From contig NZ_JBBYXL010000015.1 of assembly GCF_039655865.1 (NCBI RefSeq), forward strand, positions 62,001 through 126,000: a DNA stretch of 64,000 nucleotides, read 5' to 3'. The position numbers and the translations under genes are program-made. This document shows, one piece after another, positions 1 to 64,000 of this stretch (its first letter is position 1; the number at the start of each line of letters is the position of its first letter). Below the pieces are notes generated by a model. It saw nothing but the letters and a program-made list of their open reading frames with translations. It was not told where the DNA came from and made no database searches. The stretch is from Prosthecobacter sp. SYSU 5D2. GTDB lineage: Bacteria; Verrucomicrobiota; Verrucomicrobiia; Verrucomicrobiales; Verrucomicrobiaceae.

Positions 1-749
1 GCGACATCGCCCGAACGGGTGACGCGGTCGGCCCCGGTGATGACAAGATCCACCTGGCCATGCTGCATGAGGTGGCCGCCGGTATTGTCCGCAATGACGG
101 TGTGCGGCACGCCCTGCTGCGCCAGCTCCCAGGCGGTGAGGCGGGCCCCCTGGTTGCGCGGGCGGGTTTCATCAACCCAGACATGCACGGGGATGCCGGC
201 GGCGTGGGCGGCATAGATGGGGGCGGTGGCAGAGCCGTGATCCACAAAGGCCAGCCAACCGGCATTGCAATGGGTGAGGATATTGACGGTCTGGCCCGGC
301 TTGCGTGCGGCGATGTCGCGAATGATGGCCAGGCCATGGCGACCAATGGCGGCACAGGCGGCGGCGTCTTCATCTGCGATTGCCTGCGCGGTGGCGAGGG
401 CGGTGGCGACACGGTTTTCAAAACCGGCGGCCTGGATGGCGGCAAGCTGGCGGTGGACGGCCCAGCTCAAGTTCACGGCGGTGGGCCGGGTGCGGATGAG
501 GCTGTCGGCGAGGCTTTGTAATTCGTCAGGAGATGTGGCTTCCTGGGCGGCCAGCCACATGCCGTAACCGGCGGTGGCCCCGATCAAACCCGCCCCGCGC
601 ACGGCCATATCGCGAATGGCTTCGGCGACCTCAGCGGTGGTGTGCAGGTCCAGCAGATCAAAGGTCCAGGGAAGCCGCCGCTGATCTATGATGCGGACGG
701 CTTTATCATGAAGCCAGATGGTGCGGTAGGGGGTCCCGGAAACAAGCAT
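1..749 (-). CDS. mtnA: S-methyl-5-thioribose-1-phosphate isomerase (partial, C-terminus outside window)
   Basis: The translated minus strand gives about 249 residues of the MtnA/eIF-2B-alpha-like family. This enzyme isomerises methylthioribose-1-phosphate to methylthioribulose-1-phosphate in the cytoplasmic methionine salvage pathway. Recognisable pieces in order are VSGTPYRTIW near the start, VRGAGLIGATAGYGM (substrate-binding loop, about residues 45-60), LTHCNAGWLA with the conserved active-site Cys, and ITGADRVT with the catalytic Asp at the cut end. The family is usually about 340-350 residues, so roughly 95 are missing. The ATG at 747-749 is the only sensible start. It lies 59 nt after the stop of the large WD40 protein, so the two may be cotranscribed although no functional link is obvious. 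Confidence 0.93.
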   Translation of the reverse strand, partial: MLVSGTPYRTIWLHDKAVRIIDQRRLPWTFDLLDLHTTAEVAEAIRDMAVRGAGLIGATAGYGMWLAAQEATSPDELQSLADSLIRTRPTAVNLSWAVHRQLAAIQAAGFENRVATALATAQAIADEDAAACAAIGRHGLAIIRDIAARKPGQTVNILTHCNAGWLAFVDHGSATAPIYAAHAAGIPVHVWVDETRPRNQGARLTAWELAQQGVPHTVIADNTGGHLMQHGQVDLVITGADRVTRSGDV

Positions 750-808
750 GCCCTGACTGACGGGAGAGGCGGCGGCTGCGCAAGGGGGATGTTGTGCCGG
801 AGGCGTTC

Positions 809-3800
809 TCAGCGGGTGGCTACGCCGGGCGCTTTGCGGATTTTTAGCAAAACGGGGAAGCTGGTGGCGAGGCCCGAGCTGTCCTGTTCGGCACGGGCTG
901 AGGCCATGGTGGCGTGGCAGAGGCGGTCCTGGTCCTGCACCCAGGAGGAGCAGCGGAAGAAGATGGGGCGCTCGTTTTCACCCGCGCGCACCTGCACGCC
1001 ATTGAGGCCGATGTCGTCAATGATGACACCATGGGGCAGATTATGAACATCGAAGTTGATGAGATCATCAAATTTGTTGTTCCGCTCCACCCGGATCCAG
1101 GCCTTGACGGTCTGGCCGGGGACCAGCGTCAGCTCCAGCGGACTGGCTTCCTGGGTATCCTGGCGCATGACCGGTTTGCCATCGGCATCTGGCTCGAGAT
1201 AGACGATAAATTTGGGGGCGGGACCGAGAGTCATTTTCCCAAAGTTAGCGGCGGTGTGTGTCACGGTTTTGCCTGTGATTTCGGCGGTGGCGGTGACGGT
1301 GACTTTGCTCCAATCCGCATCCGGTTTGGCTGTGGGCAGCGCATGAATGCTGCCGGTGGCGAGAGTATGCCCGGCCTCAATGAGGATGGGCGAGGAGGCA
1401 TAAAAACCCTCCGGCACATGGGCAATGTCCACACGGATGGGGCCTTCGAATCCGTCCTTGCGGTCCGCCTTGACGGCGAAGCCGATGGAGGAGCGGGCGG
1501 GGATGGCGGTGAGGTTGTTGGTATCCACCGCGAGGGTGAAATCCGGCGCGGGCTGACGGACGGTAAGTGAATACACAAAGCGCTCCCCAGAGAGGCCGCG
1601 AGTATCCGTGACGCGGATGATGAAACGGCCATCGGCCGGGGCGGTGAAGGTGAGGCGGGAATCGCGGCCGAGCTTGCGGGTGCCTTCGTCATCATTGGCA
1701 TAATGGAGGGTGAAGACAGGCAGGCCGTTGGGAACCAGGGGCGTGCCTAACGGATGAGGGATGACCGTGTAGCAGGCCTCATCCAGCGCGTGGCTGGTGG
1801 TACTGGTGTCAAAATAGGAGCGGCGTTTGCCATAGGTGGAATAGAAGAGAAAGCCACTGTCCGGGCCACGCGGCATGCGGAAGGTCTTCATGATGTCGCC
1901 ATTAAAATAGACGTATTCATTGAGCTCCATCTCCTCCCAGTTTTGCAGGCGGATGTCGGGGTTGTTGGCATCCACGCTGCGGAAGTTGTTGTAGCTGTCG
2001 CGCACGGACTGGAGCAGCAGGCGCGGCACGGGCTGGCCTTTTGCATCCAGGATTTCCAGCTTGGTATCGGCGGGAGAGCCGGCCATGGCGGCGAGGGTTT
2101 CGATGATCCAGGAGTCGCCCTTTTTCGCCTCGAACACATAAAGGTCTGCATCGCCATGCGGATTGTCTGAAAAGAGACGCCCCTGGACAGTGCCGGGCAC
2201 GGGAATGGCCTGGGTGTTGTTGACTTCATTGTTAGGCTCGACCTCGGCACAATGCGGCAAATTGCTGACATGCTGGCTGGGATTGACGCGGTAGCGGATG
2301 TTTCCCGCAGGGAGCGGGACGGGCAGGAGGCCGGTGCTGCCGGGCTTGACCACGATGGGGGCGATGCCCTCCAGATGATGGCCGATGAGGGTGACGGTGG
2401 ATTCGACCTCAGCCGTGGATGAGAGGGGCTGCCAGCCGGTGACGTAGGGCAGTGCGCCCAGGGTGAGGCGGTAGAGGTGAGTGGCGCTGCCATCCAGCGT
2501 GGTGTTGCTGACACGTACGAGGTAGCTGCCGTCGGCAGGTGCTTTCCAGGCGATGAAGGGATCGCTGCCGGGATCCAGGCCGCGATTGAGAGCAAGCACA
2601 TTCAACGCAGTGTCGAGGATCTCCAGTCGGGGGGATAGCGCGGTGCTGCCGACCTGCTTGACAGCGAGGTCAAAGACAAGTTCCTCGCCTGCCTTGACGG
2701 TGATCTGATAAACATCCTGCTGGCCGGTCTCCACCAGCTTTCCCCAGAGGCTGGCGGGAAGTTGTGTGATGGCAAAGGGGCCGTCTTTAAAATGCGCTGG
2801 CGTGCTGACCGTGGCGGGCAGGTCATCGGCGTGCACCTTCATGCGGGCCGTCTCACCGTGATCCGTGGTGAGCCATACGTCATAAGCGCCGCGAGGCAGG
2901 CTGGTCGGGGCGGTGGTCTTGATGCGCAGTTGGTTAGGCTCGACGGAGGACTTGACGACAATGCCCTGGATCTCCGGGTGGCTGAAGTGGACTTTGGGAT
3001 TCGCCTCCAGATTTTTCCCCTGGAGGGCAAGTGTGACGCTGCCGCCGCTGTGCAGCACAGGTGTGACGATGCGGGTGAGCTCTGGTTTCGGCGACGCCTT
3101 CGGCTTGGCGGCGACCACCATCTTGGTCTTCGGAGCCGGAGCGGCCATGGCGACGGGTTTGCCGGTCACGCTGTCATAGACGCCCAAGCTGCCATCGGCG
3201 CGGCCGCTAAAGAGCTGGCCTTTTTCGGCAAAGGCCAGCGCCGGGGTCCAGTCGGACTGTTTTTCGAGCACGGTTTTTTCCGTCAGACTGGCCGCATCCC
3301 AGATCTTCATGGAACGGTCGGAGGCGCTGGAGGCGAGCAGGCTACCATCGCGGGAAAGCGTAAGTCCGAGGATGCCGCCCTCATGAGCAAAACGGGAGGT
3401 ACTGATGCTGTTGCTGCCTTCCTTGGCCGTGGCGCTGATCTGCCAGACGCGGATGCGGCTGTCCATGCCGGCACCAAAAAGCTGATTGCCATCGGCACTG
3501 AAGACCACGGCGTTTTGCTCCTTGAGCGGCTGGGCCAGCGTGTCCAGCCGCGCGCCCTCCGGCATGGCCCACAATTTCACGGTGCGGTCCGCACTGGCAC
3601 TGGCCAGCACTTTCCCGTCAGTCCGGAAGGCAAGGCCATTGACGCTGCCATTGTGGCCGGTGAGCAGTTTGAGTTCTGTTCCCTTGGAGGCATCCCAAAG
3701 GCGGATCTTTTGATCATATCCACCCGTGGCGAGAATCTGGCCATCAGGAGACAGTGCGAGCGCGTAACAGGCATCGGTATGCCCGGCAAAGGATTGCAAG

Positions 3801-4501
3801 GCGCTGCCATCGGCGGTTTTCCAGGAGCGCACTTCGCCGATGATGCCTGCTTCACCTCCCGCTGCATAAACGGTCGCGCCATCGGCTGAAAAGGCGAGGG
3901 CATTGACGCGGCCTTTGAATCCGCCGAGCTTTCGTATAACCGAACGTGTGATAGGATTCAGCAATTCCACCTCGCCATATCGGCCGATGGCGATGAGCTT
4001 GGCTGCCTCGGAATAAGCCATAGCCTGGATGGATCGTTTCGGGGCGACTTTGGGAGCGATCTTGGGCGTGATGACTTCGCGAGGAGCGGGGGGTTTGTCC
4101 GCCATGACGGGTCCCAGGGCTCCGGCATTGATCCAGGCTTTGATGAGCGCAATCTCCTCCGCCTTCAACTTGTCGCGTTTGCCTGGCGGCATGAATTCGT
4201 TTTTCCCGCCCCTGCCCGAACGGCCTTCGAGAAACTTCACCAGCAAGCTGTCATCCGCCTTGCCCGCGATGATGGAGACGCCTTCCTCCCCGCCTTTCAT
4301 GAGGGCCGCAAAGGTGTCCAAAGCGAGGCCCCCGTCTGCATCATTCGCACCATGGCAGTCCATGCAGTGGGCATCCCAGAGCGGCAGGATTTGTTTCTCG
4401 TAGGAGATGGATTCTTGGGCGCTGGCGGCTCCAAGTGATATTAAAAGCGATGCAGAAAGCGCCAGTTGATAGCTGCTGAATAAAAGAGATGATGATTTCA
4501 T
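809..4501 (-). CDS. Secreted planctomycete-type cytochrome c / WD40 / pre-peptidase C-terminal domain protein
   Basis: A 1230-residue exported protein. I start it at the ATG at 4499-4501 because a clear signal peptide (MKSSSLLFSSYQ..., cleavage after ASA) follows; the frame stays open 85 codons further upstream but that part does not look coding. Domains in order: a planctomycete cytochrome c domain with heme motif CMDCH (about residues 40-130), about seven WD40 repeats (about 150-470, each with a D-x-x-(I/V)-(K/R)-x-W type ending), an Ig-like segment, and two or three pre-peptidase C-terminal (PPC) beta domains. Such proteins are encoded beside DUF1549/DUF1553 and DUF1501 proteins in Planctomycetes and Verrucomicrobia, as here, presumably forming a periplasmic or surface complex. 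The substrate is unknown. It probably belongs to an operon running from 8460 leftward. Confidence 0.88.
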   Translation of the reverse strand: MKSSSLLFSSYQLALSASLLISLGAASAQESISYEKQILPLWDAHCMDCHGANDADGGLALDTFAALMKGGEEGVSIIAGKADDSLLVKFLEGRSGRGGKNEFMPPGKRDKLKAEEIALIKAWINAGALGPVMADKPPAPREVITPKIAPKVAPKRSIQAMAYSEAAKLIAIGRYGEVELLNPITRSVIRKLGGFKGRVNALAFSADGATVYAAGGEAGIIGEVRSWKTADGSALQSFAGHTDACYALALSPDGQILATGGYDQKIRLWDASKGTELKLLTGHNGSVNGLAFRTDGKVLASASADRTVKLWAMPEGARLDTLAQPLKEQNAVVFSADGNQLFGAGMDSRIRVWQISATAKEGSNSISTSRFAHEGGILGLTLSRDGSLLASSASDRSMKIWDAASLTEKTVLEKQSDWTPALAFAEKGQLFSGRADGSLGVYDSVTGKPVAMAAPAPKTKMVVAAKPKASPKPELTRIVTPVLHSGGSVTLALQGKNLEANPKVHFSHPEIQGIVVKSSVEPNQLRIKTTAPTSLPRGAYDVWLTTDHGETARMKVHADDLPATVSTPAHFKDGPFAITQLPASLWGKLVETGQQDVYQITVKAGEELVFDLAVKQVGSTALSPRLEILDTALNVLALNRGLDPGSDPFIAWKAPADGSYLVRVSNTTLDGSATHLYRLTLGALPYVTGWQPLSSTAEVESTVTLIGHHLEGIAPIVVKPGSTGLLPVPLPAGNIRYRVNPSQHVSNLPHCAEVEPNNEVNNTQAIPVPGTVQGRLFSDNPHGDADLYVFEAKKGDSWIIETLAAMAGSPADTKLEILDAKGQPVPRLLLQSVRDSYNNFRSVDANNPDIRLQNWEEMELNEYVYFNGDIMKTFRMPRGPDSGFLFYSTYGKRRSYFDTSTTSHALDEACYTVIPHPLGTPLVPNGLPVFTLHYANDDEGTRKLGRDSRLTFTAPADGRFIIRVTDTRGLSGERFVYSLTVRQPAPDFTLAVDTNNLTAIPARSSIGFAVKADRKDGFEGPIRVDIAHVPEGFYASSPILIEAGHTLATGSIHALPTAKPDADWSKVTVTATAEITGKTVTHTAANFGKMTLGPAPKFIVYLEPDADGKPVMRQDTQEASPLELTLVPGQTVKAWIRVERNNKFDDLINFDVHNLPHGVIIDDIGLNGVQVRAGENERPIFFRCSSWVQDQDRLCHATMASARAEQDSSGLATSFPVLLKIRKAPGVATR

Positions 4502-4718
4502 GACTCTGGCTGATTTCCCACAATTGCGCGCCTTGCCGGTGCGTGAGAAGCTTTTGATCGTAGATGAGATTTGGGCCTCAATGGCTGGAGCTGAACTGGC
4601 GGTCTCTGAGCAGGAGAAATACGAACTCGACGAACGTTGGGCACAATTTGAAAGCGATCCATCATGGGCACTGACGTTGGAAGAATTCCAGTCATGCATA
4701 AATGCCAGACGTGCATGA
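4500..4718 (+). CDS. Orphan addiction-module antitoxin-like protein (Unstab_antitox / TIGR02574 type)
   Basis: A 72-residue acidic protein with the pattern of the small putative addiction-module component family: an N-terminal LRALPVREKLLIVDEIWASM helix, a glutamate-rich middle and a C-terminal aromatic/acidic segment (SWALTLEEF). Family members are normally followed by a ParE/RelE-type toxin. Here the next gene is on the opposite strand and starts after only 39 nt, so no toxin is present. Its ATG at 4500-4502 overlaps the minus-strand start codon of the WD40/cytochrome protein (ATG read from 4501 to 4499) in a shared CATG, so each promoter must lie inside the other gene. The match rests on pattern recognition. 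It could be a remnant or an antitoxin acting in trans. Confidence 0.72.
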   Translation: MTLADFPQLRALPVREKLLIVDEIWASMAGAELAVSEQEKYELDERWAQFESDPSWALTLEEFQSCINARRA

Positions 4719-4757
4719 GGACTGATTCCCTGAGGTGTTTTACATTTGTTAGGCATC

Positions 4758-6956
4758 CTAGTGGTTAAACAAAAACTCCTTCGAACTCATGAGGGCCCAG
4801 AAAAGATCTTCGAGGGTGGTGCGGCGGTCTGCGGCGGGGGCGGTGGCGAGGAGCTCGGTGGCTTTGGTTTTCTCCGCCGGGGTGGGGGAGCGGGCGAGGG
4901 CGATGAGGTAGGCGTCCTCGACGAGTTTTTCGTCAGGCTGATCTGAATTCAGGAGCTGGTCCACTCGGTTGTCCTTGGTGGCAAGCTTGTCATTCATGGT
5001 ATCGCCATTGGCGATATGCAGGGCCTGGGCCATGCTGGGTTCGTTGGTGCGCTCGCACTCGCAGGTGGCGATGCGGTCGGCGCGGCCGAAGCTTTTCAGG
5101 AAGTAGCTGGCGATGTTGGAATCGGGAAGCTGCAAGGCGCGGAAGCCCATGGGATAGGAGGTCTTGGTGCCTTTGTTGGCATTGCGGCGGTCTATGTTAA
5201 ACGTGGTGGGCACCGCGGTGACCTGGGCGACGGAATCCAGCAGGATTTCAGCCTTGAGGCGACGCGGGTAAAAATGGCTGTAGTAACGGGTGTCTTTTTC
5301 GTTTTGGTAGATTGTCTCACTGCTGCGCTGGTAGGTCTCGCTTTGCAAGATGACGCGCATCAGGGATTTGAGGTCGAACTTGTGGTTAACCAGGTGATCA
5401 CAGGCGGCATCGAGGAGCTTCTCATTGCTGGCGGGGTTGGTGATGCGGATATCATCCACGGACTCCACCAGACCGACGCCGAAGAAGTTGGCCCAGACGC
5501 GGTTGGTGATGGTGCGTTTGAAAAGGCGGTTGTCCGGCGAGGTGAGCCAGGCGGCCATGGGGATGCGGCGGTCCTCGGGTGCGGTGATGGAAACGGGCTC
5601 GGTCACTTCGAGCGGGCGTGGAGCTTGAGGCTTGCCGGTGAGGGGCTGCACGAGATCACCCTCGGTGGCGCTGAAGACGACGCGCTCATCGGCAGTGGCA
5701 CCGTTCTTGGTGCGGACGCGGGAGAAGAGATTGGCGAAGGCATAGTATTCATCATTGGTCCACTTTTCCAGCGGGTGGTTGTGGCACTTGGCGCAGTTCA
5801 TGGCGGTGCCGAGAAAGGCCACGGAGACGGTTTCTGAAAGGCGGGCCGGCTCGTCATGCAGCAGGAAGAAATTTCCCGCGCCATTTTCCAGCGTGCTGCC
5901 AGTGGCGGTGAGCAGGTCACGCACCATGACATCCCATGGTGTGTTGGCCGCGACGCGGCTGCGGATCCAGTGGTAATAAGCCCACATGCCCTCGGGCGTG
6001 AGCTTGTCACTGTTGACCAAAAGGAGGTCGCTCCAGCGATGGGACCAGTAGTCCACAAACTCAGGCCGCGAGAGCAGCGATTCGATGAGGCGGTCGCGTT
6101 TGTCAGGCGCGGCATCGGCCAGGAAGGCGCGGGTTTCTTCAGCGGTGGGCAGCACGCCGATGGTATCCAGATGAGCGCGGCGGATGAAGTCACCATCACT
6201 GCATTGCGCGGAAGGCGGGATGTTCAGCGCGCGCAGTTTTTCCAGCACGAGGTCATCCACAAAGTTGCGCGGCTTGAGCTGGGCAAAGAGGGTTTCGTCA
6301 GTTGCGCCTTCCTGGGGAACGCTGACGATGGCGATGTCCAGGCGACTGAGGTACCAGGCACTGACGGTACCCTCGCCTGCCCCAGTGACTTTGATAAGGC
6401 CGTGGTCATCCACGGTGGCGACGCTGGCATTCACGGCATTGAATTTGGCCCAGCGAGTGACGTCTTCCGTGCGGCCATCGCTGAACTTGGCCAAGACCTT
6501 GAGCTGCTGCTCGCTGCCCGGCTTGCTAACCAATTGTTTAGGCGTGACCTCCAGGGAAACGAGACGCGCATCTTCCGCCCTCGGCCCAGGCGTGCCATGG
6601 GCGATCCAGTCCACCAAAGTTTGGTAGGCTTCGGAGTCCATCTCAAAGCGCTTGTCGCCCTTGTGAGGCACAGTTTTCACCGCCTTCAAAAGCAGCAGGC
6701 TGCGGGCAGGATCATCGCCATTGATCCGGCGGCCCATGGCAGAGCGGGTGATGGAAAGGTAGTCCCCCTCGTCATCAAACCCGCGCAGTGAAAGCCGGAA
6801 TCCCCCCTGCCCTGCTGCTGCCCCATGACAGGCGCCCATGTTGCAGCCGTAACGGGTCATGATTGGTTGGATGTCGTTGCGGAAACTGGGGGCTTCAGCG
6901 GCATGGAGGGCGGCACTGAAGAGGCTGAGGAGCAGACACTGACGGAGAAATTTCAT
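4758..6956 (-). CDS. DUF1549/DUF1553 secreted protein with Ig-like (BIG_2) domain
   Basis: A 732-residue exported protein. The start at 6954-6956 begins a signal peptide (MKFLRQCLLLSLFSAALHA, then AEAPSF); 18 upstream in-frame codons are rejected. It has an N-terminal cytochrome-like segment with an unusual spacing, GCNMGACHGA (Cys-x4-Cys-His) at about residues 35-45. A BIG_2-type Ig domain follows (about 130-210), then DUF1549 with the second heme-like motif NCAKCHNHPLEKW, and C-terminal DUF1553 with the WANFFGVGLVE and YPRRLKAE signatures. This is a standard partner of DUF1501 proteins in Planctomycetes and Verrucomicrobia. The biochemical role is not established. It lies between the DUF1501 gene (124-nt gap) and the WD40/cytochrome gene on the same strand, probably in one operon. 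Confidence 0.92.
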   Translation of the reverse strand: MKFLRQCLLLSLFSAALHAAEAPSFRNDIQPIMTRYGCNMGACHGAAAGQGGFRLSLRGFDDEGDYLSITRSAMGRRINGDDPARSLLLLKAVKTVPHKGDKRFEMDSEAYQTLVDWIAHGTPGPRAEDARLVSLEVTPKQLVSKPGSEQQLKVLAKFSDGRTEDVTRWAKFNAVNASVATVDDHGLIKVTGAGEGTVSAWYLSRLDIAIVSVPQEGATDETLFAQLKPRNFVDDLVLEKLRALNIPPSAQCSDGDFIRRAHLDTIGVLPTAEETRAFLADAAPDKRDRLIESLLSRPEFVDYWSHRWSDLLLVNSDKLTPEGMWAYYHWIRSRVAANTPWDVMVRDLLTATGSTLENGAGNFFLLHDEPARLSETVSVAFLGTAMNCAKCHNHPLEKWTNDEYYAFANLFSRVRTKNGATADERVVFSATEGDLVQPLTGKPQAPRPLEVTEPVSITAPEDRRIPMAAWLTSPDNRLFKRTITNRVWANFFGVGLVESVDDIRITNPASNEKLLDAACDHLVNHKFDLKSLMRVILQSETYQRSSETIYQNEKDTRYYSHFYPRRLKAEILLDSVAQVTAVPTTFNIDRRNANKGTKTSYPMGFRALQLPDSNIASYFLKSFGRADRIATCECERTNEPSMAQALHIANGDTMNDKLATKDNRVDQLLNSDQPDEKLVEDAYLIALARSPTPAEKTKATELLATAPAADRRTTLEDLFWALMSSKEFLFNH

Positions 6957-7080
6957 CGTGAAGAAATTGGTTATGCTTCTCGCATGGGAACGGTTTCGGA
7001 ACTTGCCCAAGCCGCAGCGAAGCTCTGATCTCGCATGATCGGATTATACTTTTGTAGGGTACGCCGTTTTGTTGGTGATC

Positions 7081-8460
7081 TCACCCAAACAGCTCCTTGA
7101 TGCCGTGCTTGCCAAAGTCCACGACAGGATAAGGTCGGCCTTGGGGGCCGGGGAGTTCGGTGTGGAGGTCGATGCCGAGGCTTTCGTAGATGGTGGCGAC
7201 GATCTCGCCTGGGTCCACGGGACGCTCGGCGGGGTAGGCTCCGATCTCGTCGCTCTTGCCGACGGCCTGGCCGCCTTTGACCCCGCCGCCGGCGAAGTTG
7301 ACGGTCCAGCAGTTCGGCCAGTGGTCGCGGCCGCCGGCGGGATTGACCTTGGGTGTGCGGCCAAATTCGGCCAGGGAGGTGACCATGGTATCCTCCAGCA
7401 TGCCGCGCTGGAAGAGGTCCTCAATGAGGGCGGTGTAACCCTGGTCATACATGGGGGCGACGATGTCCCGCATACCCTCAATACTGGTAAATGGCTTGCT
7501 GCCGTGGATGTCCCAGGTGATCTCGCCAAAGACGGTGATGAAGGTATTCACCGTGACCATGCGCACGCCGCGCTCCACCAGACGGCGGGCGAGCAGGCAG
7601 CTCTGGCCAAAACGGTTCATGCCGTAGCGCTCGCGCACTTTCAGCGGTTCCTTGGTCAGGTCAAAGGCCTCGCGTGCCTGGGTGCTGGTCATCACGCGGT
7701 AGGCGGATTCAAAGTTGGAATCCATCAGCTTGGCCTGCTCGCTGGCCTCGAAGTTTTTCACGGAGCTGTCCACCAGCTCGCGCATCTGGCGGCGGCGCTC
7801 CAGGCGCACCTCGCCGATCTCTTTGGGCGGCAGCAGGTCTGGCACCTTGAAGCCTTCCGTGGAGGGATCGGAATTGAGGACAAAAGGATCATAGGCCTTG
7901 CCCAGAAAACCGGCGTCCTGACCATGCGGCATGTTGCCACCGGTGGGACCCATCGTTTCCGGCAGGATGACGTGGGCAGGCAGGTCTGAGCGACGGCCTA
8001 ACAAAAACTCCGCTGCGCAGCCGACGTGCGGTGTATTCACCCCGCCAGTGAAAAGGCGACCCGTCTGCATCATCTGATGGCCGGTGTCATGCACGGCGGC
8101 GGCATTGTGATAGCAGGAGCGCACGAGGCTGAACTTGTCTGCGATCTTGGCATGCAGCGGCAGGATCTCCGAGACCTGGAAGGCATCGTTGTTCGTGCGG
8201 ATGGGCTTGAAGGGGCCGCGGATCTCGCTGGGCGCGTCCGGCTTCATGTCCCAGAGATCGAGCTGGCTGGGCGCACCGAGGTTGAAGATCATGATGCAAG
8301 CGCGCTGACTCTTTTTGGAGTCCACCTTGCCTGCGGCTTTCAGCGCCTGAAAGCCCGGCAGCGTCAGGCCCAATGCGCCAAGCATGCCGACCTGGAGGAA
8401 GTCGCGTCGTGTCACCCCGTCGCAGGTGGTGATGGAGCCATCGCCGGAAAATTTAAACAT
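7081..8460 (-). CDS. DUF1501 family protein with Tat signal
   Basis: A 459-residue protein of the DUF1501 family, related to the alkaline phosphatase/sulfatase fold. The N-terminus carries a twin-arginine signal (TRRDFLQVGMLGALGLTLPG), so it is expected to be exported folded. Family signatures visible include IMIFNLGAPSQLDLWDMKPDAP near the start, RSCYHNAAAVHDTGHQMMQTGR in the middle, and SLAEFGRTPKVNPAGGRDHWPN toward the C-terminus, containing the conserved GRDHW motif. It is the first gene of the probable leftward operon with the DUF1553 and WD40/cytochrome proteins. Its promoter must lie in the 213-nt gap up to 8673, which holds an inverted repeat. The function of the family is unproven. 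Confidence 0.93.
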   Translation of the reverse strand: MFKFSGDGSITTCDGVTRRDFLQVGMLGALGLTLPGFQALKAAGKVDSKKSQRACIMIFNLGAPSQLDLWDMKPDAPSEIRGPFKPIRTNNDAFQVSEILPLHAKIADKFSLVRSCYHNAAAVHDTGHQMMQTGRLFTGGVNTPHVGCAAEFLLGRRSDLPAHVILPETMGPTGGNMPHGQDAGFLGKAYDPFVLNSDPSTEGFKVPDLLPPKEIGEVRLERRRQMRELVDSSVKNFEASEQAKLMDSNFESAYRVMTSTQAREAFDLTKEPLKVRERYGMNRFGQSCLLARRLVERGVRMVTVNTFITVFGEITWDIHGSKPFTSIEGMRDIVAPMYDQGYTALIEDLFQRGMLEDTMVTSLAEFGRTPKVNPAGGRDHWPNCWTVNFAGGGVKGGQAVGKSDEIGAYPAERPVDPGEIVATIYESLGIDLHTELPGPQGRPYPVVDFGKHGIKELFG

Positions 8461-8564
8461 ATGGTTAGGGAAAAGTGAACTTGAATACTATACGCGATGC
8501 GCGGCCAAAACTGAATGGACTATCCCGCTAAGGTTTGGCAGCATCTGGCCCCCATCAGGACTGG

Positions 8565-8589
8565 ATTTCTCCACCAGAGATGGAGAAAT
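8565..8589. promoter_or_regulatory. 9-bp inverted repeat in divergent promoter region
   Basis: ATTTCTCCA at 8565-8573 and TGGAGAAAT at 8581-8589 form a perfect 9-bp inverted repeat with a 7-nt spacer. It lies between the DUF1501 gene (minus, start 8460) and a secreted unknown (plus, start 8674). No T-tract follows, so a protein operator is more likely than a terminator. The rest of this 213-nt gap shows nothing else I can name. Confidence 0.4.
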
Positions 8590-8673
8590 GCGTCATACCG
8601 GCCCGGAGTCTTTGGGCTACCTTTGCGGCGGATGTTTACTTTTACGTGAATTCATCGCAGACTTTTGCGGATT

Positions 8674-9189
8674 ATGAAAATCGCTCTCGTCGCCCTCCTT
8701 TCCCTGCTCGGAACCATTGCCTCCATAGCCCAGGCCCCAGCGCCCTTACCGCAGGAAAATATCCGGAGGCCCGAGTTGTGGGCCGGGCAGTTCAATGGTG
8801 GGAGCTACCTGGTGCGCTGCACGCAAATCCAGGCGCTGTCCAAGCATGAGTATGTGGCGGATGCAGCGGCCCGGGTGGTGGAGGTGAACCTGACGATGAA
8901 CTCCAACATGACGGTGCGTTTCTATTATCTGGAGCCTGTGCGGCTGGAAGGCGGAGGCATGCTGGGAGCCGGGCAGCAGGCGCTGGACAAGGCGCGAGAG
9001 GCGATGCAAAACGCGGCCAGCCGCATCTCTCCCACAATAACGGTGGCAAAGGTGGTTAAAAGTTATCCGCAGACCACCCATGCACACACAGTGGAGTTTG
9101 TGCTGTCCAGCGAGGAGCGGCTGAACTCTCTGTACGAAAGCCTGGAGCAATCTCTCCGCACGGGCCAGGGGCGGACGTGGAAGGAATAA
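8674..9189 (+). CDS. Secreted protein of unknown function
   Basis: A 171-residue protein I do not recognise. It starts with a signal peptide (MKIALVALLSLLGTIASIAQA), giving a mature protein of about 150 residues. I chose the ATG at 8674 rather than the in-frame TTG at 8665 because it gives a cleaner signal peptide; neither has a good ribosome-binding site. The mature part is mixed alpha/beta with an alternating strand region (VEVNLTMNSNMTVRFYYLEPVRLEG) followed by an alanine- and glutamine-rich helix and a C-terminal helix with EERLNSLYESLEQSL. There are no catalytic motifs. It is divergent from the DUF1501 operon and convergent with the FMN reductase (17-nt gap). Confidence 0.75.
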   Translation: MKIALVALLSLLGTIASIAQAPAPLPQENIRRPELWAGQFNGGSYLVRCTQIQALSKHEYVADAAARVVEVNLTMNSNMTVRFYYLEPVRLEGGGMLGAGQQALDKAREAMQNAASRISPTITVAKVVKSYPQTTHAHTVEFVLSSEERLNSLYESLEQSLRTGQGRTWKE

Positions 9190-9206
9190 GGGAGACCTCT
9201 GCGAGG

Positions 9207-9743
9207 TCAGGCTTTCAAGCTGGCCACAAAAGAGGCAAAGCCGGTGGCCTGGTCTTGCAGGCGCTGGAGCAGGGCGGGGTCCTGAATCTGGCCGTCTTTC
9301 AGAACCTTGTTGACGCCGGGGATGAAGACGCGGGCCGGGAAGACATGGGCATTCCGGTAACCCAGGATGACCTGAAGCTGCTCCACGGACCGCAGCGCGC
9401 CCCACATCCCGGCAGCGAGGCCTACCAGGCAGACGGGCCGGTTTTCAAAACTCTCCGGGAAGGGCAGCATATCCACGAAGTACTTCAGCACACCTGGGAA
9501 GCTGCCATTGTATTCCGGCGTCACGATAACCACCCCATCGCTGGCCAGGATGGTTTCCGCAAAGGGGGCAAAGGAGGCCGGTTTTTCCGCATAGGAAGCG
9601 GGGCTGAAAATCTCAGCCGGAAGGTCCGCAAGATCCAGCACCTGGCAGGGGATGCCGGCTTTGGTGTAGAGACTTTCAAGAATGCCCGTGATGAGCCGGG
9701 TGTTGCTGCCGGGACGGTTGGTGCCACTGAGGAGGGTAATCAT
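9207..9743 (-). CDS. NADPH-dependent FMN reductase family protein
   Basis: A 178-residue flavodoxin-fold reductase. The start at 9741-9743 (MITLLSGTNRPGSNTR) places the phosphate-binding loop G-T-N-R-P-G-S-N-T at the very N-terminus as usual for the NADPH-dependent FMN reductase (PF03358) family; an upstream in-frame extension of 63 codons is not coding-like. The second signature, VIVTPEYNGSFPGVLKYFVD (about residues 80-100), is the classic TPEYN-G-S-x-P-G-x-LK motif. Likely cytoplasmic, using NAD(P)H to reduce FMN or quinone-like compounds. It is transcribed divergently from a small membrane protein 142 nt away. Typical family length, so probably intact. Confidence 0.92.
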   Translation of the reverse strand: MITLLSGTNRPGSNTRLITGILESLYTKAGIPCQVLDLADLPAEIFSPASYAEKPASFAPFAETILASDGVVIVTPEYNGSFPGVLKYFVDMLPFPESFENRPVCLVGLAAGMWGALRSVEQLQVILGYRNAHVFPARVFIPGVNKVLKDGQIQDPALLQRLQDQATGFASFVASLKA

Positions 9744-9885
9744 GGAATGAAGAAGAATTGTCAGATGTGATGTTTTAGCAGCCGGTCTGCCAAAGGGACA
9801 TTTTTGAATAGGTTGGACCGGTGTGTTAGTCACTGGGTTTATTTGTCCTGGCCCTGGGTCCAGTCGCGCTTTATGCATGTGCACC

Positions 9886-10332
9886 ATGACACCGCCGCCT
9901 CTGCCGTCCAAAGACAGGTCACACCTGCGCACGCTGGTGATCTGCCATTACGTCGCTGCGGGGCTGAGTGTTTTCGGTCTGGCGTTTCTGGGGCTGCACT
10001 ATGCCTTCGTGAAGCATTTTTTCGCCAATCCCAAGCTGTGGGAAAAGGCGAAGGAGCAGCCACCTTTTGATCCGGCGGAGTTCTTTGGATTCATCCAATG
10101 GTTTTACCTGGCCATGGGCCTGATCATGGTGGCCGGCGGAGTGCTGACAGTGATCTCCAGCCGTTGCATTCAGAGGCGGGTATCCAGGACCTTTTCCATC
10201 GTGGTCGCGGCCTTAAACTGCTTGCAGTTTCCACTGGGCACCCTGCTTGGGGTTTTTACGCTGATCGTTCTGAGCCGGGATTCTGTGGCGCAGCTTTACC
10301 TGACTGAGGGAAAGGCGAAAGAGGAAGGCTGA
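9886..10332 (+). CDS. Small integral membrane protein, function unknown
   Basis: About 148 residues with three or four predicted transmembrane helices: TLVICHYVAAGLSVFGLAFLGLHY (about residues 16-40), FFGFIQWFYLAMGLIMVAGGV (about 68-90), and a C-terminal pair around TFSIVVAALNCLQFPLGTLLG and VFTLIVLSRDSVAQLY. ATGs at 9877 and 9886 are both possible; I prefer 9886 (MTPPPLPSKDRSH). The layout, with a final helix followed by LSRDSVAQLY, resembles small DUF-type membrane proteins in Verrucomicrobia, but I cannot assign a family. No operon partner: the FMN reductase is divergent and xerD is convergent. The 206 nt that follow contain an AT-rich patch and no recognisable gene. Confidence 0.72.
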   Translation: MTPPPLPSKDRSHLRTLVICHYVAAGLSVFGLAFLGLHYAFVKHFFANPKLWEKAKEQPPFDPAEFFGFIQWFYLAMGLIMVAGGVLTVISSRCIQRRVSRTFSIVVAALNCLQFPLGTLLGVFTLIVLSRDSVAQLYLTEGKAKEEG

Positions 10333-10538
10333 ACCTTTTTTCCTGAACCGCTCCTGCACCACCGCCTGTAAAATCGACCAAGACCAGACGGGGTGCAGTT
10401 GCAGTATCGTAGGAAGAGTGGCGCTCAATCGATCAGGCAGCACGATGCCTGGAGGCCGAGAGTCAACAAACCATTGGAGCGTTTGATTCCTAGTTTTTAA
10501 ATGTGTTCAAAACTTTTTGAAAATTTTGGGAATATTTT

Positions 10539-11432
10539 TCAGGCTCTCGGATGGAACTGGCGGTGGACCTGTTTCAGGCGCTTCTGATCCACGTGAGTGT
10601 AGATCTGGGTGGTGGCAATATCCGCATGGCCGAGCATCTCCTGGATGACCCGGAGGTCGGCCCCGTTATTGAGAAGGTGGGTGGCGAAGGAATGGCGCAA
10701 AAGGTGGGGATGTACGTGGTCCCCCAGACCGGCGAGCTGGGCGCGCTTTTTGACGATCTGCCAGACGCGCTCGCGGGTGAGGGAACCGCCAAGTTGGGAG
10801 AGGAAAAGGTGGCTCTGGGTCTTTTTTCGCTTCACCAGGGAGGGCCGGGCGTGCTGAAGGTAGGCCTCGATAGCCTCCTTGGCGGCACCACCGACGGGGC
10901 AGAGGCGGGTTTTGGCCCCCTTCCCCGTGACGCGGATCCAGCCTTCCTCCAGGCTGAGGTTTTCCAGCCGGGCACCGATCAGCTCGGACAGGCGCAGGCC
11001 GCTGGCGTAAAAGAGCTCCAGGATGGCGCGGTCGCGGCGGTCCAGGGGATCATTGCCGGTGATGGATTCCACGAGCTTGCGGGCATCCCCTTCATTCATA
11101 GTGCCGGGCAGGTGCTTTTCCAGGCGAGGCGGGAGGATGGCTTCGGCGGGATCGCCAACGCGTTTGCCCCGCGCGGCCAGCCAGCGGAAGAAGATCTTCA
11201 CGGCCACCAACTCCACGCGGGCACTGGAGGCGGCGATGCCATCCTTTTTCCGCCGCGCCAGGTAGTCTCCGAGATGCTGCTGGGTGACGGCATCCGCCGT
11301 TTCCACCTGACGGTCCTGTTTCAGCCAGGAAGCCAGCGCCTCCAGCACGCGGCGGACGAGGAGCTGGTAGTTGGTGGACAGCCCGCGCTCGGTGGCGAGG
11401 TGGAGGATGAAGCTGTCAATGGCATCGAGCAT
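10539..11432 (-). CDS. xerD: Tyrosine recombinase, XerC/XerD family
   Basis: A 297-residue site-specific recombinase with the N-terminal SAM-like core-binding domain (residues about 1-90) and the C-terminal catalytic domain. All catalytic residues are present: Arg147 in YASGLRLSEL, Lys171 in TGKGAKTR, His243 and Arg246 in HPHLLRHSFATHLL, His269 in LGHADIATTQ and the nucleophile Tyr278 in QIYTHV. The length and motifs match chromosomal XerD, which resolves chromosome dimers at dif, rather than a phage integrase. There is no flanking att repeat, tRNA or phage gene. It is divergent from a small cytochrome gene 80 nt away. XerC versus XerD cannot be settled without the rest of the genome; the start near the end of the first helix is family-like. 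Confidence 0.9.
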   Translation of the reverse strand: MLDAIDSFILHLATERGLSTNYQLLVRRVLEALASWLKQDRQVETADAVTQQHLGDYLARRKKDGIAASSARVELVAVKIFFRWLAARGKRVGDPAEAILPPRLEKHLPGTMNEGDARKLVESITGNDPLDRRDRAILELFYASGLRLSELIGARLENLSLEEGWIRVTGKGAKTRLCPVGGAAKEAIEAYLQHARPSLVKRKKTQSHLFLSQLGGSLTRERVWQIVKKRAQLAGLGDHVHPHLLRHSFATHLLNNGADLRVIQEMLGHADIATTQIYTHVDQKRLKQVHRQFHPRA

Positions 11433-11512
11433 GGGCAGGAGAATGTCATCCAGAGCTAAGGACCTGTCACCTGCTGCGTTTGTTGCTTACACCCCTTTTT
11501 CGCCAAGCCTGA

Positions 11513-12070
11513 ATGAAATTCCTTTCCGCCCTTCTTCTCACCGCCACCGCAGCAGCCGCCGCCGACTTCAAAAAGGACATTGCACCCATTTTTGAAAAGC
11601 ACTGCTACGAGTGCCACAGCGACAAGACGGGGAAGAAAAAGGCGGGGTATGTCTTCGATGATCTGGAGACGCTGCAAAAGGACATCAACCCGAAGGGGGG
11701 CATCGTCCCCGGCAATCCGGCGGAAAGCCACATCTTCAAGGTCGTGGCAGACCCGGAACACGAGGCGCACATGCCGCCCAAGGACAACCTTTCCGACAAG
11801 GAGATCGAGACGCTCAGAGCCTGGATCACCGAAGGGGCGATGCTGGATAAAAACGCCCCCAAGCCCGAGATGGCACCGGTGAAAAAGAGCCTGCCGCCCA
11901 TCCTGAGCTGGACGAATTTTGAGGGCAAGACCATCCGCGCCGGCTTTGTGAAGCTGGAAGGAGACACCGTTTACCTGCGCATGCCGGCGAATGCACAGGA
12001 GGTGCCTTATCCGATGAGCAAGCTGGACGCGGCAAGCCAGGAACTGGCCCGCGAATGTGCGGCGCCGTGA
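11513..12070 (+). CDS. Secreted planctomycete-type cytochrome c with SHD1-like C-terminal domain
   Basis: A 185-residue exported protein. Signal peptide MKFLSALLLTATAAAAA, then a single planctomycete cytochrome c domain with heme motif CYECHSDKTGKKKAG (about residues 32-46) and a likely distal region EAHMPPKDNLSDKEIETLRAWI; the Met in HMPP is the candidate sixth ligand. The C-terminal 60 residues (WTNFEGKTIRAGFVKLEGD...VPYPMSKLDAASQELA) resemble the SLA1-homology domain 1 (SHD1), which occurs in many secreted planctomycete and verrucomicrobial proteins. The combination in one short protein suggests a small electron-transfer or heme-bearing adaptor that docks to something. It is not beside DUF1553 or DUF1501 genes. 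Ending 77 nt before the MocR regulator, it may or may not be co-regulated with it. Confidence 0.85.
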   Translation: MKFLSALLLTATAAAAADFKKDIAPIFEKHCYECHSDKTGKKKAGYVFDDLETLQKDINPKGGIVPGNPAESHIFKVVADPEHEAHMPPKDNLSDKEIETLRAWITEGAMLDKNAPKPEMAPVKKSLPPILSWTNFEGKTIRAGFVKLEGDTVYLRMPANAQEVPYPMSKLDAASQELARECAAP

Positions 12071-12106
12071 CCCCTGGATTTCTTGAGGTCTTTTGAAGGG
12101 GGGCGT

Positions 12107-12136
12107 TTCACAAACAGGGGTTGGGTGATAGATAAT
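12107..12136 (+). promoter_or_regulatory. Candidate sigma-70-type promoter with overlapping small inverted repeat
   Basis: TTCACA at 12107-12112 and GATAAT at 12131-12136 are separated by 18 nt and sit just before the MocR regulator ATG at 12148. GATAG (12127-12131) and CTATC (12138-12142) form a 5-bp inverted repeat across the -10 box, which would suit autoregulation. If real, the leader is only a few nucleotides. Weak evidence, by eye only. Confidence 0.3.
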
Positions 12137-12147
12137 CCTATCCTTCT

Positions 12148-13596
12148 ATGCGCCCTATGTCCGCGAATCTCCCGCCATCCCCGGCAGCGCCTCTTTACCA
12201 GGAGGTGGCGGACAAGATCGCGCGGCTGATCCAGGAGGGGGTACTGCGGCCGGGAGAAAGGGTGTCCTCACTTCGAAAGGTGAGCGAGCAGTATGGGGTG
12301 AGCCTCACCACGGCGATTCAGGCGTTTATCCTTTTGGAGGACCGGGGTCTGGTGGAGGCGAGACCTAAATCGGGGTTCTTTGTGCGGGTGCCGCGACCCG
12401 TAGTCAAGGAACCGCTGATGGCCAAGCGACCGCGCGCCATCACGGCAGTGACGGTGGGGGCGCTGCAGTCCCGGTTGTTTGAGGCGGCCATGTTGCCGAA
12501 TCTGCTGCCCCTGGGCGGCGCGGTGCCCAGCCCGGAGCTGCTGCCGACGGTGAAGCTGAACCGCATCCTGGCTGCGGTGGCGCGGCGGGCGGGAAAAAGC
12601 GGCATCTCCTATGACATGCCGCCAGGATCCGAGACGCTGAGGCGGGAGATCACCAAACGGGTGATGAATGCCGGGGCGACGCTGCTGCCGCAGGAGATCA
12701 TCACGACCAGCGGGGCCACGGAGGCGCTGATGCTGTGCCTGCGGGCGGTGACCACGCCCGGCAGCGTGGTGGCGGTGGAATCCCCCACGTATTTTGGCGT
12801 GTTGCATGCGCTGGAGGAGCTGGGCCTGAAGGCCATCGAGATCCCCACGCATCCGCGGGATGGCATGGACCTGGAGGCGCTGGCCAGGGTACTGAAGACA
12901 AGAAACATCGCCGCGTGCCTGGCGGTGCCCACTTTCAGCAACCCGCTGGGGGCGCTGATGCCGGATGCAGCCAAACAAAGGCTGGTGGAGATGCTGGCGG
13001 AGCGGCAGGTGCCGTTGATCGAGGACGATGTCTTTGGCGAACTGCACCACGGTCCACACCGGCCCCGGATGGCCAAGGCCTATGATGAAAGCGGCAATGT
13101 GCTGCTGTGCAGCTCCTTTTCCAAATCGCTGGCGCCGGGCTACCGCGTGGGCTGGGTGGCCCCAGGACGCTATTATGAGCGGGTGAAGACGCTGAAGCTG
13201 ACGAGCACCCTGGCCACGGCCACGCTGCCGGAGCTGGCCATCGCAGAGTTTTTGGCCAATGGCGGTTATGATCATTACCTGCGTTCAGCGCGGGCCTTTT
13301 ATTCGGCCAATGTGCAGCGTGTGGGGCAGGCGGTGGCGGCGGCTTTTCCAGCGGGGACGAAGGTTACCCAGCCGCAGGGGGGCTTTGTTCTGTGGGTGGA
13401 AATGCCTGCAGGGGTGGATGCGTTGCGTCTTCAGGACGATGCGCTGGCCCATGAGATCAACATCGCCCCCGGCCCCATGTTTTCGCCCACGCAGGGATAT
13501 CCGAACTGCATCCGCCTGTCGTGTGGTGTGCTCTGGACGCCCCGCCTGCAGCAGGCCATCACGACGCTGGGCAGGCTGGCCCAAAAACAGCTCTGA
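12148..13596 (+). CDS. MocR-type GntR-family regulator with aminotransferase-like domain
   Basis: A 482-residue PLP-dependent transcription factor. Residues about 15-82 form a GntR winged helix (APLYQEVADKIARLIQEG, RVSSLRKVSEQYGVSLTTAIQAF). Residues about 120-480 are a class I/II aminotransferase fold: TTSGATEAL, the TFSNPLG motif with Asn265, the PLP-pyridine Asp in IEDDVFGEL (293-294) and the Schiff-base Lys326 in SSFSKSLAPGYRVGW. MocR proteins sense an amino acid or vitamin-B6-type ligand and regulate metabolic genes, often divergent ones. Here no divergent neighbour is present; the upstream gene is a cytochrome on the same strand, so the target is unclear. All PLP ligands appear intact. 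ATGs at 12148 and 12157 are both possible starts. Confidence 0.93.
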   Translation: MRPMSANLPPSPAAPLYQEVADKIARLIQEGVLRPGERVSSLRKVSEQYGVSLTTAIQAFILLEDRGLVEARPKSGFFVRVPRPVVKEPLMAKRPRAITAVTVGALQSRLFEAAMLPNLLPLGGAVPSPELLPTVKLNRILAAVARRAGKSGISYDMPPGSETLRREITKRVMNAGATLLPQEIITTSGATEALMLCLRAVTTPGSVVAVESPTYFGVLHALEELGLKAIEIPTHPRDGMDLEALARVLKTRNIAACLAVPTFSNPLGALMPDAAKQRLVEMLAERQVPLIEDDVFGELHHGPHRPRMAKAYDESGNVLLCSSFSKSLAPGYRVGWVAPGRYYERVKTLKLTSTLATATLPELAIAEFLANGGYDHYLRSARAFYSANVQRVGQAVAAAFPAGTKVTQPQGGFVLWVEMPAGVDALRLQDDALAHEINIAPGPMFSPTQGYPNCIRLSCGVLWTPRLQQAITTLGRLAQKQL

Positions 13597-13673
13597 GCTT
13601 TTGTCGTCTGTGCATGACGGGATAGCGACGAACTGTATCTGGTGCGAAGCCCGGCGGATGGAAGATTGCAGGC

Positions 13674-13928
13674 ATGAACCTCAACCTTGAACTCCTGGCG
13701 GCCATGAACCGTGAAGATCTGTATGCCTTTAAGATTCTGGCCTTTGTCGGCATCGCCGCCACTCTGGGGCTAGGAGTCTATTTCTTCAAGCATCAGACCC
13801 GTCTCTTTGGTTTTGACGAGGAGATCCCCAGTGATACCAGCGGCGGGCGTGACTATGGCCGCATGCAGACATGGGTGCTCTGGTGGGGGATGCTGATCGT
13901 CTTCTGCTTTTTTGCTTTTGCGCTGTGA
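13674..13928 (+). CDS. Small two-helix membrane protein, unknown
   Basis: An 84-residue protein with two hydrophobic segments: ILAFVGIAATLGLGVYFF (about residues 20-38) and a C-terminal tryptophan-rich one, WVLWWGMLIVFCFFAFAL (67-84), ending the protein at the membrane. The loop between them is polar (TSGGRDYGRMQ). I do not recognise it. It follows the MocR regulator by 77 nt on the same strand. No ribosome-binding site is obvious and its coding status rests on the two well-formed helices and plausible composition. Confidence 0.6.
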   Translation: MNLNLELLAAMNREDLYAFKILAFVGIAATLGLGVYFFKHQTRLFGFDEEIPSDTSGGRDYGRMQTWVLWWGMLIVFCFFAFAL

Positions 13929-14001
13929 AGGTGGCGGAAGCAGGGGGATAAGCTCCTGGCGGACGCCTGTTCCAAAGGGTTCTTCCAGTGAGTATGAAGT
14001 G

Positions 14002-14075
14002 ATGTAAACGAGTTACATTTGGATTTGGTAATTCATTCGTCATTGAATGAACATGGGCGAATAACATGAAGTTAT
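14002..14075. promoter_or_regulatory. Three consecutive short inverted repeats in AT-rich intergenic DNA
   Basis: Within the 205-nt gap before the racemase gene three inverted repeats follow one another: ATGTAA/TTACAT (14002-14007 and 14013-14018), TTCATTC/GAATGAA (14032-14038 and 14045-14051), and ATAAC/GTTAT (14061-14065 and 14071-14075). Spacers are 5, 6 and 5 nt, with centres about 30 and 26 nt apart. The patch is markedly AT-richer than its surroundings. It could be a set of operators for the racemase-M81 unit or simply AT-rich promoter DNA. Confidence 0.35.
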
Positions 14076-14133
14076 GTCCAGTTGGAATCAGGAAATTGAT
14101 GCTTGATAATCCTGCTCGGGCTTCCACTTCTGA

Positions 14134-14955
14134 ATGTTATTTATGAGCCGATTTCCATCTCGTCTGTTCCTCAAACGGTGGACAGCCTGCCTGTTCGTAC
14201 TGAACCTGCTGACCAGCTGCGGCCATTTTGACGGGTCAAGCCGGGTGGCCCCAGACCGTATGGTGGGCATTTTCGGCGGCATGGGGCCGGAGGCGACGGC
14301 GAACCTTTACTCGGAAATTGTACGCCTCACACCGGCCAAGGAAGACCAGGATCATCTGCCCACATTGATTTACAGCCGCCCGCAGGTGCCGGACCGCAGC
14401 GCCTGCATCAAATCCGGCAGCCGCGAGATTGTGCCCTATCTGGTGGAGGCGGTGAGGCGGCTGGAGCGGGGCGGAGCGTCCTTCATCGCCATCCCATGCA
14501 ATACGGTGCATTATTATCATGCAGATATGCAGAAGGCCGTGCGCATCCCGGTGCTGAACATGATCGAGGAAACGGTGGAGACCGTGGCACGGGAGCATCC
14601 GAAGGCACGCACGGTGGGCTTGCTGGCTTCCAACGGCACGGTGCAGAGCCGGCTTTACGAGGAGGCATTTGCCAAACGGGGACTGAAGGTGATCCTGCCG
14701 CCGGGGGAGGTGCAGCAGTGCTGCGTGATGGACGCGGTGTACAGCATCAAGGCAGGCGGATCCAAGGCAGAGCAGGCGCGGCTGCTGGCGCAGGCCGGAG
14801 ATGGCCTGTCGGCTCGCGGTGCAGACGTGCTGGTGCTGGGCTGCACAGAAATCCCCCTGGCCTTCGACAGCAAACGCGCTCGCGTACCTGTGGTCAATGC
14901 CACGGAGGTGCTGGCGCGGGCGGCGATCCGTGAATACAAAAAGCCGGGCCGCTGA
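14134..14955 (+). CDS. Aspartate/glutamate racemase family lipoprotein
   Basis: A 273-residue member of the Asp/Glu racemase superfamily. The N-terminus is a lipoprotein signal: basic SRLFLKRW, hydrophobic core, then the lipobox LTSC with Cys29, so the mature enzyme should be membrane-anchored outside the cytoplasm. Racemase signatures are complete: GIFGGMGPEATANLY (about 45-59), the first catalytic Cys122 in FIAIPCNTVHYY, and the second catalytic Cys237 in LVLGCTEIPLAF. Most homologues are cytoplasmic, so the export signal is unusual. The M81 metallopeptidase gene follows after 20 nt, suggesting an operon acting on D-amino-acid-containing peptides or free amino acids in the periplasm; that role is inference. 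Starts at 14134 or 14143 are both possible. Confidence 0.88.
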   Translation: MLFMSRFPSRLFLKRWTACLFVLNLLTSCGHFDGSSRVAPDRMVGIFGGMGPEATANLYSEIVRLTPAKEDQDHLPTLIYSRPQVPDRSACIKSGSREIVPYLVEAVRRLERGGASFIAIPCNTVHYYHADMQKAVRIPVLNMIEETVETVAREHPKARTVGLLASNGTVQSRLYEEAFAKRGLKVILPPGEVQQCCVMDAVYSIKAGGSKAEQARLLAQAGDGLSARGADVLVLGCTEIPLAFDSKRARVPVVNATEVLARAAIREYKKPGR

Positions 14956-14975
14956 ATCCCCCTTCCCTGCCCGTC

Positions 14976-16514
14976 ATGAGAACGCTGCTATTCCTCCTCC
15001 TCGCCACCGGCCTGTCCGCGGCAGACGCACCGCGCATCGCCGTGATGCAGCTCCGGCATGAGACGGTGACGTTTTTGCCGAACGAGACCACCCGGGAGGA
15101 TTTCATTTATCCAGGATCACCCGCGGCGGGAGAGGCGCTGCTCAAGACGGAACCGAAGGGGGACATGGGCGGTTTCGTGAAAGTGGCGCGCGAGTATGGC
15201 GCGGAGCTGGTGGGCATCGAGTCGCCCGGCATGCCGGAGACCGGCATTGGCTCAGGCTGGGTGACCCGGGACGCCTATGAGCACTTCGTGGGCCGCATGA
15301 TTGAGGAACTGAAGACACAGGGTCCCTTTGACGGCGTCTATCTGGCGCTGCACGGTGCGATGGCGGTGCACGGCATCGCCCGCCCGGAGGCGGAGCTGGC
15401 ACGGCGAGTGCGGGAGGTGGTTGGCGGGAAAGCCGTCATCGCGGGCACCTTTGATCCGCACGGCAACGAAGACGAAACCTTCCTCAAACATGCGGACCTG
15501 GCCTTCGCCTACAAGTACTACCCGCATTACGACGCGCACCTGCAAGGAGAGCGTGCCGCGCGCATGCTGGTCCGGGCGATCCGTGGTGACTACAAGCCGG
15601 CCCACTCGGTACGCACGGTGCCGATTCTGAGCGCCACCGTTGTTCAATGGACCGGCCAGCCACCGTGGAGCACGCTGGTGCAGCGCTGCCTGACCTGGGA
15701 GGCGCGCGAGCCGGATGTGTACGTCAATTTTTTCTATGGCTTCCCCTGGGCGGATGTGCCGGACGTGGGCATGTGCTTCCAGGTCATCACCAATGGCGAT
15801 CCCGAGCTCGCACAAACGGTCGTAGATGATCTGGCGGAAACGGCCTGGCGGCTGCGGGCGGAGATGTTTTCGGCAACGCCTATCGTGCAAGTGGACGAGG
15901 CGGTCCGGCAGACGGCGGCAGCGCTGACCGCAGGCCGCCAGCCGGTCGTGCTGGCGGATTACAGCGACCGCTCGGGTAATGCCACCTGGGTGCTGCAGGA
16001 GGTGATCGAACAGGATCTCGGCGGGGTGGTTATCGCCACCCTGCGTGATGATCGGGCCCTGACGGCTTTGGGGAAATCTGGGGCCAAAGCGGGCGATGCT
16101 TTCGACATGGAGGTTGGCGGATTCATGGACGAGTCAGCCGGCAAGCCGGTGCGCGTGCGCGGGGTGCTGGCCCAGGTGAAAAGCGGCAGCGACGGCATTG
16201 TGCAGTCGGCCCAGGTCCGCTTCGGCCGGGACAATCTGCTCATGCTCAGCCCGCAGCTTGTGCAATACGTGGATCCCGAAAGCATCCGCGCGGAAGGGGT
16301 GGACATCGGTAAGTTCCAGGTCTTTGCCATCAAATCGCGCGTGCATTTTCGGCGCGGTTTTGATGACAACGGCTTCGCCAAAACCATCCTGCTGGTGGAG
16401 CCACCCGGTCCGTTCATGGGCACGGTGCATCTCGATGCGCTGAAGTATGAAAACCTCCGCGTCCAGGACTACTACCCCTTCAACCTGAAGCACAAGTCTC
16501 CATCCGCCGAATGA
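14976..16514 (+). CDS. Secreted M81 family metallopeptidase (MlrC-like)
   Basis: A 512-residue M81 family protein; the founding member MlrC completes microcystin breakdown by hydrolysing the linearised peptide. A signal peptide is visible (MRTLLFLLLATGLSAADAP), so this one should be exported. The N-terminal DUF1485 domain carries the expected zinc-site motifs: GTFDPHGNEDETF with Asp160 and His162, and YYPHYDAHLQG with His184. The LALHGAMAVHG motif is also present, and the C-terminal MlrC_C domain includes DYSDRSGNATWVLQE. It is 20 nt downstream of the racemase lipoprotein, implying coupled expression. The substrate is unknown; D-amino-acid-containing or cyclic peptides are a reasonable guess from the neighbour. 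Microcystin itself is not implied. Confidence 0.92.
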   Translation: MRTLLFLLLATGLSAADAPRIAVMQLRHETVTFLPNETTREDFIYPGSPAAGEALLKTEPKGDMGGFVKVAREYGAELVGIESPGMPETGIGSGWVTRDAYEHFVGRMIEELKTQGPFDGVYLALHGAMAVHGIARPEAELARRVREVVGGKAVIAGTFDPHGNEDETFLKHADLAFAYKYYPHYDAHLQGERAARMLVRAIRGDYKPAHSVRTVPILSATVVQWTGQPPWSTLVQRCLTWEAREPDVYVNFFYGFPWADVPDVGMCFQVITNGDPELAQTVVDDLAETAWRLRAEMFSATPIVQVDEAVRQTAAALTAGRQPVVLADYSDRSGNATWVLQEVIEQDLGGVVIATLRDDRALTALGKSGAKAGDAFDMEVGGFMDESAGKPVRVRGVLAQVKSGSDGIVQSAQVRFGRDNLLMLSPQLVQYVDPESIRAEGVDIGKFQVFAIKSRVHFRRGFDDNGFAKTILLVEPPGPFMGTVHLDALKYENLRVQDYYPFNLKHKSPSAE

Positions 16515-16549
16515 CAGGCTGAACTTTCCCCGGCCGGATTATCAACACG

Positions 16550-16927
16550 ATGAATGACCATCCCCTTCCCGAACTTCGCAATCAGCTTCTCAGCCTGCAC
16601 AAGTTGCTCATGAATGCCGAGCGCGCGGCCTATGAAAAAGCTGAGAACGTAACCCTGTCGCCGTTGAAGCTTCTGCAGTTGCTGACGGAGGATGAGCAGT
16701 TCTCCTGGCTGAGACAGCTTTCGCAACTGGTGGTGATGATGGATGAGGCGATGGAAGAAAAGCCGCCAATCACCCACGAACGGAAGGATGCCCTGCTCGC
16801 CGAGGCGCGGCATTTGCTCACAGGCTCAGACGAGCCCGGAAGCTTTGCCGTTCGTTATGCGGCAGCAAGGGAAGGTCTGGCGGCCGTGGCTGCTGCACAT
16901 GCGGAGATCAGCAAAAGCTTCGATTAG
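16550..16927 (+). CDS. Small helical protein of unknown function
   Basis: A 125-residue, probably all-helical cytoplasmic protein with no signal peptide: LPELRNQLLSLHKLLMNAERAAYEK, LKLLQLLTEDEQFSWLRQLSQLVVMMDEAM and a C-terminal helix. The pattern of four or five amphipathic helices suggests a helical bundle. I recall similar hypothetical proteins without an assigned function in other bacteria but can name no family with certainty. It starts 35 nt after the M81 gene on the same strand and converges on the beta-propeller gene 30 nt later, so it may be the last gene of the racemase-M81 unit. Confidence 0.75.
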   Translation: MNDHPLPELRNQLLSLHKLLMNAERAAYEKAENVTLSPLKLLQLLTEDEQFSWLRQLSQLVVMMDEAMEEKPPITHERKDALLAEARHLLTGSDEPGSFAVRYAAAREGLAAVAAAHAEISKSFD

Positions 16928-16957
16928 CCGGAGGGGTTTTGCCCGCCTGGGTTTGGC

Positions 16958-17599
16958 TCAACACTTCTTCTTGGGCCTCTTCACCACACGGAGCTTTCCC
17001 GTGCCGCCACCACCGCAGAAGAAGCGGTCTTTACCATCAGACTCCAGGCCGGAGATCCCAATGCCGGGAGGCATGCTGAGGCTTTCCAGGACTTCGCCGG
17101 ACTGGGGATCAATGCGGAGGAGTTCGCTATCATCCTCCCAGGTGCCATGCCACAGGTCCCCATCCACCCAGGTCACGCCAGTGACGACGCGGTTGGAGGA
17201 GATGGTGCGGAGGATGGCACCGGTTTGAGGATCTAGCTGATGGATCTTCCGGCCTTCATACTGTCCGATCCACAGGCTGCCCTCCGCCCAGGCCAGGCCG
17301 CTGCTATCGTCGGCACTGGGGGCCGGGATGGTTGTCAGGATGTCCCCCGTTTCGGGATCTACCTTCTGAATGATGCCCTCGGAGATCTGGTAGAGGTGTT
17401 TGCCGTCATAGGCGGTGCCCGCATGGGCGGGAAGATCAAGGAAGCGGAGAATCTCACCGCTGGCGGGATCCATGGCGTTCAGTTTTTTGTCCGAGGCCCA
17501 CCAGATGACGTCTCCGTCATAGGTGACTCCGTTCACTTGGGCGTTGCCTGGATAAGGGCCAAATTCACAAACTATATCGGCTGGGGATGTTGGGTTCAT
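16958..17599 (-). CDS. Small beta-propeller protein (glutamine-cyclotransferase/SMP-30-like repeats)
   Basis: A 213-residue cytoplasmic beta-propeller-like protein without a signal peptide. Four or five repeats of about 45 residues are visible, each with a D-P-x-(T/S)-G-(D/E/A)-I-L-x-x-(I/L) turn: MDPASGEILRFL, VDPETGDILTTI, LDPQTGAILRTI, IDPQSGEVLESL. These are typical of glutaminyl cyclotransferase-like and Vgb-like propellers. It begins 10 nt after the stop of the winged-helix regulator on the same strand, so the two are probably one transcript. It may act as a ligand sensor or lactonase-like partner, but no catalytic residues can be assigned. The C-terminus ends in a basic tail, KRPKKKC. 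Confidence 0.82.
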   Translation of the reverse strand: MNPTSPADIVCEFGPYPGNAQVNGVTYDGDVIWWASDKKLNAMDPASGEILRFLDLPAHAGTAYDGKHLYQISEGIIQKVDPETGDILTTIPAPSADDSSGLAWAEGSLWIGQYEGRKIHQLDPQTGAILRTISSNRVVTGVTWVDGDLWHGTWEDDSELLRIDPQSGEVLESLSMPPGIGISGLESDGKDRFFCGGGGTGKLRVVKRPKKKC

Positions 17600-17609
17600 G
17601 GAAAGGATT

Positions 17610-18830
17610 CTAACCGTCGTGCAGCAGGGTGGGGAGTAACATTATCGTCGTGAATCCAGGAACGACAGAAGTGGTCCAGCGTCTGGCACGGGCACGGCCG
17701 AACCATTGCACTTTTCCATCCGCAGCCAGCACATCGAGAGCGCGTTGCACGGTGCGCTGGCTGACACCCAGGGCCAGAGCGAGGGCCGAGCTGGACCAGG
17801 CCTCGCCATCGGAAAGAAAGGCAAGGATGGAACCATGCTCCTCCTCCACCGGCCACGCCAGCACCGTCACTTCCGCCCCCTGGCGGAGCTGGAGAGCGAA
17901 CCCACTCCGGGTGGCCTGCACATCGGCGAGTGGACGCAGCAACTGACGCAAGCGGCCGATCTCCACCCGCAAACGGGCGCGGTGGGATTCATCCACCCGC
18001 TTCGCCTGAAACCCGGCCCGCAGCAAATCCGTACGGCAAACGTCGTTAGGCCAGGCTTCGGCGAGGGATCGCACCAGTGCAAACAGAACCGGACGCGTGG
18101 CCATGGGGATTCCCATCCTGCCTCTGCGCACCACACGGCGGCAGGCATCCACCACCAAGGCCCCGGAGGTGAACAGCGCCTCCACGTCCTCAAGGAGCAC
18201 CGGGCGTTCCTGCTGGCCCGTGATGCAACGCGCCGAAGGTGTATCCAGACGACGGGCAGCGGCTTCCACTTCCGCTTGAAGCGCGGGGATGCAGGAGAGA
18301 CGGGCCGCCTCCCGGGCCCGCGAAAATGCTGCACGTGCAGGAGCAATGCGCAGCCGCTGCATGGCCATGCCGGCCAGGATCATTTCATGAGCGGCCCGTC
18401 GTGCGGGAGGCAGGGAGACCGCATCGGCATCCTTCATCACCCGTTCCGCCTCGTCCAGCCGGCCGAGCAAAAGCGCACGCCGGGCCTGGAGATGGCGGGC
18501 ATGAATGGCATTGATGACATCCCCATTCTGCTCCAGAGCGGCCTGCGCTGCGGCGAGCGCTTTCACCGGCCAGCCCAAGTCACGCGATACCAGGGCGATC
18601 TCAGCCTGGGCAACCATGCAGCGGGCGTGGGCGATGGCCTGCTGAGGGCCAAAGGCGCGCGCGGCCCATTTTAAAAGAATTTGAGCCTGGGCCAGATCCC
18701 CCAGCTGCGCCATGGCAATGCCCCTCAGGGCTAGGGCCGCTGCATCCTCCCGCAGCGCCACCCAGTTGAGCGCGCGCAAAGGATCACCCGCAGCGAGGGC
18801 GGAGGCAGCCGCAGAGATGAGCGAGTCCAT
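17610..18830 (-). CDS. TPR-containing transcriptional regulator with two winged-helix domains
   Basis: A 406-residue putative regulator. The N-terminal 210 residues are alanine-rich helical repeats of TPR type (ALRGIAMAQLGDLAQAQILLKW, ARRALLLGRLDEAERVMKDA). Next comes an OmpR/PhoB-like winged helix (about 235-320: RPVLFALVRSLAEAWPND, DESHRARLRVEIGRLRQLLRPL, ATRSGFALQ). A second HTH lies near the C-terminus (SSSALALALGVSQRTVQRALDVLAADG). It is divergent from the DUF899 gene 123 nt away and cotranscribed with the beta-propeller, so it probably controls the divergent DUF899/CPVC membrane pair and itself. The signal sensed is unknown. The domain order is seen in the sequence; the regulatory target is inference. 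Confidence 0.82.
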   Translation of the reverse strand: MDSLISAAASALAAGDPLRALNWVALREDAAALALRGIAMAQLGDLAQAQILLKWAARAFGPQQAIAHARCMVAQAEIALVSRDLGWPVKALAAAQAALEQNGDVINAIHARHLQARRALLLGRLDEAERVMKDADAVSLPPARRAAHEMILAGMAMQRLRIAPARAAFSRAREAARLSCIPALQAEVEAAARRLDTPSARCITGQQERPVLLEDVEALFTSGALVVDACRRVVRRGRMGIPMATRPVLFALVRSLAEAWPNDVCRTDLLRAGFQAKRVDESHRARLRVEIGRLRQLLRPLADVQATRSGFALQLRQGAEVTVLAWPVEEEHGSILAFLSDGEAWSSSALALALGVSQRTVQRALDVLAADGKVQWFGRARARRWTTSVVPGFTTIMLLPTLLHDG

Positions 18831-18953
18831 GAAGAAATCGCGCCACCGTTGTCACTCACACACGCTTCTGCCAAGCGATAACTTGATCCCGGCAGCCCGG
18901 CTGGCGGCTGCTTCCAACATCGAACAAACATCCCAACTCACGGAGGAATCAAC

Positions 18954-19778
18954 ATGACCACCCATCGAACCGGAACCCATGCCGAATGGCTCAAAGAACG
19001 ACTTGAACTGCTCAAAGCGGAAAAGGAACTCACCAGGCGCAGTGACGAACTGGCCCGGCAGCGCCAGCAACTGCCCTGGGTGCCGGTTTCCAAAGACTAC
19101 CGATTTATGACCGAAGCCGGTGAAGCCAGGCTGGCGGATCTCTTCCAGGACCGCTCACAGCTCCTGGTTTATCACTTTATGTTTGGCCCGGACTACACGG
19201 CGGGCTGTCCTTCCTGCTCGGCCATCGCCGATGGATTCAACGGTATTGCCATCCATTTGGCCAATCACGATGTCCTGCTGACAGCCGTGTCGCTGGCCCC
19301 GTTGGAAAAACTGCTGGCCTTCAGAAAACGGATGGGCTGGAGCTTTCCGTGGGCTTCGTCCCTGGGCGGTGATTTCAATTTTGACTACTGCGCCTCATTC
19401 ACGGAAGAGCAGCAGCGGGAAGGCCTCGAATACAACTTCACCCGCGAGCCGCAGCAGCCGTCGCGTAATGGCGAGCCAGACGGAGGCGAAGGCGCAGAGT
19501 TCGCATTCGCCACGATGTGCGGCGTCAACACGCCCACGTATGCGAGGCAGAGGCCAGGCATGAGCGCTTTCATCCAGGAGGGGGGCGTGGTTTACCACAC
19601 CTACTCCACCTATTCGCGCGGCGTGGACAGCTTATGGGGCATGTATCCCTGGCTGGACCGGGCACCGCTGGGCCGCAATGAAGAGGCAGGGGTCTGGTGG
19701 CGTCACCATGACCAATACACCATGGCCAGCCCGTCAGCAGCTTCCTGCTGGCAGCACCAAATCGGAGGCGAGCCATGA
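18954..19778 (+). CDS. DUF899 family thioredoxin-like protein
   Basis: A 274-residue DUF899 protein. Family features are strong: N-terminal WLKERLELLKAEKELTRRSDEL, then LPWVPVSKDYRF, LLVYHFMFGPDY followed by Cys85-Pro-Ser-Cys88 (a CxxC redox pair), DVLLTAVSLAPLEKLLAFRKRMGW, and the C-terminal HTYSTYSRGVDSLWGMYPWLDRAP signature. The fold is predicted thioredoxin-like. Cytoplasmic, with no signal peptide. A good ribosome-binding site (GGAGGA) precedes the ATG, one of the few in this window, implying high expression. Its stop overlaps the start of a CPVC-containing membrane protein (ATGA), so the two are translationally coupled. The catalytic role of DUF899 is not established; thiol-disulfide or peroxide chemistry is likely. 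Confidence 0.93.
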   Translation: MTTHRTGTHAEWLKERLELLKAEKELTRRSDELARQRQQLPWVPVSKDYRFMTEAGEARLADLFQDRSQLLVYHFMFGPDYTAGCPSCSAIADGFNGIAIHLANHDVLLTAVSLAPLEKLLAFRKRMGWSFPWASSLGGDFNFDYCASFTEEQQREGLEYNFTREPQQPSRNGEPDGGEGAEFAFATMCGVNTPTYARQRPGMSAFIQEGGVVYHTYSTYSRGVDSLWGMYPWLDRAPLGRNEEAGVWWRHHDQYTMASPSAASCWQHQIGGEP

Positions 19779-20233
19779 ACAAGCTCCCCTGTTGCCGTGG
19801 CGGACACCCGTCGGGTGGGCCTAACCAACCGGGTTCAGGAACGCGACGAGGCACCAAAATCACGAGCGCTCTGCTTTCCGGTACTGCTCTCCTGCTGATG
19901 CCCAAGTGTCCGGTCTGCATGGCTGCCTATGTTGCGCTCATCACCGGGATGAGCGTATCCACCGCAGCCGCCGGTTACCTGCAAACGGGCCTCGTCACCG
20001 TTTGCGCCGGCATATTGCTCTGCCTCATGCTGCCAGGGCTGGGCAGGCTTTTGGGAAGAGGTTGGAAAGTTTACTTCGCCCGCTTGGCCCGCGGCTCACG
20101 GGCCACCGTATCCGGGGCACCGGCGGTGGTGACGAAGGGGCCGTCAGCCATGGGGGCGATATTGGTGAAGCCGACCTCCGGCATGTCGCTGGGCTTGCCG
20201 GCGAGCGGGAAGTCTTTGCGCAGCGGGAAGTAG
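19775..20233 (+). CDS. CPVC-motif membrane protein coupled to DUF899
   Basis: A 152-residue protein starting in an ATGA overlap with the DUF899 stop. The first 95 residues look genuine: a Cys-Cys near the N-terminus (LPCCRGG), then two membrane helices, the first containing MPKCPVCMAAYVALITGMS with Cys45 and Cys48 and the second TGLVTVCAGILLCLMLPG. Small membrane proteins with a CPxC pair inside the first helix resemble MerC-like or thiol-relay proteins. From about residue 100 the frame runs antisense through the 3' end of nuoC for 163 nt and is probably just read-through to the next stop. It may pass electrons between DUF899 and the periplasm; this is inference. Confidence 0.7.
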   Translation: MNKLPCCRGGHPSGGPNQPGSGTRRGTKITSALLSGTALLLMPKCPVCMAAYVALITGMSVSTAAAGYLQTGLVTVCAGILLCLMLPGLGRLLGRGWKVYFARLARGSRATVSGAPAVVTKGPSAMGAILVKPTSGMSLGLPASGKSLRSGK

Positions 20234-20640
20234 GGATAGCCTTCCCACATGAGGATGCGGCGCAGGTCCGGGTGACCGGCAAATTTGATGCCCATCATGT
20301 CCCACACTTCACGCTCATGCCAGTCGGCAGTAGGCCAGATGTCGCTGACGGTGGCAGGCTCTTCGCCATCGGGGATCAGGGCTTTGATGCGCAGGTGCTG
20401 GTGGTGGCCATAGCCATACACCTCATAGACCATTTCGAAACGCGGCTCCTGTCCCATGTGATCCAGGCTGGAAATGTCCACCAGGTAGTCGAAATCCAAC
20501 TCGTCGCGGCAATATTTGAGCAGCGGCTTGGCAGCGGCCAGGGTGACTTGCAGGGTGTGCTCGCCCCGGAACTCGATGGTGCTAAGTACGGCATCACCGA
20601 ATTTTTCCTTCAGGGCGGTGACCATTTGCGCGGCATTCAT
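20071..20640 (-). CDS. nuoC: NADH-quinone oxidoreductase subunit C
   Basis: A 189-residue NuoC, the 30-kDa subunit of the peripheral arm of respiratory complex I, which binds subunits B and D. The conserved block is clear: YLVDISSLDHMG (about 50-61), FEMVYEVYGYG, then PTADWHEREVWDMMGIKFAGHPDLRRILMWEGYPYFPLRKDFPL (family signature ERE-x-x-D-x-x-G-x-x-F-x-x-HPDLRRIL). The length fits stand-alone NuoC. It follows nuoB by 53 nt. Normally nuoD would come next, but here the DUF899/CPVC pair converges on it instead, and its last 163 nt are overlapped by that frame. So this is a nuoBC fragment separate from the rest of complex I. Confidence 0.95.
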   Translation of the reverse strand: MNAAQMVTALKEKFGDAVLSTIEFRGEHTLQVTLAAAKPLLKYCRDELDFDYLVDISSLDHMGQEPRFEMVYEVYGYGHHQHLRIKALIPDGEEPATVSDIWPTADWHEREVWDMMGIKFAGHPDLRRILMWEGYPYFPLRKDFPLAGKPSDMPEVGFTNIAPMADGPFVTTAGAPDTVAREPRAKRAK

Positions 20641-20693
20641 GATTCGGTGCGTTTCGGCTGAGGCTGATTTTTAACGGTGGCTGCGGAGACGGA

Positions 20694-21224
20694 TCAGGAA
20701 TGCTCGTTGATGAGTTCCCGCTTCTGCTCGGAGACTGAATGCTCGCCGTCAATCTTCCGCTGCAGGCGCATGAGGCCTTCCATCAGGGCTTCCGGGCGTG
20801 GAGGGCAGCCGGAGATGTAAATGTCCACCGGGATGAGGTGGTCAATGCCTTGAAGGACGGCGTAGCTGCGATACATGCCGCCGCTGGAGGCGCAGGCGCC
20901 CATGGCGATGCACCACTTCGGCTCGGGCATCTGGTCCCAGATCCGTTTCACGGCCAGGGCCATTTTATAAGTGACTGTGCCGGCAACGATCATTACATCC
21001 GCCTGGCGTGGGGAGAAACGCATGACCTCCATGCCGAAACGGCTGAGGTCATAGCGGCTGCAGGCGGAAGCCATCATCTCGATGGCGCAGCAGGCCAGGC
21101 CCATGGGCATGGGCCAGAGGGAGTTCTTTCGCATCCAGTTGACCGCCGAATCCAGCTTGGTGAAGACGACATTGCCCTCGATTTTGGAATCGTAGGCGGC
21201 GTGGGTTTCAGCAGGGGCGACCAT
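20694..21224 (-). CDS. nuoB: NADH-quinone oxidoreductase subunit B
   Basis: A 176-residue NuoB, the complex I subunit that holds iron-sulfur cluster N2 and passes electrons to quinone. All four cluster cysteines are visible: the tandem pair in [11 protein letters not shown], one in [12 protein letters not shown] and one in [12 protein letters not shown]. The start at 21222-21224 ([14 protein letters not shown]) is chosen because 30 further in-frame upstream codons do not resemble the family and would include the CRP-like palindrome. nuoA, usually just upstream, is absent; an RlpA-like lipoprotein ends 108 nt before it. nuoC follows. A TGTGA-N6-TCACA palindrome 66-84 nt upstream suggests control by a CRP/FNR-family regulator. 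Confidence 0.96.
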
Positions 21225-21288
21225 AACTTTGGAAAAATGGGGGTGAACAGCGAAGAAATACGCCCCGCCTCTCCCCCCGGCAACCCGT

Positions 21289-21306
21289 TTGTGAAAGTTT
21301 TCACAA
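21289..21306. promoter_or_regulatory. CRP/FNR-type palindrome upstream of nuoB
   Basis: TTGTGAAA (21289-21296) and TTTCACAA (21299-21306) form an 18-bp palindrome around a GT centre. It contains TGTGA-N6-TCACA, the exact E. coli CRP half-site arrangement. It lies 66 nt upstream of the nuoB start in the 108-nt gap after the RlpA gene. A CRP-family protein binding here in this organism is inference. Confidence 0.5.
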
Positions 21307-21332
21307 GCTCCCAAGCCGCGCCGAGCCAGGTT

Positions 21333-21947
21333 TTAGAAGGTTCTCAGACCTGGAGGAGTGGCACTGGCCCCGTTAAAAGCAGGGGCGCTCGGGGCGGAGG
21401 CTGGCGGCTGCGCCTGATAGCTAGGTGCATACGGAGGATAACTTGGGTAGGCCGCAGGCTGCTGGGGTGTATAGGCTCCGGAGGACTGCACGGGGGGGTA
21501 GGCTGCGGTCTGCTGATAGCCGCCATACGCGGGGGCTGGAGCCGGCTGCTGCTGGCCATAACTGCCACTCCCGACACTATGCGCCGTCACCTCCACCTGC
21601 CCCATTTGCATGTAGGGAATGCCGATCTCCTGGGCTGCCGCGCTGGAGAGATTGATGACCCTGCCTGGGTAAAAGGGAAACCGGTCATTGATGGTTACAT
21701 TCACCGTGCGGCCGTTCAGGGTGTTCTTCACCTTCACCACGGTGCCAAAGGGAAGCGAGGTATGCGCTGCGGTATAAGCCTGCGGGTAATAGATCTCGCC
21801 GGAGGACGTGGGACGGCCGGTGTATTGATCTGCCACATACGATGCCCAGCCCTGCTCCTGGTAGGCGGGCGGACGGGAGGCACAACTGACAAGGGCCAGC
21901 ATGATGAGATAGAAAATCCAGCGACAAGACATGCTAAGTCTTGTCAT
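21333..21947 (-). CDS. rlpA: RlpA-like lipoprotein with double-psi beta-barrel
   Basis: A roughly 204-residue lipoprotein. The signal sequence ends in a lipobox, LALVSCAS. The double-psi beta-barrel follows with the RlpA hallmarks: GWASYVADQYTGRPTSSGE, AAHTSLPFGTVVKVKNTLNGRTVNVTINDRFPF and INLSSAAAQEIG, including the Thr/Ser-Ser-Gly-Glu and N-D-R-F residues. The C-terminal 75 residues are a proline-, glutamine- and tyrosine-rich low-complexity tail (repeats of QQPAPAP, PPYAPSYQAQPP), not the SPOR domain found in many RlpAs. Family members are septal or peptidoglycan lytic transglycosylases acting on denuded glycan. Starts at 21971, 21947 and 21932 are possible; an 8-bp hairpin spans the last two. 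Confidence 0.85.
   Translation of the reverse strand: MTRLSMSCRWIFYLIMLALVSCASRPPAYQEQGWASYVADQYTGRPTSSGEIYYPQAYTAAHTSLPFGTVVKVKNTLNGRTVNVTINDRFPFYPGRVINLSSAAAQEIGIPYMQMGQVEVTAHSVGSGSYGQQQPAPAPAYGGYQQTAAYPPVQSSGAYTPQQPAAYPSYPPYAPSYQAQPPASAPSAPAFNGASATPPGLRTF
21923..21945 (-). promoter_or_regulatory. Hairpin over the rlpA translation start
   Basis: GACAAGAC (21923-21930) and GTCTTGTC (21938-21945) are a perfect 8-bp inverted repeat with a 7-nt loop. In the rlpA mRNA it covers both the ATG at 21932 and the bases next to the ATG at 21947, so it could limit translation initiation. Seen by eye; no folding energy computed. Confidence 0.4.
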
Positions 21948-22004
21948 ACACAAAGAAGATTCATTCGTCACCCTTGGAAATTAAGAAATCTTTCCCTCAA
22001 CCTG

Positions 22005-22826
22005 CTAAGACGATACTGGAGCCAGTCTGTCATCCATCTCCCACTGCTTGTGAGTGATAAAGGAGCCGTGCTTCAAAAATCGTTCCACCGCCTGCAACAC
22101 CAACGGCCGCCACATGATGAAAGTGTGATCCGCAGGCGTCACCATGAAATCCGCCTGCCCCTCCACCCAGCCGCCTGCGACACTGACGATGCCGTCGGAT
22201 TCCGGCCCCAGCAGCTTGCGGAAAAAGGGGATCATGGCCCGGTTCCCCATGATGATGCCCGTGCCCGGCGGCACGGCCCCTAGCTTGCGCGGGACGCTAT
22301 TTTCGTCCTCCCCGAGCTCCGGTACCACCGGCCCCAGCAGACGCCGGACCCAGGGTCTGCTGCCGAGCTGCCTCAGCACTTCACTGCCCTGATTTGGCGG
22401 GCCGAGCATCACCGTCCGGCCCAGAGGAAAACCGGGATCACGTGTCACTGCCCATGCGCGAAAAAGGATGCCGCCGAGCGAATGCGTCACAAAATGCACA
22501 CGCGCTCCAGAAGCCGGCTTCAGCTTCTCCAGCGCCGGTTTGAGGTAATTCTCCACAGCAATCTGGACCGTCACACGTCTTGAGGGATAACCCACAGTGA
22601 CCACCTGATATCCCGCCCGCCACAGCCAGAAACGCACTGCCAGCAGACTGCGCGGGCTGCGCCCGAGGCCATGGATCAAAACCACGATGTCCCGAGTGTG
22701 TGACTTCATGCCTGACCAGTCCATCCGGTTTGTGCCATCGTCAACCGCTGGCTTGCCGCTGCTGCCACGGTCAAGAATCGTCAAACACCCAGCAAGAATG
22801 AGCAGCAGCGTTGCATTGCCTCGCAC
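22005..22826 (-). CDS. Alpha/beta-hydrolase (lipase/triacylglycerol-lipase-like), putative lipoprotein
   Basis: About 273 residues. The frame stays open far upstream, but that part is antisense to the neighbouring isomerase gene. I place the start at the GTG at 22824-22826 because it gives a lipoprotein signal ([17 protein letters not shown] with lipobox LAGC); ATGs at 22724 and 22709 are alternatives that would make it cytoplasmic. The hydrolase core has the oxyanion motif [14 protein letters not shown], the nucleophile elbow [14 protein letters not shown] (G/T-H-S-L-G) and a C-terminal catalytic His candidate in [10 protein letters not shown]. The [11 protein letters not shown] segment is typical of PGAP1/lipase EstA-like enzymes. 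Divergent from the isomerase gene with only 30 nt between starts. Confidence 0.8.
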
Positions 22827-22856
22827 CGGGGCCTTGGAAGAAGCTGTACATTGATC

Positions 22857-24461
22857 ATGCCCAACCAACGTACCATTCAGCTCGTCGCCAGCGGTGACCT
22901 CCGCCTTTCCGCCAACCAAACCTGCTGGCCTGCCCAAAAGGCCATGGAAGACGCCCTGGCCAAGGCCCTCAAAGCCGAAGGTTACGAGGTAAAAAGGGCG
23001 CACCCTTACGATGCCAAAAAGAAGCACGGCTTCATCGCCAGCCAGCGCGAGGGCATCGAGGTCTTTCGCAGCATTGATCCGGATGCGCCGCTCATCGTGG
23101 CCGAGGCTGTGTGGCAGTATTCCCACCATGTTCTCGCCGGCCTGACCACCCATCGCGGACCCATCCTCACCGTCGCCAACTGGAGCGGCCAGTGGCCCGG
23201 TCTTGTCGGCCTGCTGAACCTGAATGCCTCCCTGACAAAAGCCGGAGTGAACTACTCCACGCTCTGGAGCGAGACTTTCACGGATGCGTTCTTTAAAAAC
23301 GGCCTTCGTGAATGGCTGGATACTGGCAGCGTCACCCATGACCAGTCGCATGTCCGCGATTTATCTCTGCTGAAAATCCCGGGCGATGATGACACCTTTG
23401 GCCGCGACTTTGGCCGCCGGTTCCGACATCACAAGGCCATCCTGGGGGTCTTCGATGAGGGCTGCATGGGCATGTACAATGCCATCATCCCGGACAACCT
23501 TTTTCATGCCACCGGCTGCTTCAAGGAACGCCTCAGCCAGTCCACCCTCTATGCGGCCATGCAGACCGTCAGCGATGACGATGCTGCCGCCACTTATGCC
23601 TGGCTGAAGAAAAAAGGATTGCAAATGCAGTTAGGCCAGGACGAGGCCACCGAGCTCACTGAGCCGCAGATTCTCCTGCAGTGTAAAATGTATATCGCTG
23701 CTGTCCGCATCGCCGACGAGTTCGGTTGTGATGCCATCGGCATCCAGTACCAGCAGGGGCTCAAAGACCTCACGCCAGCCAGCGACCTGGTGGAAGGCAT
23801 GCTTAACAATGCCGACAGGCCGCCCGTCCACAGTGCTGACGGTAAGCGCATCCTCTTTGAGGGCGAAGCGCTGCCGCATTTCAATGAAGTGGACGAATGC
23901 GCCGGACTGGACGGCCTGCTCACTTACCGCCTATGGCGTGAACTGGGCTTTGCGCCCGAGAACACCCTGCACGACCTGCGCTGGGGCCAGAAGTATGACA
24001 AGGAATACGTCTGGGTGCTGCTCATCAGCGGTGCGGCCCCGCCGGCCCATTTCATCGGCGGGTGGAAAGGTGCCAGCACCGAGCGCCAGCCCAGCATGTA
24101 CTTCCGCCTCGGCGGCGGCACCATGAAGGGCATCAGCAAACCCGGCCACATCGTCTGGAGCCGCGTCTTCGTCATGGACGGAGCGCTGCATTGCGACATC
24201 GGCGTGGCGGAGGTCGTCAAGCTGCCGGCGGAGGAAACCGAGCGCCGCTGGCAGGAAACCACCCCGCAATGGCCGATCATGCACGCCGTGTTTAAAGGTG
24301 TGTCGCGTGACCAGATGATGGCCCGCCACAAGTCCAATCACATCCAGGTCGTCTATGCGCCTAACGAAAAGCAGGCCCACCGCGCCGCCCGCATCAAGGC
24401 CGCCGCCATGAGCGAGCTGGGCATCCACACCTCACTTTGTGGAGATGTGAGACTGGCCTGA
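22857..24461 (+). CDS. L-fucose/L-arabinose isomerase family sugar isomerase
   Basis: A 534-residue protein with the fold and motifs of the fucose/arabinose isomerase family, which interconverts aldoses and ketoses using Mn2+. Visible family pieces are the N-terminal Rossmann-like region ([19 protein letters not shown]), [30 protein letters not shown], the metal-ligand candidates in [19 protein letters not shown] and the later [16 protein letters not shown]-terminal barrel follows. I chose the ATG at 22857 (MPNQRTIQ) over an upstream TTG. The exact sugar cannot be told. The sulfatase downstream could release the fucose or fucose-like sugar it uses, since fucose-containing sulfated polysaccharides are common verrucomicrobial substrates; that link is inference. 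A strong terminator follows. Confidence 0.85.
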
Positions 24462-24483
24462 TTAACTTCCTACGCGTTTTCTT

Positions 24484-24530
24484 CCCCCCTTATGGTTCTC
24501 TTTTGCAGAGTGGCCTTGAGGGGGGTTTTT
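24484..24530 (+). terminator. Rho-independent terminator after the sugar isomerase
   Basis: CCCCCC (24484-24489) pairs with GGGGGG (24520-24525), extended inward by further pairs with one mismatch, and is followed by five T (24526-24530). It lies 23 nt after the isomerase stop and before the sulfatase. Confidence 0.7.
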
Positions 24531-24596
24531 GCATCTTTGACGATCTGTTGAATCTACCCGCAAGGCTTCCGGATTCCCGGCGTTCATTCCTCTGTC

Positions 24597-25937
24597 ATGC
24601 GCCGTCTTCTTGCCTTCCTTTTCTTCTCCGCCGGTCTTCTTCAGGCCGCCCCTCAGCCTAACATGGTGTTCATCATGATTGATGACCTCGGCTGGGCTGA
24701 TGTGGGTTTTCATGGCGGCAATGCCCCCACGCCAAATCTCGACAAACTGGCCGCTGAAAGCCTGGAGCTGACGCAGCATTATGTGGCCCCGGTTTGCAGC
24801 CCTACGCGCACCGGGTTGATGAGCGGACGTTACTGGAGCCGTTTCGGCATCACCAGCCCCCACTCCGGACAGGCAATGCCCTTTGATACCGTCACCCTGC
24901 CAAGTGCCCTGAAGAGCGTCGGTTATGAGACTTGCCTCACTGGCAAGTGGCACCTCGGCTCCAAGCCGGCATGGGGTCCCAATCATTTCGGTTTCGACCA
25001 CAGCTACGGCTCACTGGGTGGCGGAGTCGGCCCCTATGACCACCGTTATAAAGAGGGCGAATACACCCATACCTGGCATCGCAATGGCGAGCTGATCACC
25101 GAAGAAGGCCACGTCACCGATCTAGTGGCCAAGGAGGCCGTGCAGTGGATCGGCAAACGCAGCGACAAGCCATTCTTCCTTTACGTCCCCTTCACTGCCG
25201 TGCATCTGCCCGTGAAGGAGCCGGAGGCCTGGGTGGCCAAAGTGCCCGCTGCCATCACCGGCGATGTCCCCCGCCACTACGCCGCCTGCATCATGCACAT
25301 GGATGATGCCGTGGGTCAGATCATCGCCGCCCTGGAAAAGGCAGGCAAGCGGGATAACACGCTGCTCGTCTTCACCAGCGACAACGGTGGCAGCACTTCT
25401 GAAAACAATGACCGCAAATACCCGGACGACAACTACCCCACCGGCAAAATCACCGCCAGCAATGCCCCCCTGCGCGGCATCAAAGGCGATCTTTATGAAG
25501 GCGGCATCCGTGTGCCCACCCTCGCCAACTGGCCCGGCACTTTGAAAGCGGGCAAGTTTGAATCCCCCGCCATCATCAGCGACTGGATGCCCACCCTCTG
25601 CGCCATCGCTGGCTATGAACCCGCCACGGACCTGAAATGGGACGGTATCAGCCTCTGGCCTGCGCTGAAAGACGGGTCCGAGCTGCCAGAAAGGCTCCTC
25701 TACCTCACCGGACCCGGCTTCCGCGGCAGCGCTGTACGTGAAGGCCCTTGGAAACTCATCGTCACCCAGGCCAAAGGGCAGCCGCAGTCCGCAGGCCCGG
25801 CCCAGCTTTTTAACCTCGCACAGGACCCCAACGAGACGACTGACCTGGCCGGTAAGGAGGCTGATAAGGTACAGCACCTGCGCACGAAACTCGCCAAGGT
25901 GGCCAAGGCCGACAAAGATGCGCAGGTGAAGAAGTGA
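24597..25937 (+). CDS. Secreted sulfatase (arylsulfatase family S1)
   Basis: A 446-residue secreted sulfatase. Signal peptide MRRLLAFLFFSAGLLQAAP. The metal-binding Asp pair is in VFIMIDDLGWADVG (Asp29-Asp30). The formylglycine motif is VCSPTRTGLMSGRY, with Cys67 as the residue oxidised by the formylglycine-generating enzyme; C-S-P-T-R is a fully consensus Cys-type site. LTGKWHLGS gives the conserved Lys/His and LLVFTSDNGG the second metal-site Asp-Asn. It hydrolyses sulfate esters, probably from host or algal polysaccharides. It has its own gap and is preceded by the isomerase terminator, and a terminator follows. The C-terminal 80 residues are the usual small sulfatase domain ending in a lysine-rich tail. 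Confidence 0.95.
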   Translation: MRRLLAFLFFSAGLLQAAPQPNMVFIMIDDLGWADVGFHGGNAPTPNLDKLAAESLELTQHYVAPVCSPTRTGLMSGRYWSRFGITSPHSGQAMPFDTVTLPSALKSVGYETCLTGKWHLGSKPAWGPNHFGFDHSYGSLGGGVGPYDHRYKEGEYTHTWHRNGELITEEGHVTDLVAKEAVQWIGKRSDKPFFLYVPFTAVHLPVKEPEAWVAKVPAAITGDVPRHYAACIMHMDDAVGQIIAALEKAGKRDNTLLVFTSDNGGSTSENNDRKYPDDNYPTGKITASNAPLRGIKGDLYEGGIRVPTLANWPGTLKAGKFESPAIISDWMPTLCAIAGYEPATDLKWDGISLWPALKDGSELPERLLYLTGPGFRGSAVREGPWKLIVTQAKGQPQSAGPAQLFNLAQDPNETTDLAGKEADKVQHLRTKLAKVAKADKDAQVKK

Positions 25938-26014
25938 GGTGACTCTGAGTTCTGGAGTTCGGAGTACCGCATTCATGCGGTCTGTGACGTGTGCACTCCC
26001 CCCTCCCAAAAAAG

Positions 26015-26040
26015 AAAGCCGGACAGCGATGTCCGGCTTT
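26015..26040. terminator. Bidirectional terminator between sulfatase and aguA
   Basis: AAAGCCGGACA (26015-26025) and TGTCCGGCTTT (26030-26040) form a perfect 11-bp stem with loop GCGA. Poly-A lies on the left and T-rich sequence on the right, so it can terminate the plus-strand sulfatase and the minus-strand agu genes. Confidence 0.8.
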
Positions 26041-26067
26041 CAAATTCAATGCTCAGTCAATAAGACC

Positions 26068-27114
26068 TCACTTCGGCTCATGCATGGCGATGCAGTGCAG
26101 GGCACCGCCTTCCATAACGAGGTCCTTGGAGGTCACGGAGATGATCTCGCGGCCAGGGAAGCATTCGGCGATCTTGTCTTCCGCAATCGCGTCCTTCTTC
26201 TTCTGGCCGAAGATGGGGACCATGACGGCGTTGTTCAGGATCATGAAGTTGGCGTAGCTGGCCGGCAGGCGGCTCAGGCGCCAATCCTTGGCCTCGATGG
26301 CGTTGGGCATCTCAATCTCGATGATCTCCAGCTTGCTGCCGTCGGCGGTGCGCACATCATCGAGCTGCTCACGGATCTGCTTCAGCACTTTGAAGTTCGG
26401 ATCGTTTTCTTTGGATTCCGTCATGCAGATGACGGCGTCTTCACGGACGAAGCGGACGATGTCATCAATGTGGCCATCGGTGTCATCGCCTTCGATGCCT
26501 TCCTTGAACCAGACGATGTTGGACACGCCCAGCATGCCCTTCAGCTCTTTCTCCATCTCGGCCTTGGTGCGGGCCTTGCCGTTGTTGCGGTTAGGGTTCA
26601 GCAACACGGCTTCTGTGGTGAGCAGGAGGCCTTTTCCATTGGTCTCGATGGCACCGCCTTCCAAGGTGAAGTCGGACGTGAAACGCTCCATCTTGAGTAC
26701 CTCGGCCGCTTTCTCCGGGATGGTGTTATCCAGCTCATAGGGGAACTTGCCGCCCCAGGCGTTGAAGTTCCAGTCGGTGATGGCGATCTTGCCGGTTTCG
26801 TTATGCTTGATGAAGATGGGGCCATGGTCCCGGCACCACACATCATTGGTGGTGTGGTTGTACAGGTCCACCATGTTCAGAGCGCCTTCATTGTCGGCAA
26901 TGCTCAGGCGGATGCTCATGTGCATCATCTCCGGGGCATTGATGCGCACGCGCTGATAGCGGGTCAGGTTCGCGGCGATCTCTCCAAACTTGTCCTGCAG
27001 TTTGAGATAGGTCTTCGGGCAGCTCTCCTTGTTGGAGGGCCATGAAAGCCAGACGGCTTCCTGCGTTTCAAATTCGGCAGGCAGGTGGTAGTTCTGCGGG
27101 TATCCTTTACTCAT
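26068..27114 (-). CDS. aguA: Agmatine deiminase
   Basis: A 348-residue agmatine deiminase (PAD_porph family), converting agmatine to N-carbamoylputrescine and ammonia in cytoplasmic putrescine synthesis. Motifs: EAVWLSWPSN at the N-terminus, NDVWCRDHGPIF with the substrate-binding Asp, LEGGAIETNGKG, GDDTDGHIDDIVRF with the catalytic His and the C-terminal GGALHCIAMHEP with catalytic Cys341. Length fits the family. Its start overlaps the end of aguB by 8 nt (27107-27114), so aguB-aguA are translationally coupled, the order aguB first. No arginine decarboxylase is seen in the window. The bidirectional terminator follows. Confidence 0.96.
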   Translation of the reverse strand: MSKGYPQNYHLPAEFETQEAVWLSWPSNKESCPKTYLKLQDKFGEIAANLTRYQRVRINAPEMMHMSIRLSIADNEGALNMVDLYNHTTNDVWCRDHGPIFIKHNETGKIAITDWNFNAWGGKFPYELDNTIPEKAAEVLKMERFTSDFTLEGGAIETNGKGLLLTTEAVLLNPNRNNGKARTKAEMEKELKGMLGVSNIVWFKEGIEGDDTDGHIDDIVRFVREDAVICMTESKENDPNFKVLKQIREQLDDVRTADGSKLEIIEIEMPNAIEAKDWRLSRLPASYANFMILNNAVMVPIFGQKKKDAIAEDKIAECFPGREIISVTSKDLVMEGGALHCIAMHEPK

Positions 27115-27973
27115 CGAGGTAGCGTTTGGTCAGAGGGGCGTAAGTGTCAATGCGACGATCACGGAAAAATGGCCAAATGCGACGAAAGTCTTCCACCGCC
27201 TGCAAATCGCAGGTCACAATGACGACTTCTTCGTGTTCGACTGAACCCTTGGCGACGATTTCGCCATAGGGGTTGGCCACAAAACTCTGGCCCCAAAATT
27301 CCGTGTCATCCTGGAAACCGGTGCGGTTCACAGCGGCGACGAAGCAGCCGTTGGCCACCGCATGGCCGCGCTGCACCGTCTCCCAGGCGCAATGCTGTGC
27401 GCTGCCCAACTCCGCCTTTTCACTGCTGAGCCAGCCGATGGCGGTGGGATAAAAGAGAATCTCCGCGCCGGCCAAGGCGGTCAGGCGCGCGGCCTCCGGG
27501 TACCACTGGTCCCAGCAGATGAGGACGCCGATGCGGCCAAACTTCGTGTCCCAGACTTTGTAGCCGAGGTCACCAGGCGTGAAATAAAACTTCTCCTCGA
27601 AGCCCGGGTCCTGCGGGATGTGCATCTTTCGGTACTTCCCCAGGTAGCTCCCGTCCGCATCCACCACGGCGACGGTGTTGTGATAAAGACCGGGGCCGCG
27701 TTTTTCAAAAAGCGGGACAATGATGACGACGCCCAGCTCCTTGGCCAGGACGGTCATGAGGTCAGTGGTGGGCCCTGGGATGGGCTCAGCCAGGTCAAAC
27801 AGGGCCGTGTCCTGCCGTGTGCAGAAATACGGGATGTCGAAGATCTCCTGCAGGCAGATGATCTGCGCCCCTTTCGCCGCCGCCTCACGGATCAGCGCCT
27901 CATGCCGGGCATGGCTTTCGGCCTTGCTGGCATAAGTGGTGCCTTGGATCAGGCCGAGGGTGACGGTGGACAT
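27107..27973 (-). CDS. aguB: N-carbamoylputrescine amidase
   Basis: A 288-residue nitrilase-superfamily amidohydrolase, hydrolysing N-carbamoylputrescine to putrescine, CO2 and ammonia. The catalytic Glu-Lys-Cys triad is visible: Glu43 in CLQEIFDIPYF, Lys116 in KYRKMHIP and Cys153 in GVLICWDQWYPEAAR. The start at 27971-27973 (MSTVTLGLIQGTT) is the family-like N-terminus; 27 upstream in-frame codons are rejected. It is the upstream gene of the aguB-aguA operon (8-nt overlap), which makes the pathway assignment firm. Probably a homo-octamer or similar oligomer, as is usual for the family. The 193-nt gap to the ComEA-like gene holds nothing I can name. Confidence 0.95.
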   Translation of the reverse strand: MSTVTLGLIQGTTYASKAESHARHEALIREAAAKGAQIICLQEIFDIPYFCTRQDTALFDLAEPIPGPTTDLMTVLAKELGVVIIVPLFEKRGPGLYHNTVAVVDADGSYLGKYRKMHIPQDPGFEEKFYFTPGDLGYKVWDTKFGRIGVLICWDQWYPEAARLTALAGAEILFYPTAIGWLSSEKAELGSAQHCAWETVQRGHAVANGCFVAAVNRTGFQDDTEFWGQSFVANPYGEIVAKGSVEHEEVVIVTCDLQAVEDFRRIWPFFRDRRIDTYAPLTKRYLDE

Positions 27974-28166
27974 GGGGGCGCGGAGGATTGAGAGATCTTG
28001 GTGGGGTGCAAGTGAAGATATGCATTCCCTTGGAGATGAAGAATACGCCCCCACAGAGCTGCGTCAAAGAACATGAGCCGCTTCTTGCCATGTGAAGAAG
28101 CATTTAATGCTAGCCAAAGCAGGGGCAATCTCCTAGCTTGGCATGGCATTTATCCCCACACTCCCG

Positions 28167-28598
28167 ATGAAATACCTGTTCGCCGCCTTGTTGCTGTTTG
28201 GCTGTTCCTTCTCCATTGAAGCCGCCGAGACCCCCGCGAAGAAAAAAGCTCCGGCCAAGGCCAAGGCTGAGACCAAGGTGGAAGTTCCTTCTGCGGAGGC
28301 TGTCGCCACGGCCAAAACTCTCACGCCGTCTCAAAAGACGAAGTTGATGGACATCATCAATAAAGGCGATGATGCCGCCCTGCAATCCCTGCCAGGCATC
28401 GGTCCTGCGAAGGCGCAGAACATCGTCAAGGCGCGCCCGGTGGCGACCCCGGCGGATCTGGTCCTCGTGGACGGCATTGGCGAGGCCACCCTGGCTGAAA
28501 TCGTGGCCCATGCCAAAGCGGGTTTCCCTGTGGCAGAAGCCAAGACACCAGAGGCCAAGAAGAAATCGGCTGCGAAGAAAAAAGCCAAAAAAGAGTAA
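28167..28598 (+). CDS. ComEA-like helix-hairpin-helix protein with Lys/Ala-rich tails
   Basis: A 143-residue exported protein. The start MKYLFAALLLFGCS at 28167 gives a signal peptide, possibly a lipobox (LFGCS), otherwise cleaved after EAAE. It has an N-terminal Lys/Ala/Pro-rich segment, a paired helix-hairpin-helix domain (LQSLPGIGPAKAQNIVKARPV and LVLVDGIGEATLAEIVAHA, each with the G-I-G hairpin) and a C-terminal Lys/Ala-rich tail. This is the architecture of ComEA, the periplasmic DNA receptor of natural transformation, though the flanking basic low-complexity regions are longer than in the E. coli type. Generic DNA-binding is clear from the motifs; a role in DNA uptake is inference. No other competence gene lies in the window. 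Confidence 0.85.
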   Translation: MKYLFAALLLFGCSFSIEAAETPAKKKAPAKAKAETKVEVPSAEAVATAKTLTPSQKTKLMDIINKGDDAALQSLPGIGPAKAQNIVKARPVATPADLVLVDGIGEATLAEIVAHAKAGFPVAEAKTPEAKKKSAAKKKAKKE

Positions 28599-28698
28599 TC
28601 GTCACGGCTGAAGGGCGAATCTTTGATGCACATGCGCCGGTCATGCCTGGGGGACATCGCCCTCCAGGGCCGGACTCAGATCATCCTCCATACATTCC

Positions 28699-29721
28699 AT
28701 GAACCCTTGGTTTTACGTCGATTCAGAAGGTCAGCGGCATCAGGTCACTGAAGAACAGTTGCAGTCCCTGGCGGCAGCCGGTGCTGTGCGCCCGGAGAGC
28801 CTCGTCTGGACAGACGGCCAGGCCCAGTGGAGCCGGGCCGACCTGGTTCTCCCTGCTTTGTTTAAAGGCACGGGTTCCACCCCACCACCGCTTGCGGGTC
28901 CACCCCCGGTTCCGGGGGGCCGGGGCATGCGTGCGCATGATGTAGATTATGAGATCCATGGCAATGAAATGCAGATCGTCGAGGTAGAGCTGGATCCTGG
29001 CGAAACTGTCATCGCCGAGGCCGGCGGCATGAACTACATGGATGACGGCATCGTCTTTGAAACCAAGATGGGCGATGGCTCCTCCCCCACCAATGGCGGC
29101 CTGATGGGCATCCTGAAAACTGTCGGCAAGCGTGTGCTCACCGGCGAGTCCATTTTCATGACCCACTTCACCAACCGTGCTCCGGCCGGGAAAAAACGCG
29201 TCGCTTTTGCTGCGCCCTATCCGGGGAAGATCATTCCCCTGAAGCTCACGGATTACGGTGGTGAGATCCTCTGTGAGAAAGACGCCTTCCTCTGCGCCGC
29301 TTTCGGGACTGCTGTCGGCATCGCTTTTCAAAAGCGCTTCGGGGCCGGACTCTTCGGTGGTGAAGGATTCATTTTGCAGCGGCTTCAGGGCGATGGCATG
29401 GCCTTCATCCATGCCGGCGGTACCATCATCAAAAAGGAGATGCGCGGTGAAACTCTGCGGGTGGACACTGGCTGCCTCGTCGCTTTTACCAAAGGCATCA
29501 GCTATGACATTGAGCGCGCGGGCAATCTGAAGAGCATGTTCTTCGGCGGGGAAGGGCTCTTCCTCACCACCCTCACCGGTCATGGCACGGTCTGGCTGCA
29601 AAGCCTGCCCTTCTCCCGTCTGGCTGACCGCATCCTGGCCAACGCCCCTTCCGCCGGTGGCAAGGCCACGGGTGAAGGCTCTGTCCTTGGCGGCATCGGC
29701 CGCATGTTTGACGGGGAATAA
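28699..29721 (+). CDS. GYF_2 domain plus TIGR00266/AIM24 family protein
   Basis: A 340-residue cytoplasmic protein. The N-terminus is a GYF_2 domain ([33 protein letters not shown]; residues about 3-55), a proline-binding module frequently seen in Planctomycetes and Verrucomicrobia. A proline/glycine linker ([13 protein letters not shown]) follows, then the AIM24/TIGR00266 beta-sandwich domain (about 85-330: [64 protein letters not shown]). AIM24-family proteins form beta-helical trimers; the mitochondrial one affects inner-membrane structure, and the bacterial role is unknown. It follows the ComEA-like gene by 100 nt and may share its transcript. Confidence 0.9.
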
Positions 29722-29857
29722 GCTTTTATCAAGGTTGCAGCTACGGGGTTGGTGCAGAGTTCAATGCCCAGCCCCGCATTTTTCATCAGCTCCTGACGCG
29801 TCAAATAGTGATACCTTCGCACTTGTTTCCGTTAGAGGAGGGAGATTCAATACCGCC

Positions 29858-30706
29858 ATGCTGACACGCCGTCGTCTCCTCTCCTCAGGCACAACCAGTC
29901 TGGTCAGCCTCGCCAGTTCCAGACTGGCTATTGCAGCTCCTCTTTCCACCTATGCACGTCGCGTGCTGGAGAAAAAACCCTGCGGCTACTGGCGGCTGGG
30001 TGAAAAGGCCGGACCCAATGTGGCGGATGCTTCCGGCCAGGAACACACTGGCACGGCTCATGGCGCAGTGACCTTTGGCCAGAAAGGCATGCTGGACCGC
30101 GATGCCGACACCGCCCTGGTCTTTGACGGCAAGACCTCCTATGTGGAGATCCCCAGCCATCCGTCCTTCAGCCAGCCCACCAGCGGTGCTGGCCTGACTG
30201 TGGAAGTCTGGATGCGGCCCGATGTGCTGGACTTCACCGGAGAAGGGGAGGAAAACTACATCCACTGGCTGGGCAAGGGGGAGTCTGGCAAGCATGAATG
30301 GGCCTTCCGTTTTTATCCCCGCCAGTCTTCCCGGCCTAACCGCATCTCGGCCTACATCTTCAGCCCGGGTCCGGGTCTCGGTTCCGGCGCTTACACAGAG
30401 GAAGAAATCAAACCTGGCAAATGGATCCACATCGTCGCCACCTATGATCCCGGTGATGCCACCAACCCCAAAGCTGGCGTGACCATGTATAAAGATGGCA
30501 AGATGACCGGCAGTCCCGCCACCGCGCCGGGTGCTCCGTATAAAAGCTATGATGTCATGCCTGTTGCAGGCACCGCCCCTTTGCGCATCGGCACCCGCGA
30601 TACCAAAAACTTTTTCGTCGGCGCCCTGGATGAGCTGGCCATCTATCCCCGTGTGCTCACAGCCCGCGAGGTAGCGGATAACTACCGTGCCGGCAGGGCC
30701 GGATAA
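29858..30706 (+). CDS. Tat-exported LamG (concanavalin-like lectin) domain protein
   Basis: A 282-residue protein. The start at 29858 follows a GGAGGGA-like site about 14 nt upstream and gives a twin-arginine-type signal (MLTRRRLLSSGTTSLVSLASS). The body is a single LamG/concanavalin A-like domain: CGYWRLGEKAGPNVADASGQEHTG, VFDGKTSYVEIPSHPSF, LTVEVWMRPDVL, KWIHIVATYDP, YKDGKMTG, FFVGALDELAIYPRVLTAREVADNY. These are the textbook LamG_3 strands, and the final Asp-Glu-x-x-(I/V)-Y pattern is conserved. Probably a carbohydrate- or surface-binding exported protein with no catalytic part. It converges on the DUF2238 membrane protein 13 nt away. Confidence 0.9.
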   Translation: MLTRRRLLSSGTTSLVSLASSRLAIAAPLSTYARRVLEKKPCGYWRLGEKAGPNVADASGQEHTGTAHGAVTFGQKGMLDRDADTALVFDGKTSYVEIPSHPSFSQPTSGAGLTVEVWMRPDVLDFTGEGEENYIHWLGKGESGKHEWAFRFYPRQSSRPNRISAYIFSPGPGLGSGAYTEEEIKPGKWIHIVATYDPGDATNPKAGVTMYKDGKMTGSPATAPGAPYKSYDVMPVAGTAPLRIGTRDTKNFFVGALDELAIYPRVLTAREVADNYRAGRAG

Positions 30707-30719
30707 TCCTCTCATTGAT

Positions 30720-31421
30720 TCACGCCGCCACCTGTCCACTCGCCGGCCCCACCTTCAGGCTGTCTGACCACTCGCGGGCAAAGTCACGCTGGCAGCGGCC
30801 ATTGATCATCGCGATGATGACCACGGCGATAAGCGCACCCAGGCCTGCCAGCGCCATGTCCTTGTGCGCATCCCACACATCTCCCTGGGTGCCAAGATAC
30901 GCCGCCCCCAGATCCCCGCCAAAGACCGTCGCCGCCGCCCACTCGATGAGCTCAAAGAGGGCCGACGAGGACAGCATGACATCCAGCGGCAGGAAGTAGG
31001 ACCAAAAGCCCCGCACCCGCGCCACCCTCAAAAAGATTTCCCGAAACGGATACGCACACAGCAGCCCGTAGAGAAAATGCAGCAGCCGGTCAAAGTGGTT
31101 GCGCTCCCAGCCCATCCTTTCATTAAAACTGTCTCCCGTCAGCGCCCGCCACCACTCATCATACGGCACCTTTTCATACGTGTAATGCGCACCGATTTCA
31201 TGCAGGCAGAGGAACACAAAAATCAGTGTGTGCGATACCCGCGAAAACAGCCGCCGTTTCCAGCCCCAGATCAAAAGTGCAAACGCAGGTACCAGCAGCA
31301 CGTTCTCCAACAGCCAGTCATGCCGGTAGGACGGGTTCACCGCCAGCACCGCCCACCACACGGCAAAGAGCACCAGAAGCGTGCAGGTGTACCTCTCGTA
31401 GCTCAGTTTCATGGGGGTCAT
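30720..31421 (-). CDS. DUF2238 (YjdF-like) membrane protein
   Basis: A 233-residue membrane protein of the DUF2238 family with six predicted transmembrane helices. Family signatures are clear: CLHEIGAHYTYEKVPYD, NHFDRLLHFLYGLLCAYPFREIF, SSSALFELIEWAAATVFG and TQGDVWDAHKDMALAGLGALIA, the last containing the conserved G-D-x-W-D-x-x-K-D-M motif. Starts at 31421 (MTPMKLSYERYT) and 31412 (MKLSYERYT) are both possible; the shorter is equally good. The function is unknown. It converges with the LamG gene and lies 68 nt after the acetylesterase gene on the same strand. The conserved Asp, Glu and His residues inside the membrane suggest an enzyme or transporter, but nothing is established. Confidence 0.88.
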   Translation of the reverse strand: MTPMKLSYERYTCTLLVLFAVWWAVLAVNPSYRHDWLLENVLLVPAFALLIWGWKRRLFSRVSHTLIFVFLCLHEIGAHYTYEKVPYDEWWRALTGDSFNERMGWERNHFDRLLHFLYGLLCAYPFREIFLRVARVRGFWSYFLPLDVMLSSSALFELIEWAAATVFGGDLGAAYLGTQGDVWDAHKDMALAGLGALIAVVIIAMINGRCQRDFAREWSDSLKVGPASGQVAA

Positions 31422-31489
31422 GAAACGGGAGCGCGGAGAAGGTGCCGTGCAATCGGAAAACACGGTGGCGGTCTGACCTTACGAAACGA

Positions 31490-33235
31490 TCACTTCCCGC
31501 CCGCCATCGCCTTCAGTTCCACCAGCAAGGCCTGGATCTTTTTGCGCAGGGCCAGGAACTCGGCGCTGCCTTTTTCCATCTTGCTGAGCTTCTCATTCAA
31601 CTCGCGGATTTCGGCGGCTTTGGCGCGGCGGTCTTCCTGACCTTTGGCTGAGGCGGGGCCTTCTTTGGGCTCCACATCGTCCCAGTCATCGGTGCGGAAA
31701 ACGGAGGCAGGCAGGTCCTCGCTGTTGACCAGATTCGCGCCTTCGGGATTGGAGGCCCAGGCGTAGCGGACGGCGGCGGGTTGCTTTACTTTCGGGCTGC
31801 TCACCAGGACGCTGTCCTTGCTTTCAATTTTTGCATCCGCCCAGTGCCACACGCGGTCGGCTCCGGCGATTTCAAAACGCTTCAGGTCACCATCTCCGCG
31901 CACGGCCAGTCCAGTGCCGACATGGTCAAAGGTGATCTTCATCGCTCCATCCTTGACCTCGCTGGATTTATAAAGAGGGCTGCTGTAAACGAGATCGCGG
32001 CCGTAGTCCTTGGCCAGCGCCCAGCGGGCCAGACGGTAGCCCGGGGTCATCTTGTCCTTGGGATGGATGTCTGCCACCTCACCGACATCATTGATGACGG
32101 CCATACCGGTCTTGGGGGTGGTTTCCAGGATGTGCCGCATGCGGTCCTGAAGCAGCGCCCAATAGTCCTGCGTTCCCGGCTCGGTGGACGGGGCGCGGTA
32201 GTTGGCCAGCTGCACAAAGTAAAAAGAGAAGTCATCGCCCCAGCGCTCGCGCCAGTCGCGGATCATCAGCGGCAGCGTCTGGTCATACGGCACCGCACCG
32301 GCCTTGGCATTGCCTTCCCCCTGATACCAGATGGCCCCGCGCATGGTGTAGCCGGCGAATGGGTTGATCATCGCATTGAACAGCACGCCTGGCTTGCCTT
32401 CGGTCAGAAGCGGAGGCTTGGGTGCTGCGGGTTTTTTCGGCAGGCGCTTCCGCTGTTCCGCAGATTTGCCCTTGGCCGCAGCCATGGTGGCCTTCCAGGT
32501 TTCCAGTTGCTTTTCATACTGCGCATCGGCAGTGGCCTGGTCATAGGCGGCCGCCTCCTGCATCAGCTTGTCCACCATCAGCTTCGTGCCTGGCAGCGTG
32601 TTCAGCGCCTCGCGGCTGGTGAAGGTTTCCACCGGCTTGCCGCCCCAGCAGGTCTTCAAAACCGCCACCGGAATGCCCAGATCCTGGTGCAATTTCAGCG
32701 CAAAGAAAAACGCCACTGCCGAATACCCCGGCACCGTCTCCGGACTGCACAGCGACCACTCGCCCTCGATGTCCTCCTGCGGTTCTTCCGCCGTCACCAG
32801 CGGGGCATTGAACATGCGCAGCGCCGGGTAGTCCGCCTTGGACATCAGCTCCTCATAAGCCGGCACCCGGTTCATGGTGAAATACATATTGGACTGACCT
32901 GATGCCAGCCACACCTCCCCCACCAGCACATCGGCCAGCGTCAGCGTTTTGTCCCCGGACGTCACTTTCATCTCGGCCCCTTGGGCATCGGCAGCACCTG
33001 TCTCAATCTCCGCCCGCCACTTGCCTTTGGCATCCGCCTTTGCCGTCGCCGTCTTGCCTTTGAAGGCAATTGTGACCTCTGCTTCCGGCTCCGCTTTTCC
33101 CCAGATGGCCGCTGCCCGCTCCCGCTGGAGCACCATGTAATCGCTGAAAAAATGTGGAAGCGAAAGCTGCGCCCAGGCGCCGGCAGGCAGCCCCAGGCAG
33201 ATCACGGCGAATAAGGAACGGATGAGCATTTTCAT
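31490..33235 (-). CDS. Secreted sialate O-acetylesterase (first copy)
   Basis: A 581-residue secreted esterase of the SASA/DUF303 family, which removes acetyl groups from sialic acid or plant-type polysaccharides. Signal peptide MKMLIRSLFAVICLGLPAGAWA. An N-terminal beta-sandwich (MVLQRERAAAIWGKAEPEAEVTI) precedes the SGNH-like catalytic region: GEVWLASGQSNMYF with the Ser nucleophile in GQSNM, CWGGKPVETFTS, AIWYQGEGNAKAG and a C-terminal DVGEVADIHPKDK block carrying the Asp-x-x-His pair. Compared with the copy at 47313 it has an extra Ala/Lys-rich insertion and a charged C-terminal coiled tail (RAKAAEIRELNEKLSKMEKG). Starts at 33235 or 33229. It follows the M19 peptidase on the same strand with a 72-nt gap. 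Confidence 0.92.
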   Translation of the reverse strand: MKMLIRSLFAVICLGLPAGAWAQLSLPHFFSDYMVLQRERAAAIWGKAEPEAEVTIAFKGKTATAKADAKGKWRAEIETGAADAQGAEMKVTSGDKTLTLADVLVGEVWLASGQSNMYFTMNRVPAYEELMSKADYPALRMFNAPLVTAEEPQEDIEGEWSLCSPETVPGYSAVAFFFALKLHQDLGIPVAVLKTCWGGKPVETFTSREALNTLPGTKLMVDKLMQEAAAYDQATADAQYEKQLETWKATMAAAKGKSAEQRKRLPKKPAAPKPPLLTEGKPGVLFNAMINPFAGYTMRGAIWYQGEGNAKAGAVPYDQTLPLMIRDWRERWGDDFSFYFVQLANYRAPSTEPGTQDYWALLQDRMRHILETTPKTGMAVINDVGEVADIHPKDKMTPGYRLARWALAKDYGRDLVYSSPLYKSSEVKDGAMKITFDHVGTGLAVRGDGDLKRFEIAGADRVWHWADAKIESKDSVLVSSPKVKQPAAVRYAWASNPEGANLVNSEDLPASVFRTDDWDDVEPKEGPASAKGQEDRRAKAAEIRELNEKLSKMEKGSAEFLALRKKIQALLVELKAMAGGK

Positions 33236-33307
33236 GGCGGTGGTGCAGCCTGAAAACGCCGCGAATGTCCCGACCTATCGCCCATTTGCTTACCACCACG
33301 CCGCCCG

Positions 33308-34354
33308 TCACGGTTTCAGCACCTTGCGAAACAGGGTCACCAGGTTCAGCCCGAAGATCTTCTTCAGTTCCTCTTCCGTATAACCCCGGCGGTGCAGCTC
33401 TGCCGCCACGGTTTTCCAGTGCCCGATGTCAGACAGCTCCGGACTGGTACGATGCGGAGACAACCGGTCCCAGCCGCGCAAAGGGCTGTCCGTCGCGACG
33501 GAGAGGTGGTCCACTCCGATGACCTTTTTCATGTGGTCCAGGTGATCACAAAACTCCGGCACGCCGCGCCCTTTGGTCTTGTGGTTTTCAATGATCCAGC
33601 CCACGGCGGTCACGCCAACCACCCCACCCGTGGCCGCAATCGCTTTCAAAGCAGTGTCCGACTTGTTGCGGTCACGATCCGTCACGGCACGTGCCCCTGC
33701 ATGGGTGCAAACGACAGGAAACTTGGACAGGCGGCAGGCATCCAGGGTGGTTTGCTCATTGCAGTGGGAGATGTCCACCAGCATGCCCAGGCGGTTGAGC
33801 TCGGCGATCACCTTTTCCCCAAGCGGTGTGACGCCGCCTTCCTGGTCATTGCCGTAGCCCATGACATCCTCCGGCGCCTGCTCGGTATGGGAGGCGCCAT
33901 AGGCCAGTTGAAACACGCGCAGCCCGCGCTCATGGAATTTCTCCAGATTCTGGATCCCGCCTCCCATGGGGTAGGGAGACTGCACATACATCAGCACGCC
34001 GAACTCGCCCTTCTCGCGAATTTCCCGGATGTCCGCAAAGGTGCGGATGATGCGGGCATTTTTATACAGGCCCTCCTTGAACCGCTCCGACTGGTTGTCA
34101 AAGCTAGCCTGGGTGCTGTAGCTCATGATAACCATGTTGCACCCCGTTTCCTGCTTCAAGGGCTTGAAGTCCCAGGGGCCTTCCGGCGACGGATAGGGAT
34201 GTCCCTTCCCGCGATGGGTGTCGTAGTACGTGCCCAGGCCGTCCACAATGAAGTTGCTGGCAAAGAAGGCTTCCACATCAAACGCTGCAGCTCCGCGAGG
34301 GAACATTGCGCAACATGCCAGCATTAAAATACCTAGCTTGAGAAAATGCATCAT
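33308..34354 (-). CDS. Divergent membrane dipeptidase-like protein (peptidase M19) lacking first metal ligands
   Basis: About 348 residues with a signal peptide (MMHFLKLGILMLACCAMFPRGAAAF). The M19 core is recognisable: VDISHCNEQTTLDACR, VVCTHAGARAVTDRDRNKSD and LSVATDSPLRGW, carrying the two His and the Asp of the second half of the metal site, and the C-terminal KKIFGLNLVTLFRKVL. The canonical first motif D-G-H-N-D is replaced by VDGLGTYYDTH, so the His-x-Asp ligand pair is missing at the usual place, and the bridging Glu region reads YVQSPYPMGGG. It may be a catalytically altered relative that binds one metal or none. Its function in D-amino-acid dipeptide turnover is therefore doubtful. 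Separated from the PEP-CTERM gene by a divergent 247-nt gap. Confidence 0.83.
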   Translation of the reverse strand: MMHFLKLGILMLACCAMFPRGAAAFDVEAFFASNFIVDGLGTYYDTHRGKGHPYPSPEGPWDFKPLKQETGCNMVIMSYSTQASFDNQSERFKEGLYKNARIIRTFADIREIREKGEFGVLMYVQSPYPMGGGIQNLEKFHERGLRVFQLAYGASHTEQAPEDVMGYGNDQEGGVTPLGEKVIAELNRLGMLVDISHCNEQTTLDACRLSKFPVVCTHAGARAVTDRDRNKSDTALKAIAATGGVVGVTAVGWIIENHKTKGRGVPEFCDHLDHMKKVIGVDHLSVATDSPLRGWDRLSPHRTSPELSDIGHWKTVAAELHRRGYTEEELKKIFGLNLVTLFRKVLKP

Positions 34355-34403
34355 AGGTGAACCCTTCATATCCTGCATCCCTGCCTGCCCACAAGGATAA
34401 TGA

Positions 34404-34424
34404 CTGAAATGAGAACCATTTCAG
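34404..34424. promoter_or_regulatory. 8-bp inverted repeat upstream of the M19-like gene
   Basis: CTGAAATG (34404-34411) and CATTTCAG (34417-34424) form a perfect inverted repeat with a 5-nt spacer. It is 50 nt upstream of the M19-like start and in the divergent gap to the PEP-CTERM gene. It faintly resembles a Fur box but the match is partial. The remaining part of this 247-nt gap shows nothing else clear. Confidence 0.3.
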
Positions 34425-34601
34425 GAGGCCGTTCTTACAGGCGACTGGACTCAGCGGCGGCGCGGCCACTGATGCAGCACCGGTGGACAGATCACAAAAG
34501 GGCGGAATCCGGTGAGAACGGAGGGGACTTGGGACAGGCGGGTGGCACGAAGAATGCGAAGCAGTGAAAGGAAGACCTTAAAAAAAGTCCCCCCGCTTTT
34601 C

Positions 34602-36731
34602 ATGAATTGTTCCCCCTTGGCCTGCTGCCGCCGTACATTCTCCTTCTCTGCCGCCCTGTGCCTCGCCACTCTGGTATCCACGGCGGGGGCCCAGTCCGTC
34701 TGGACCGGGGCGGCGGACAATTCCTGGTCCAATGCGGGCAACTGGAACGGCGGGCTGCCCAGCACCATCTCCGGCAGCCCATCGGATGTCACCTTTGCCA
34801 CCAATGATGCCAATGGCGACACGCTGACCCTGGACAGCCTCTTTTACCTGAACCGCCTGGTGGCCGGCCCCCTGAATTATGGAGTGACAGAAAAGGTACT
34901 GGCAGCGACGGGAGCAGAGGGATCCAGGCTGGTGTTCCAAAAACTGGGGGATGTGCTGCCGACGATCAACGTCACCCACTTGGCCAATACGGAGGTATCC
35001 TCTGGAAACCTGACCCGCGACCTGGCCTTCAGGACGGATATCGAAATCGCCGATGACCTGACGCTGACGCGGACAGGGGGCACCGGGAGCGTCAGCTCCG
35101 GTAACCAGCGGCTTTATCGCACGATCTTTTACGGGGTGATCAGCGGCAGCGGCAAGCTGACCATCAACAGCAATTCCAGCTCGAACTCAACACGCATCTG
35201 GTTTGACAACCACAACACCTTCACCGGTGACGTTGACATGCAGAGAGGTTATCTGTTTCAGAACTATGCGGACAGCCTGGGCGCTGCGGACAAGACCATC
35301 AGCTTCGGATCCGTCAGTTCAGTGACCTGGGACCTCAGCTCCTCGAACATCAATGCCACCCTGGGGGCGACCATTCCCTATGACCTGGTCACGCCAAGCC
35401 CGGCAGGTTCCAACGTGCTGATCAACGGTGGCTCGGTCAGCCGGCAACTGCTCTTTACCGGAGACATCACCGGCAGCGCCAGCCACACGGCCACCCAACG
35501 GTCGGTTCATCTGATCGCCCAGTCGAACCAGCAGATGGTCTTTGCCGGAGAGAACATGACCTTTGGCGGCCAGGTGTTTGCCCGTTACGGCAGCGAGGTG
35601 GCAATTGCCGCAGCCAATGCGGAAGGCAAGGCCTGGGAGAATGTGAAAAACATTTTGTTAGGCCAGGAGATCACCACCAGTGTTTCCACCACCACCAACA
35701 ATTCCAGTCTCGTGCTGCGGGGCGGTTTTACCTTGGATGCGCCAGTGGAGGTGACCAAACGGACCACCGGATCAAGTGGTCGCGACAAAGTCAGCCTCGG
35801 CCAGATTAACCACCAGGGGTCGGCGTATCAGGCGGTTTTCAACGGGCGGGTCAATGTGCTGGAGTCCGATTATCGAAGCCTTAACCTGATCTCAGAAAGC
35901 GGCGGCAGCGCCACTTTTAACGGGGCTGTCACGGTGGCCGGAGAACAGGGGCTGCTGGTCAATGACATCGTCAATGCCACCACGAGCGGCGGCACTCTCA
36001 ACTACTATGAGGCCGCCCCCTTAGGCACGGTCATTTTTTCCAGCACCTCCCGCCTGGGTGAGGCCACGACGGGCACGGGCTCGGCAGGAAGTGTCGATGT
36101 GATGCGTGGAGCCCTTCTTGTCAATACATCCACTTTTTATGCCGGAGTAAATGTGCTGAATACCGCCCAGCTCGGTGGCACTGGCAGCATCACGGGAAAT
36201 GTGGTGGTGAGCGAGGGTGGCCGCTTGCAACCGGGGGCAGGGCTAACCTCACCCGCCTTCGCCAGCAGCCTGGGCAGTCTGACCCTCACCGGCAATCTCA
36301 GCCTCACGGGCGCGGCCAGCCTGGTTCTTCAGGTGGGCGGAGCCACGTTTAATGTCGGCAGCACGGAGGTCGAAGACATTCCCTCTATCTATGCCAGCAG
36401 TTTGGCTCTAGTGGGGGATCATGATTATCTGGACATCACCGGCAGCCTCACGGCCAATACGCCCGGCAGCATCCAGTTCAGTCCCGTTGGGGATTTCCAG
36501 CCCACGTGGGGGGATGCCTTTCACTTGCTGGATTTTGGCTCGCTGCTGACGGGCGTTTATACCACCAGGGAAGTCCTGGACCTGCCGGACCTGAGCCTGA
36601 TCAATCCCGATTGGATGTGGAACACGGATCTCTTTGTCAGCCACGGCCTCCTGGTCGTCGTGCCGGAGCCCTCCCGCATGTCCTTCCTGCTCCTCGCTCT
36701 GGTGGGTGCTGTGACGAGGCGGCGGCGCTGA
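34602..36731 (+). CDS. PEP-CTERM surface protein with autotransporter-associated beta-strand repeats
   Basis: A 709-residue exported protein. The start MNCSPLACCRRTFSFSAAL at 34602 gives a signal peptide ending in STAGA. The passenger begins with SVWTGAADNSWSNAGNWNGGLP, the typical opening of autotransporter-associated repeat proteins, and continues as Gly/Ser/Thr/Asn-rich beta-helix-like repeats (NTFTGDV, NTAQLGGTGSITGNVVVSEGGRLQPGAG). The C-terminus is a PEP-CTERM sorting signal: PEPSRMSFLLLALVGAV, then RRRR. The signal is recognised and processed by an exosortase (EpsH/XrtA-type), which is not encoded in this window. Long low-complexity beta passenger, without catalytic motifs; likely a structural or adhesive component of the cell surface or matrix. 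Confidence 0.9.
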   Translation: MNCSPLACCRRTFSFSAALCLATLVSTAGAQSVWTGAADNSWSNAGNWNGGLPSTISGSPSDVTFATNDANGDTLTLDSLFYLNRLVAGPLNYGVTEKVLAATGAEGSRLVFQKLGDVLPTINVTHLANTEVSSGNLTRDLAFRTDIEIADDLTLTRTGGTGSVSSGNQRLYRTIFYGVISGSGKLTINSNSSSNSTRIWFDNHNTFTGDVDMQRGYLFQNYADSLGAADKTISFGSVSSVTWDLSSSNINATLGATIPYDLVTPSPAGSNVLINGGSVSRQLLFTGDITGSASHTATQRSVHLIAQSNQQMVFAGENMTFGGQVFARYGSEVAIAAANAEGKAWENVKNILLGQEITTSVSTTTNNSSLVLRGGFTLDAPVEVTKRTTGSSGRDKVSLGQINHQGSAYQAVFNGRVNVLESDYRSLNLISESGGSATFNGAVTVAGEQGLLVNDIVNATTSGGTLNYYEAAPLGTVIFSSTSRLGEATTGTGSAGSVDVMRGALLVNTSTFYAGVNVLNTAQLGGTGSITGNVVVSEGGRLQPGAGLTSPAFASSLGSLTLTGNLSLTGAASLVLQVGGATFNVGSTEVEDIPSIYASSLALVGDHDYLDITGSLTANTPGSIQFSPVGDFQPTWGDAFHLLDFGSLLTGVYTTREVLDLPDLSLINPDWMWNTDLFVSHGLLVVVPEPSRMSFLLLALVGAVTRRRR

Positions 36732-36835
36732 AATACCAATGGACAACGATGCGAAAGAGGTGCTGCCAAACTATTTGTTAGCTGAACATATAGCTGGTTC
36801 GCGGCTACGCATTCCAGATGAAGGAAGTCGCAGGA

Positions 36836-38293
36836 TCAATCCAGCACGACGCGCAGGGAGGGGCTTGTCACGGTAAGGGTGGAACCGTCCTCGGCATGGG
36901 CATGCACGGTGATGAGGTCCAGCGTCTTGATACCCGGCTCAACAACCTGGCTGGCCTCGAAAGCGGTGGTGCCCTTGGCCGTCATGGGGATGGAGGTCCA
37001 GGCATCAAATTCCATCTGCATGGAGTAGTCCGGGTGGCGGTCGGCAGACATCCAGAGGCGGTTGTCCTGGGGGCGGCTGCCATCGGGGAAAGTGGCGGTG
37101 AGACGGAGCGTCCGGGCGGCCTTGTCCCACTGCGTGATGATCTCCGGCGTGGCCACCCGGCGGCGGGATTTGAAAAAGTGATGCAGGGCGAAGGCATGGA
37201 GATTTGCCTCTACCTCCGGCAGTGAGGACACCTGTTTGGTCATGCCAGTGTCCTTGGGCCCGCCATGCTGGCCGCCCGGGAAGATGCAGAGGGGAAAGGC
37301 AGGGAAACGGCGGCCCAGCTCCAGCAGGCCGGGGCTGACGTTGTCGTTGGAGCCCTGGTTGTAAAAGACCTCCAGGCCCCGGGCTTGCAGCGCGGGCCAG
37401 TGGTCCGTGATGCGGCAGACATCCCAGGCGGCAGTGCACATGGCTTTCATCTCTTCCTCGCTCCAGCCGGCGGCCCTGGCAGCGGCCTCATCGATGCGCT
37501 GCCCGGCCTGGGTCTTCGCGCGGGCGGCCAGCGGACCGCTAGCCGTGGCAGGCACAGCAGGAACTTTTCCAGCCGTGATGTCTGCGAGGAACTGGCGGTT
37601 CATCCGGGTGATCTCCTCCGGCAGCATGCCATGGACATACGGGCCGCCAGGGGAATCCAGAATGGGAGTGACCACCGGCATGATGGCCGTCACCCGGTCA
37701 TCATGGATGCCAGCGGCAGCGGCAGCGACGCCGCGCTTGGACCCGCCGGTGACGAGGATCTGCTGCGGCTGAAAAACGTCTTTCTCCGCCACGGCAGCGG
37801 TAATGGCGCGCATGTCGCTCATGCCCCAGATCCAGGCGGGGGTGTAGCGGGTGTCCTTCGTGGCCAGCAGGTGCTCTTTCATGCCGCTGAGGAGAATGGG
37901 CGCAGGGGCCATGGCATCTATGGTGCCCATGCCGACGAGGACGATGCCGACGCCGTGCTCCTTCAGCAGGCGCAGCATGGTCCCGGTGGGGGCGGCGGCC
38001 TTGGGTGCCAACCCGGCATTGGCGATGACGAGGCGGGTGCAGGGGGGGGCATCTGCCGGGGCATTGAAGGTGACAGGCAGGCGAACCTTCTGTCCTGGCC
38101 ACCATTCGCAGAGGGTGATCACGACCAGCTTCTGACGGATGGAAGGATCCTTGGCCAGGGGTTTCCAGTCCGAAAGAATCTCCGTTTCCAAAGTGGTCAC
38201 ATCCCGGACGGCCGCCATGTCAAATTGACTGCGGGTGATCCCAGCTTGGGCGACCGAAAGGGTGAGAAGGAGGAGACAGGTGAAAAGTTTCAT
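36836..38293 (-). CDS. PhoPQ-activated pathogenicity-related family protein (PqaA-like hydrolase)
   Basis: A 485-residue secreted alpha/beta-hydrolase-fold protein of the PqaA/PhoPQ_related family. Signal peptide MKLFTCLLLLTLSVAQA (start at 38291-38293 rather than the longer frame). Family signatures: WWPGQKVRLPVTFNAP, IWGMSDMRAITAAVAEKDV, the nucleophile elbow ILVTGGSKRGVAAAAAG with Ser in G-x-S, MPVVTPILDSPGG, VFYNQGSNDNVSPGLLELG with the catalytic Asp candidate and the C-terminal IFPGGQHGGPKDTG His region. In Salmonella the homologue is activated by PhoPQ; that regulation does not follow here. Probably a periplasmic esterase or peptidase of unknown substrate. In the same minus-strand run as the cytochrome c gene (82-nt gap). 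Confidence 0.88.
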   Translation of the reverse strand: MKLFTCLLLLTLSVAQAGITRSQFDMAAVRDVTTLETEILSDWKPLAKDPSIRQKLVVITLCEWWPGQKVRLPVTFNAPADAPPCTRLVIANAGLAPKAAAPTGTMLRLLKEHGVGIVLVGMGTIDAMAPAPILLSGMKEHLLATKDTRYTPAWIWGMSDMRAITAAVAEKDVFQPQQILVTGGSKRGVAAAAAGIHDDRVTAIMPVVTPILDSPGGPYVHGMLPEEITRMNRQFLADITAGKVPAVPATASGPLAARAKTQAGQRIDEAAARAAGWSEEEMKAMCTAAWDVCRITDHWPALQARGLEVFYNQGSNDNVSPGLLELGRRFPAFPLCIFPGGQHGGPKDTGMTKQVSSLPEVEANLHAFALHHFFKSRRRVATPEIITQWDKAARTLRLTATFPDGSRPQDNRLWMSADRHPDYSMQMEFDAWTSIPMTAKGTTAFEASQVVEPGIKTLDLITVHAHAEDGSTLTVTSPSLRVVLD

Positions 38294-38375
38294 GTCGGCA
38301 TTGGGGTGCCGCCAAGAACGACCGGCATGGCCAAACCTGTCGTACAAACATCTACCTGGAGCGAGTTTCCAAAAC

Positions 38376-39359
38376 TCAGCGGGCAGTCACCGTCCAGCGC
38401 TCCACGCTGTTTTCCACTGGCGGCAGGGTTTTCAGGTATTCATAAATTGCCCCCAGGTCTTCTTCCGTCATGCTGGCATACATGGTCCAGGGCATGACGG
38501 TCTGCATTTCACCTTTGGCAGAATCTACCGGTGGGGGTGTGAACTTGCCCGGCGCATAGGATTTAAAACGGTCCACAAACAATTGCTTGGTCCATGCGCC
38601 GATGCCGGTGACCGGGTGCGGGGTGATGTTGGGGGAGCGGACGGTGCCGCCCGGCATGGCAAACTCAAATCCGCCGGCATATGGCTCGCCAACGGGCTTG
38701 CCCTTTTCCATCTTCGTATGGCATTCCGTACAGCCAGCCGCATTGGCCAGGTAGCCGCCATACGCCACGGGATCCGACTTGGCAGGCAGCTCCACCGGGG
38801 CCGCAGGCTGCGGCATGAGGTGCATGATCACATTCACCGGCGGATCTGCCTTGGATGGCACTGGGCTGCTTTCCACAGCCGGCAGGCTGCGGATGTACGC
38901 CATGATGCTATAGACATCCTCGGTGGCCATTTTGCCATAAGACGGGTAAGGCATGATGGGAAACAGCGGATGGCCATCCTTGCTGACTCCGCTGGTGATG
39001 GCGCGGTAAAGCTCGCCATCGGTCCAGCCCTTCAGGGCATGCGGGGTGATGTTAGGCGCGATGAAGGCACCGGGGAAATTCATCTTCTGGTCAAAGCGCT
39101 CGCCGCCGATGCCCAGGGTGCCCGGTTTTAGTGGGCCGGAGAAAAGCGACCAGTCGCGGGTGCTGTGGCAGTCCATACAGACCGAAACACTGTTGGCCAG
39201 ATATTCACCACGGGCGATACGCTCCGGTGTGGCCTCCACGCGCAGGCCTTCCTGCACGGGGATGTTGGGCAGAAAGTTCACTACATAGCCCACGGCAGCG
39301 ATGACGAGCAACAGAACGATGGCCACCAGCGCCCCGAGGATTTTTAACAGCTTCTTCAT
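38376..39359 (-). CDS. Membrane-anchored diheme cytochrome c
   Basis: A 327-residue protein with an N-terminal membrane anchor (LLKILGALVAIVLLLVIAAVGYVV) and two c-type heme-binding motifs, CMDCH (about residue 61) and CTECH (about 215). Each is followed by an IAPNITPH or RSPNITPH motif, the pattern of two-domain cytochromes in alcohol/gluconate dehydrogenase complexes and in many quinone-linked electron-transfer chains. Met ligands are likely in MPYPSYGKM and MPWTMYASM. The heme faces the periplasm. The start at 39357-39359 begins directly with the anchor. Neighbouring genes are a phosphotransferase upstream (86 nt) and the PqaA-like hydrolase downstream; neither is an obvious redox partner. 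Confidence 0.93.
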   Translation of the reverse strand: MKKLLKILGALVAIVLLLVIAAVGYVVNFLPNIPVQEGLRVEATPERIARGEYLANSVSVCMDCHSTRDWSLFSGPLKPGTLGIGGERFDQKMNFPGAFIAPNITPHALKGWTDGELYRAITSGVSKDGHPLFPIMPYPSYGKMATEDVYSIMAYIRSLPAVESSPVPSKADPPVNVIMHLMPQPAAPVELPAKSDPVAYGGYLANAAGCTECHTKMEKGKPVGEPYAGGFEFAMPGGTVRSPNITPHPVTGIGAWTKQLFVDRFKSYAPGKFTPPPVDSAKGEMQTVMPWTMYASMTEEDLGAIYEYLKTLPPVENSVERWTVTAR

Positions 39360-39445
39360 AAACGGGCGGCTCTTTAGCTGATCCGTTATCACCCCGCAAG
39401 CACAGACCAGGGCCTGGCCTAATAAAACCTCCCGTCTGATGCGAC

Positions 39446-40318
39446 TCACACAGATGCCAGCCAGTCCAGCCGTCGTTGCAGCTTGGACTGCCTCTCCGCA
39501 TCCGGGCGCGGATAAAGAATGGGATACCAGGCCGAGATCACCGCCGCACGTGCAATGAGGCAGTGATGAAGCGCTTCCTCATTGATCACACCCCCTGCAT
39601 CACGATAGGCAGCGAGAATCCTGTTCACCGTCTCATGATCATCCTCCAAAAGTTTTGCGTTCCAAATCACCGAAGCCACATCCCATTCCACTGGCCCTGC
39701 GAATGAATCTTCCCAGTCCGTCCACAGCAGGCCGGAGGTCGTGTTCATGAGGTTCCCCAGATGCGCATCCCCATGCAAGGGCTGATGAGGGAAACGGTCG
39801 AGCGCTTCCAAAGAGGTGGTCAGATGTCTGCGCAGAAGCTCCAGTGCCTCCGCCGGAAACAAGTCGCGCCTTTCCAGCGGCTCCAGCAGCGCCAGGCTCT
39901 CCGTCACGATGGCCAGCCTGGGCAGCGGCTGGTCAAAGCTGCGCAAAATGGCATGGCACTCTTGCAGCGTCCGGCCCACTTCTTCCGGCGAAGGCTCAGC
40001 CTCGATGGCAGTGACGTATAACCAAAAGTTCATTGGAAACCCGAAGTGTTCATGCGGCCCCGGAGGCAGGTCCGGATGCAGCGGGATGCTGGGCGCACCC
40101 TGCTGCGTGAGGTGCAGGGCAATGGCATTTTCCCGCGCAAACCACTCTGTCCCCTGACGCGGCCCGTCCACATCCTGCACCACGCGGGCGACCAGTGTCT
40201 CCGTGAGCCTGAGCACCAGCGTGCTGCTGTCTTGAAGGATGTCGCACCGGTCTGGCGTGATGCCATGGGCAAGCACAGTTTCCGTAGCGGCGCGGATGGG
40301 GAGATCGGGGCGGGACAT
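39446..40318 (-). CDS. Aminoglycoside phosphotransferase (APH) family kinase
   Basis: A 290-residue cytoplasmic protein of the APH/choline kinase-like family. The ATP-Mg active site is intact: LHGDAHLGNLM with catalytic Asp184 and Asn189 (Brenner motif H-G-D-x-H-x-x-N) and LWTDWEDSFAGPVEWDVA with metal-binding Asp201. The N-terminal lobe is diverged (SSTLVLRLTETLVARVVQD). Substrates of such orphans include sugars, amino alcohols and antibiotics; I can make no specific assignment and resistance is not implied. It lies 28 nt after the SGNH hydrolase in a tandem minus-strand run. Confidence 0.88.
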   Translation of the reverse strand: MSRPDLPIRAATETVLAHGITPDRCDILQDSSTLVLRLTETLVARVVQDVDGPRQGTEWFARENAIALHLTQQGAPSIPLHPDLPPGPHEHFGFPMNFWLYVTAIEAEPSPEEVGRTLQECHAILRSFDQPLPRLAIVTESLALLEPLERRDLFPAEALELLRRHLTTSLEALDRFPHQPLHGDAHLGNLMNTTSGLLWTDWEDSFAGPVEWDVASVIWNAKLLEDDHETVNRILAAYRDAGGVINEEALHHCLIARAAVISAWYPILYPRPDAERQSKLQRRLDWLASV

Positions 40319-40346
40319 GGGATTGCAAAGGAGCTCTTTTACCAGC

Positions 40347-41459
40347 TTACCTGCGAGGTGCTTCTGGCAGATTCAGCACCTTGCGCAGCATCGGCTCCAG
40401 CCCACGGGCATACAGAAACATGCCGTAGCTGTTGGCGTGGCGGGCATCGGACAGGCCGTCTGCATTGTCGGGGGAGATGAGCTCAAAGCCGTCCACATAA
40501 TGGATGTTCTTGTCTCCGGATTTCTTCCGATCCTCCACCAGCTTTGGGATCATCTTACGCTTCTCAAGCTGGTATTCGCCCATGCGGCTGCCAATGATTT
40601 CGGACGGATTGTAATAAGGCCCGGTGACCACGATGGGTGTCTCAGGATGTTTGGCGCGAATGATGTCAATGAACTCAGGGAAGGTCTTTGCATAGACTTC
40701 CGGCGGAGGATTGGCCCAGTAATCAATGACATAGACAGCCGCCGGAATCTCCGCCACGGCGCGGGCCAGGGTTGGCTCACCCAGGCCATTGCCAGAGAAG
40801 CCCAGATTGATAAAATCCATGTCCAGCCAGCGGCCTAACAAACAGGGAAAAGCCACTCCCGGATTGGATGCGTGCCCGCCCTGAGTGATGCTGGAGCCGT
40901 AATAAACGACCGTCTTTTCTTGGGAGTAGGCCTTGGCAGGCTCCAGCGCAGCTCCGCTGTCCAGGGTGATTTCCTTCACCACGGGCGCCCCGCTGGTGGG
41001 CAGGTAGATTTCCACATCCCGCATCTGCTTTTCCGTGCCCAGCTCCCATTGTTTTTTCAGCAGCGCCTCCGCATCCGGCAGGCCGCTGCCCAGATAACGT
41101 CCGTCCACATAGACATCCACGCCAATCAGTGCGGTAGGCACGGATGGCCCTATCCGGTAAGTGCCCGTGGTCGCCAGGAGGCCCAGGGTGACAGAATCCG
41201 TGCGGAAGCGCAGCCTCACTCCGGCCGGGGCCCGCGCCAGGCTCCAGACCTTGGGCGGCATCACGTCCTTCAGCCGGTCCGGGAAGCGCTGCAGCTTTGT
41301 CTCCTCCTTCCACCAGCCCAGGCCGCACACGGTGATGCGAGGATCGGGGAAAGGGATGGTTTGCGTGGCCGGTTCTGCTGCTGAGCTTGCAGCCGCCAAA
41401 CAGCCTAACAATAGGGATGTAACGAACAGTGTGGTGCGGATCAGGGAAGTCTTGTTCAT
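40347..41459 (-). CDS. Secreted SGNH/GDSL-type hydrolase
   Basis: A 370-residue exported esterase-like protein. The start at 41457-41459 (MNKTSLIRTTLFVTSLLLGC) gives a signal peptide with a possible lipobox (LLGC) or cleavage after SSAAE. An N-terminal beta-sandwich domain (residues about 40-165: LGWWKEETKLQRFPDRL, VRLRFRTDSVTLGLLATTGT, GVDVYVDGRYLGSG) is followed by the SGNH domain. That domain has VVYYGSSITQGGHASNPG with nucleophile Ser190, FINLGFSGNGLGEP with block II Gly and block III Asn, and a C-terminal SDARHANSYGMFLYARGL with the catalytic His. This two-domain form resembles CE2/CE3-like acetyl-xylan esterases. Adjacent to the esterase gene (60-nt gap), consistent with polysaccharide deacylation. 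Confidence 0.9.
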   Translation of the reverse strand: MNKTSLIRTTLFVTSLLLGCLAAASSAAEPATQTIPFPDPRITVCGLGWWKEETKLQRFPDRLKDVMPPKVWSLARAPAGVRLRFRTDSVTLGLLATTGTYRIGPSVPTALIGVDVYVDGRYLGSGLPDAEALLKKQWELGTEKQMRDVEIYLPTSGAPVVKEITLDSGAALEPAKAYSQEKTVVYYGSSITQGGHASNPGVAFPCLLGRWLDMDFINLGFSGNGLGEPTLARAVAEIPAAVYVIDYWANPPPEVYAKTFPEFIDIIRAKHPETPIVVTGPYYNPSEIIGSRMGEYQLEKRKMIPKLVEDRKKSGDKNIHYVDGFELISPDNADGLSDARHANSYGMFLYARGLEPMLRKVLNLPEAPRR

Positions 41460-41519
41460 TCGGTCAGAAGGGAGAAATGAAGAAACGTTGTACGAAAGGG
41501 TTTTCTGCATCTCCTGGAC

Positions 41520-42587
41520 TCACTCAGCCTGATATCCCTGCCAGATCCACACCAGGGTATCTGCCAGGGTCTGCTCAAACACCCGTTTGTCACAATGGCC
41601 GGTGCCCTTGCTGAAGATGAACCGGTGGGGGTAGCCTTTCTTGGCCAGGGCAGCCTCCGTGCGCAGGCCGGCCATCACCCAGTTGTGATAGGTTTCTTCC
41701 GGGTCATTGGCGCGGTTGTCGTTTTCAGACACATGGGTGAAGATGCGCAGCGGCTTCACCTCGCTGGATTCAATGAGCTTCATGCCAGAATGATATTCCC
41801 AGGCTCCCAGCGGAAACTGCGCCTCTTCCGGTGCATCATCATCCTGCTGATCCACAAAGGTACCGGAATACGCAACGATGCGCCTGAACCATTCCGGGCG
41901 GAACCAGCCCATCGTCAGCGCCGCGGCACCACCGGAGCTGCAGCCCATCACTCCCCTTCCCCAGGGATTCTCCGTGAGGGCGAACTTCGGATAAGCGGCC
42001 TTGATCTCCGCGTTGGCGAGCACGGCTGGCAAAACCTCGTCATGAATGAAGCGGGCCAGCCGGTCGGACATGGTGTCATACTCCAGGCCGCGCTGGCTGC
42101 TTTTGCCATCATTGCCGCCATTCTCCACCGCGATGGCGATGAAGGCGGGCAGCCTGCGTTTGGCATCTTTGGAAACCGTCAGGTTGTCCAGTGCATGCGC
42201 CACCTGTTTGATCTTGCCCGGCCCGTCGTGGATGATGAGCAGCGGTGCCTGGGTGCCGTCCTGATAGGCAGCAGGCACATAAACCGTGATTCTGCGCTCC
42301 GTCCGCACCGGCTTTCTTTCCGGCTCCAACGTGGTGTCAGTACCCTGGAAAATCTGGCTGTCCGCCAGCGCCATCTTGAACATGAAGGTCCGGCCTTTCG
42401 GGTTGCCACGGTCCGTCAGATCCGGGTCTGTTTGGTAATCGGGACCGATGGTGAAATGCCCGTCGCCATCCGTGGCCGGATTCTGCGCATCAGCGGCTTC
42501 TGCATTCATGGTTAGGCCAATGAATCCGATGGCAACGGCGCTGCAGAGAAGGGTGGACCAGGAGGGCATAGGGAATCTGTCGTTCAT
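41520..42587 (-). CDS. Secreted enterochelin-esterase-like alpha/beta-hydrolase
   Basis: A 355-residue secreted hydrolase of the esterase D/enterochelin esterase-like type (PF00756). The N-terminus MPSWSTLLCSAVAIGFIGLTMNAEAA is a signal peptide, starting at 42587 or 42569. Motifs: VYVPAAYQDGTQAPLLIIHDGPG, the nucleophile elbow VMGCSSGGAAALTMGWF with Ser217, a candidate acid in ENDNRAND (about 285-290) and catalytic His in SKGTGHCDKR near the C-terminus. Such enzymes in gut or soil Verrucomicrobia often deacylate carbohydrates such as feruloyl- or acetyl-xylan. It is 23 nt downstream of pyrC and 60 nt upstream of the SGNH hydrolase. Confidence 0.9.
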   Translation of the reverse strand: MNDRFPMPSWSTLLCSAVAIGFIGLTMNAEAADAQNPATDGDGHFTIGPDYQTDPDLTDRGNPKGRTFMFKMALADSQIFQGTDTTLEPERKPVRTERRITVYVPAAYQDGTQAPLLIIHDGPGKIKQVAHALDNLTVSKDAKRRLPAFIAIAVENGGNDGKSSQRGLEYDTMSDRLARFIHDEVLPAVLANAEIKAAYPKFALTENPWGRGVMGCSSGGAAALTMGWFRPEWFRRIVAYSGTFVDQQDDDAPEEAQFPLGAWEYHSGMKLIESSEVKPLRIFTHVSENDNRANDPEETYHNWVMAGLRTEAALAKKGYPHRFIFSKGTGHCDKRVFEQTLADTLVWIWQGYQAE

Positions 42588-42610
42588 GTTCGAAACGTGT
42601 TTGGATGACT

Positions 42611-43705
42611 TTAAGCGACGATCCTCCAGGTCAGCCCCACGCCCATGCCGGCAGGCAGCGGTGTCACCGGACCCGCAGATGTTTCCAGGATGGCCGTTTG
42701 TGCTGCCGCCTTTTCCATCTGGAAACGCTGCGTCGAAGCTGGAAAGCCATAGAAGGCGGGGCCATTCAGACTCAGAAAACGCTCAAACAAAACCTTCCCC
42801 TCCGCACTGCCCAGATCCACCCCAGCTTCCTCAAAAGCCATCGCATAAAGCTGTGGCGCACACCCTCCGGTGAAACATCCCGCTGCACAGCCGCAGGCCG
42901 TCGCCTTGGTCGTATGCGGAGCGCTGTCCGTGCCGGCAAAAAACTTGTTTTGACTGGCCTTTGTCACCTGCTGGCGCAAGGCTGCACGGTCATCTTGAAA
43001 CTTCACAATGGGCAGGCAGTAGAGGTGGTATTTCAGCCCTTGGATCAGATGCCCCATGGTATAAAGCAGGTGCTGCGGCGTAATCGTCGCACCCACATGC
43101 TCCGGCGCAGCGGCCACAAACTCCGCTGCTGTGCGTGTGGTGATGTGCTCGCACACGATGCGCAGTTTTGGATGCGCTTCGATGAGGCGCGGCATCCTTT
43201 CCGTGTAGAAACGCGTTTCCGCATTCTGATGCGCATCCAGGTAATCCGGCCCGCTCAGTGCATGCTGCTCGCCATGGATGCAGAGGATGATTCCGTGCTC
43301 TTCCATCGCTCGGAAAACCTCTCCACCGATGAGGTCATCCATCGGCATGCCATGCTCCGAATTCGTCGTGCCATGGGGCGGGTAGTACTTGCAGGCCCGC
43401 AGCAGCCCGGAGGCCGCCCCTTCGCGGATCATTGCCGCCGTAGTATGCCGAGTCAGATAAAGCGGCACAATGAGCTGCTCAAAGGCATCCGCCCCCGCCG
43501 CTCTCAGCTCCGCCGAATAACTCTCAATGGACCAGCCATCCGCCTGGGCCGCTCCTGAGACCCTTGATACCGGCGGCTGCGTATTCGGCATCGCCAGCGC
43601 CCCCGCGCAGCCCATGTCTCGATGCGCTTTGATATAAGCTTCAACCGCCGGTCCCTGGCGGAAGTGAGTATGGAGGTCGAACCATTTCGGGAGATCAAGT
43701 GTCAT
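42611..43705 (-). CDS. pyrC: Dihydroorotase (type II)
   Basis: A 364-residue class II dihydroorotase (E. coli PyrC-like), the cytoplasmic zinc enzyme that closes carbamoyl-aspartate to dihydroorotate in pyrimidine synthesis. Metal ligands and signature: FDLHTHFRQGPA with His12 and His14, the carboxylated Lys106 in LRACKYYPPHGTTNSEHG, IHGEQHALSGPDY with a ligand His, VCEHITTR and FFAGTDSAPHTTKAT with the catalytic Asp. The length and motifs match the E. coli type. It is the first gene of a minus-strand run, 23 nt before the esterase, which may not be functionally related. The oxyR stop is 56 nt away on the same strand. Confidence 0.96.
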   Translation of the reverse strand: MTLDLPKWFDLHTHFRQGPAVEAYIKAHRDMGCAGALAMPNTQPPVSRVSGAAQADGWSIESYSAELRAAGADAFEQLIVPLYLTRHTTAAMIREGAASGLLRACKYYPPHGTTNSEHGMPMDDLIGGEVFRAMEEHGIILCIHGEQHALSGPDYLDAHQNAETRFYTERMPRLIEAHPKLRIVCEHITTRTAAEFVAAAPEHVGATITPQHLLYTMGHLIQGLKYHLYCLPIVKFQDDRAALRQQVTKASQNKFFAGTDSAPHTTKATACGCAAGCFTGGCAPQLYAMAFEEAGVDLGSAEGKVLFERFLSLNGPAFYGFPASTQRFQMEKAAAQTAILETSAGPVTPLPAGMGVGLTWRIVA

Positions 43706-43761
43706 GGGATTCTGTTAGCGTGGACTCCTCCCGGATCAATCAAGAGCTTATGCCGCCACCT

Positions 43762-44670
43762 TCAGGACTCCACGATTTCACCCGGCGCAGCCTGCTGGCG
43801 CACATGCTCCACAAGGGCTTTGAAGGCCTTGCCTTGGTAGCGATAGGAGTTCCACATCAGGGCCACGGTGCGCAGCGGTTTTTCACCGTTAAAGGAGCGA
43901 TAAACACGACGGTTGCTGACGTCAATCCGGCGCGCCATTTCCGGGACGATGGAGACGCCGTGATCCAGCGCCACCAGTTCCTGCACAGTGGTGAGCTGGC
44001 TGGTGCGCTCCACCGTGACCGGCTGCACCGACTGCCGCCGGCAAAAGGAGGAGATGTTTTCCGCCAGGCAGTGCGCCTCGCTCAGCATCACAAAGGGGTA
44101 GCCATCCACCGCTGCCACACGGATGCTTTCCTCTTCCGCCAGTGGATGACCGGCAGGCAGCACCAGCAGCAGCTCTTCCGAAAACAGCGGCTCGACTTCC
44201 AAATACTTAGCGATGATCGGCAGCGCCACAATGGCCAGGTCAATTTCACCGTGACTGCAGCTTTTGATCAGTGCTTCCGTCGTGTCTTCATGAACGATCA
44301 CCGAAATGTCCGGGTGTTTTTCCGCGAAGCTGCCCAGCAGACTGGGCAGAAAATAAGGCGCAATCGTCGGGATGGCCCCCAGCCGCACACGGCCCCGCCG
44401 GCTTGCCTCAGCCACCTCGGTAAAGGTGTCCTCCACGAGTTTCAGGATCTTCCTGGCCCGTTCCAAAAGGAGCTCCCCCAGGTCCGTCAGCACCACCTCG
44501 CGAGGCTTGCGCTCGAACAACGGCTGGCCGAGCTGGTCTTCCAGCTTCTGAATGGCCCGGCTCAGGGCTGATTGGGAGAGATTCAGTTCCTCTGCTGCCC
44601 GAGTGAAGTTCTTCGTCCGCGACAGGACGACGAATTGCTCAAGCGACTGGAAATCCAAGGTGTTTCTCAT
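43762..44670 (-). CDS. oxyR: OxyR-type LysR-family peroxide regulator
   Basis: A 302-residue LysR-family regulator. The N-terminal winged HTH is RTKNFTRAAEELNLSQSALSRAIQKLEDQLGQPLFER. The effector domain contains Cys201 and Cys210 in AHCLAENISSFCRRQ, eight residues apart, matching the redox-active Cys199/Cys208 pair of E. coli OxyR with the same H-C-L spacing. This strongly supports OxyR rather than a generic LysR protein. It is divergent from katG, a classic OxyR target, with a 136-nt shared regulatory region. The start is the ATG at 44668-44670 (MRNTLDFQSLEQF), which has a normal LysR N-terminus; a longer frame of 24 codons is rejected. Confidence 0.93.
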   Translation of the reverse strand: MRNTLDFQSLEQFVVLSRTKNFTRAAEELNLSQSALSRAIQKLEDQLGQPLFERKPREVVLTDLGELLLERARKILKLVEDTFTEVAEASRRGRVRLGAIPTIAPYFLPSLLGSFAEKHPDISVIVHEDTTEALIKSCSHGEIDLAIVALPIIAKYLEVEPLFSEELLLVLPAGHPLAEEESIRVAAVDGYPFVMLSEAHCLAENISSFCRRQSVQPVTVERTSQLTTVQELVALDHGVSIVPEMARRIDVSNRRVYRSFNGEKPLRTVALMWNSYRYQGKAFKALVEHVRQQAAPGEIVES

Positions 44671-47122
<2,452 letters not shown>

Positions 47123-47150
47123 TTATAGGCTGAGCGCTGCTCATCTGCCA

Positions 47151-47186
47151 GCCCATCCCGGCCTTCATCGGTCGGGGTGGGCTTTT
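47151..47186 (+). terminator. Rho-independent terminator of katG
   Basis: GCCCATCCCGGCC (47151-47163) pairs with GGTCGGGGTGGGC (47170-47182) with two G-U pairs, a 6-nt loop, and TTTT at 47183-47186. Located 29 nt after the katG stop. Confidence 0.8.
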
Positions 47187-47312
47187 GTTTGGGGCAGATA
47201 GCCGCCCCCCTTCTGGAGACAGTCTATGGGAGCTACCGCGCTGCATTATCCGCACATTCTTGATGGATGGGCGAAGGGTTCAGACTTCTCCCAACGTACT
47301 ACTGCGCTCTAT

Positions 47313-48866
47313 ATGCGCACACTCGCACTCACTTCACTCCTTGCCAGCCTGGCCTTTTTGGCGAAGGCGGAAATCAAGCTCCCCGCCATCATTGGGGATA
47401 ACATGGTCCTGCAGCAGAAGCAGGCCAACCCGCTCTGGGGCTGGGACACACCCGGCACGGAGGTGACGGTCAAGTTTGCCGGCCAGACAAAGACGGCCAA
47501 GGCAGGAGCAGATGGCAAATGGACGGTGAAGCTGGACGCTGTGCCAGCGAATGCCAAACCGGCCACGATCTCCATCCAGGGCACGACGAAGAAGGTGGTG
47601 AAAAACGTTCTGGTAGGCGAGGTGTGGGTCTGCTCCGGACAGTCGAACATGCAGTGGTCCGTGAACGGGTGCTGGGATGCGGATCTGGAAATCGCCACGG
47701 CGAAGTATCCGAACATCCGACTCATCTCCGTGCCACAGGTGGGCACGCAGGAGCCTCAACAGGATTTTAAAGGCGAGTGGAAGGAGTGCTCACCAGAGAC
47801 GGTGGGACCCTTCAGTGCCGTGGGTTATTTTTACGGACGGGTGCTGCACCGAATGCTCGACGTGCCCGTGGGCCTGATTAACAATGCCTGGGGCGGCAGC
47901 GCAGCAGAGGCCTGGGTACGCCGGGACGTGCTGGAAAAGGATGCCCGGTTCAAAGGCCTGATGGCCGGCTGGGTTCAAAATGAAAAGAACCTGTCCACGG
48001 AGAAAGCGCTGGCAGATCATGAGAAAGCCATGGCTGCCTGGACAAAAAAGAAGAACGAAGCCGCCAAAGCCAAACAGCCCTTTGCAACCCGCGCTCCGCA
48101 AGGCCCTAAAGAGATCCTCGGCGGCAAATCCCGGCCCGGTAACATCTACAACGGCGTGCTGCTGCCCACCATCGGTTATGGCATCAAAGGCGCCATCTGG
48201 TACCAGGGCGAATCCAATGCCGGCCGCGCCTATGAATACGGCTATCTTTTCCCGCTCATGATCCAGCACTGGCGCCAGGAGTGGAAGCAGGGGGATTTCC
48301 CCTTCTACTGGGTGCAACTGGCTGACTTCATGCCGGAAGTCCCCACCCCCGGTGACAGCGCCTGGGCAGAGCTCCGCGAAAGCCAGACCAAGACCCAGTC
48401 CGTCATCAAAAACGGCGGCCAGGCCGTCATCATTGACCTGGGGGATGCCAATGATATCCACCCCAAAAACAAACGCGATGTGGCCGAGCGCCTGGCCCGT
48501 CTTGCCCTGGTGAATGATTATGGTCTCAAGCTGCGCCATCGCAGCCCGGAATATAAATCGGTGGCCTTCGATGGTGGCAAAGCGATCGTTACTATGGACA
48601 ACTTCGGCTCCAGCCTGCGCACCGTGGATGTGAGCGAGGTGAAGGGCTTTGCCATCTGCGGAGAGGACCGCAAATGGGTGTGGGCCAATGCCAAGATCAT
48701 GAGCCGTGACAAAGTGGAAGTCAGCTCCCCGGAGGTGGCCAAGCCTGTGGCCGTCCGTTATGCCTGGGCCAACAACCCGGTGTGCAATCTCTACAGCATT
48801 GACGGTCTGCCGGTGACGCCCTTCCGCACCGATGACTTCCCAATGACCACAAAGCCGAAGGAGTAA
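47313..48866 (+). CDS. Secreted sialate O-acetylesterase (second copy)
   Basis: A 517-residue SASA-family esterase. Signal peptide MRTLALTSLLASLAFLAKA; the ATG at 47313 is preferred to an upstream in-frame ATG at 47226 because of it. N-terminal beta-sandwich: GDNMVLQQKQANPLWGWDTPG. Catalytic: GEVWVCSGQSNMQWS with the Ser, AWGGSAAEAWVRRDVL, AIWYQGESNAGRAYEY, and IDLGDANDIHPKNKRDV with Asp/His. This is the same family as the copy at 31490 but not a near-identical duplicate, and shorter by the absence of the coiled C-terminal tail. It is followed by a BNR sialidase-like gene 71 nt downstream, so a joint role in acylated sialic acid or glycan removal is a reasonable inference. Confidence 0.93.
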   Translation: MRTLALTSLLASLAFLAKAEIKLPAIIGDNMVLQQKQANPLWGWDTPGTEVTVKFAGQTKTAKAGADGKWTVKLDAVPANAKPATISIQGTTKKVVKNVLVGEVWVCSGQSNMQWSVNGCWDADLEIATAKYPNIRLISVPQVGTQEPQQDFKGEWKECSPETVGPFSAVGYFYGRVLHRMLDVPVGLINNAWGGSAAEAWVRRDVLEKDARFKGLMAGWVQNEKNLSTEKALADHEKAMAAWTKKKNEAAKAKQPFATRAPQGPKEILGGKSRPGNIYNGVLLPTIGYGIKGAIWYQGESNAGRAYEYGYLFPLMIQHWRQEWKQGDFPFYWVQLADFMPEVPTPGDSAWAELRESQTKTQSVIKNGGQAVIIDLGDANDIHPKNKRDVAERLARLALVNDYGLKLRHRSPEYKSVAFDGGKAIVTMDNFGSSLRTVDVSEVKGFAICGEDRKWVWANAKIMSRDKVEVSSPEVAKPVAVRYAWANNPVCNLYSIDGLPVTPFRTDDFPMTTKPKE

Positions 48867-48937
48867 CGCCAAGCTCAAAACCGTGGCGGATGAAGACAGC
48901 GGTGTGGCAACCATGAAACATCATTAATGGATTCCTC

Positions 48938-50128
48938 ATGATCTCCTTTCCTCCCCGCCTGCTTTGGCTTCTTACACTGGCTCTCCTTGTACCACCCAAT
49001 GCACCAGGAGATGAGAAAAAGGAGGCCCCCGCCATCCGGCACCAGGTGGTCTATCACAAAAAGGGCCGCTTCGGCGGCTGGCCTGCCAACCACGGCATCT
49101 GGAGCTGGGGAGATGAGATTCTCTTTGGCTTCAGTGCCGCCCATTTTAAAGACTACGAAGGCAGCACCCACGCAGTGGACCGCAAAAAACCGGAGCATCA
49201 TCTCCTGGCGCGCAGCCTGGATGGCGGGGAGACCTGGACCGTCACCGACCCCTCTGAAAAAGGCGTCATGGTTCCGCGTGGTGCCATGCTCATGGGCAAG
49301 CCACTGCCCGGCGTGGATATTCCACCGCTGCGGCAGCTAAATGAAGCCATTGATTTCACGCACCCCGGCCTAGCCCTCACCTTCCGCATGGAAGACTATC
49401 GCGGCGGCGGCCAGTCCCGCTTTTACTTCTCCTATGACCGGGGGAAAAACTGGAACGGCCCCTTTGCTTTGCCGCTGTTTGGTACGCCGGGCATCGGTGC
49501 ACGCACGGATTACATCGTCAATGGTCCGCACGATCTGATGGCCTTTTTATCCGCCGGGAAAACCGATGGCAAGACGGGCCGGACGTTGTGCGTGCAGACC
49601 AAGAATGGCGGTGTGAGCTGGGAGTTTGTCTCATGGATCGGCCCGGAGCCGGAGGGCTATCACGTGATGCCCTCCAGCGTTCGGCTCAATGAAAAGGAAC
49701 TGCTCACCGTCATCCGCGTGAGCAGCAAGCCGCTGGCCGCCTATCACTCCCCCGACAATGGAAAAACCTGGGACCTCCGTTGCGATGCCGTCGCCATGAC
49801 CGGCCTCCGCAGCCGCACCAATCCCCCCAGCCTGCTCAAGCTGCAAGACGGCCGCCTTGCCGTCGTCTATGGCTACCGCGCAAAACCCTACGGCCTCCGC
49901 GCCAGCTTCAGCAGCGATGACGGACGCACCTGGGGCGGCGAAGTCATCCTGCGCGATGACGGTGCAAGCTGGGACATCGGTTACCCGCGCTCTGTCCAGC
50001 GGCCGGATGGAAAAGTCGTCAGCGTCTATTATTATCACGACAAAGCACAAGGCCCGGAGCCCTACATTGCCGGGACCATCTGGGATCCCGCCCGCGTCAC
50101 TGCGGAGAAAACGGCTCCGCAGCAATGA
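48938..50128 (+). CDS. Secreted BNR-repeat sialidase-like protein
   Basis: A 396-residue secreted six-bladed propeller. Signal peptide MISFPPRLLWLLTLALLVPP. Four Asp-box repeats (S-x-D-x-G-x-T-W) are visible: SLDGGETW, SYDRGKNW, SPDNGKTW and SSDDGRTW. A catalytic Arg candidate lies in LRSRTNPPSLLKLQDGRL and a Tyr in YYYHDKAQG. It matches exo-alpha-sialidase-like proteins in Planctomycetes and Verrucomicrobia. Many of these have not been tested; Asp boxes alone do not prove sialidase activity. Together with the adjacent O-acetylesterase this suggests use of acetylated acidic glycans. It converges on the amidohydrolase gene 9 nt away. Confidence 0.88.
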   Translation: MISFPPRLLWLLTLALLVPPNAPGDEKKEAPAIRHQVVYHKKGRFGGWPANHGIWSWGDEILFGFSAAHFKDYEGSTHAVDRKKPEHHLLARSLDGGETWTVTDPSEKGVMVPRGAMLMGKPLPGVDIPPLRQLNEAIDFTHPGLALTFRMEDYRGGGQSRFYFSYDRGKNWNGPFALPLFGTPGIGARTDYIVNGPHDLMAFLSAGKTDGKTGRTLCVQTKNGGVSWEFVSWIGPEPEGYHVMPSSVRLNEKELLTVIRVSSKPLAAYHSPDNGKTWDLRCDAVAMTGLRSRTNPPSLLKLQDGRLAVVYGYRAKPYGLRASFSSDDGRTWGGEVILRDDGASWDIGYPRSVQRPDGKVVSVYYYHDKAQGPEPYIAGTIWDPARVTAEKTAPQQ

Positions 50129-50136
50129 AGCGTTTC

Positions 50137-51837
50137 TCACTTCTCAAACACCACTTTGCCGCCTAACCAGGTTTTCAACACGACCGTTTGCGGCAGGTCA
50201 TCAATGAGGCAGTTCAGCGGATCGCGGTCCACCAGGATCAGGTCTGCCAGCCTGCCCTTTTCGATGGAACCCGTATCCTTCTCCAGCTTCAGCAGATAGG
50301 CGTTGTTGGTGGTGTAAAGGCGCAGCGCTTCTTCACGGGTGATGGCGTTTTGAATGTGGACCGGCTGGTCCAGCTTGCGTGCCTGGCGGGTGATGGCGGT
50401 CCACATGCCTAACCAGGGATTGTATGGGTTCACGCTGCGGAAGGAGCCGATCTTTTGCATGTGGTCGCTGCCGCCACCCACGATGAGCTTCTGGTCAAAG
50501 CAGGCACGCAGAGGCTGGAACAGGGCCATGCGTTTCTCGCCAAAGTGCCGGGTCAAGGTGCGTCCGTCCATGTGCAGCCAGATGGGCTGAAGGTCCACGC
50601 AGACGCCCAGCGCGGCGGCTTTGGCGATGGATTCCGGCTGCATGAAATTACAGTGCGTCACGCTGCTGCGGCTGTCGCGGATGGAGGTCTCCCGGTTCAC
50701 GTCCTCATACACTCCCAGCAGCGTCGCCACCGCCGCATCGCCCACGGAATGTGCGGTGAACTGCAGCCCGGCGCCGGCAATTTTGGCCACCATCTGACGC
50801 AGCCGGTCCACGGGGATCTTCTGCTCGCCACGATAGGTGGGATCGCTGATGCCATAGGCCTCGCTGACTCCCCAGGGCTTGCTCATGAAGGAGCTGCCCG
50901 TCAGCATGCCGCCGTCCAGAAACACCTTGGTGCCGATGATCTGAAGCTCCGGATCCGGTTTCGTCAATGGATGTTTGATGATGTCCTCCATGGATTTCTC
51001 CATCGCCGGCCACAGGCTCATGGCGTTCAGCCCCATGGACACACGCACGCGGACCGGCAGTTCTTTTTTCTCCCGCATCTTCTCATAGAGCGCCAGCAGG
51101 CTGCTGCCGGAGTTTCGATCCGCAATCGTTGTTAGGCCGACAGAGGCGTAATCTCGAAACAGCTCCAGCGTGCGGTTATAAGTATCCTCCGTCGTGGCGC
51201 TTTTCGCTTTCTTGGCCGACTTGAGCCCCGGGCCAAAGCCGCGCAGCAGCCCGGTAGGTTCGCCGTTGGCATCCTTCTCCACCTTGCCCGGATGACCTTC
51301 CGGCAGTTTGAAATCCCGGTCAATCTTCCCCTGCTTCAGAGCCAGACTGTTGCACATGGAGTCCGGCCCGGTGGAAAAGACCACCGGGTTCTCCGGGGCC
51401 ACCTCGTCCAGCTCGGCGCGTGTGGGGTATCGCCCCTCCTCCAGCCGCGTGATGAAGATCTGCCGCAGGCTGATGAGATCCCCCGGCTGCGAGGCCGCCA
51501 CGCGGGTGCGGATGTAGGCCAGCACATCGGCGATGTTTTCCATCGTCGGAATCTCATGCTCAAACTCCGTCATCGCGGCGGAGGGATGCACATGGGAATC
51601 CATGAGCCCCGGCAGCAGTGTCTTCCCCTGCATGTCCAGCAGCTCCGTTCCTTCCCCCTTCAGCGCCAGCACCTCGTCATTGTCCCCGACTGCCACGATG
51701 CGTCCCGCCTCCACCGCCACCGCTTCCGCAAAGCTAAACCGTTCATCAACCGTGATGACACGCCCATGATGCAGGATGAGATCCGGGGCGGCTGCCAGCG
51801 GCAGGGTCAGGGCAAAAAACAGGGCAGGAATGCGCAT
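50137..51837 (-). CDS. Secreted amidohydrolase, YtcJ/Amidohydro_3 type
   Basis: A 566-residue metal-dependent hydrolase. Signal peptide MRIPALFFALTLPLAAA. Signature blocks: LILHHGRVITVDERFSFAEAVAVEAGRIVAVG (N-terminal beta-sandwich), LLPGLMDSHVHPSAAM with the His-x-His pair, KVFLDGGMLTGSSFM, QFTAHSVGDAAVATLLGVYE with ligand His and Asp, THCNFMQPESI, VGGGSDHMQKIG with the catalytic Asp, and C-terminal LYTTNNAYLLKLEKDTGSIEKGRLADLILVDRDPL. Members such as YtcJ act on amides or imides; the substrate is unknown. It is divergent from the SMP-30 gene with an 88-nt gap which contains one GTTAGGC heptamer. Confidence 0.93.
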   Translation of the reverse strand: MRIPALFFALTLPLAAAPDLILHHGRVITVDERFSFAEAVAVEAGRIVAVGDNDEVLALKGEGTELLDMQGKTLLPGLMDSHVHPSAAMTEFEHEIPTMENIADVLAYIRTRVAASQPGDLISLRQIFITRLEEGRYPTRAELDEVAPENPVVFSTGPDSMCNSLALKQGKIDRDFKLPEGHPGKVEKDANGEPTGLLRGFGPGLKSAKKAKSATTEDTYNRTLELFRDYASVGLTTIADRNSGSSLLALYEKMREKKELPVRVRVSMGLNAMSLWPAMEKSMEDIIKHPLTKPDPELQIIGTKVFLDGGMLTGSSFMSKPWGVSEAYGISDPTYRGEQKIPVDRLRQMVAKIAGAGLQFTAHSVGDAAVATLLGVYEDVNRETSIRDSRSSVTHCNFMQPESIAKAAALGVCVDLQPIWLHMDGRTLTRHFGEKRMALFQPLRACFDQKLIVGGGSDHMQKIGSFRSVNPYNPWLGMWTAITRQARKLDQPVHIQNAITREEALRLYTTNNAYLLKLEKDTGSIEKGRLADLILVDRDPLNCLIDDLPQTVVLKTWLGGKVVFEK

Positions 51838-51925
51838 GGGCTACCAACGCATCATCGCGCATTCTTCGTGCGGACAACTCAACACTTGCCCTTCCACAGT
51901 GCTGCACGTTAGGCTTCCGCTTTTT

Positions 51926-52900
51926 ATGAAATACATTTTCCTACTTCTCCTCCTCAGCCTCACGGCTACCCTCGCCGCTGATCCCGCGCCTGAATTCAAA
52001 GGCGGCATCGAGCGGCTGGACCCGGCCTTTGACAAACTGATCGCCCCAGACTCCAAGGTCGAAGTTCTCGCCACCGGGTTCAACTGGTCCGAAGGCCCCG
52101 TCTGGAAGGACGGGCAGATCCTCTTTTCTGATGTGCCTGAGAACACCGTCTTTGCCTGGAAGGAAGGCGATACCAGCGCGGCGACGTTTTTAAAACCCAG
52201 CGGCAGCCTCAGCGGCAATGGCCAGGGGTCCAACGGCCTGGCGGTGGATGCCGCCGGCAGCCTCATCCTCTGCCAGCACGGAGAGCGCCGCATCGCGCGG
52301 CTGGAAAAAGACGGCAGCTTCACCTCCCTCGCGGACAAGTATGAGGGCAAACGCTTCAACAGCCCCAATGACCTCGTCATCGCCAAAAGCGGCGCGATCT
52401 TCTTCACCGATCCCCCTTACGGCATGAAGAAAGGCACCGAGCCGGATGCCCCTTACCATGGCGTCTATCGCCTGGACAAAGACGGCCATGTCAGCCTGAT
52501 CATCGAGGACATCCTCTGGCCGAACGGCATCGCCCTCAGCCCGGATGAAAAGACGCTGTACATCGCCGTCTCCGACAAGGACAACGCCCGGCTCATGGCC
52601 TATGACCTCCAGGCCGATGGCAGCGTGAAAAACGGCCGCCTGTTCTTCCATGCGCAGCCGCTCAAGTCCGAGGCCCGCAAAGGCGGCTGCGATGGCATGA
52701 AGGTGGACGTGAAGGGAAACATCTGGACCACCGGCCCCGGCGGCGTGCTGGTCATCAGCCCGGAGGGCAAGCACCTCGGCTCCATCCTGACCGGTGTGCC
52801 CACCGGCAACTGCGCCTGGGGCGGGCCGGAAAAGGACACGATGTATGTCACAGCGGACATGTTTCTCCTGCGGGTGAAGACGCTGGTGAAAGGGTATTGA
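51926..52900 (+). CDS. Secreted SMP-30/gluconolactonase-like lactonase
   Basis: A 324-residue secreted six-bladed beta-propeller lactonase. Start MKYIFLLLLLSLTATLAADP at 51926 is a signal peptide; the upstream part of the frame belongs to the promoter region. Signature motifs: GFNWSEGPVWKDGQILFSDVPENT with the metal-site Glu, FNSPNDLVIAKSGAIFFTDPPYG with the conserved Asn-Asp, ILWPNGIALSPDEKTLY with the second Asn, and KGGCDGMKVDVKGNIWTTG with the catalytic Asp. This family hydrolyses gluconolactone and other lactones. A hairpin follows immediately. Its position between the amidohydrolase and the DUF1553-DUF1501 pair does not explain its substrate. Confidence 0.92.
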   Translation: MKYIFLLLLLSLTATLAADPAPEFKGGIERLDPAFDKLIAPDSKVEVLATGFNWSEGPVWKDGQILFSDVPENTVFAWKEGDTSAATFLKPSGSLSGNGQGSNGLAVDAAGSLILCQHGERRIARLEKDGSFTSLADKYEGKRFNSPNDLVIAKSGAIFFTDPPYGMKKGTEPDAPYHGVYRLDKDGHVSLIIEDILWPNGIALSPDEKTLYIAVSDKDNARLMAYDLQADGSVKNGRLFFHAQPLKSEARKGGCDGMKVDVKGNIWTTGPGGVLVISPEGKHLGSILTGVPTGNCAWGGPEKDTMYVTADMFLLRVKTLVKGY

Positions 52901-52910
52901 TCCCCAAGGA

Positions 52911-52953
52911 GTGAGGCCATCCCGCCCTCATGCTGAGGCCAGGATGGCCTCAC
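52911..52953 (+). terminator. Long perfect hairpin after the SMP-30 gene
   Basis: GTGAGGCCATCC (52911-52922) and GGATGGCCTCAC (52942-52953) form a perfect 12-bp stem around a 19-nt loop, itself containing a smaller hairpin (CCTCA/TGAGG at 52926-52930 and 52934-52938). AAGG/CCTT extends the base with one mismatch. There is no clean T-run (ACCTTGTTAT follows), so it may be a terminator or a REP-like palindrome. Confidence 0.5.
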
Positions 52954-53048
52954 ACCTTGTTATATTGTGACCTCTTTCCGTTCTAAAGGACCGCGATCAC
53001 CGGCTTCTGCAAGCACGCGAGCGCAGAAACCGTAGGTTTGGGCTGCCT

Positions 53049-55643
53049 GTGAAGTTCACTTTTTCCATCCTCTGCCTGTTCATTGCCCCGGTCGCCTCCG
53101 CTGCTGTGGAGCTGTCTTTTGAGAAGGACATCCGTCCCATCCTCAAGGCGCACTGCTTCCACTGCCATGGTGAGGATGGCCACATGAAGGGCGACCTGGA
53201 TGTGCGGCTGAAGCACTTCCTGGAAAAGGGCGGTGAATCCGGCCCTTCCATCGTTCCAGGAAAACCGCACGAAAGCCTGCTGCTGGAGGTCGTCAAAAAC
53301 GGCGAGATGCCCAAGGCAGACAAGAAACTCAGTGCCGGAGAAATCGCCAAGATCGAGCAATGGATTGCCCAAGGTGCGAAGACGGTGCGGCCGGAGCCGG
53401 AGCAGATCACGGGGCCTTACATCACGGAGGAGGAGCGTGCCTGGTGGGCCTATCAGCCCATCCGCCGCAGTGCCGTGCCAGCATTGAAGAGCACAGGCAA
53501 TGCCGTGGATGCCTTCATTCAGGCCCGGCTGACGGAGTTAAAATTGCAGCCATCCTCTCAGGCCGACCGCGCCACGTTGATCCGCCGCGCCGCCTTTGAC
53601 CTCACCGGTCTGCCGCCCACAGCGGCGCAGGTGCAGGCTTTTATCAAGGACACGCGGCCGGATGCTTATGAGCGCCTCATTGATGACCTTTTGCAGTCGC
53701 CCCAATACGGTGAGCGTTGGGGCCGCCACTGGCTGGACGTGGTCGGTTATGCTGACAGTGAAGGTTACAACGACATCGACACGCCGCGCGACACCGCTTG
53801 GCGATATCGCGATTACGTCATCCGCGCTTTCAATGCGGACAAGCCTTTCGATGCTTTCATCCAGGAGCAGCTCGCCGGCGATGAGATGATCCCCATGCCG
53901 CCTCAGAATCTCACCCCTGAGCAGCAGGACAAACTCATCGCCACCGGCTTTCTGCGCATGGCTCCGGACGGCACCGGCAGCCGCAATGACGATGCCGCCC
54001 TGGCCAAAAACAGCGTGCTCACCGAGACGGTCAAAATCGTTTCCAGCTCTTTGTTAGGCATGACCGTTGGCTGTGCCGAGTGCCACGACCACCGGTATGA
54101 CCCCATCCCGCAGGTGGATTTTTACAAACTGCGCGCCCTCTTTGAACCGGGCATGGACTGGCAGAAATGGCGCGACCCCAAGCAGCGGGAAATCTCCCTG
54201 CTGACCGAGCATCAAAAAGCATTCTCCAAAGAACTGGAAGCGAAGGCCAAGGAAGTTGAGGCAGAAGTGCAGCCAAGACTGGTGGAGCTGCAGGCCTGGG
54301 TCTTTGAACAAGAGCTGAAAAAGATCCCGGAGGACAAACGCGAGTTTGCTAAAACTGCAGGTCTGGCCTGGCAAAAGGACCAAAAATCGCTCAGCGAAGA
54401 TCAAAAAAAATATTTGGGTGACCATCCCTTCCTGAAGGTGGCGGCCAACGCCGGTCCCCTGAACCTTTTCCTAGCCAATTACGACCGCGAGAAAGAGCTG
54501 GCGGATTTTCTGGCGGACAACACCGCCCGCGCCAAAGCCATCCGCGACCAAAAACCTGTTGAGGAAACTGTTCGTGCTTTTGTTGAACCGGTGGCCTTTG
54601 GCAACAAGTCCGCATTGCCAGTGACCAAACTCTTCCTTCGTGGCAATTACAACAGCCCCGGCCCGGAAGTGAATCCCGGTGACCTCACCATCCTGCGTCC
54701 TGAGCAGCCCATCGAATTCCCCGCCAAGGACCGCAGCCTGCCCACCACGGGCCGCCGTCTCGCCTATGCACGTCATCTCACTGACGGTAAACATCCCCTG
54801 CTGGCGCGAGTGCTGGTGAACCGCTTCTGGCTGCATCACTTTGGCCGCGGCCTGGTGAATACGCCCGGCGATTTTGGCACCCAGGGAGAGCTGCCCACGC
54901 ACCCGGAACTGCTGGACTGGCTGGCGGCCGAGTTCATGGACAATGGCTGGAGCCTCAAGCACCTGCACCGCGTGATGATGACCAGCGCCACCTACCGCCA
55001 AAGCTCGGCCAAACGGCCTGAAGCCGAGCGCGTGGACGTGGCCAACGCCCGCTACTGGCGCATGAACGTCCGCCGTCTGGAGGCAGAGACTCTCCGCGAT
55101 GCCATCCTGGCCACCACGGACCGGCTCAATGCCGCCTCCTTCGGTGCACCTGTGCCCATCTTTGAAGATGCCAATGCCCAGGTCGTCGTCGGCATGGACA
55201 AGCCCACCCCCGGCGGCCTGGAATTCCGCCGCAGCGTGTATGTGACGCAACGCCGCAGCACACCGGTTTATCAGCTCGCCGCCTTTGATGCCCCGCAGAT
55301 GGAGCCTAACTGCGAGTTGCGCAACGTCAGCACCGTCGCCCCGCAGTCGTTGCTCATGATGAACAGCGCCTTTCTGGTGGAGCAGTCGCAGTTTTTTGCC
55401 AAGCGCATCCTTCAACAGGGTGCCGCCGATGCCCGCGCCCAGGTCACCTCTGCTTGGAGGCTTGCGTATGGAACCGAGCCTGCCAGCGCGGATTTAAAAG
55501 ATCTCGAAAACTATCTGACCGAACAATCTGCCCTGCTCTCCAGTCAGCCGCTGAAAAAGGGCGATGTGGATCCTGTTGAAAAAGCCCTGGCCAGCCTGTG
55601 CCAGGTGCTGCTTGGGTCCAACCGTTTCATGTATGTGGACTGA
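53049..55643 (+). CDS. DUF1549/DUF1553 secreted protein with planctomycete cytochrome c domain
   Basis: An 864-residue exported protein with a GTG start at 53049 (codes for the initial Met of MKFTFSILCLFIAPVASAA, a signal peptide). Domains: planctomycete cytochrome c domain with AHCFHCHGEDGHMKGDLD (heme CxxCH, about residues 35-52), DUF1549 (about 145-340) with a second heme-like motif VGCAECHDHRYDPIPQ, a coiled segment and C-terminal DUF1553 with FWLHHFGRGLVNTPGDFG and YWRMNVRRLEAETLRDAI. It is followed 37 nt later by a DUF1501 gene, so the pair is coexpressed. This is the longer two-heme form compared with the copy at 4758, which has an Ig domain and unusual heme spacing. Confidence 0.94.
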   Translation: MKFTFSILCLFIAPVASAAVELSFEKDIRPILKAHCFHCHGEDGHMKGDLDVRLKHFLEKGGESGPSIVPGKPHESLLLEVVKNGEMPKADKKLSAGEIAKIEQWIAQGAKTVRPEPEQITGPYITEEERAWWAYQPIRRSAVPALKSTGNAVDAFIQARLTELKLQPSSQADRATLIRRAAFDLTGLPPTAAQVQAFIKDTRPDAYERLIDDLLQSPQYGERWGRHWLDVVGYADSEGYNDIDTPRDTAWRYRDYVIRAFNADKPFDAFIQEQLAGDEMIPMPPQNLTPEQQDKLIATGFLRMAPDGTGSRNDDAALAKNSVLTETVKIVSSSLLGMTVGCAECHDHRYDPIPQVDFYKLRALFEPGMDWQKWRDPKQREISLLTEHQKAFSKELEAKAKEVEAEVQPRLVELQAWVFEQELKKIPEDKREFAKTAGLAWQKDQKSLSEDQKKYLGDHPFLKVAANAGPLNLFLANYDREKELADFLADNTARAKAIRDQKPVEETVRAFVEPVAFGNKSALPVTKLFLRGNYNSPGPEVNPGDLTILRPEQPIEFPAKDRSLPTTGRRLAYARHLTDGKHPLLARVLVNRFWLHHFGRGLVNTPGDFGTQGELPTHPELLDWLAAEFMDNGWSLKHLHRVMMTSATYRQSSAKRPEAERVDVANARYWRMNVRRLEAETLRDAILATTDRLNAASFGAPVPIFEDANAQVVVGMDKPTPGGLEFRRSVYVTQRRSTPVYQLAAFDAPQMEPNCELRNVSTVAPQSLLMMNSAFLVEQSQFFAKRILQQGAADARAQVTSAWRLAYGTEPASADLKDLENYLTEQSALLSSQPLKKGDVDPVEKALASLCQVLLGSNRFMYVD

Positions 55644-55680
55644 TCCTTGCTGCTGCTTTTAATTCCTGTCTCTCATCGCC

Positions 55681-57117
55681 ATGTCCTCCTGCCTTTCCCG
55701 CCGCCATTTTTTAGGCACCAGTGCTTTTAATCTGAGCTCGCTCGGCCTCATGTCCCTGTTGCAAAAGGATGGCCTGCTGGCTGCCAATGCACCCGAGAAG
55801 CCGCTGCTGGAGCGGGTGACGTATGACAACCTGCCCAAGCAGCCTCACCATGCGCCACGGGCCAAGTCCATGATCTCCCTCTTCATGGGTGGCGGCCCCA
55901 GCCACATGGACATGTTTGATCCCAAGCCCCTACTGAACAAGTGGGACGGCAAGATCTTCCCGGGTGGTGAAATCAAGTTCGACAACGCCGGCGGCGCCAC
56001 CCGCACCGTCATGGGCAGCCCTTTCAAATTTACCCCGCATGGCGAATGCGGCATGGAGCTTTCCGAGCTGATCCCGCACACCGCCAGCATCGCCGATGAC
56101 ATCTGCCTCATCCGCAGCATGAACCTCACTGGCATCCGCAATCACGTCGCGGGCATGAAGGCACTGGATACTGGCAGCGGCCTCAGCGGGCGCCCGGCTC
56201 TGGGAAGCTGGCTGAGCTACGGCCTGGGCAGCGAATCGCAAAACCTGCCATCCTTTGTTGCACTTGTGGTTGGGAAAAACCCGCCCGGCTCGCCTTACTG
56301 GGCCAGCGGCCTGCTGCCCTCCGTCTTCCAGGGTACCCATGTGCGTGAGCAGCAGCCGCGCATCATGAACCTGGACCCTCCCGCCTACCTGAAAGGCCCC
56401 GCCCAGGAAAAACAGCTCTCGCTTTTGGACAAGCTCAATGGCCGCCACCTGCTGGAGCATCCCGGTGAGCTGGACCTGCAGGCCCGCATCGCCAGTTATC
56501 AACTCGCCGCCCGCATGCAGACTGCCGCCAGCGATGCTCTGGACATTTCCAAAGAAACGGACGCCACCCGGAAACTCTACGGCACCGAAGACACCCGCAC
56601 CCGCCGCCTGGCGGAGGCCTGCATCATCGCCCGCCGTCTGGTGGAGCGCGGCGTCCGTTTTGTGCAGATCTGGGATTACTCCTGGGACATGCACGAGAAC
56701 ATCAATGAATCCCTCCAGCGCCGCTGCGCCGCCAATGACCAGCCCAGCGCTGCGCTGGTGAAGGACCTCAAATCACGCGGCATGCTGGATGACACCCTCG
56801 TCTTCTGGGGCGGCGAAATGGGCCGCCTGCCAGTGATCCAAGGCCGGGGAAATGCCAAGCCGGGCCGCGACCACAACACCGACGGGTTCAGCATCTGGAT
56901 GGCCGGCGGTGGAGTTAAAAAAGGCCACATCCATGGAGCCACCGATGAATGGGGCCTCCATGCCGTGGACCAGGTGGTCCATCATTACGATTACCTGGCC
57001 ACCGTCCTGCACCTCTTCGGCCTGGATGCGAACAAGCTGACCTATAAACGCAATGGCCGCGCCGAAACCATCCTCAATGGCATGCCCGGCCAGGTGGTGA
57101 AGGGTATACTCTCGTAA
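55681..57117 (+). CDS. DUF1501 family protein
   Basis: A 478-residue DUF1501 protein, the second in this window. The N-terminus has a twin-arginine-like motif (LSRRHFLGTSAFNLSSLGLM). Core signatures: MISLFMGGGPSHMDMFDPKP, IRSMNLTGIRNHVAGMKALDTG, RRLVERGVRFVQIWDYSWDMHENI and MGRLPVIQGRGNAKPGRDHNTDGFSIWMAGGGVKKG, the last with the conserved GRDHN. Immediately downstream of the DUF1553 gene (37 nt), an order that is the same functional set as 4758-8460 but transcribed in the opposite gene order. The fold is related to alkaline phosphatases, but no enzymatic role is proved. It converges on midA, 10 nt away. Confidence 0.93.
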   Translation: MSSCLSRRHFLGTSAFNLSSLGLMSLLQKDGLLAANAPEKPLLERVTYDNLPKQPHHAPRAKSMISLFMGGGPSHMDMFDPKPLLNKWDGKIFPGGEIKFDNAGGATRTVMGSPFKFTPHGECGMELSELIPHTASIADDICLIRSMNLTGIRNHVAGMKALDTGSGLSGRPALGSWLSYGLGSESQNLPSFVALVVGKNPPGSPYWASGLLPSVFQGTHVREQQPRIMNLDPPAYLKGPAQEKQLSLLDKLNGRHLLEHPGELDLQARIASYQLAARMQTAASDALDISKETDATRKLYGTEDTRTRRLAEACIIARRLVERGVRFVQIWDYSWDMHENINESLQRRCAANDQPSAALVKDLKSRGMLDDTLVFWGGEMGRLPVIQGRGNAKPGRDHNTDGFSIWMAGGGVKKGHIHGATDEWGLHAVDQVVHHYDYLATVLHLFGLDANKLTYKRNGRAETILNGMPGQVVKGILS

Positions 57118-57127
57118 ACTTGACGGC

Positions 57128-58180
57128 TCATCGCTTGTACAGCATCAGCACCCGGAACAGCCGCCCCATGAAGGCCGGATGCGTCAGGGAATGATACTGC
57201 CGCAGCAGCGCCTGGGTATTCGTATCCGTTTTTCCCTCCAGACCGGCCAGCACGGATAAACCAAGTTTGCCCAGGAACCGGCCCTGCAGCTCATACGTCC
57301 GCAGTTTCATGCCTGCGGATTCCGCCACCTCGATCAGCCGCGTAAAGTTCACATGCGTAGTCAGGTCGCATTCGCCCAGGTCCTCCAGCACGCGGTCATC
57401 CGTCTGATGGCCCTTATACCGGCGCAGGGTGCCGGTCTTGCGTTCCGGCGAATACAATTCCGCCTCATCAAAGCCGTAATCGGCGACGTAAACCGCCCCG
57501 CAAAAAGGCGCGGCGGCCAGTTCGGCCATCCAGTCCAGCGCTGCCAGATTGACCTCGGTGGTGTATCCTTCCCCCAGATCCACGGGCAGCCGTTTAAGCT
57601 CGGCAGCCAGTTTTTCAGAGGACGGCGGGCCGGGTATAAACCCCAGGCCATCGCCCTCCCTCTGAACGTAGAGCTCCTGCCATGCGGCACCATCCCAGCG
57701 CACCAGGTGTACCGGCATGGCATCTGGCAGCTCATTACAAACATAAAACGCAGGAACGGCAGGCAAATCCGCCAGCGAGGCGACCCAGCGCACACGTTCT
57801 TCAAAATGCGCAAGCCGTTGACGCTGAGCATCTTCGTATCGAGGATTCGGTTCCACGATGAAATAAGGTACATCCACCGCAGCGAGGATGTCCTCTGCCA
57901 GCTGGCCGTCATGCGCCGCCTGCTCGATGATGACAAAATCCGCCGGACTGCCCATCTCCGCCTTGAGTTCCAGGGCCAGTTTTCCCAGCAATCTGCCATA
58001 CAGCGGTCCCACCGAAACGGCGGTATAAAAATCCCCGCTACGCCCGATCCGGCGCGGCCCCGGACCATAATATCCATATTCGGGGTGGTACAGAGCCTGG
58101 TCCATCACCTCGGCAAACGTCAGCCTGCTGGAAAATGAAGCGGAAATCTTGTCGTGCAAAATGCTTGTCAAGGTGGTCAT
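57128..58180 (-). CDS. MidA/NDUFAF7-type SAM-dependent methyltransferase
   Basis: A 350-residue protein of the MidA/NDUFAF7 family (PF02636). The N-terminal ITFAEVMDQALYHPEYGYYGPG-like segment (SRLTFAEVMDQALYHPEYGYY) is characteristic, followed by GDFYTAVSVGPLYGRLLGKL, a SAM-binding region (IIEQAAHDGQLAEDIL, VEPNPRYEDAQR), the NELPDAMPVHLVRW block and ADYGFDEAELYSPERKTGTLRRYKGHQ. In mitochondria the homologue methylates an Arg in the 49-kDa (NuoD-like) subunit of complex I; a similar role in bacteria is plausible but not proven. The start at 58178-58180 is chosen over a 9-codon longer frame. Divergent from the PBP gene with a 70-nt gap. Confidence 0.9.
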   Translation of the reverse strand: MTTLTSILHDKISASFSSRLTFAEVMDQALYHPEYGYYGPGPRRIGRSGDFYTAVSVGPLYGRLLGKLALELKAEMGSPADFVIIEQAAHDGQLAEDILAAVDVPYFIVEPNPRYEDAQRQRLAHFEERVRWVASLADLPAVPAFYVCNELPDAMPVHLVRWDGAAWQELYVQREGDGLGFIPGPPSSEKLAAELKRLPVDLGEGYTTEVNLAALDWMAELAAAPFCGAVYVADYGFDEAELYSPERKTGTLRRYKGHQTDDRVLEDLGECDLTTHVNFTRLIEVAESAGMKLRTYELQGRFLGKLGLSVLAGLEGKTDTNTQALLRQYHSLTHPAFMGRLFRVLMLYKR

Positions 58181-58250
58181 TGGGAAACAAGTGGCGCAAA
58201 CGCACAACAGCCATTAAGTTATCACCCCTTGCAATCAAGGGCATCCCCTC

Positions 58251-60776
58251 ATGTTTGGCAAAGATTTGGAAACTAAACCCCAGACGAACTGGCGCGGCGA
58301 GACCGGGCTGAAGCTTCCCTTTTACCGTCGTGTCTGGTTCAGCGCACTCATGGCCCTGTTGATCCTGGTCGGTCTGACCGGTCTCGGCACGTATGCCATC
58401 ATCGTAGCACCCTTGCATGAAAAAGCCCAGACCTATGACCTGGAGGAAATCCGCAAACTGGAGGCCGCCAGCATCATTTATGACCGCAACGGCGAGGAGC
58501 TTTCCCGCATCTACGTGCTTAATCGCACCCCGGTGCCGATCAAAGAGGTGCCCCAGCATTTCATTGATGCGCTGACGGCCCAGGAAGACAGCCGCTTTTT
58601 CCAGCATGACGGAGTGGACTACATCGGCCTCACCCGTGCCGTGATTGAAAACATCAAAGCAGGCCGCACCACCCAGGGTGCCAGTACCATCACCCAGCAG
58701 CTTGCCCGGCAGACCTTCGGCCTCATGGAGAAGAAGTACAAACGCAAGATCGTCGAGGCGTTTGTGGCCCAGCGGATTGAGAAGAAGTTTACCAAACCGG
58801 AGATCCTGGAACTTTATCTGAACCGCATTTTCTTCGGTAAAAATTTCTACGGCATCCAGGCGGCTGCGCTCGGTTACTTTGGCAAAGATGCCAGGGAACT
58901 GACCGTGGATGAAGCCGCCACCATTGCCGGCCTGATCAAAAGCCCCAACAACATTGAGCCCATCGGCCATCCGGAACGGGCGGTCAAGGAACGCAATTAC
59001 GTGCTGGAGCGCATGGTCATTGAGGGCAGCCTGAGCCGTGGGGATGCAGAGCGCTTCAAGCTGAAGCCCATGGTCACCGCCCCTCAAACCAGTGATCCCA
59101 GGCTAAGCTACGTTTTCGACGAAGTCCGTCAGGAGGTGGTTTCCATTGTCGGCGAGGAACGGGCGGCCATCGGCGGTTTTCAAATCTACACCAGCATTGA
59201 CAAGGATCTGCAAAAGGCGGCCGAGATTGCAATGAAAAAACGCCTGGCCGAGGTGGAGACCCGCGAAGGGTATGCCCATCAGACCTACACCCAGTTCCGC
59301 GGCATTCTGGGAGAGTGGTTCGGCAAAAAGACGAAAGGCGAACTCACGCCGGAAATGTCCCGGCCCATTCCCGAATACCTGCAGGGGGCGGCCATCGTCA
59401 TGGACAACACGGACGGCTCCATCCTGGCCATGGTGGGCGGGCGTGACTTCATTGACAGCCAGTATAACCGCGCCACCGACGGGGTGCGCCCGGTAGGCAC
59501 GGCGTTCACACCCTTTGTCTATGCCGCCGCCTTTTCCAAACCCGGTTACTTTCCGATGAGCCCCCTCGCCGATGAACCCCTGGACAACCGGCGGGTCATG
59601 ATCGGCGGCCTGACCGGCATCCTGGGTGAGTGGGGCATGGAAGTTCCCGATCCCAAATGGTCCCGCAACCCCATCAGCGCCCGTGAGGCCCTGGTAGGCT
59701 CCCACAATTCTGCCACGGTCCGCCTTGGCGAGCGCATTGCTTTGGAAGGCGGGCGTATCCGTCAGGATTTCCGGGATTTCGCCAAACTCGCCGGCATTCG
59801 CACTCCGCTGCGGGAATTCCCCTCCACTTTCCTGGGGGCCACGGAACTCCGGCTGGATGAAATGTGCCTCGCCTATTCCTGCTTTCCCACATTAGGAAAG
59901 CGCCCGCCGAAGCAGCACCTCATCCAGCGCATCACCGATTTCCGTGGCAAGACCGTCTTCCAGCTTGATGAGAAGACGCTGCAGCCGGTCCGCGCCATGG
60001 ATGAGATCGCCGCCTACCAGACCCATACCTGCCTGACGGAAGCCCTGCATCGCGGCACAGGCGCGCCATCCATCGAATATGGCCTGGGTGATTTCCCGGC
60101 AGGCGGAAAAACCGGTACCCATTATGAATCCAAGGACTTGTGGTTCCTGGGTTATACCTCGGCAGTGACCTGCGGTGTGTGGGTGGGCTTTGACCGGCAT
60201 AAAACCATCTATCCCGGTGCCTTCTCCAACAAGATCGCCCTTCCGATCTGGACGGACATCATCAATGCCTCCACCAAGGTGCGGACACCCATGGAAATCA
60301 ATCCGCCAGAGTCCGCCGAGCGCATCGAGATCTGCCGGGTCAGCGGCCTGCGGGCCAGCGACTTCTGCTATGACAAGGTCAAGGGACCCGACGGTGTTGA
60401 GCGTTCTGTGCGTAGCACGTATTCTGAATATCTCCGCCCCGGCACCAGCTTTAACATGACCTGCCCAGTCCATACCGGCGAAGGGCTGCCTGCAGATCTG
60501 GCCCGTTTTCACCAGTCCATTCAAAACACCACGGATACGGCGCTTTTGGCCGAAGCTAGCAAGTTCGCCAATGTGGAACCGGTGTATCTTCAGGATCCCA
60601 TCATTATAGGTGAGGACCCCTACAATTCTGAAAAGCCCATTCTGCGTGCCCGGCCGGTGAATGATGACGGCACTCCGATCCTGCGGGCTCTTCCCGTGGG
60701 TGTGGATGAAAGCGGGATTTCTGAACAGCCGGTCATCAAACTCAAGCCGCCGCCACCGATGAAAATCGAGTTGTAA
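58251..60776 (+). CDS. Class A penicillin-binding protein with intact transglycosylase and degenerate transpeptidase
   Basis: An 841-residue bifunctional PBP-like protein. N-terminal cytoplasmic tail, one membrane helix (about 30-53), then a GT51 transglycosylase (about 70-270) with catalytic Glu112 in TAQEDSRFFQHDGVD and intact GASTITQQLARQTF and KFTKPEILELYLNRIFFG motifs. The transpeptidase domain follows (about 370-720). Its SxN motif (Ser484-His-Asn486) and KTG motif (Lys620-Thr-Gly) are present. The SxxK site reads RPVGTAFTPFVYAAAF, with Thr417 where Ser and Thr420 where Lys should be; I checked the codons ACG (59499-59501) and ACA (59508-59510). The nucleophile is therefore lost and this domain is probably non-catalytic. 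A roughly 120-residue C-terminal extension follows. Confidence 0.93.
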   Translation: MFGKDLETKPQTNWRGETGLKLPFYRRVWFSALMALLILVGLTGLGTYAIIVAPLHEKAQTYDLEEIRKLEAASIIYDRNGEELSRIYVLNRTPVPIKEVPQHFIDALTAQEDSRFFQHDGVDYIGLTRAVIENIKAGRTTQGASTITQQLARQTFGLMEKKYKRKIVEAFVAQRIEKKFTKPEILELYLNRIFFGKNFYGIQAAALGYFGKDARELTVDEAATIAGLIKSPNNIEPIGHPERAVKERNYVLERMVIEGSLSRGDAERFKLKPMVTAPQTSDPRLSYVFDEVRQEVVSIVGEERAAIGGFQIYTSIDKDLQKAAEIAMKKRLAEVETREGYAHQTYTQFRGILGEWFGKKTKGELTPEMSRPIPEYLQGAAIVMDNTDGSILAMVGGRDFIDSQYNRATDGVRPVGTAFTPFVYAAAFSKPGYFPMSPLADEPLDNRRVMIGGLTGILGEWGMEVPDPKWSRNPISAREALVGSHNSATVRLGERIALEGGRIRQDFRDFAKLAGIRTPLREFPSTFLGATELRLDEMCLAYSCFPTLGKRPPKQHLIQRITDFRGKTVFQLDEKTLQPVRAMDEIAAYQTHTCLTEALHRGTGAPSIEYGLGDFPAGGKTGTHYESKDLWFLGYTSAVTCGVWVGFDRHKTIYPGAFSNKIALPIWTDIINASTKVRTPMEINPPESAERIEICRVSGLRASDFCYDKVKGPDGVERSVRSTYSEYLRPGTSFNMTCPVHTGEGLPADLARFHQSIQNTTDTALLAEASKFANVEPVYLQDPIIIGEDPYNSEKPILRARPVNDDGTPILRALPVGVDESGISEQPVIKLKPPPPMKIEL

Positions 60777-60867
60777 AGGCCGCACCAGCAAGGGCCAAAG
60801 ACAAACTGACAACCGGCTGCATTTTTGGGGAGAAATCTGCCGCCAACTGGCTAGGCTGGGCAGGCCA

Positions 60868-63800
60868 ATGGCCGATTCCTTTGTCCACCTCCACCTGCAT
60901 TCCGAATACTCTCTCCTCGATGGCGCGGTCCGTTTGGACGATCTCGTCAAGCGCACGAAAGAGCTGGGAATGCCTGCGGTCGCGGTGACAGACCATGGAA
61001 ACCTTTATGGGGCCATTGATTTCTATATGGCCGCCCGGAAGGCGAAAGTGAAGCCCATCCTAGGCTGCGAGGTTTACCTGGCCCCAGGCTCCATGCATGA
61101 CAAAAAGGAAGTGCAGGGCCGCAAGCGCGCCTCCCACCTGACGCTCCTGGCTGCAAGCAACGAAGGTTATGAAAACCTCTCCCGCATCGTCACGGAGGCG
61201 CACCTATATGGCCAGTGGTACAGCCCCCGGCTGGACAAGGACCTGCTGCGCAAACACAGCAAAGGCCTCATCTGCCTCAGCGGCTGCATCAACGGGGAGG
61301 TCAACCAGCTTCTGCTGACCGACCGCAAAGACGAAGCGGAAAAAAGCCTCCTGGAATTTCGCGACATCTTCGGTCCTGAAAACTTTTACCTGGAGCTCCA
61401 TGACCACGGCATGGAGCAGCAGCGCACCGTCGCGCGCCAGCTCATCGAATGGGGCAAAAAGTATGATTTGAAGACCGTCGCGGCGAATGACGTGCATTTC
61501 ATGGACCGTGACGATCATGAAAGCCATGACATCATGATCTGCATCGGCACAGGTGCGAACGTTCATGATACCAACCGTCTGACCTATTCCCCAGAAGTCT
61601 ATTTTAAGACGGCGGAAGAAATGCGCGCCCTTTTCAAAGAAGTGCCGGAGGCCTGCGACGCCACCCTGGAAATCGCCGAAAGGTGCAACATTGATATCCG
61701 CCTGGATTCCACCAGCATTGACCGGTATCCCCAGTATCCGCTGGAAGGCCAGTGGACAGACCGCAATGTTTACCTGCGCCATCTTTGCGAGGAAGGCCTC
61801 ATCCGCCGCTACGGTCGCGACCGTGCCCTAAACGATGAAGCCCTCCGCCAGCGTATGGACTATGAGCTGGCCCTGCTGGCGGAAAAGAACTTCACCAGTT
61901 ACTTCCTCATCGTCTGGGACTTCATCAACTGGGCACGCGAGCACGGCATCCCCGTAGGACCAGGGCGTGGTTCTGCCGCAGGCTCCGTCGTGGCGTATGT
62001 GCTGGGCATCACGGACATTGATCCGCTGCGCTTCGAGCTGGTGTTCGAGCGCTTCCTGAACCCTGAGCGAGTCAGCCCTCCGGATATTGACATCGACTTC
62101 TGCCAGACCCGCCGTGGCGAGGTCATCCAGTATGTGCGTGAGAAATATGGTGACCTCAGCGTCAGCCACATCATCACCTTTGGCACCATGGGTGCGAAGT
62201 CTGTTGTGCGCGATGTAGGACGTGTACTGGGCTGGAGTTATGGTGATGCCGACCGCCTTTCCAAGATGATCCCCACCGAGCTGAACATCACGCTCGCCGG
62301 CGAGGACAAGGTGGACAAGGCTACGGGCAAGAAGATCCACATTGACGGGGCCATTGACAAAAACCCGGAGTTGAAAGCTTACATCGAGAACGACAGCAAT
62401 GCCCAGGAACTCTGGAAGCATGCCACGTTCCTGGAAGGCATCACGCGCGGCACAGGCATTCATGCGGCGGGTGTCGTCATCGGTGACCGTCCCCTGTATG
62501 ATTTCATCGCCCTGACACGAGGCAACGAGGAGGAAATTGTCTCCCAGTTTGCCATGAAACCGCTCACTGAACTGGGCATGCTCAAGATGGATTTCCTGGG
62601 GCTGAAAACGCTGACGGTTATCCACGAGGCCGAGTACTGGGTGCAGAAACGGGTGCCTGGTTTTAACACCTCTGACGCGCCTTTGGATGACGTCAAAACA
62701 TTTGAGATGTTGCAGCGGGGGGAAACGGTCGCGGTGTTCCAGATGGAATCTGGCGGCATGATCAATACCTGCAAGCAGCTCGGTCCAGACAAGATCGAGG
62801 AGATCATCGCTATCCTCGCCCTGTACCGTCCGGGGCCCATGCAGTTTATTCCCGACTACATCCAGCGCAAAAAAGGCCTGGAAGAGGTGGAGTATCCGCA
62901 CCCGCTGCTGGAGAAGATCGCCAAGGAAACGTATGGGATTCTGGTTTACCAGGAGCAGGTGCAGCAGGCCGCCAACGTGCTTGCCGGATTTACTCTCGGC
63001 CAGGCTGACTTGTTGCGCCGGGCGATGGGTAAAAAGGATGCAGCTGAAATGGCCCGCCAGCGTATTGCCTTCGTTGCCGGCTGCAAAACCACCAACGACA
63101 TCGGTGACAAGCAGGCCAACGCTGTTTTCGACTTGCTGGAAAAGTTCGCCCAATACGGCTTCAACAAATCCCATTCCGCTGCGTATGGGATTGTGACATA
63201 TCGCACGGCTTATCTGAAGGCCAACTATCCGGTCGAGTTCATGACCGGCGTGCTCAGCCTGGAAGTCAGTAACACGGACAAAATCGCCAACTTCGTGAGC
63301 GAGTCCTTGCGCATGGGCATCCCGATCCTGCCACCGGACATCAACCGGTCGCTGCTCAAGTTTTCCCCTGAGCGCACCAAAGACGCCAGCCCGGACATCG
63401 AAGGCCCCAATGCCATCCGCTTCGGCCTGAGCGCGGTGAAAAACGTCGGTGAAGCCGCCATGGCCACCGCCATTGAAGAGCGTGAAAAAAACGGCCCCTT
63501 CAAGAGCCTTGAAGACTTTGCCGCACGCATGGATACGCGGGCAGTGAACAAGAAGCTGCTGGAAGCGCTAGTGAAGTCTGGTGCCTTTGATTTCACCAAG
63601 GAGCACCGGGCTTCCCTGTTCGCCAAACTGGAGCAGGTGCTGGCTTCCGCCGCCTCCGCCCAAAAGGATAAAAAAGCGGGCCAGGGCGGCCTGTTTGATG
63701 ACTTTGCCATGGCTCCGCCGAAGAAGGCCGCAGCCCAGGTGGCCATTGAGCCTTGGACCATGGATGAGACGCTGGCTTTTGAAAAAGAGCTGCTCGGTTT

Positions 63801-64000
63801 CTACGTCAGCGGCCATCCCCTGGACAGCTACCGGGGCAACTTTGAATCCAGCAAGCTGACCAAGATCATTGCGCTGGAGGAGGTGGATACCAGTGGAAAA
63901 CCGCAGACCGTTTACATCGCCGGCATCGTCAACAGCCTGGACGTGAAGTACTCGAAAAAGGACAACCGCCCTTTTGCCACCTTTACCTTTGAAGACTTCA
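60868..64000 (+). CDS. dnaE: DNA polymerase III subunit alpha (partial, C-terminus outside window)
   Basis: The first 1044 residues of DnaE1. It opens with the PHP domain (FVHLHLHSEYSLLDGA, VTDHGNLYG; metal-binding His pattern intact), then the polymerase palm with VGPGRGSAAGSVVAYVLGI and the catalytic PPDIDIDFCQTRR block (about residues 404-412), FGTMGAKSVVRDVGRVLG, GIHAAGVVI, KMDFLGLKTLTVI, LYRPGPMQFI and a helix-hairpin-helix region late in the visible part. DnaE1 is the replicative polymerase; family length is about 1150-1200 residues, so about 100-150 are outside the window. The ATG at 60868 (MADSFVHLHLHSEY) lies 92 nt after the PBP stop. Confidence 0.98.
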   Translation, partial: MADSFVHLHLHSEYSLLDGAVRLDDLVKRTKELGMPAVAVTDHGNLYGAIDFYMAARKAKVKPILGCEVYLAPGSMHDKKEVQGRKRASHLTLLAASNEGYENLSRIVTEAHLYGQWYSPRLDKDLLRKHSKGLICLSGCINGEVNQLLLTDRKDEAEKSLLEFRDIFGPENFYLELHDHGMEQQRTVARQLIEWGKKYDLKTVAANDVHFMDRDDHESHDIMICIGTGANVHDTNRLTYSPEVYFKTAEEMRALFKEVPEACDATLEIAERCNIDIRLDSTSIDRYPQYPLEGQWTDRNVYLRHLCEEGLIRRYGRDRALNDEALRQRMDYELALLAEKNFTSYFLIVWDFINWAREHGIPVGPGRGSAAGSVVAYVLGITDIDPLRFELVFERFLNPERVSPPDIDIDFCQTRRGEVIQYVREKYGDLSVSHIITFGTMGAKSVVRDVGRVLGWSYGDADRLSKMIPTELNITLAGEDKVDKATGKKIHIDGAIDKNPELKAYIENDSNAQELWKHATFLEGITRGTGIHAAGVVIGDRPLYDFIALTRGNEEEIVSQFAMKPLTELGMLKMDFLGLKTLTVIHEAEYWVQKRVPGFNTSDAPLDDVKTFEMLQRGETVAVFQMESGGMINTCKQLGPDKIEEIIAILALYRPGPMQFIPDYIQRKKGLEEVEYPHPLLEKIAKETYGILVYQEQVQQAANVLAGFTLGQADLLRRAMGKKDAAEMARQRIAFVAGCKTTNDIGDKQANAVFDLLEKFAQYGFNKSHSAAYGIVTYRTAYLKANYPVEFMTGVLSLEVSNTDKIANFVSESLRMGIPILPPDINRSLLKFSPERTKDASPDIEGPNAIRFGLSAVKNVGEAAMATAIEEREKNGPFKSLEDFAARMDTRAVNKKLLEALVKSGAFDFTKEHRASLFAKLEQVLASAASAQKDKKAGQGGLFDDFAMAPPKKAAAQVAIEPWTMDETLAFEKELLGFYVSGHPLDSYRGNFESSKLTKIIALEEVDTSGKPQTVYIAGIVNSLDVKYSKKDNRPFATFTFEDF

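Follow-up and report, generated by a model that had tools for sequence, protein, structure and literature searches.

Class A penicillin-binding proteins (PBPs) are defined as bifunctional enzymes and as targets of beta-lactams. Polymerisation and cross-linking are divided between proteins in the systems formed by SEDS proteins (RodA/FtsW) and class B PBPs, and monofunctional glycosyltransferases of the MtgA/SgtB type carry out polymerisation only. In E. coli, the engineered PBP1b variant S510A is able to polymerise lipid II and to support YcbB in vivo; E233M is not (excerpt of PMC5089857). In C. difficile, a transpeptidase (TP)-dead PBP1 still permits septum synthesis although growth fails (excerpt of PMC12539705). 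Akkermansia is counted as retaining a class A PBP in an excerpt of PMC8406291. No description of a natural TP-dead class A PBP of the kind reported here was found in searches of open-access literature that covered titles and abstract openings.

Domain organization and predicted structure

A class A PBP-derived protein with a predicted dead TP domain is encoded at 58251..60776 (+ strand) of the window, the whole stretch of 64,000 nucleotides that was analysed. This assignment rests on the open frame, Pfam, an AF2 model and matches to solved class A PBPs. The reading frame starts with ATG at 58251, its stop codon ends at 60776, and it encodes 841 amino acids. A hydrophobic N-terminal stretch (residues 28–60; 58332..58430, + strand), judged hydrophobic by eye and helical in the AF2 model, is a probable membrane anchor. 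The GT51 glycosyltransferase domain (residues 81–255; 58491..59015, + strand) scores 209.1 bits with the Pfam Transgly model PF00912, against a cut-off of 27. Within it, E112, Q142-G143, S145-T146 and E169 are invariant across 51 aligned sequences, in agreement with the initial annotation, which had called the GT51 motifs normal. E112 and E169 are presumably the catalytic residues.

The pseudo-TP domain (residues 376–676, with bounds set by us; 59376..60278, + strand) is supported by PF00905, the fold match and dN/dS. It passes the PF00905 transpeptidase model narrowly (22.6 bits, cut-off 22.1), and Pfam annotation still gives the protein a transpeptidase domain. At the former SxxK site (59496..59510, + strand; ggc acg gcg ttc aca), G416-T417-A418-F419-T420 followed by Pro stands in place of GSxxKP, with T417 and T420 aligned to the Ser and Lys of solved PBP1a chains. 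The frame, the coordinates and this alignment bear out the earlier reading of Thr-Ala-Phe-Thr for Ser-x-x-Lys. The SxN motif (S484-H485-N486; 59700..59708, + strand) and the KTG motif (K620-T-G; 60108..60116, + strand) are both kept in this protein, as had also been noted. The segment GILGEWGME (residues 456–464; 59616..59642, + strand) is a subfamily signature that occupies the place of W-x-P-x-N in SxxK paralogues.

The AF2 model, built from a 51-row alignment, has a mean pLDDT of 82.1. Values of at least 90 were obtained in 26 of the 31 ten-residue blocks between residues 371 and 680, and blocks around GEWGxE reach 80–85. The closest solved folds are class A PBPs, namely A. baumannii PBP1a (Z 45–47) and 4oon (Z 44.3; VIA-align), and the pseudo-TP domain matches the TP domains of these proteins.

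Comparison with known systems

With the bifunctional class A PBPs (A. baumannii PBP1a, 3udf/3ue1; P. aeruginosa-type, 4oon), the protein shares the domain order, the GT51 motifs, the C-terminal TP fold (VIA-align Z 44–47), SxN and KTG. In contrast to them, it lacks the SxxK nucleophile and base, has GILGEWGxE in the W-x-P-x-N region, and scores 449 bits with NCBIfam TIGR02074 (PBP_1a_fam), below the curated cut-off of 508.75. Judged by sequence, the subfamily is homologous to class A PBPs yet does not have the SxxK that defines them. Like the MtgA/SgtB-type glycosyltransferases, the protein is predicted to polymerise only, but it keeps a complete TP fold under selection and gives 126.3 bits with TIGR02070, below the curated cut-off of 182.65. 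The arrangement proposed here is that of PBP1b S510A, a dead-TP polymerase working with another cross-linker (excerpt of PMC5089857). However, that variant is man-made, whereas the present case is natural and class-wide, with the Lys lost as well. The separation of polymerisation from cross-linking also recalls SEDS/class B systems, but the polymerase is PF01098 there and GT51 here, where the split arises within a class A PBP.

Distribution and motif variation

Matches were taken in at E 1e-140 for the order, 1e-100 for the class and 1e-125 for the phylum, and 22 genomes were re-searched at 1e-60. The subfamily was found in all 68 searched genomes of the window's family. T417 is present in 67/67 readable family genomes and Lys at 420 in none of them; the remaining genome, G038, yields a piece without the site. 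Sequencing error or chance is ruled out by this recurrence of Thr without Lys, and a pseudogene or decay in a single genome is ruled out by the same 67 genomes together with the low dN/dS described below. Among 69 readable family rows, which take in a second G057 fragment and a second copy in G026, the 417/420 pairs are T/T (33), T/I (20), T/L (12), T/M (3) and T/V (1).

At the order level, a match is present in 259 of 288 genomes. G090 (2.2e-138) and G126 (2.5e-139) carry a subfamily member, and their absence from the order-level matches is a threshold effect; G158, of the same order, has one class A match at 1e-60, which is of the SxxK type. The class search matched 160 of 384 genomes, some possibly through SxxK paralogues, and the phylum sample gave 51 of 387, all from the same class. 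Since the subfamily occurs in many distant families, a role restricted to Prosthecobacter stalks (prosthecae) is ruled out.

Motif positions were tallied in 171 subfamily rows, which combine the family sample with hand-picked members of other families rather than a random sample of the class, and which include contig fragments (one G057 gene twice, G038 without a readable site) and a second copy, L079. Position 417 is T in 165 rows and S in five (gap 1). Position 420 varies widely (T 60, L 39, K 25, I 23, F 9, M 6, V 6, G 1, A 1, gap 1), and Lys is absent there in 145 of the 170 readable rows; TxxK is present in 21. Position 484 is S in 112, G in 57 and A in 1 (gap 1), position 486 is N in 130, I in 30, T in 5, V in 3 and L in 2 (gap 1), and position 620 is K in 167 and Q in 2 (gap 2). 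All 31 sampled paralogue rows have S, K, S, N, K, T and G at the equivalent motif positions. E460 and E464 of the signature GILGEWGxE are both Glu in 170/170 readable subfamily rows, and T417, L458, G459, E460, E464 and A657 are among the residues that are near-invariant in the subfamily and different in paralogues. The alignment with relatives that the initial annotation had proposed thus shows the Thr variant to be real in this gene but not peculiar to it, as it marks a subfamily.

The five Ser417 rows comprise four members of genus g22 and L101, which has Leu for Lys. The four from g22 (L092 and L271–L273, family f3) have the full GSAFKP / SKN / KTG set, so loss of the site is not universal in the subfamily. 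No other member seen has SxxK, SxN and KTG all complete, and these four are natural comparison partners of the dead members, with which they make a before-and-after pair. At the other end, three members of family f6 (L098, L099 and L120) have KTG changed to QTS, KTS and QTS, respectively, together with a changed SxN, and all three of their TP motifs are degraded.

A pattern scan demanding Thr supplied the named organisms, the AF2 alignment and the context flanks; its loci were left out of the frequencies because the pattern requires Thr. It includes Verrucomicrobium BvORR106 and BvORR034, whose orthologues read GTAFLPF. A published gene list of Verrucomicrobium spinosum contains three class A PBPs, given without comment (excerpt of PMC4803751), and from these two relatives we infer that one of the three is probably of the dead-TP kind.

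Evolutionary history and selection

With the motif columns removed, a quick LG+G4 tree of 107 rows places the subfamily in one clade apart from the SxxK paralogues (SH-aLRT 100). On this tree, residue 417 needs three changes and the Lys/non-Lys state at 420 needs nine. The free tree nests g22 within the subfamily. A constrained tree in which g22 is sister to a clade of the 90 other members exceeds the free tree by 1.33 in log-likelihood (p-AU 0.522). The sequences are compatible with a possible history in which Ser changed to Thr once and the Lys then changed repeatedly; two changes at 417, or a reversion in g22, are a possible alternative. The g22 members already carry the GEWxxE signature, so under the single-change history the signature would be older than the active-site loss.

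Selection was compared in hand-chosen close pairs; dS approaches or exceeds 1 in many of them, which leaves single ratios rough, and the dN comparison is independent of dS. The pseudo-TP domain gave dN/dS of 0.015–0.067 in 14 of 15 subfamily pairs, the remaining pair being saturated, and the GT51 domain of the same 15 pairs gave 0.004–0.108. The TP domain of live paralogues gave 0.027–0.060 (7 pairs). Both sets share a median TP/GT dN ratio of 0.85, and individual pairs range between 0.28 and 5.0, so that the TP domain evolves faster than the GT domain in some pairs. Purifying selection as strong as that on the GT domain and on live TP domains, together with the domain's own motif GILGEWGxE, indicates that the pseudo-TP domain is maintained rather than decaying. 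The initial annotation had likewise argued for a selected change, and the class-wide conservation and low TP dN/dS bear this out. Its ground for saying so, that the other motifs are retained, carries little weight since SxN is itself eroding across the subfamily; the part concerning KTG holds, its Lys being kept in 167 of 169 readable rows.

Gene neighbourhood

The gene directly upstream is divergently transcribed and encodes a MidA-like SAM-dependent methyltransferase (PF02636, 168.9 bits; 57128..58207, − strand). A midA-like gene takes this position in 79 of 103 distinct loci, that is, the 130 flanked loci minus 16 duplicates and 11 with less than 900 bases upstream. The dnaE gene was seen in 6 of all 130 flanked loci, a count that includes the duplicates and in which downstream flanks are often short. 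The flanked-locus comparison revealed no functional link between the PBP and its neighbours.

Other cell-wall genes

The genome has seven PF00905 matches and three GT51 matches. Two further class A PBPs have SxxK (L005, GSTVKP; L006, GSAIKP), and three PBPs (L001–L003) have SxxK without GT51 and are class-B-like by that criterion. L004, a 269-amino-acid frame with STFK and a PF00905 match, resembles by eye a class D beta-lactamase or a sensor domain. Two SEDS proteins (PF01098) and 16 YkuD (L,D-transpeptidase-like) matches were also found. With SxxK class A PBPs, class-B-like PBPs, SEDS proteins and L,D-transpeptidase-like genes in the same genome, cross-linking is covered elsewhere, and the search for other cross-linking PBPs that the initial annotation had recommended was thereby answered. 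A second, weaker class A match, partial in some cases, occurs in at least 66 of the 68 family genomes, and its SxxK was read in 21 of them. The unusual wall biology of the phylum, to which the initial annotation had appealed, is not needed as a ground: the case stands without it, and those 21 family genomes have an SxxK class A PBP alongside.

Proposed function and alternatives

The protein encoded at 58251..60776 is probably a glycan polymerase that retains its former TP domain as a module with a structural or regulatory rather than a catalytic role. It would be anchored in the inner membrane, where an active GT51 domain would polymerise lipid II into glycan strands. With the Lys gone and Thr in place of Ser, an acyl-enzyme should not form, and neither cross-linking nor acylation by penicillin would then be expected. 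The dead domain would be retained by selection to scaffold or regulate the polymerase, docking a partner or binding a peptide or strand without catalysis. Cross-links would come from the SxxK class A paralogues, from SEDS/class B pairs and possibly from the many L,D-transpeptidases. The initial interpretation as a whole is thus partly supported. A natural, selected polymerase-only PBP beside SxxK paralogues would offer a direct test of the role of the TP domain outside cross-linking.

Other explanations were weighed against the distribution, motif and selection data. Relaxed decay, in which the TP domain is being lost and has no role, would account for the missing catalytic residues, the erosion of SxN and the variable fourth residue. 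However, it is scarcely credible given a dN/dS as low as that of live paralogues, the same median TP/GT dN ratio, the conserved GEWGxE and the absence of internal stops among the subfamily matches listed in the family and order searches. Thr might instead be a working nucleophile assisted by another base, giving a Thr-dependent transpeptidase or carboxypeptidase. The near-fixation of Thr (165/170) beside a drifting fourth residue, the Lys kept next to Thr in 21 rows, KTG in most members and the two fixed GEWGxE glutamates are all in keeping with such an enzyme. Serine PBPs need the SxxK Lys, though, and 145 of 170 rows have T, L, I, F, M, V, G or A at 420, none of them a base; with SxN also eroded in many relatives, we consider this very unlikely. 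The retained KTG, and SxN in many members, are compatible with residual ligand binding, or with weak catalysis in the 21 TxxK rows.

The protein could also be the polymerase partner of an expanded set of L,D-transpeptidases, making strands for 3-3 cross-linked peptidoglycan, for which PBP1b S510A with YcbB is a precedent (excerpt of PMC5089857). Across 188 class genomes, the median number of YkuD matches is 9 (4–18) in 58 that carry the subfamily, 2 (0–8) in 119 without a match at 1e-100 and 5 (3–12) in 11 of unclear status. Family means (12 versus 40 groups) differ with a Mann-Whitney p of 4e-7, a value confounded by kinship, as the families lack independence and two of them, f19 and f53, stand on both sides. 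Yet G158, which lacks the subfamily, has 10 YkuD matches, the SxxK genus g22 has 10, 12, 13 and 16, and some families without the subfamily (f12) have 6–8, so the number of L,D-transpeptidases does not track the loss of the site. YkuD proteins have other jobs besides. The association holds at the level of lineages, but G158 and g22 argue against a tight link; pairing as the sole explanation was rejected, and a partnership of this kind appears rather unlikely.

Within the preferred reading of a polymerase with a non-catalytic TP module, a more specific version can be put forward tentatively. The former active site may act as a non-catalytic sensor whose ligand, taken up without acylation, would be a protein partner, a nascent strand or a stem peptide, and which would gate GT51; the polymerase would in turn feed separate cross-linkers, possibly L,D-transpeptidases. 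The nearly fixed Thr417, the kept KTG and the fixed GEWGxE glutamates would be candidates for the sensor pocket. If true, the penicillin-binding proteins would include a regulatory pseudoenzyme that is class-wide and blind to beta-lactams.

Additional class A-like sequences

Several divergent sequences were seen among the matches. L079 (genome G026, contig C71) is a divergent second copy in which the GT51 motifs also look broken, with LDPRF for EDSRF and SQTITHR in the ASTITQQ region, and both of its domains may be dead. G139, G141, G124, G116 and G143 contain a third class A-like frame, 585–618 amino acids long, and in G139, G124 and G116 it lies near the second class A match. L150 (genome G141) is an SxxK paralogue with an in-frame TGA within the match.
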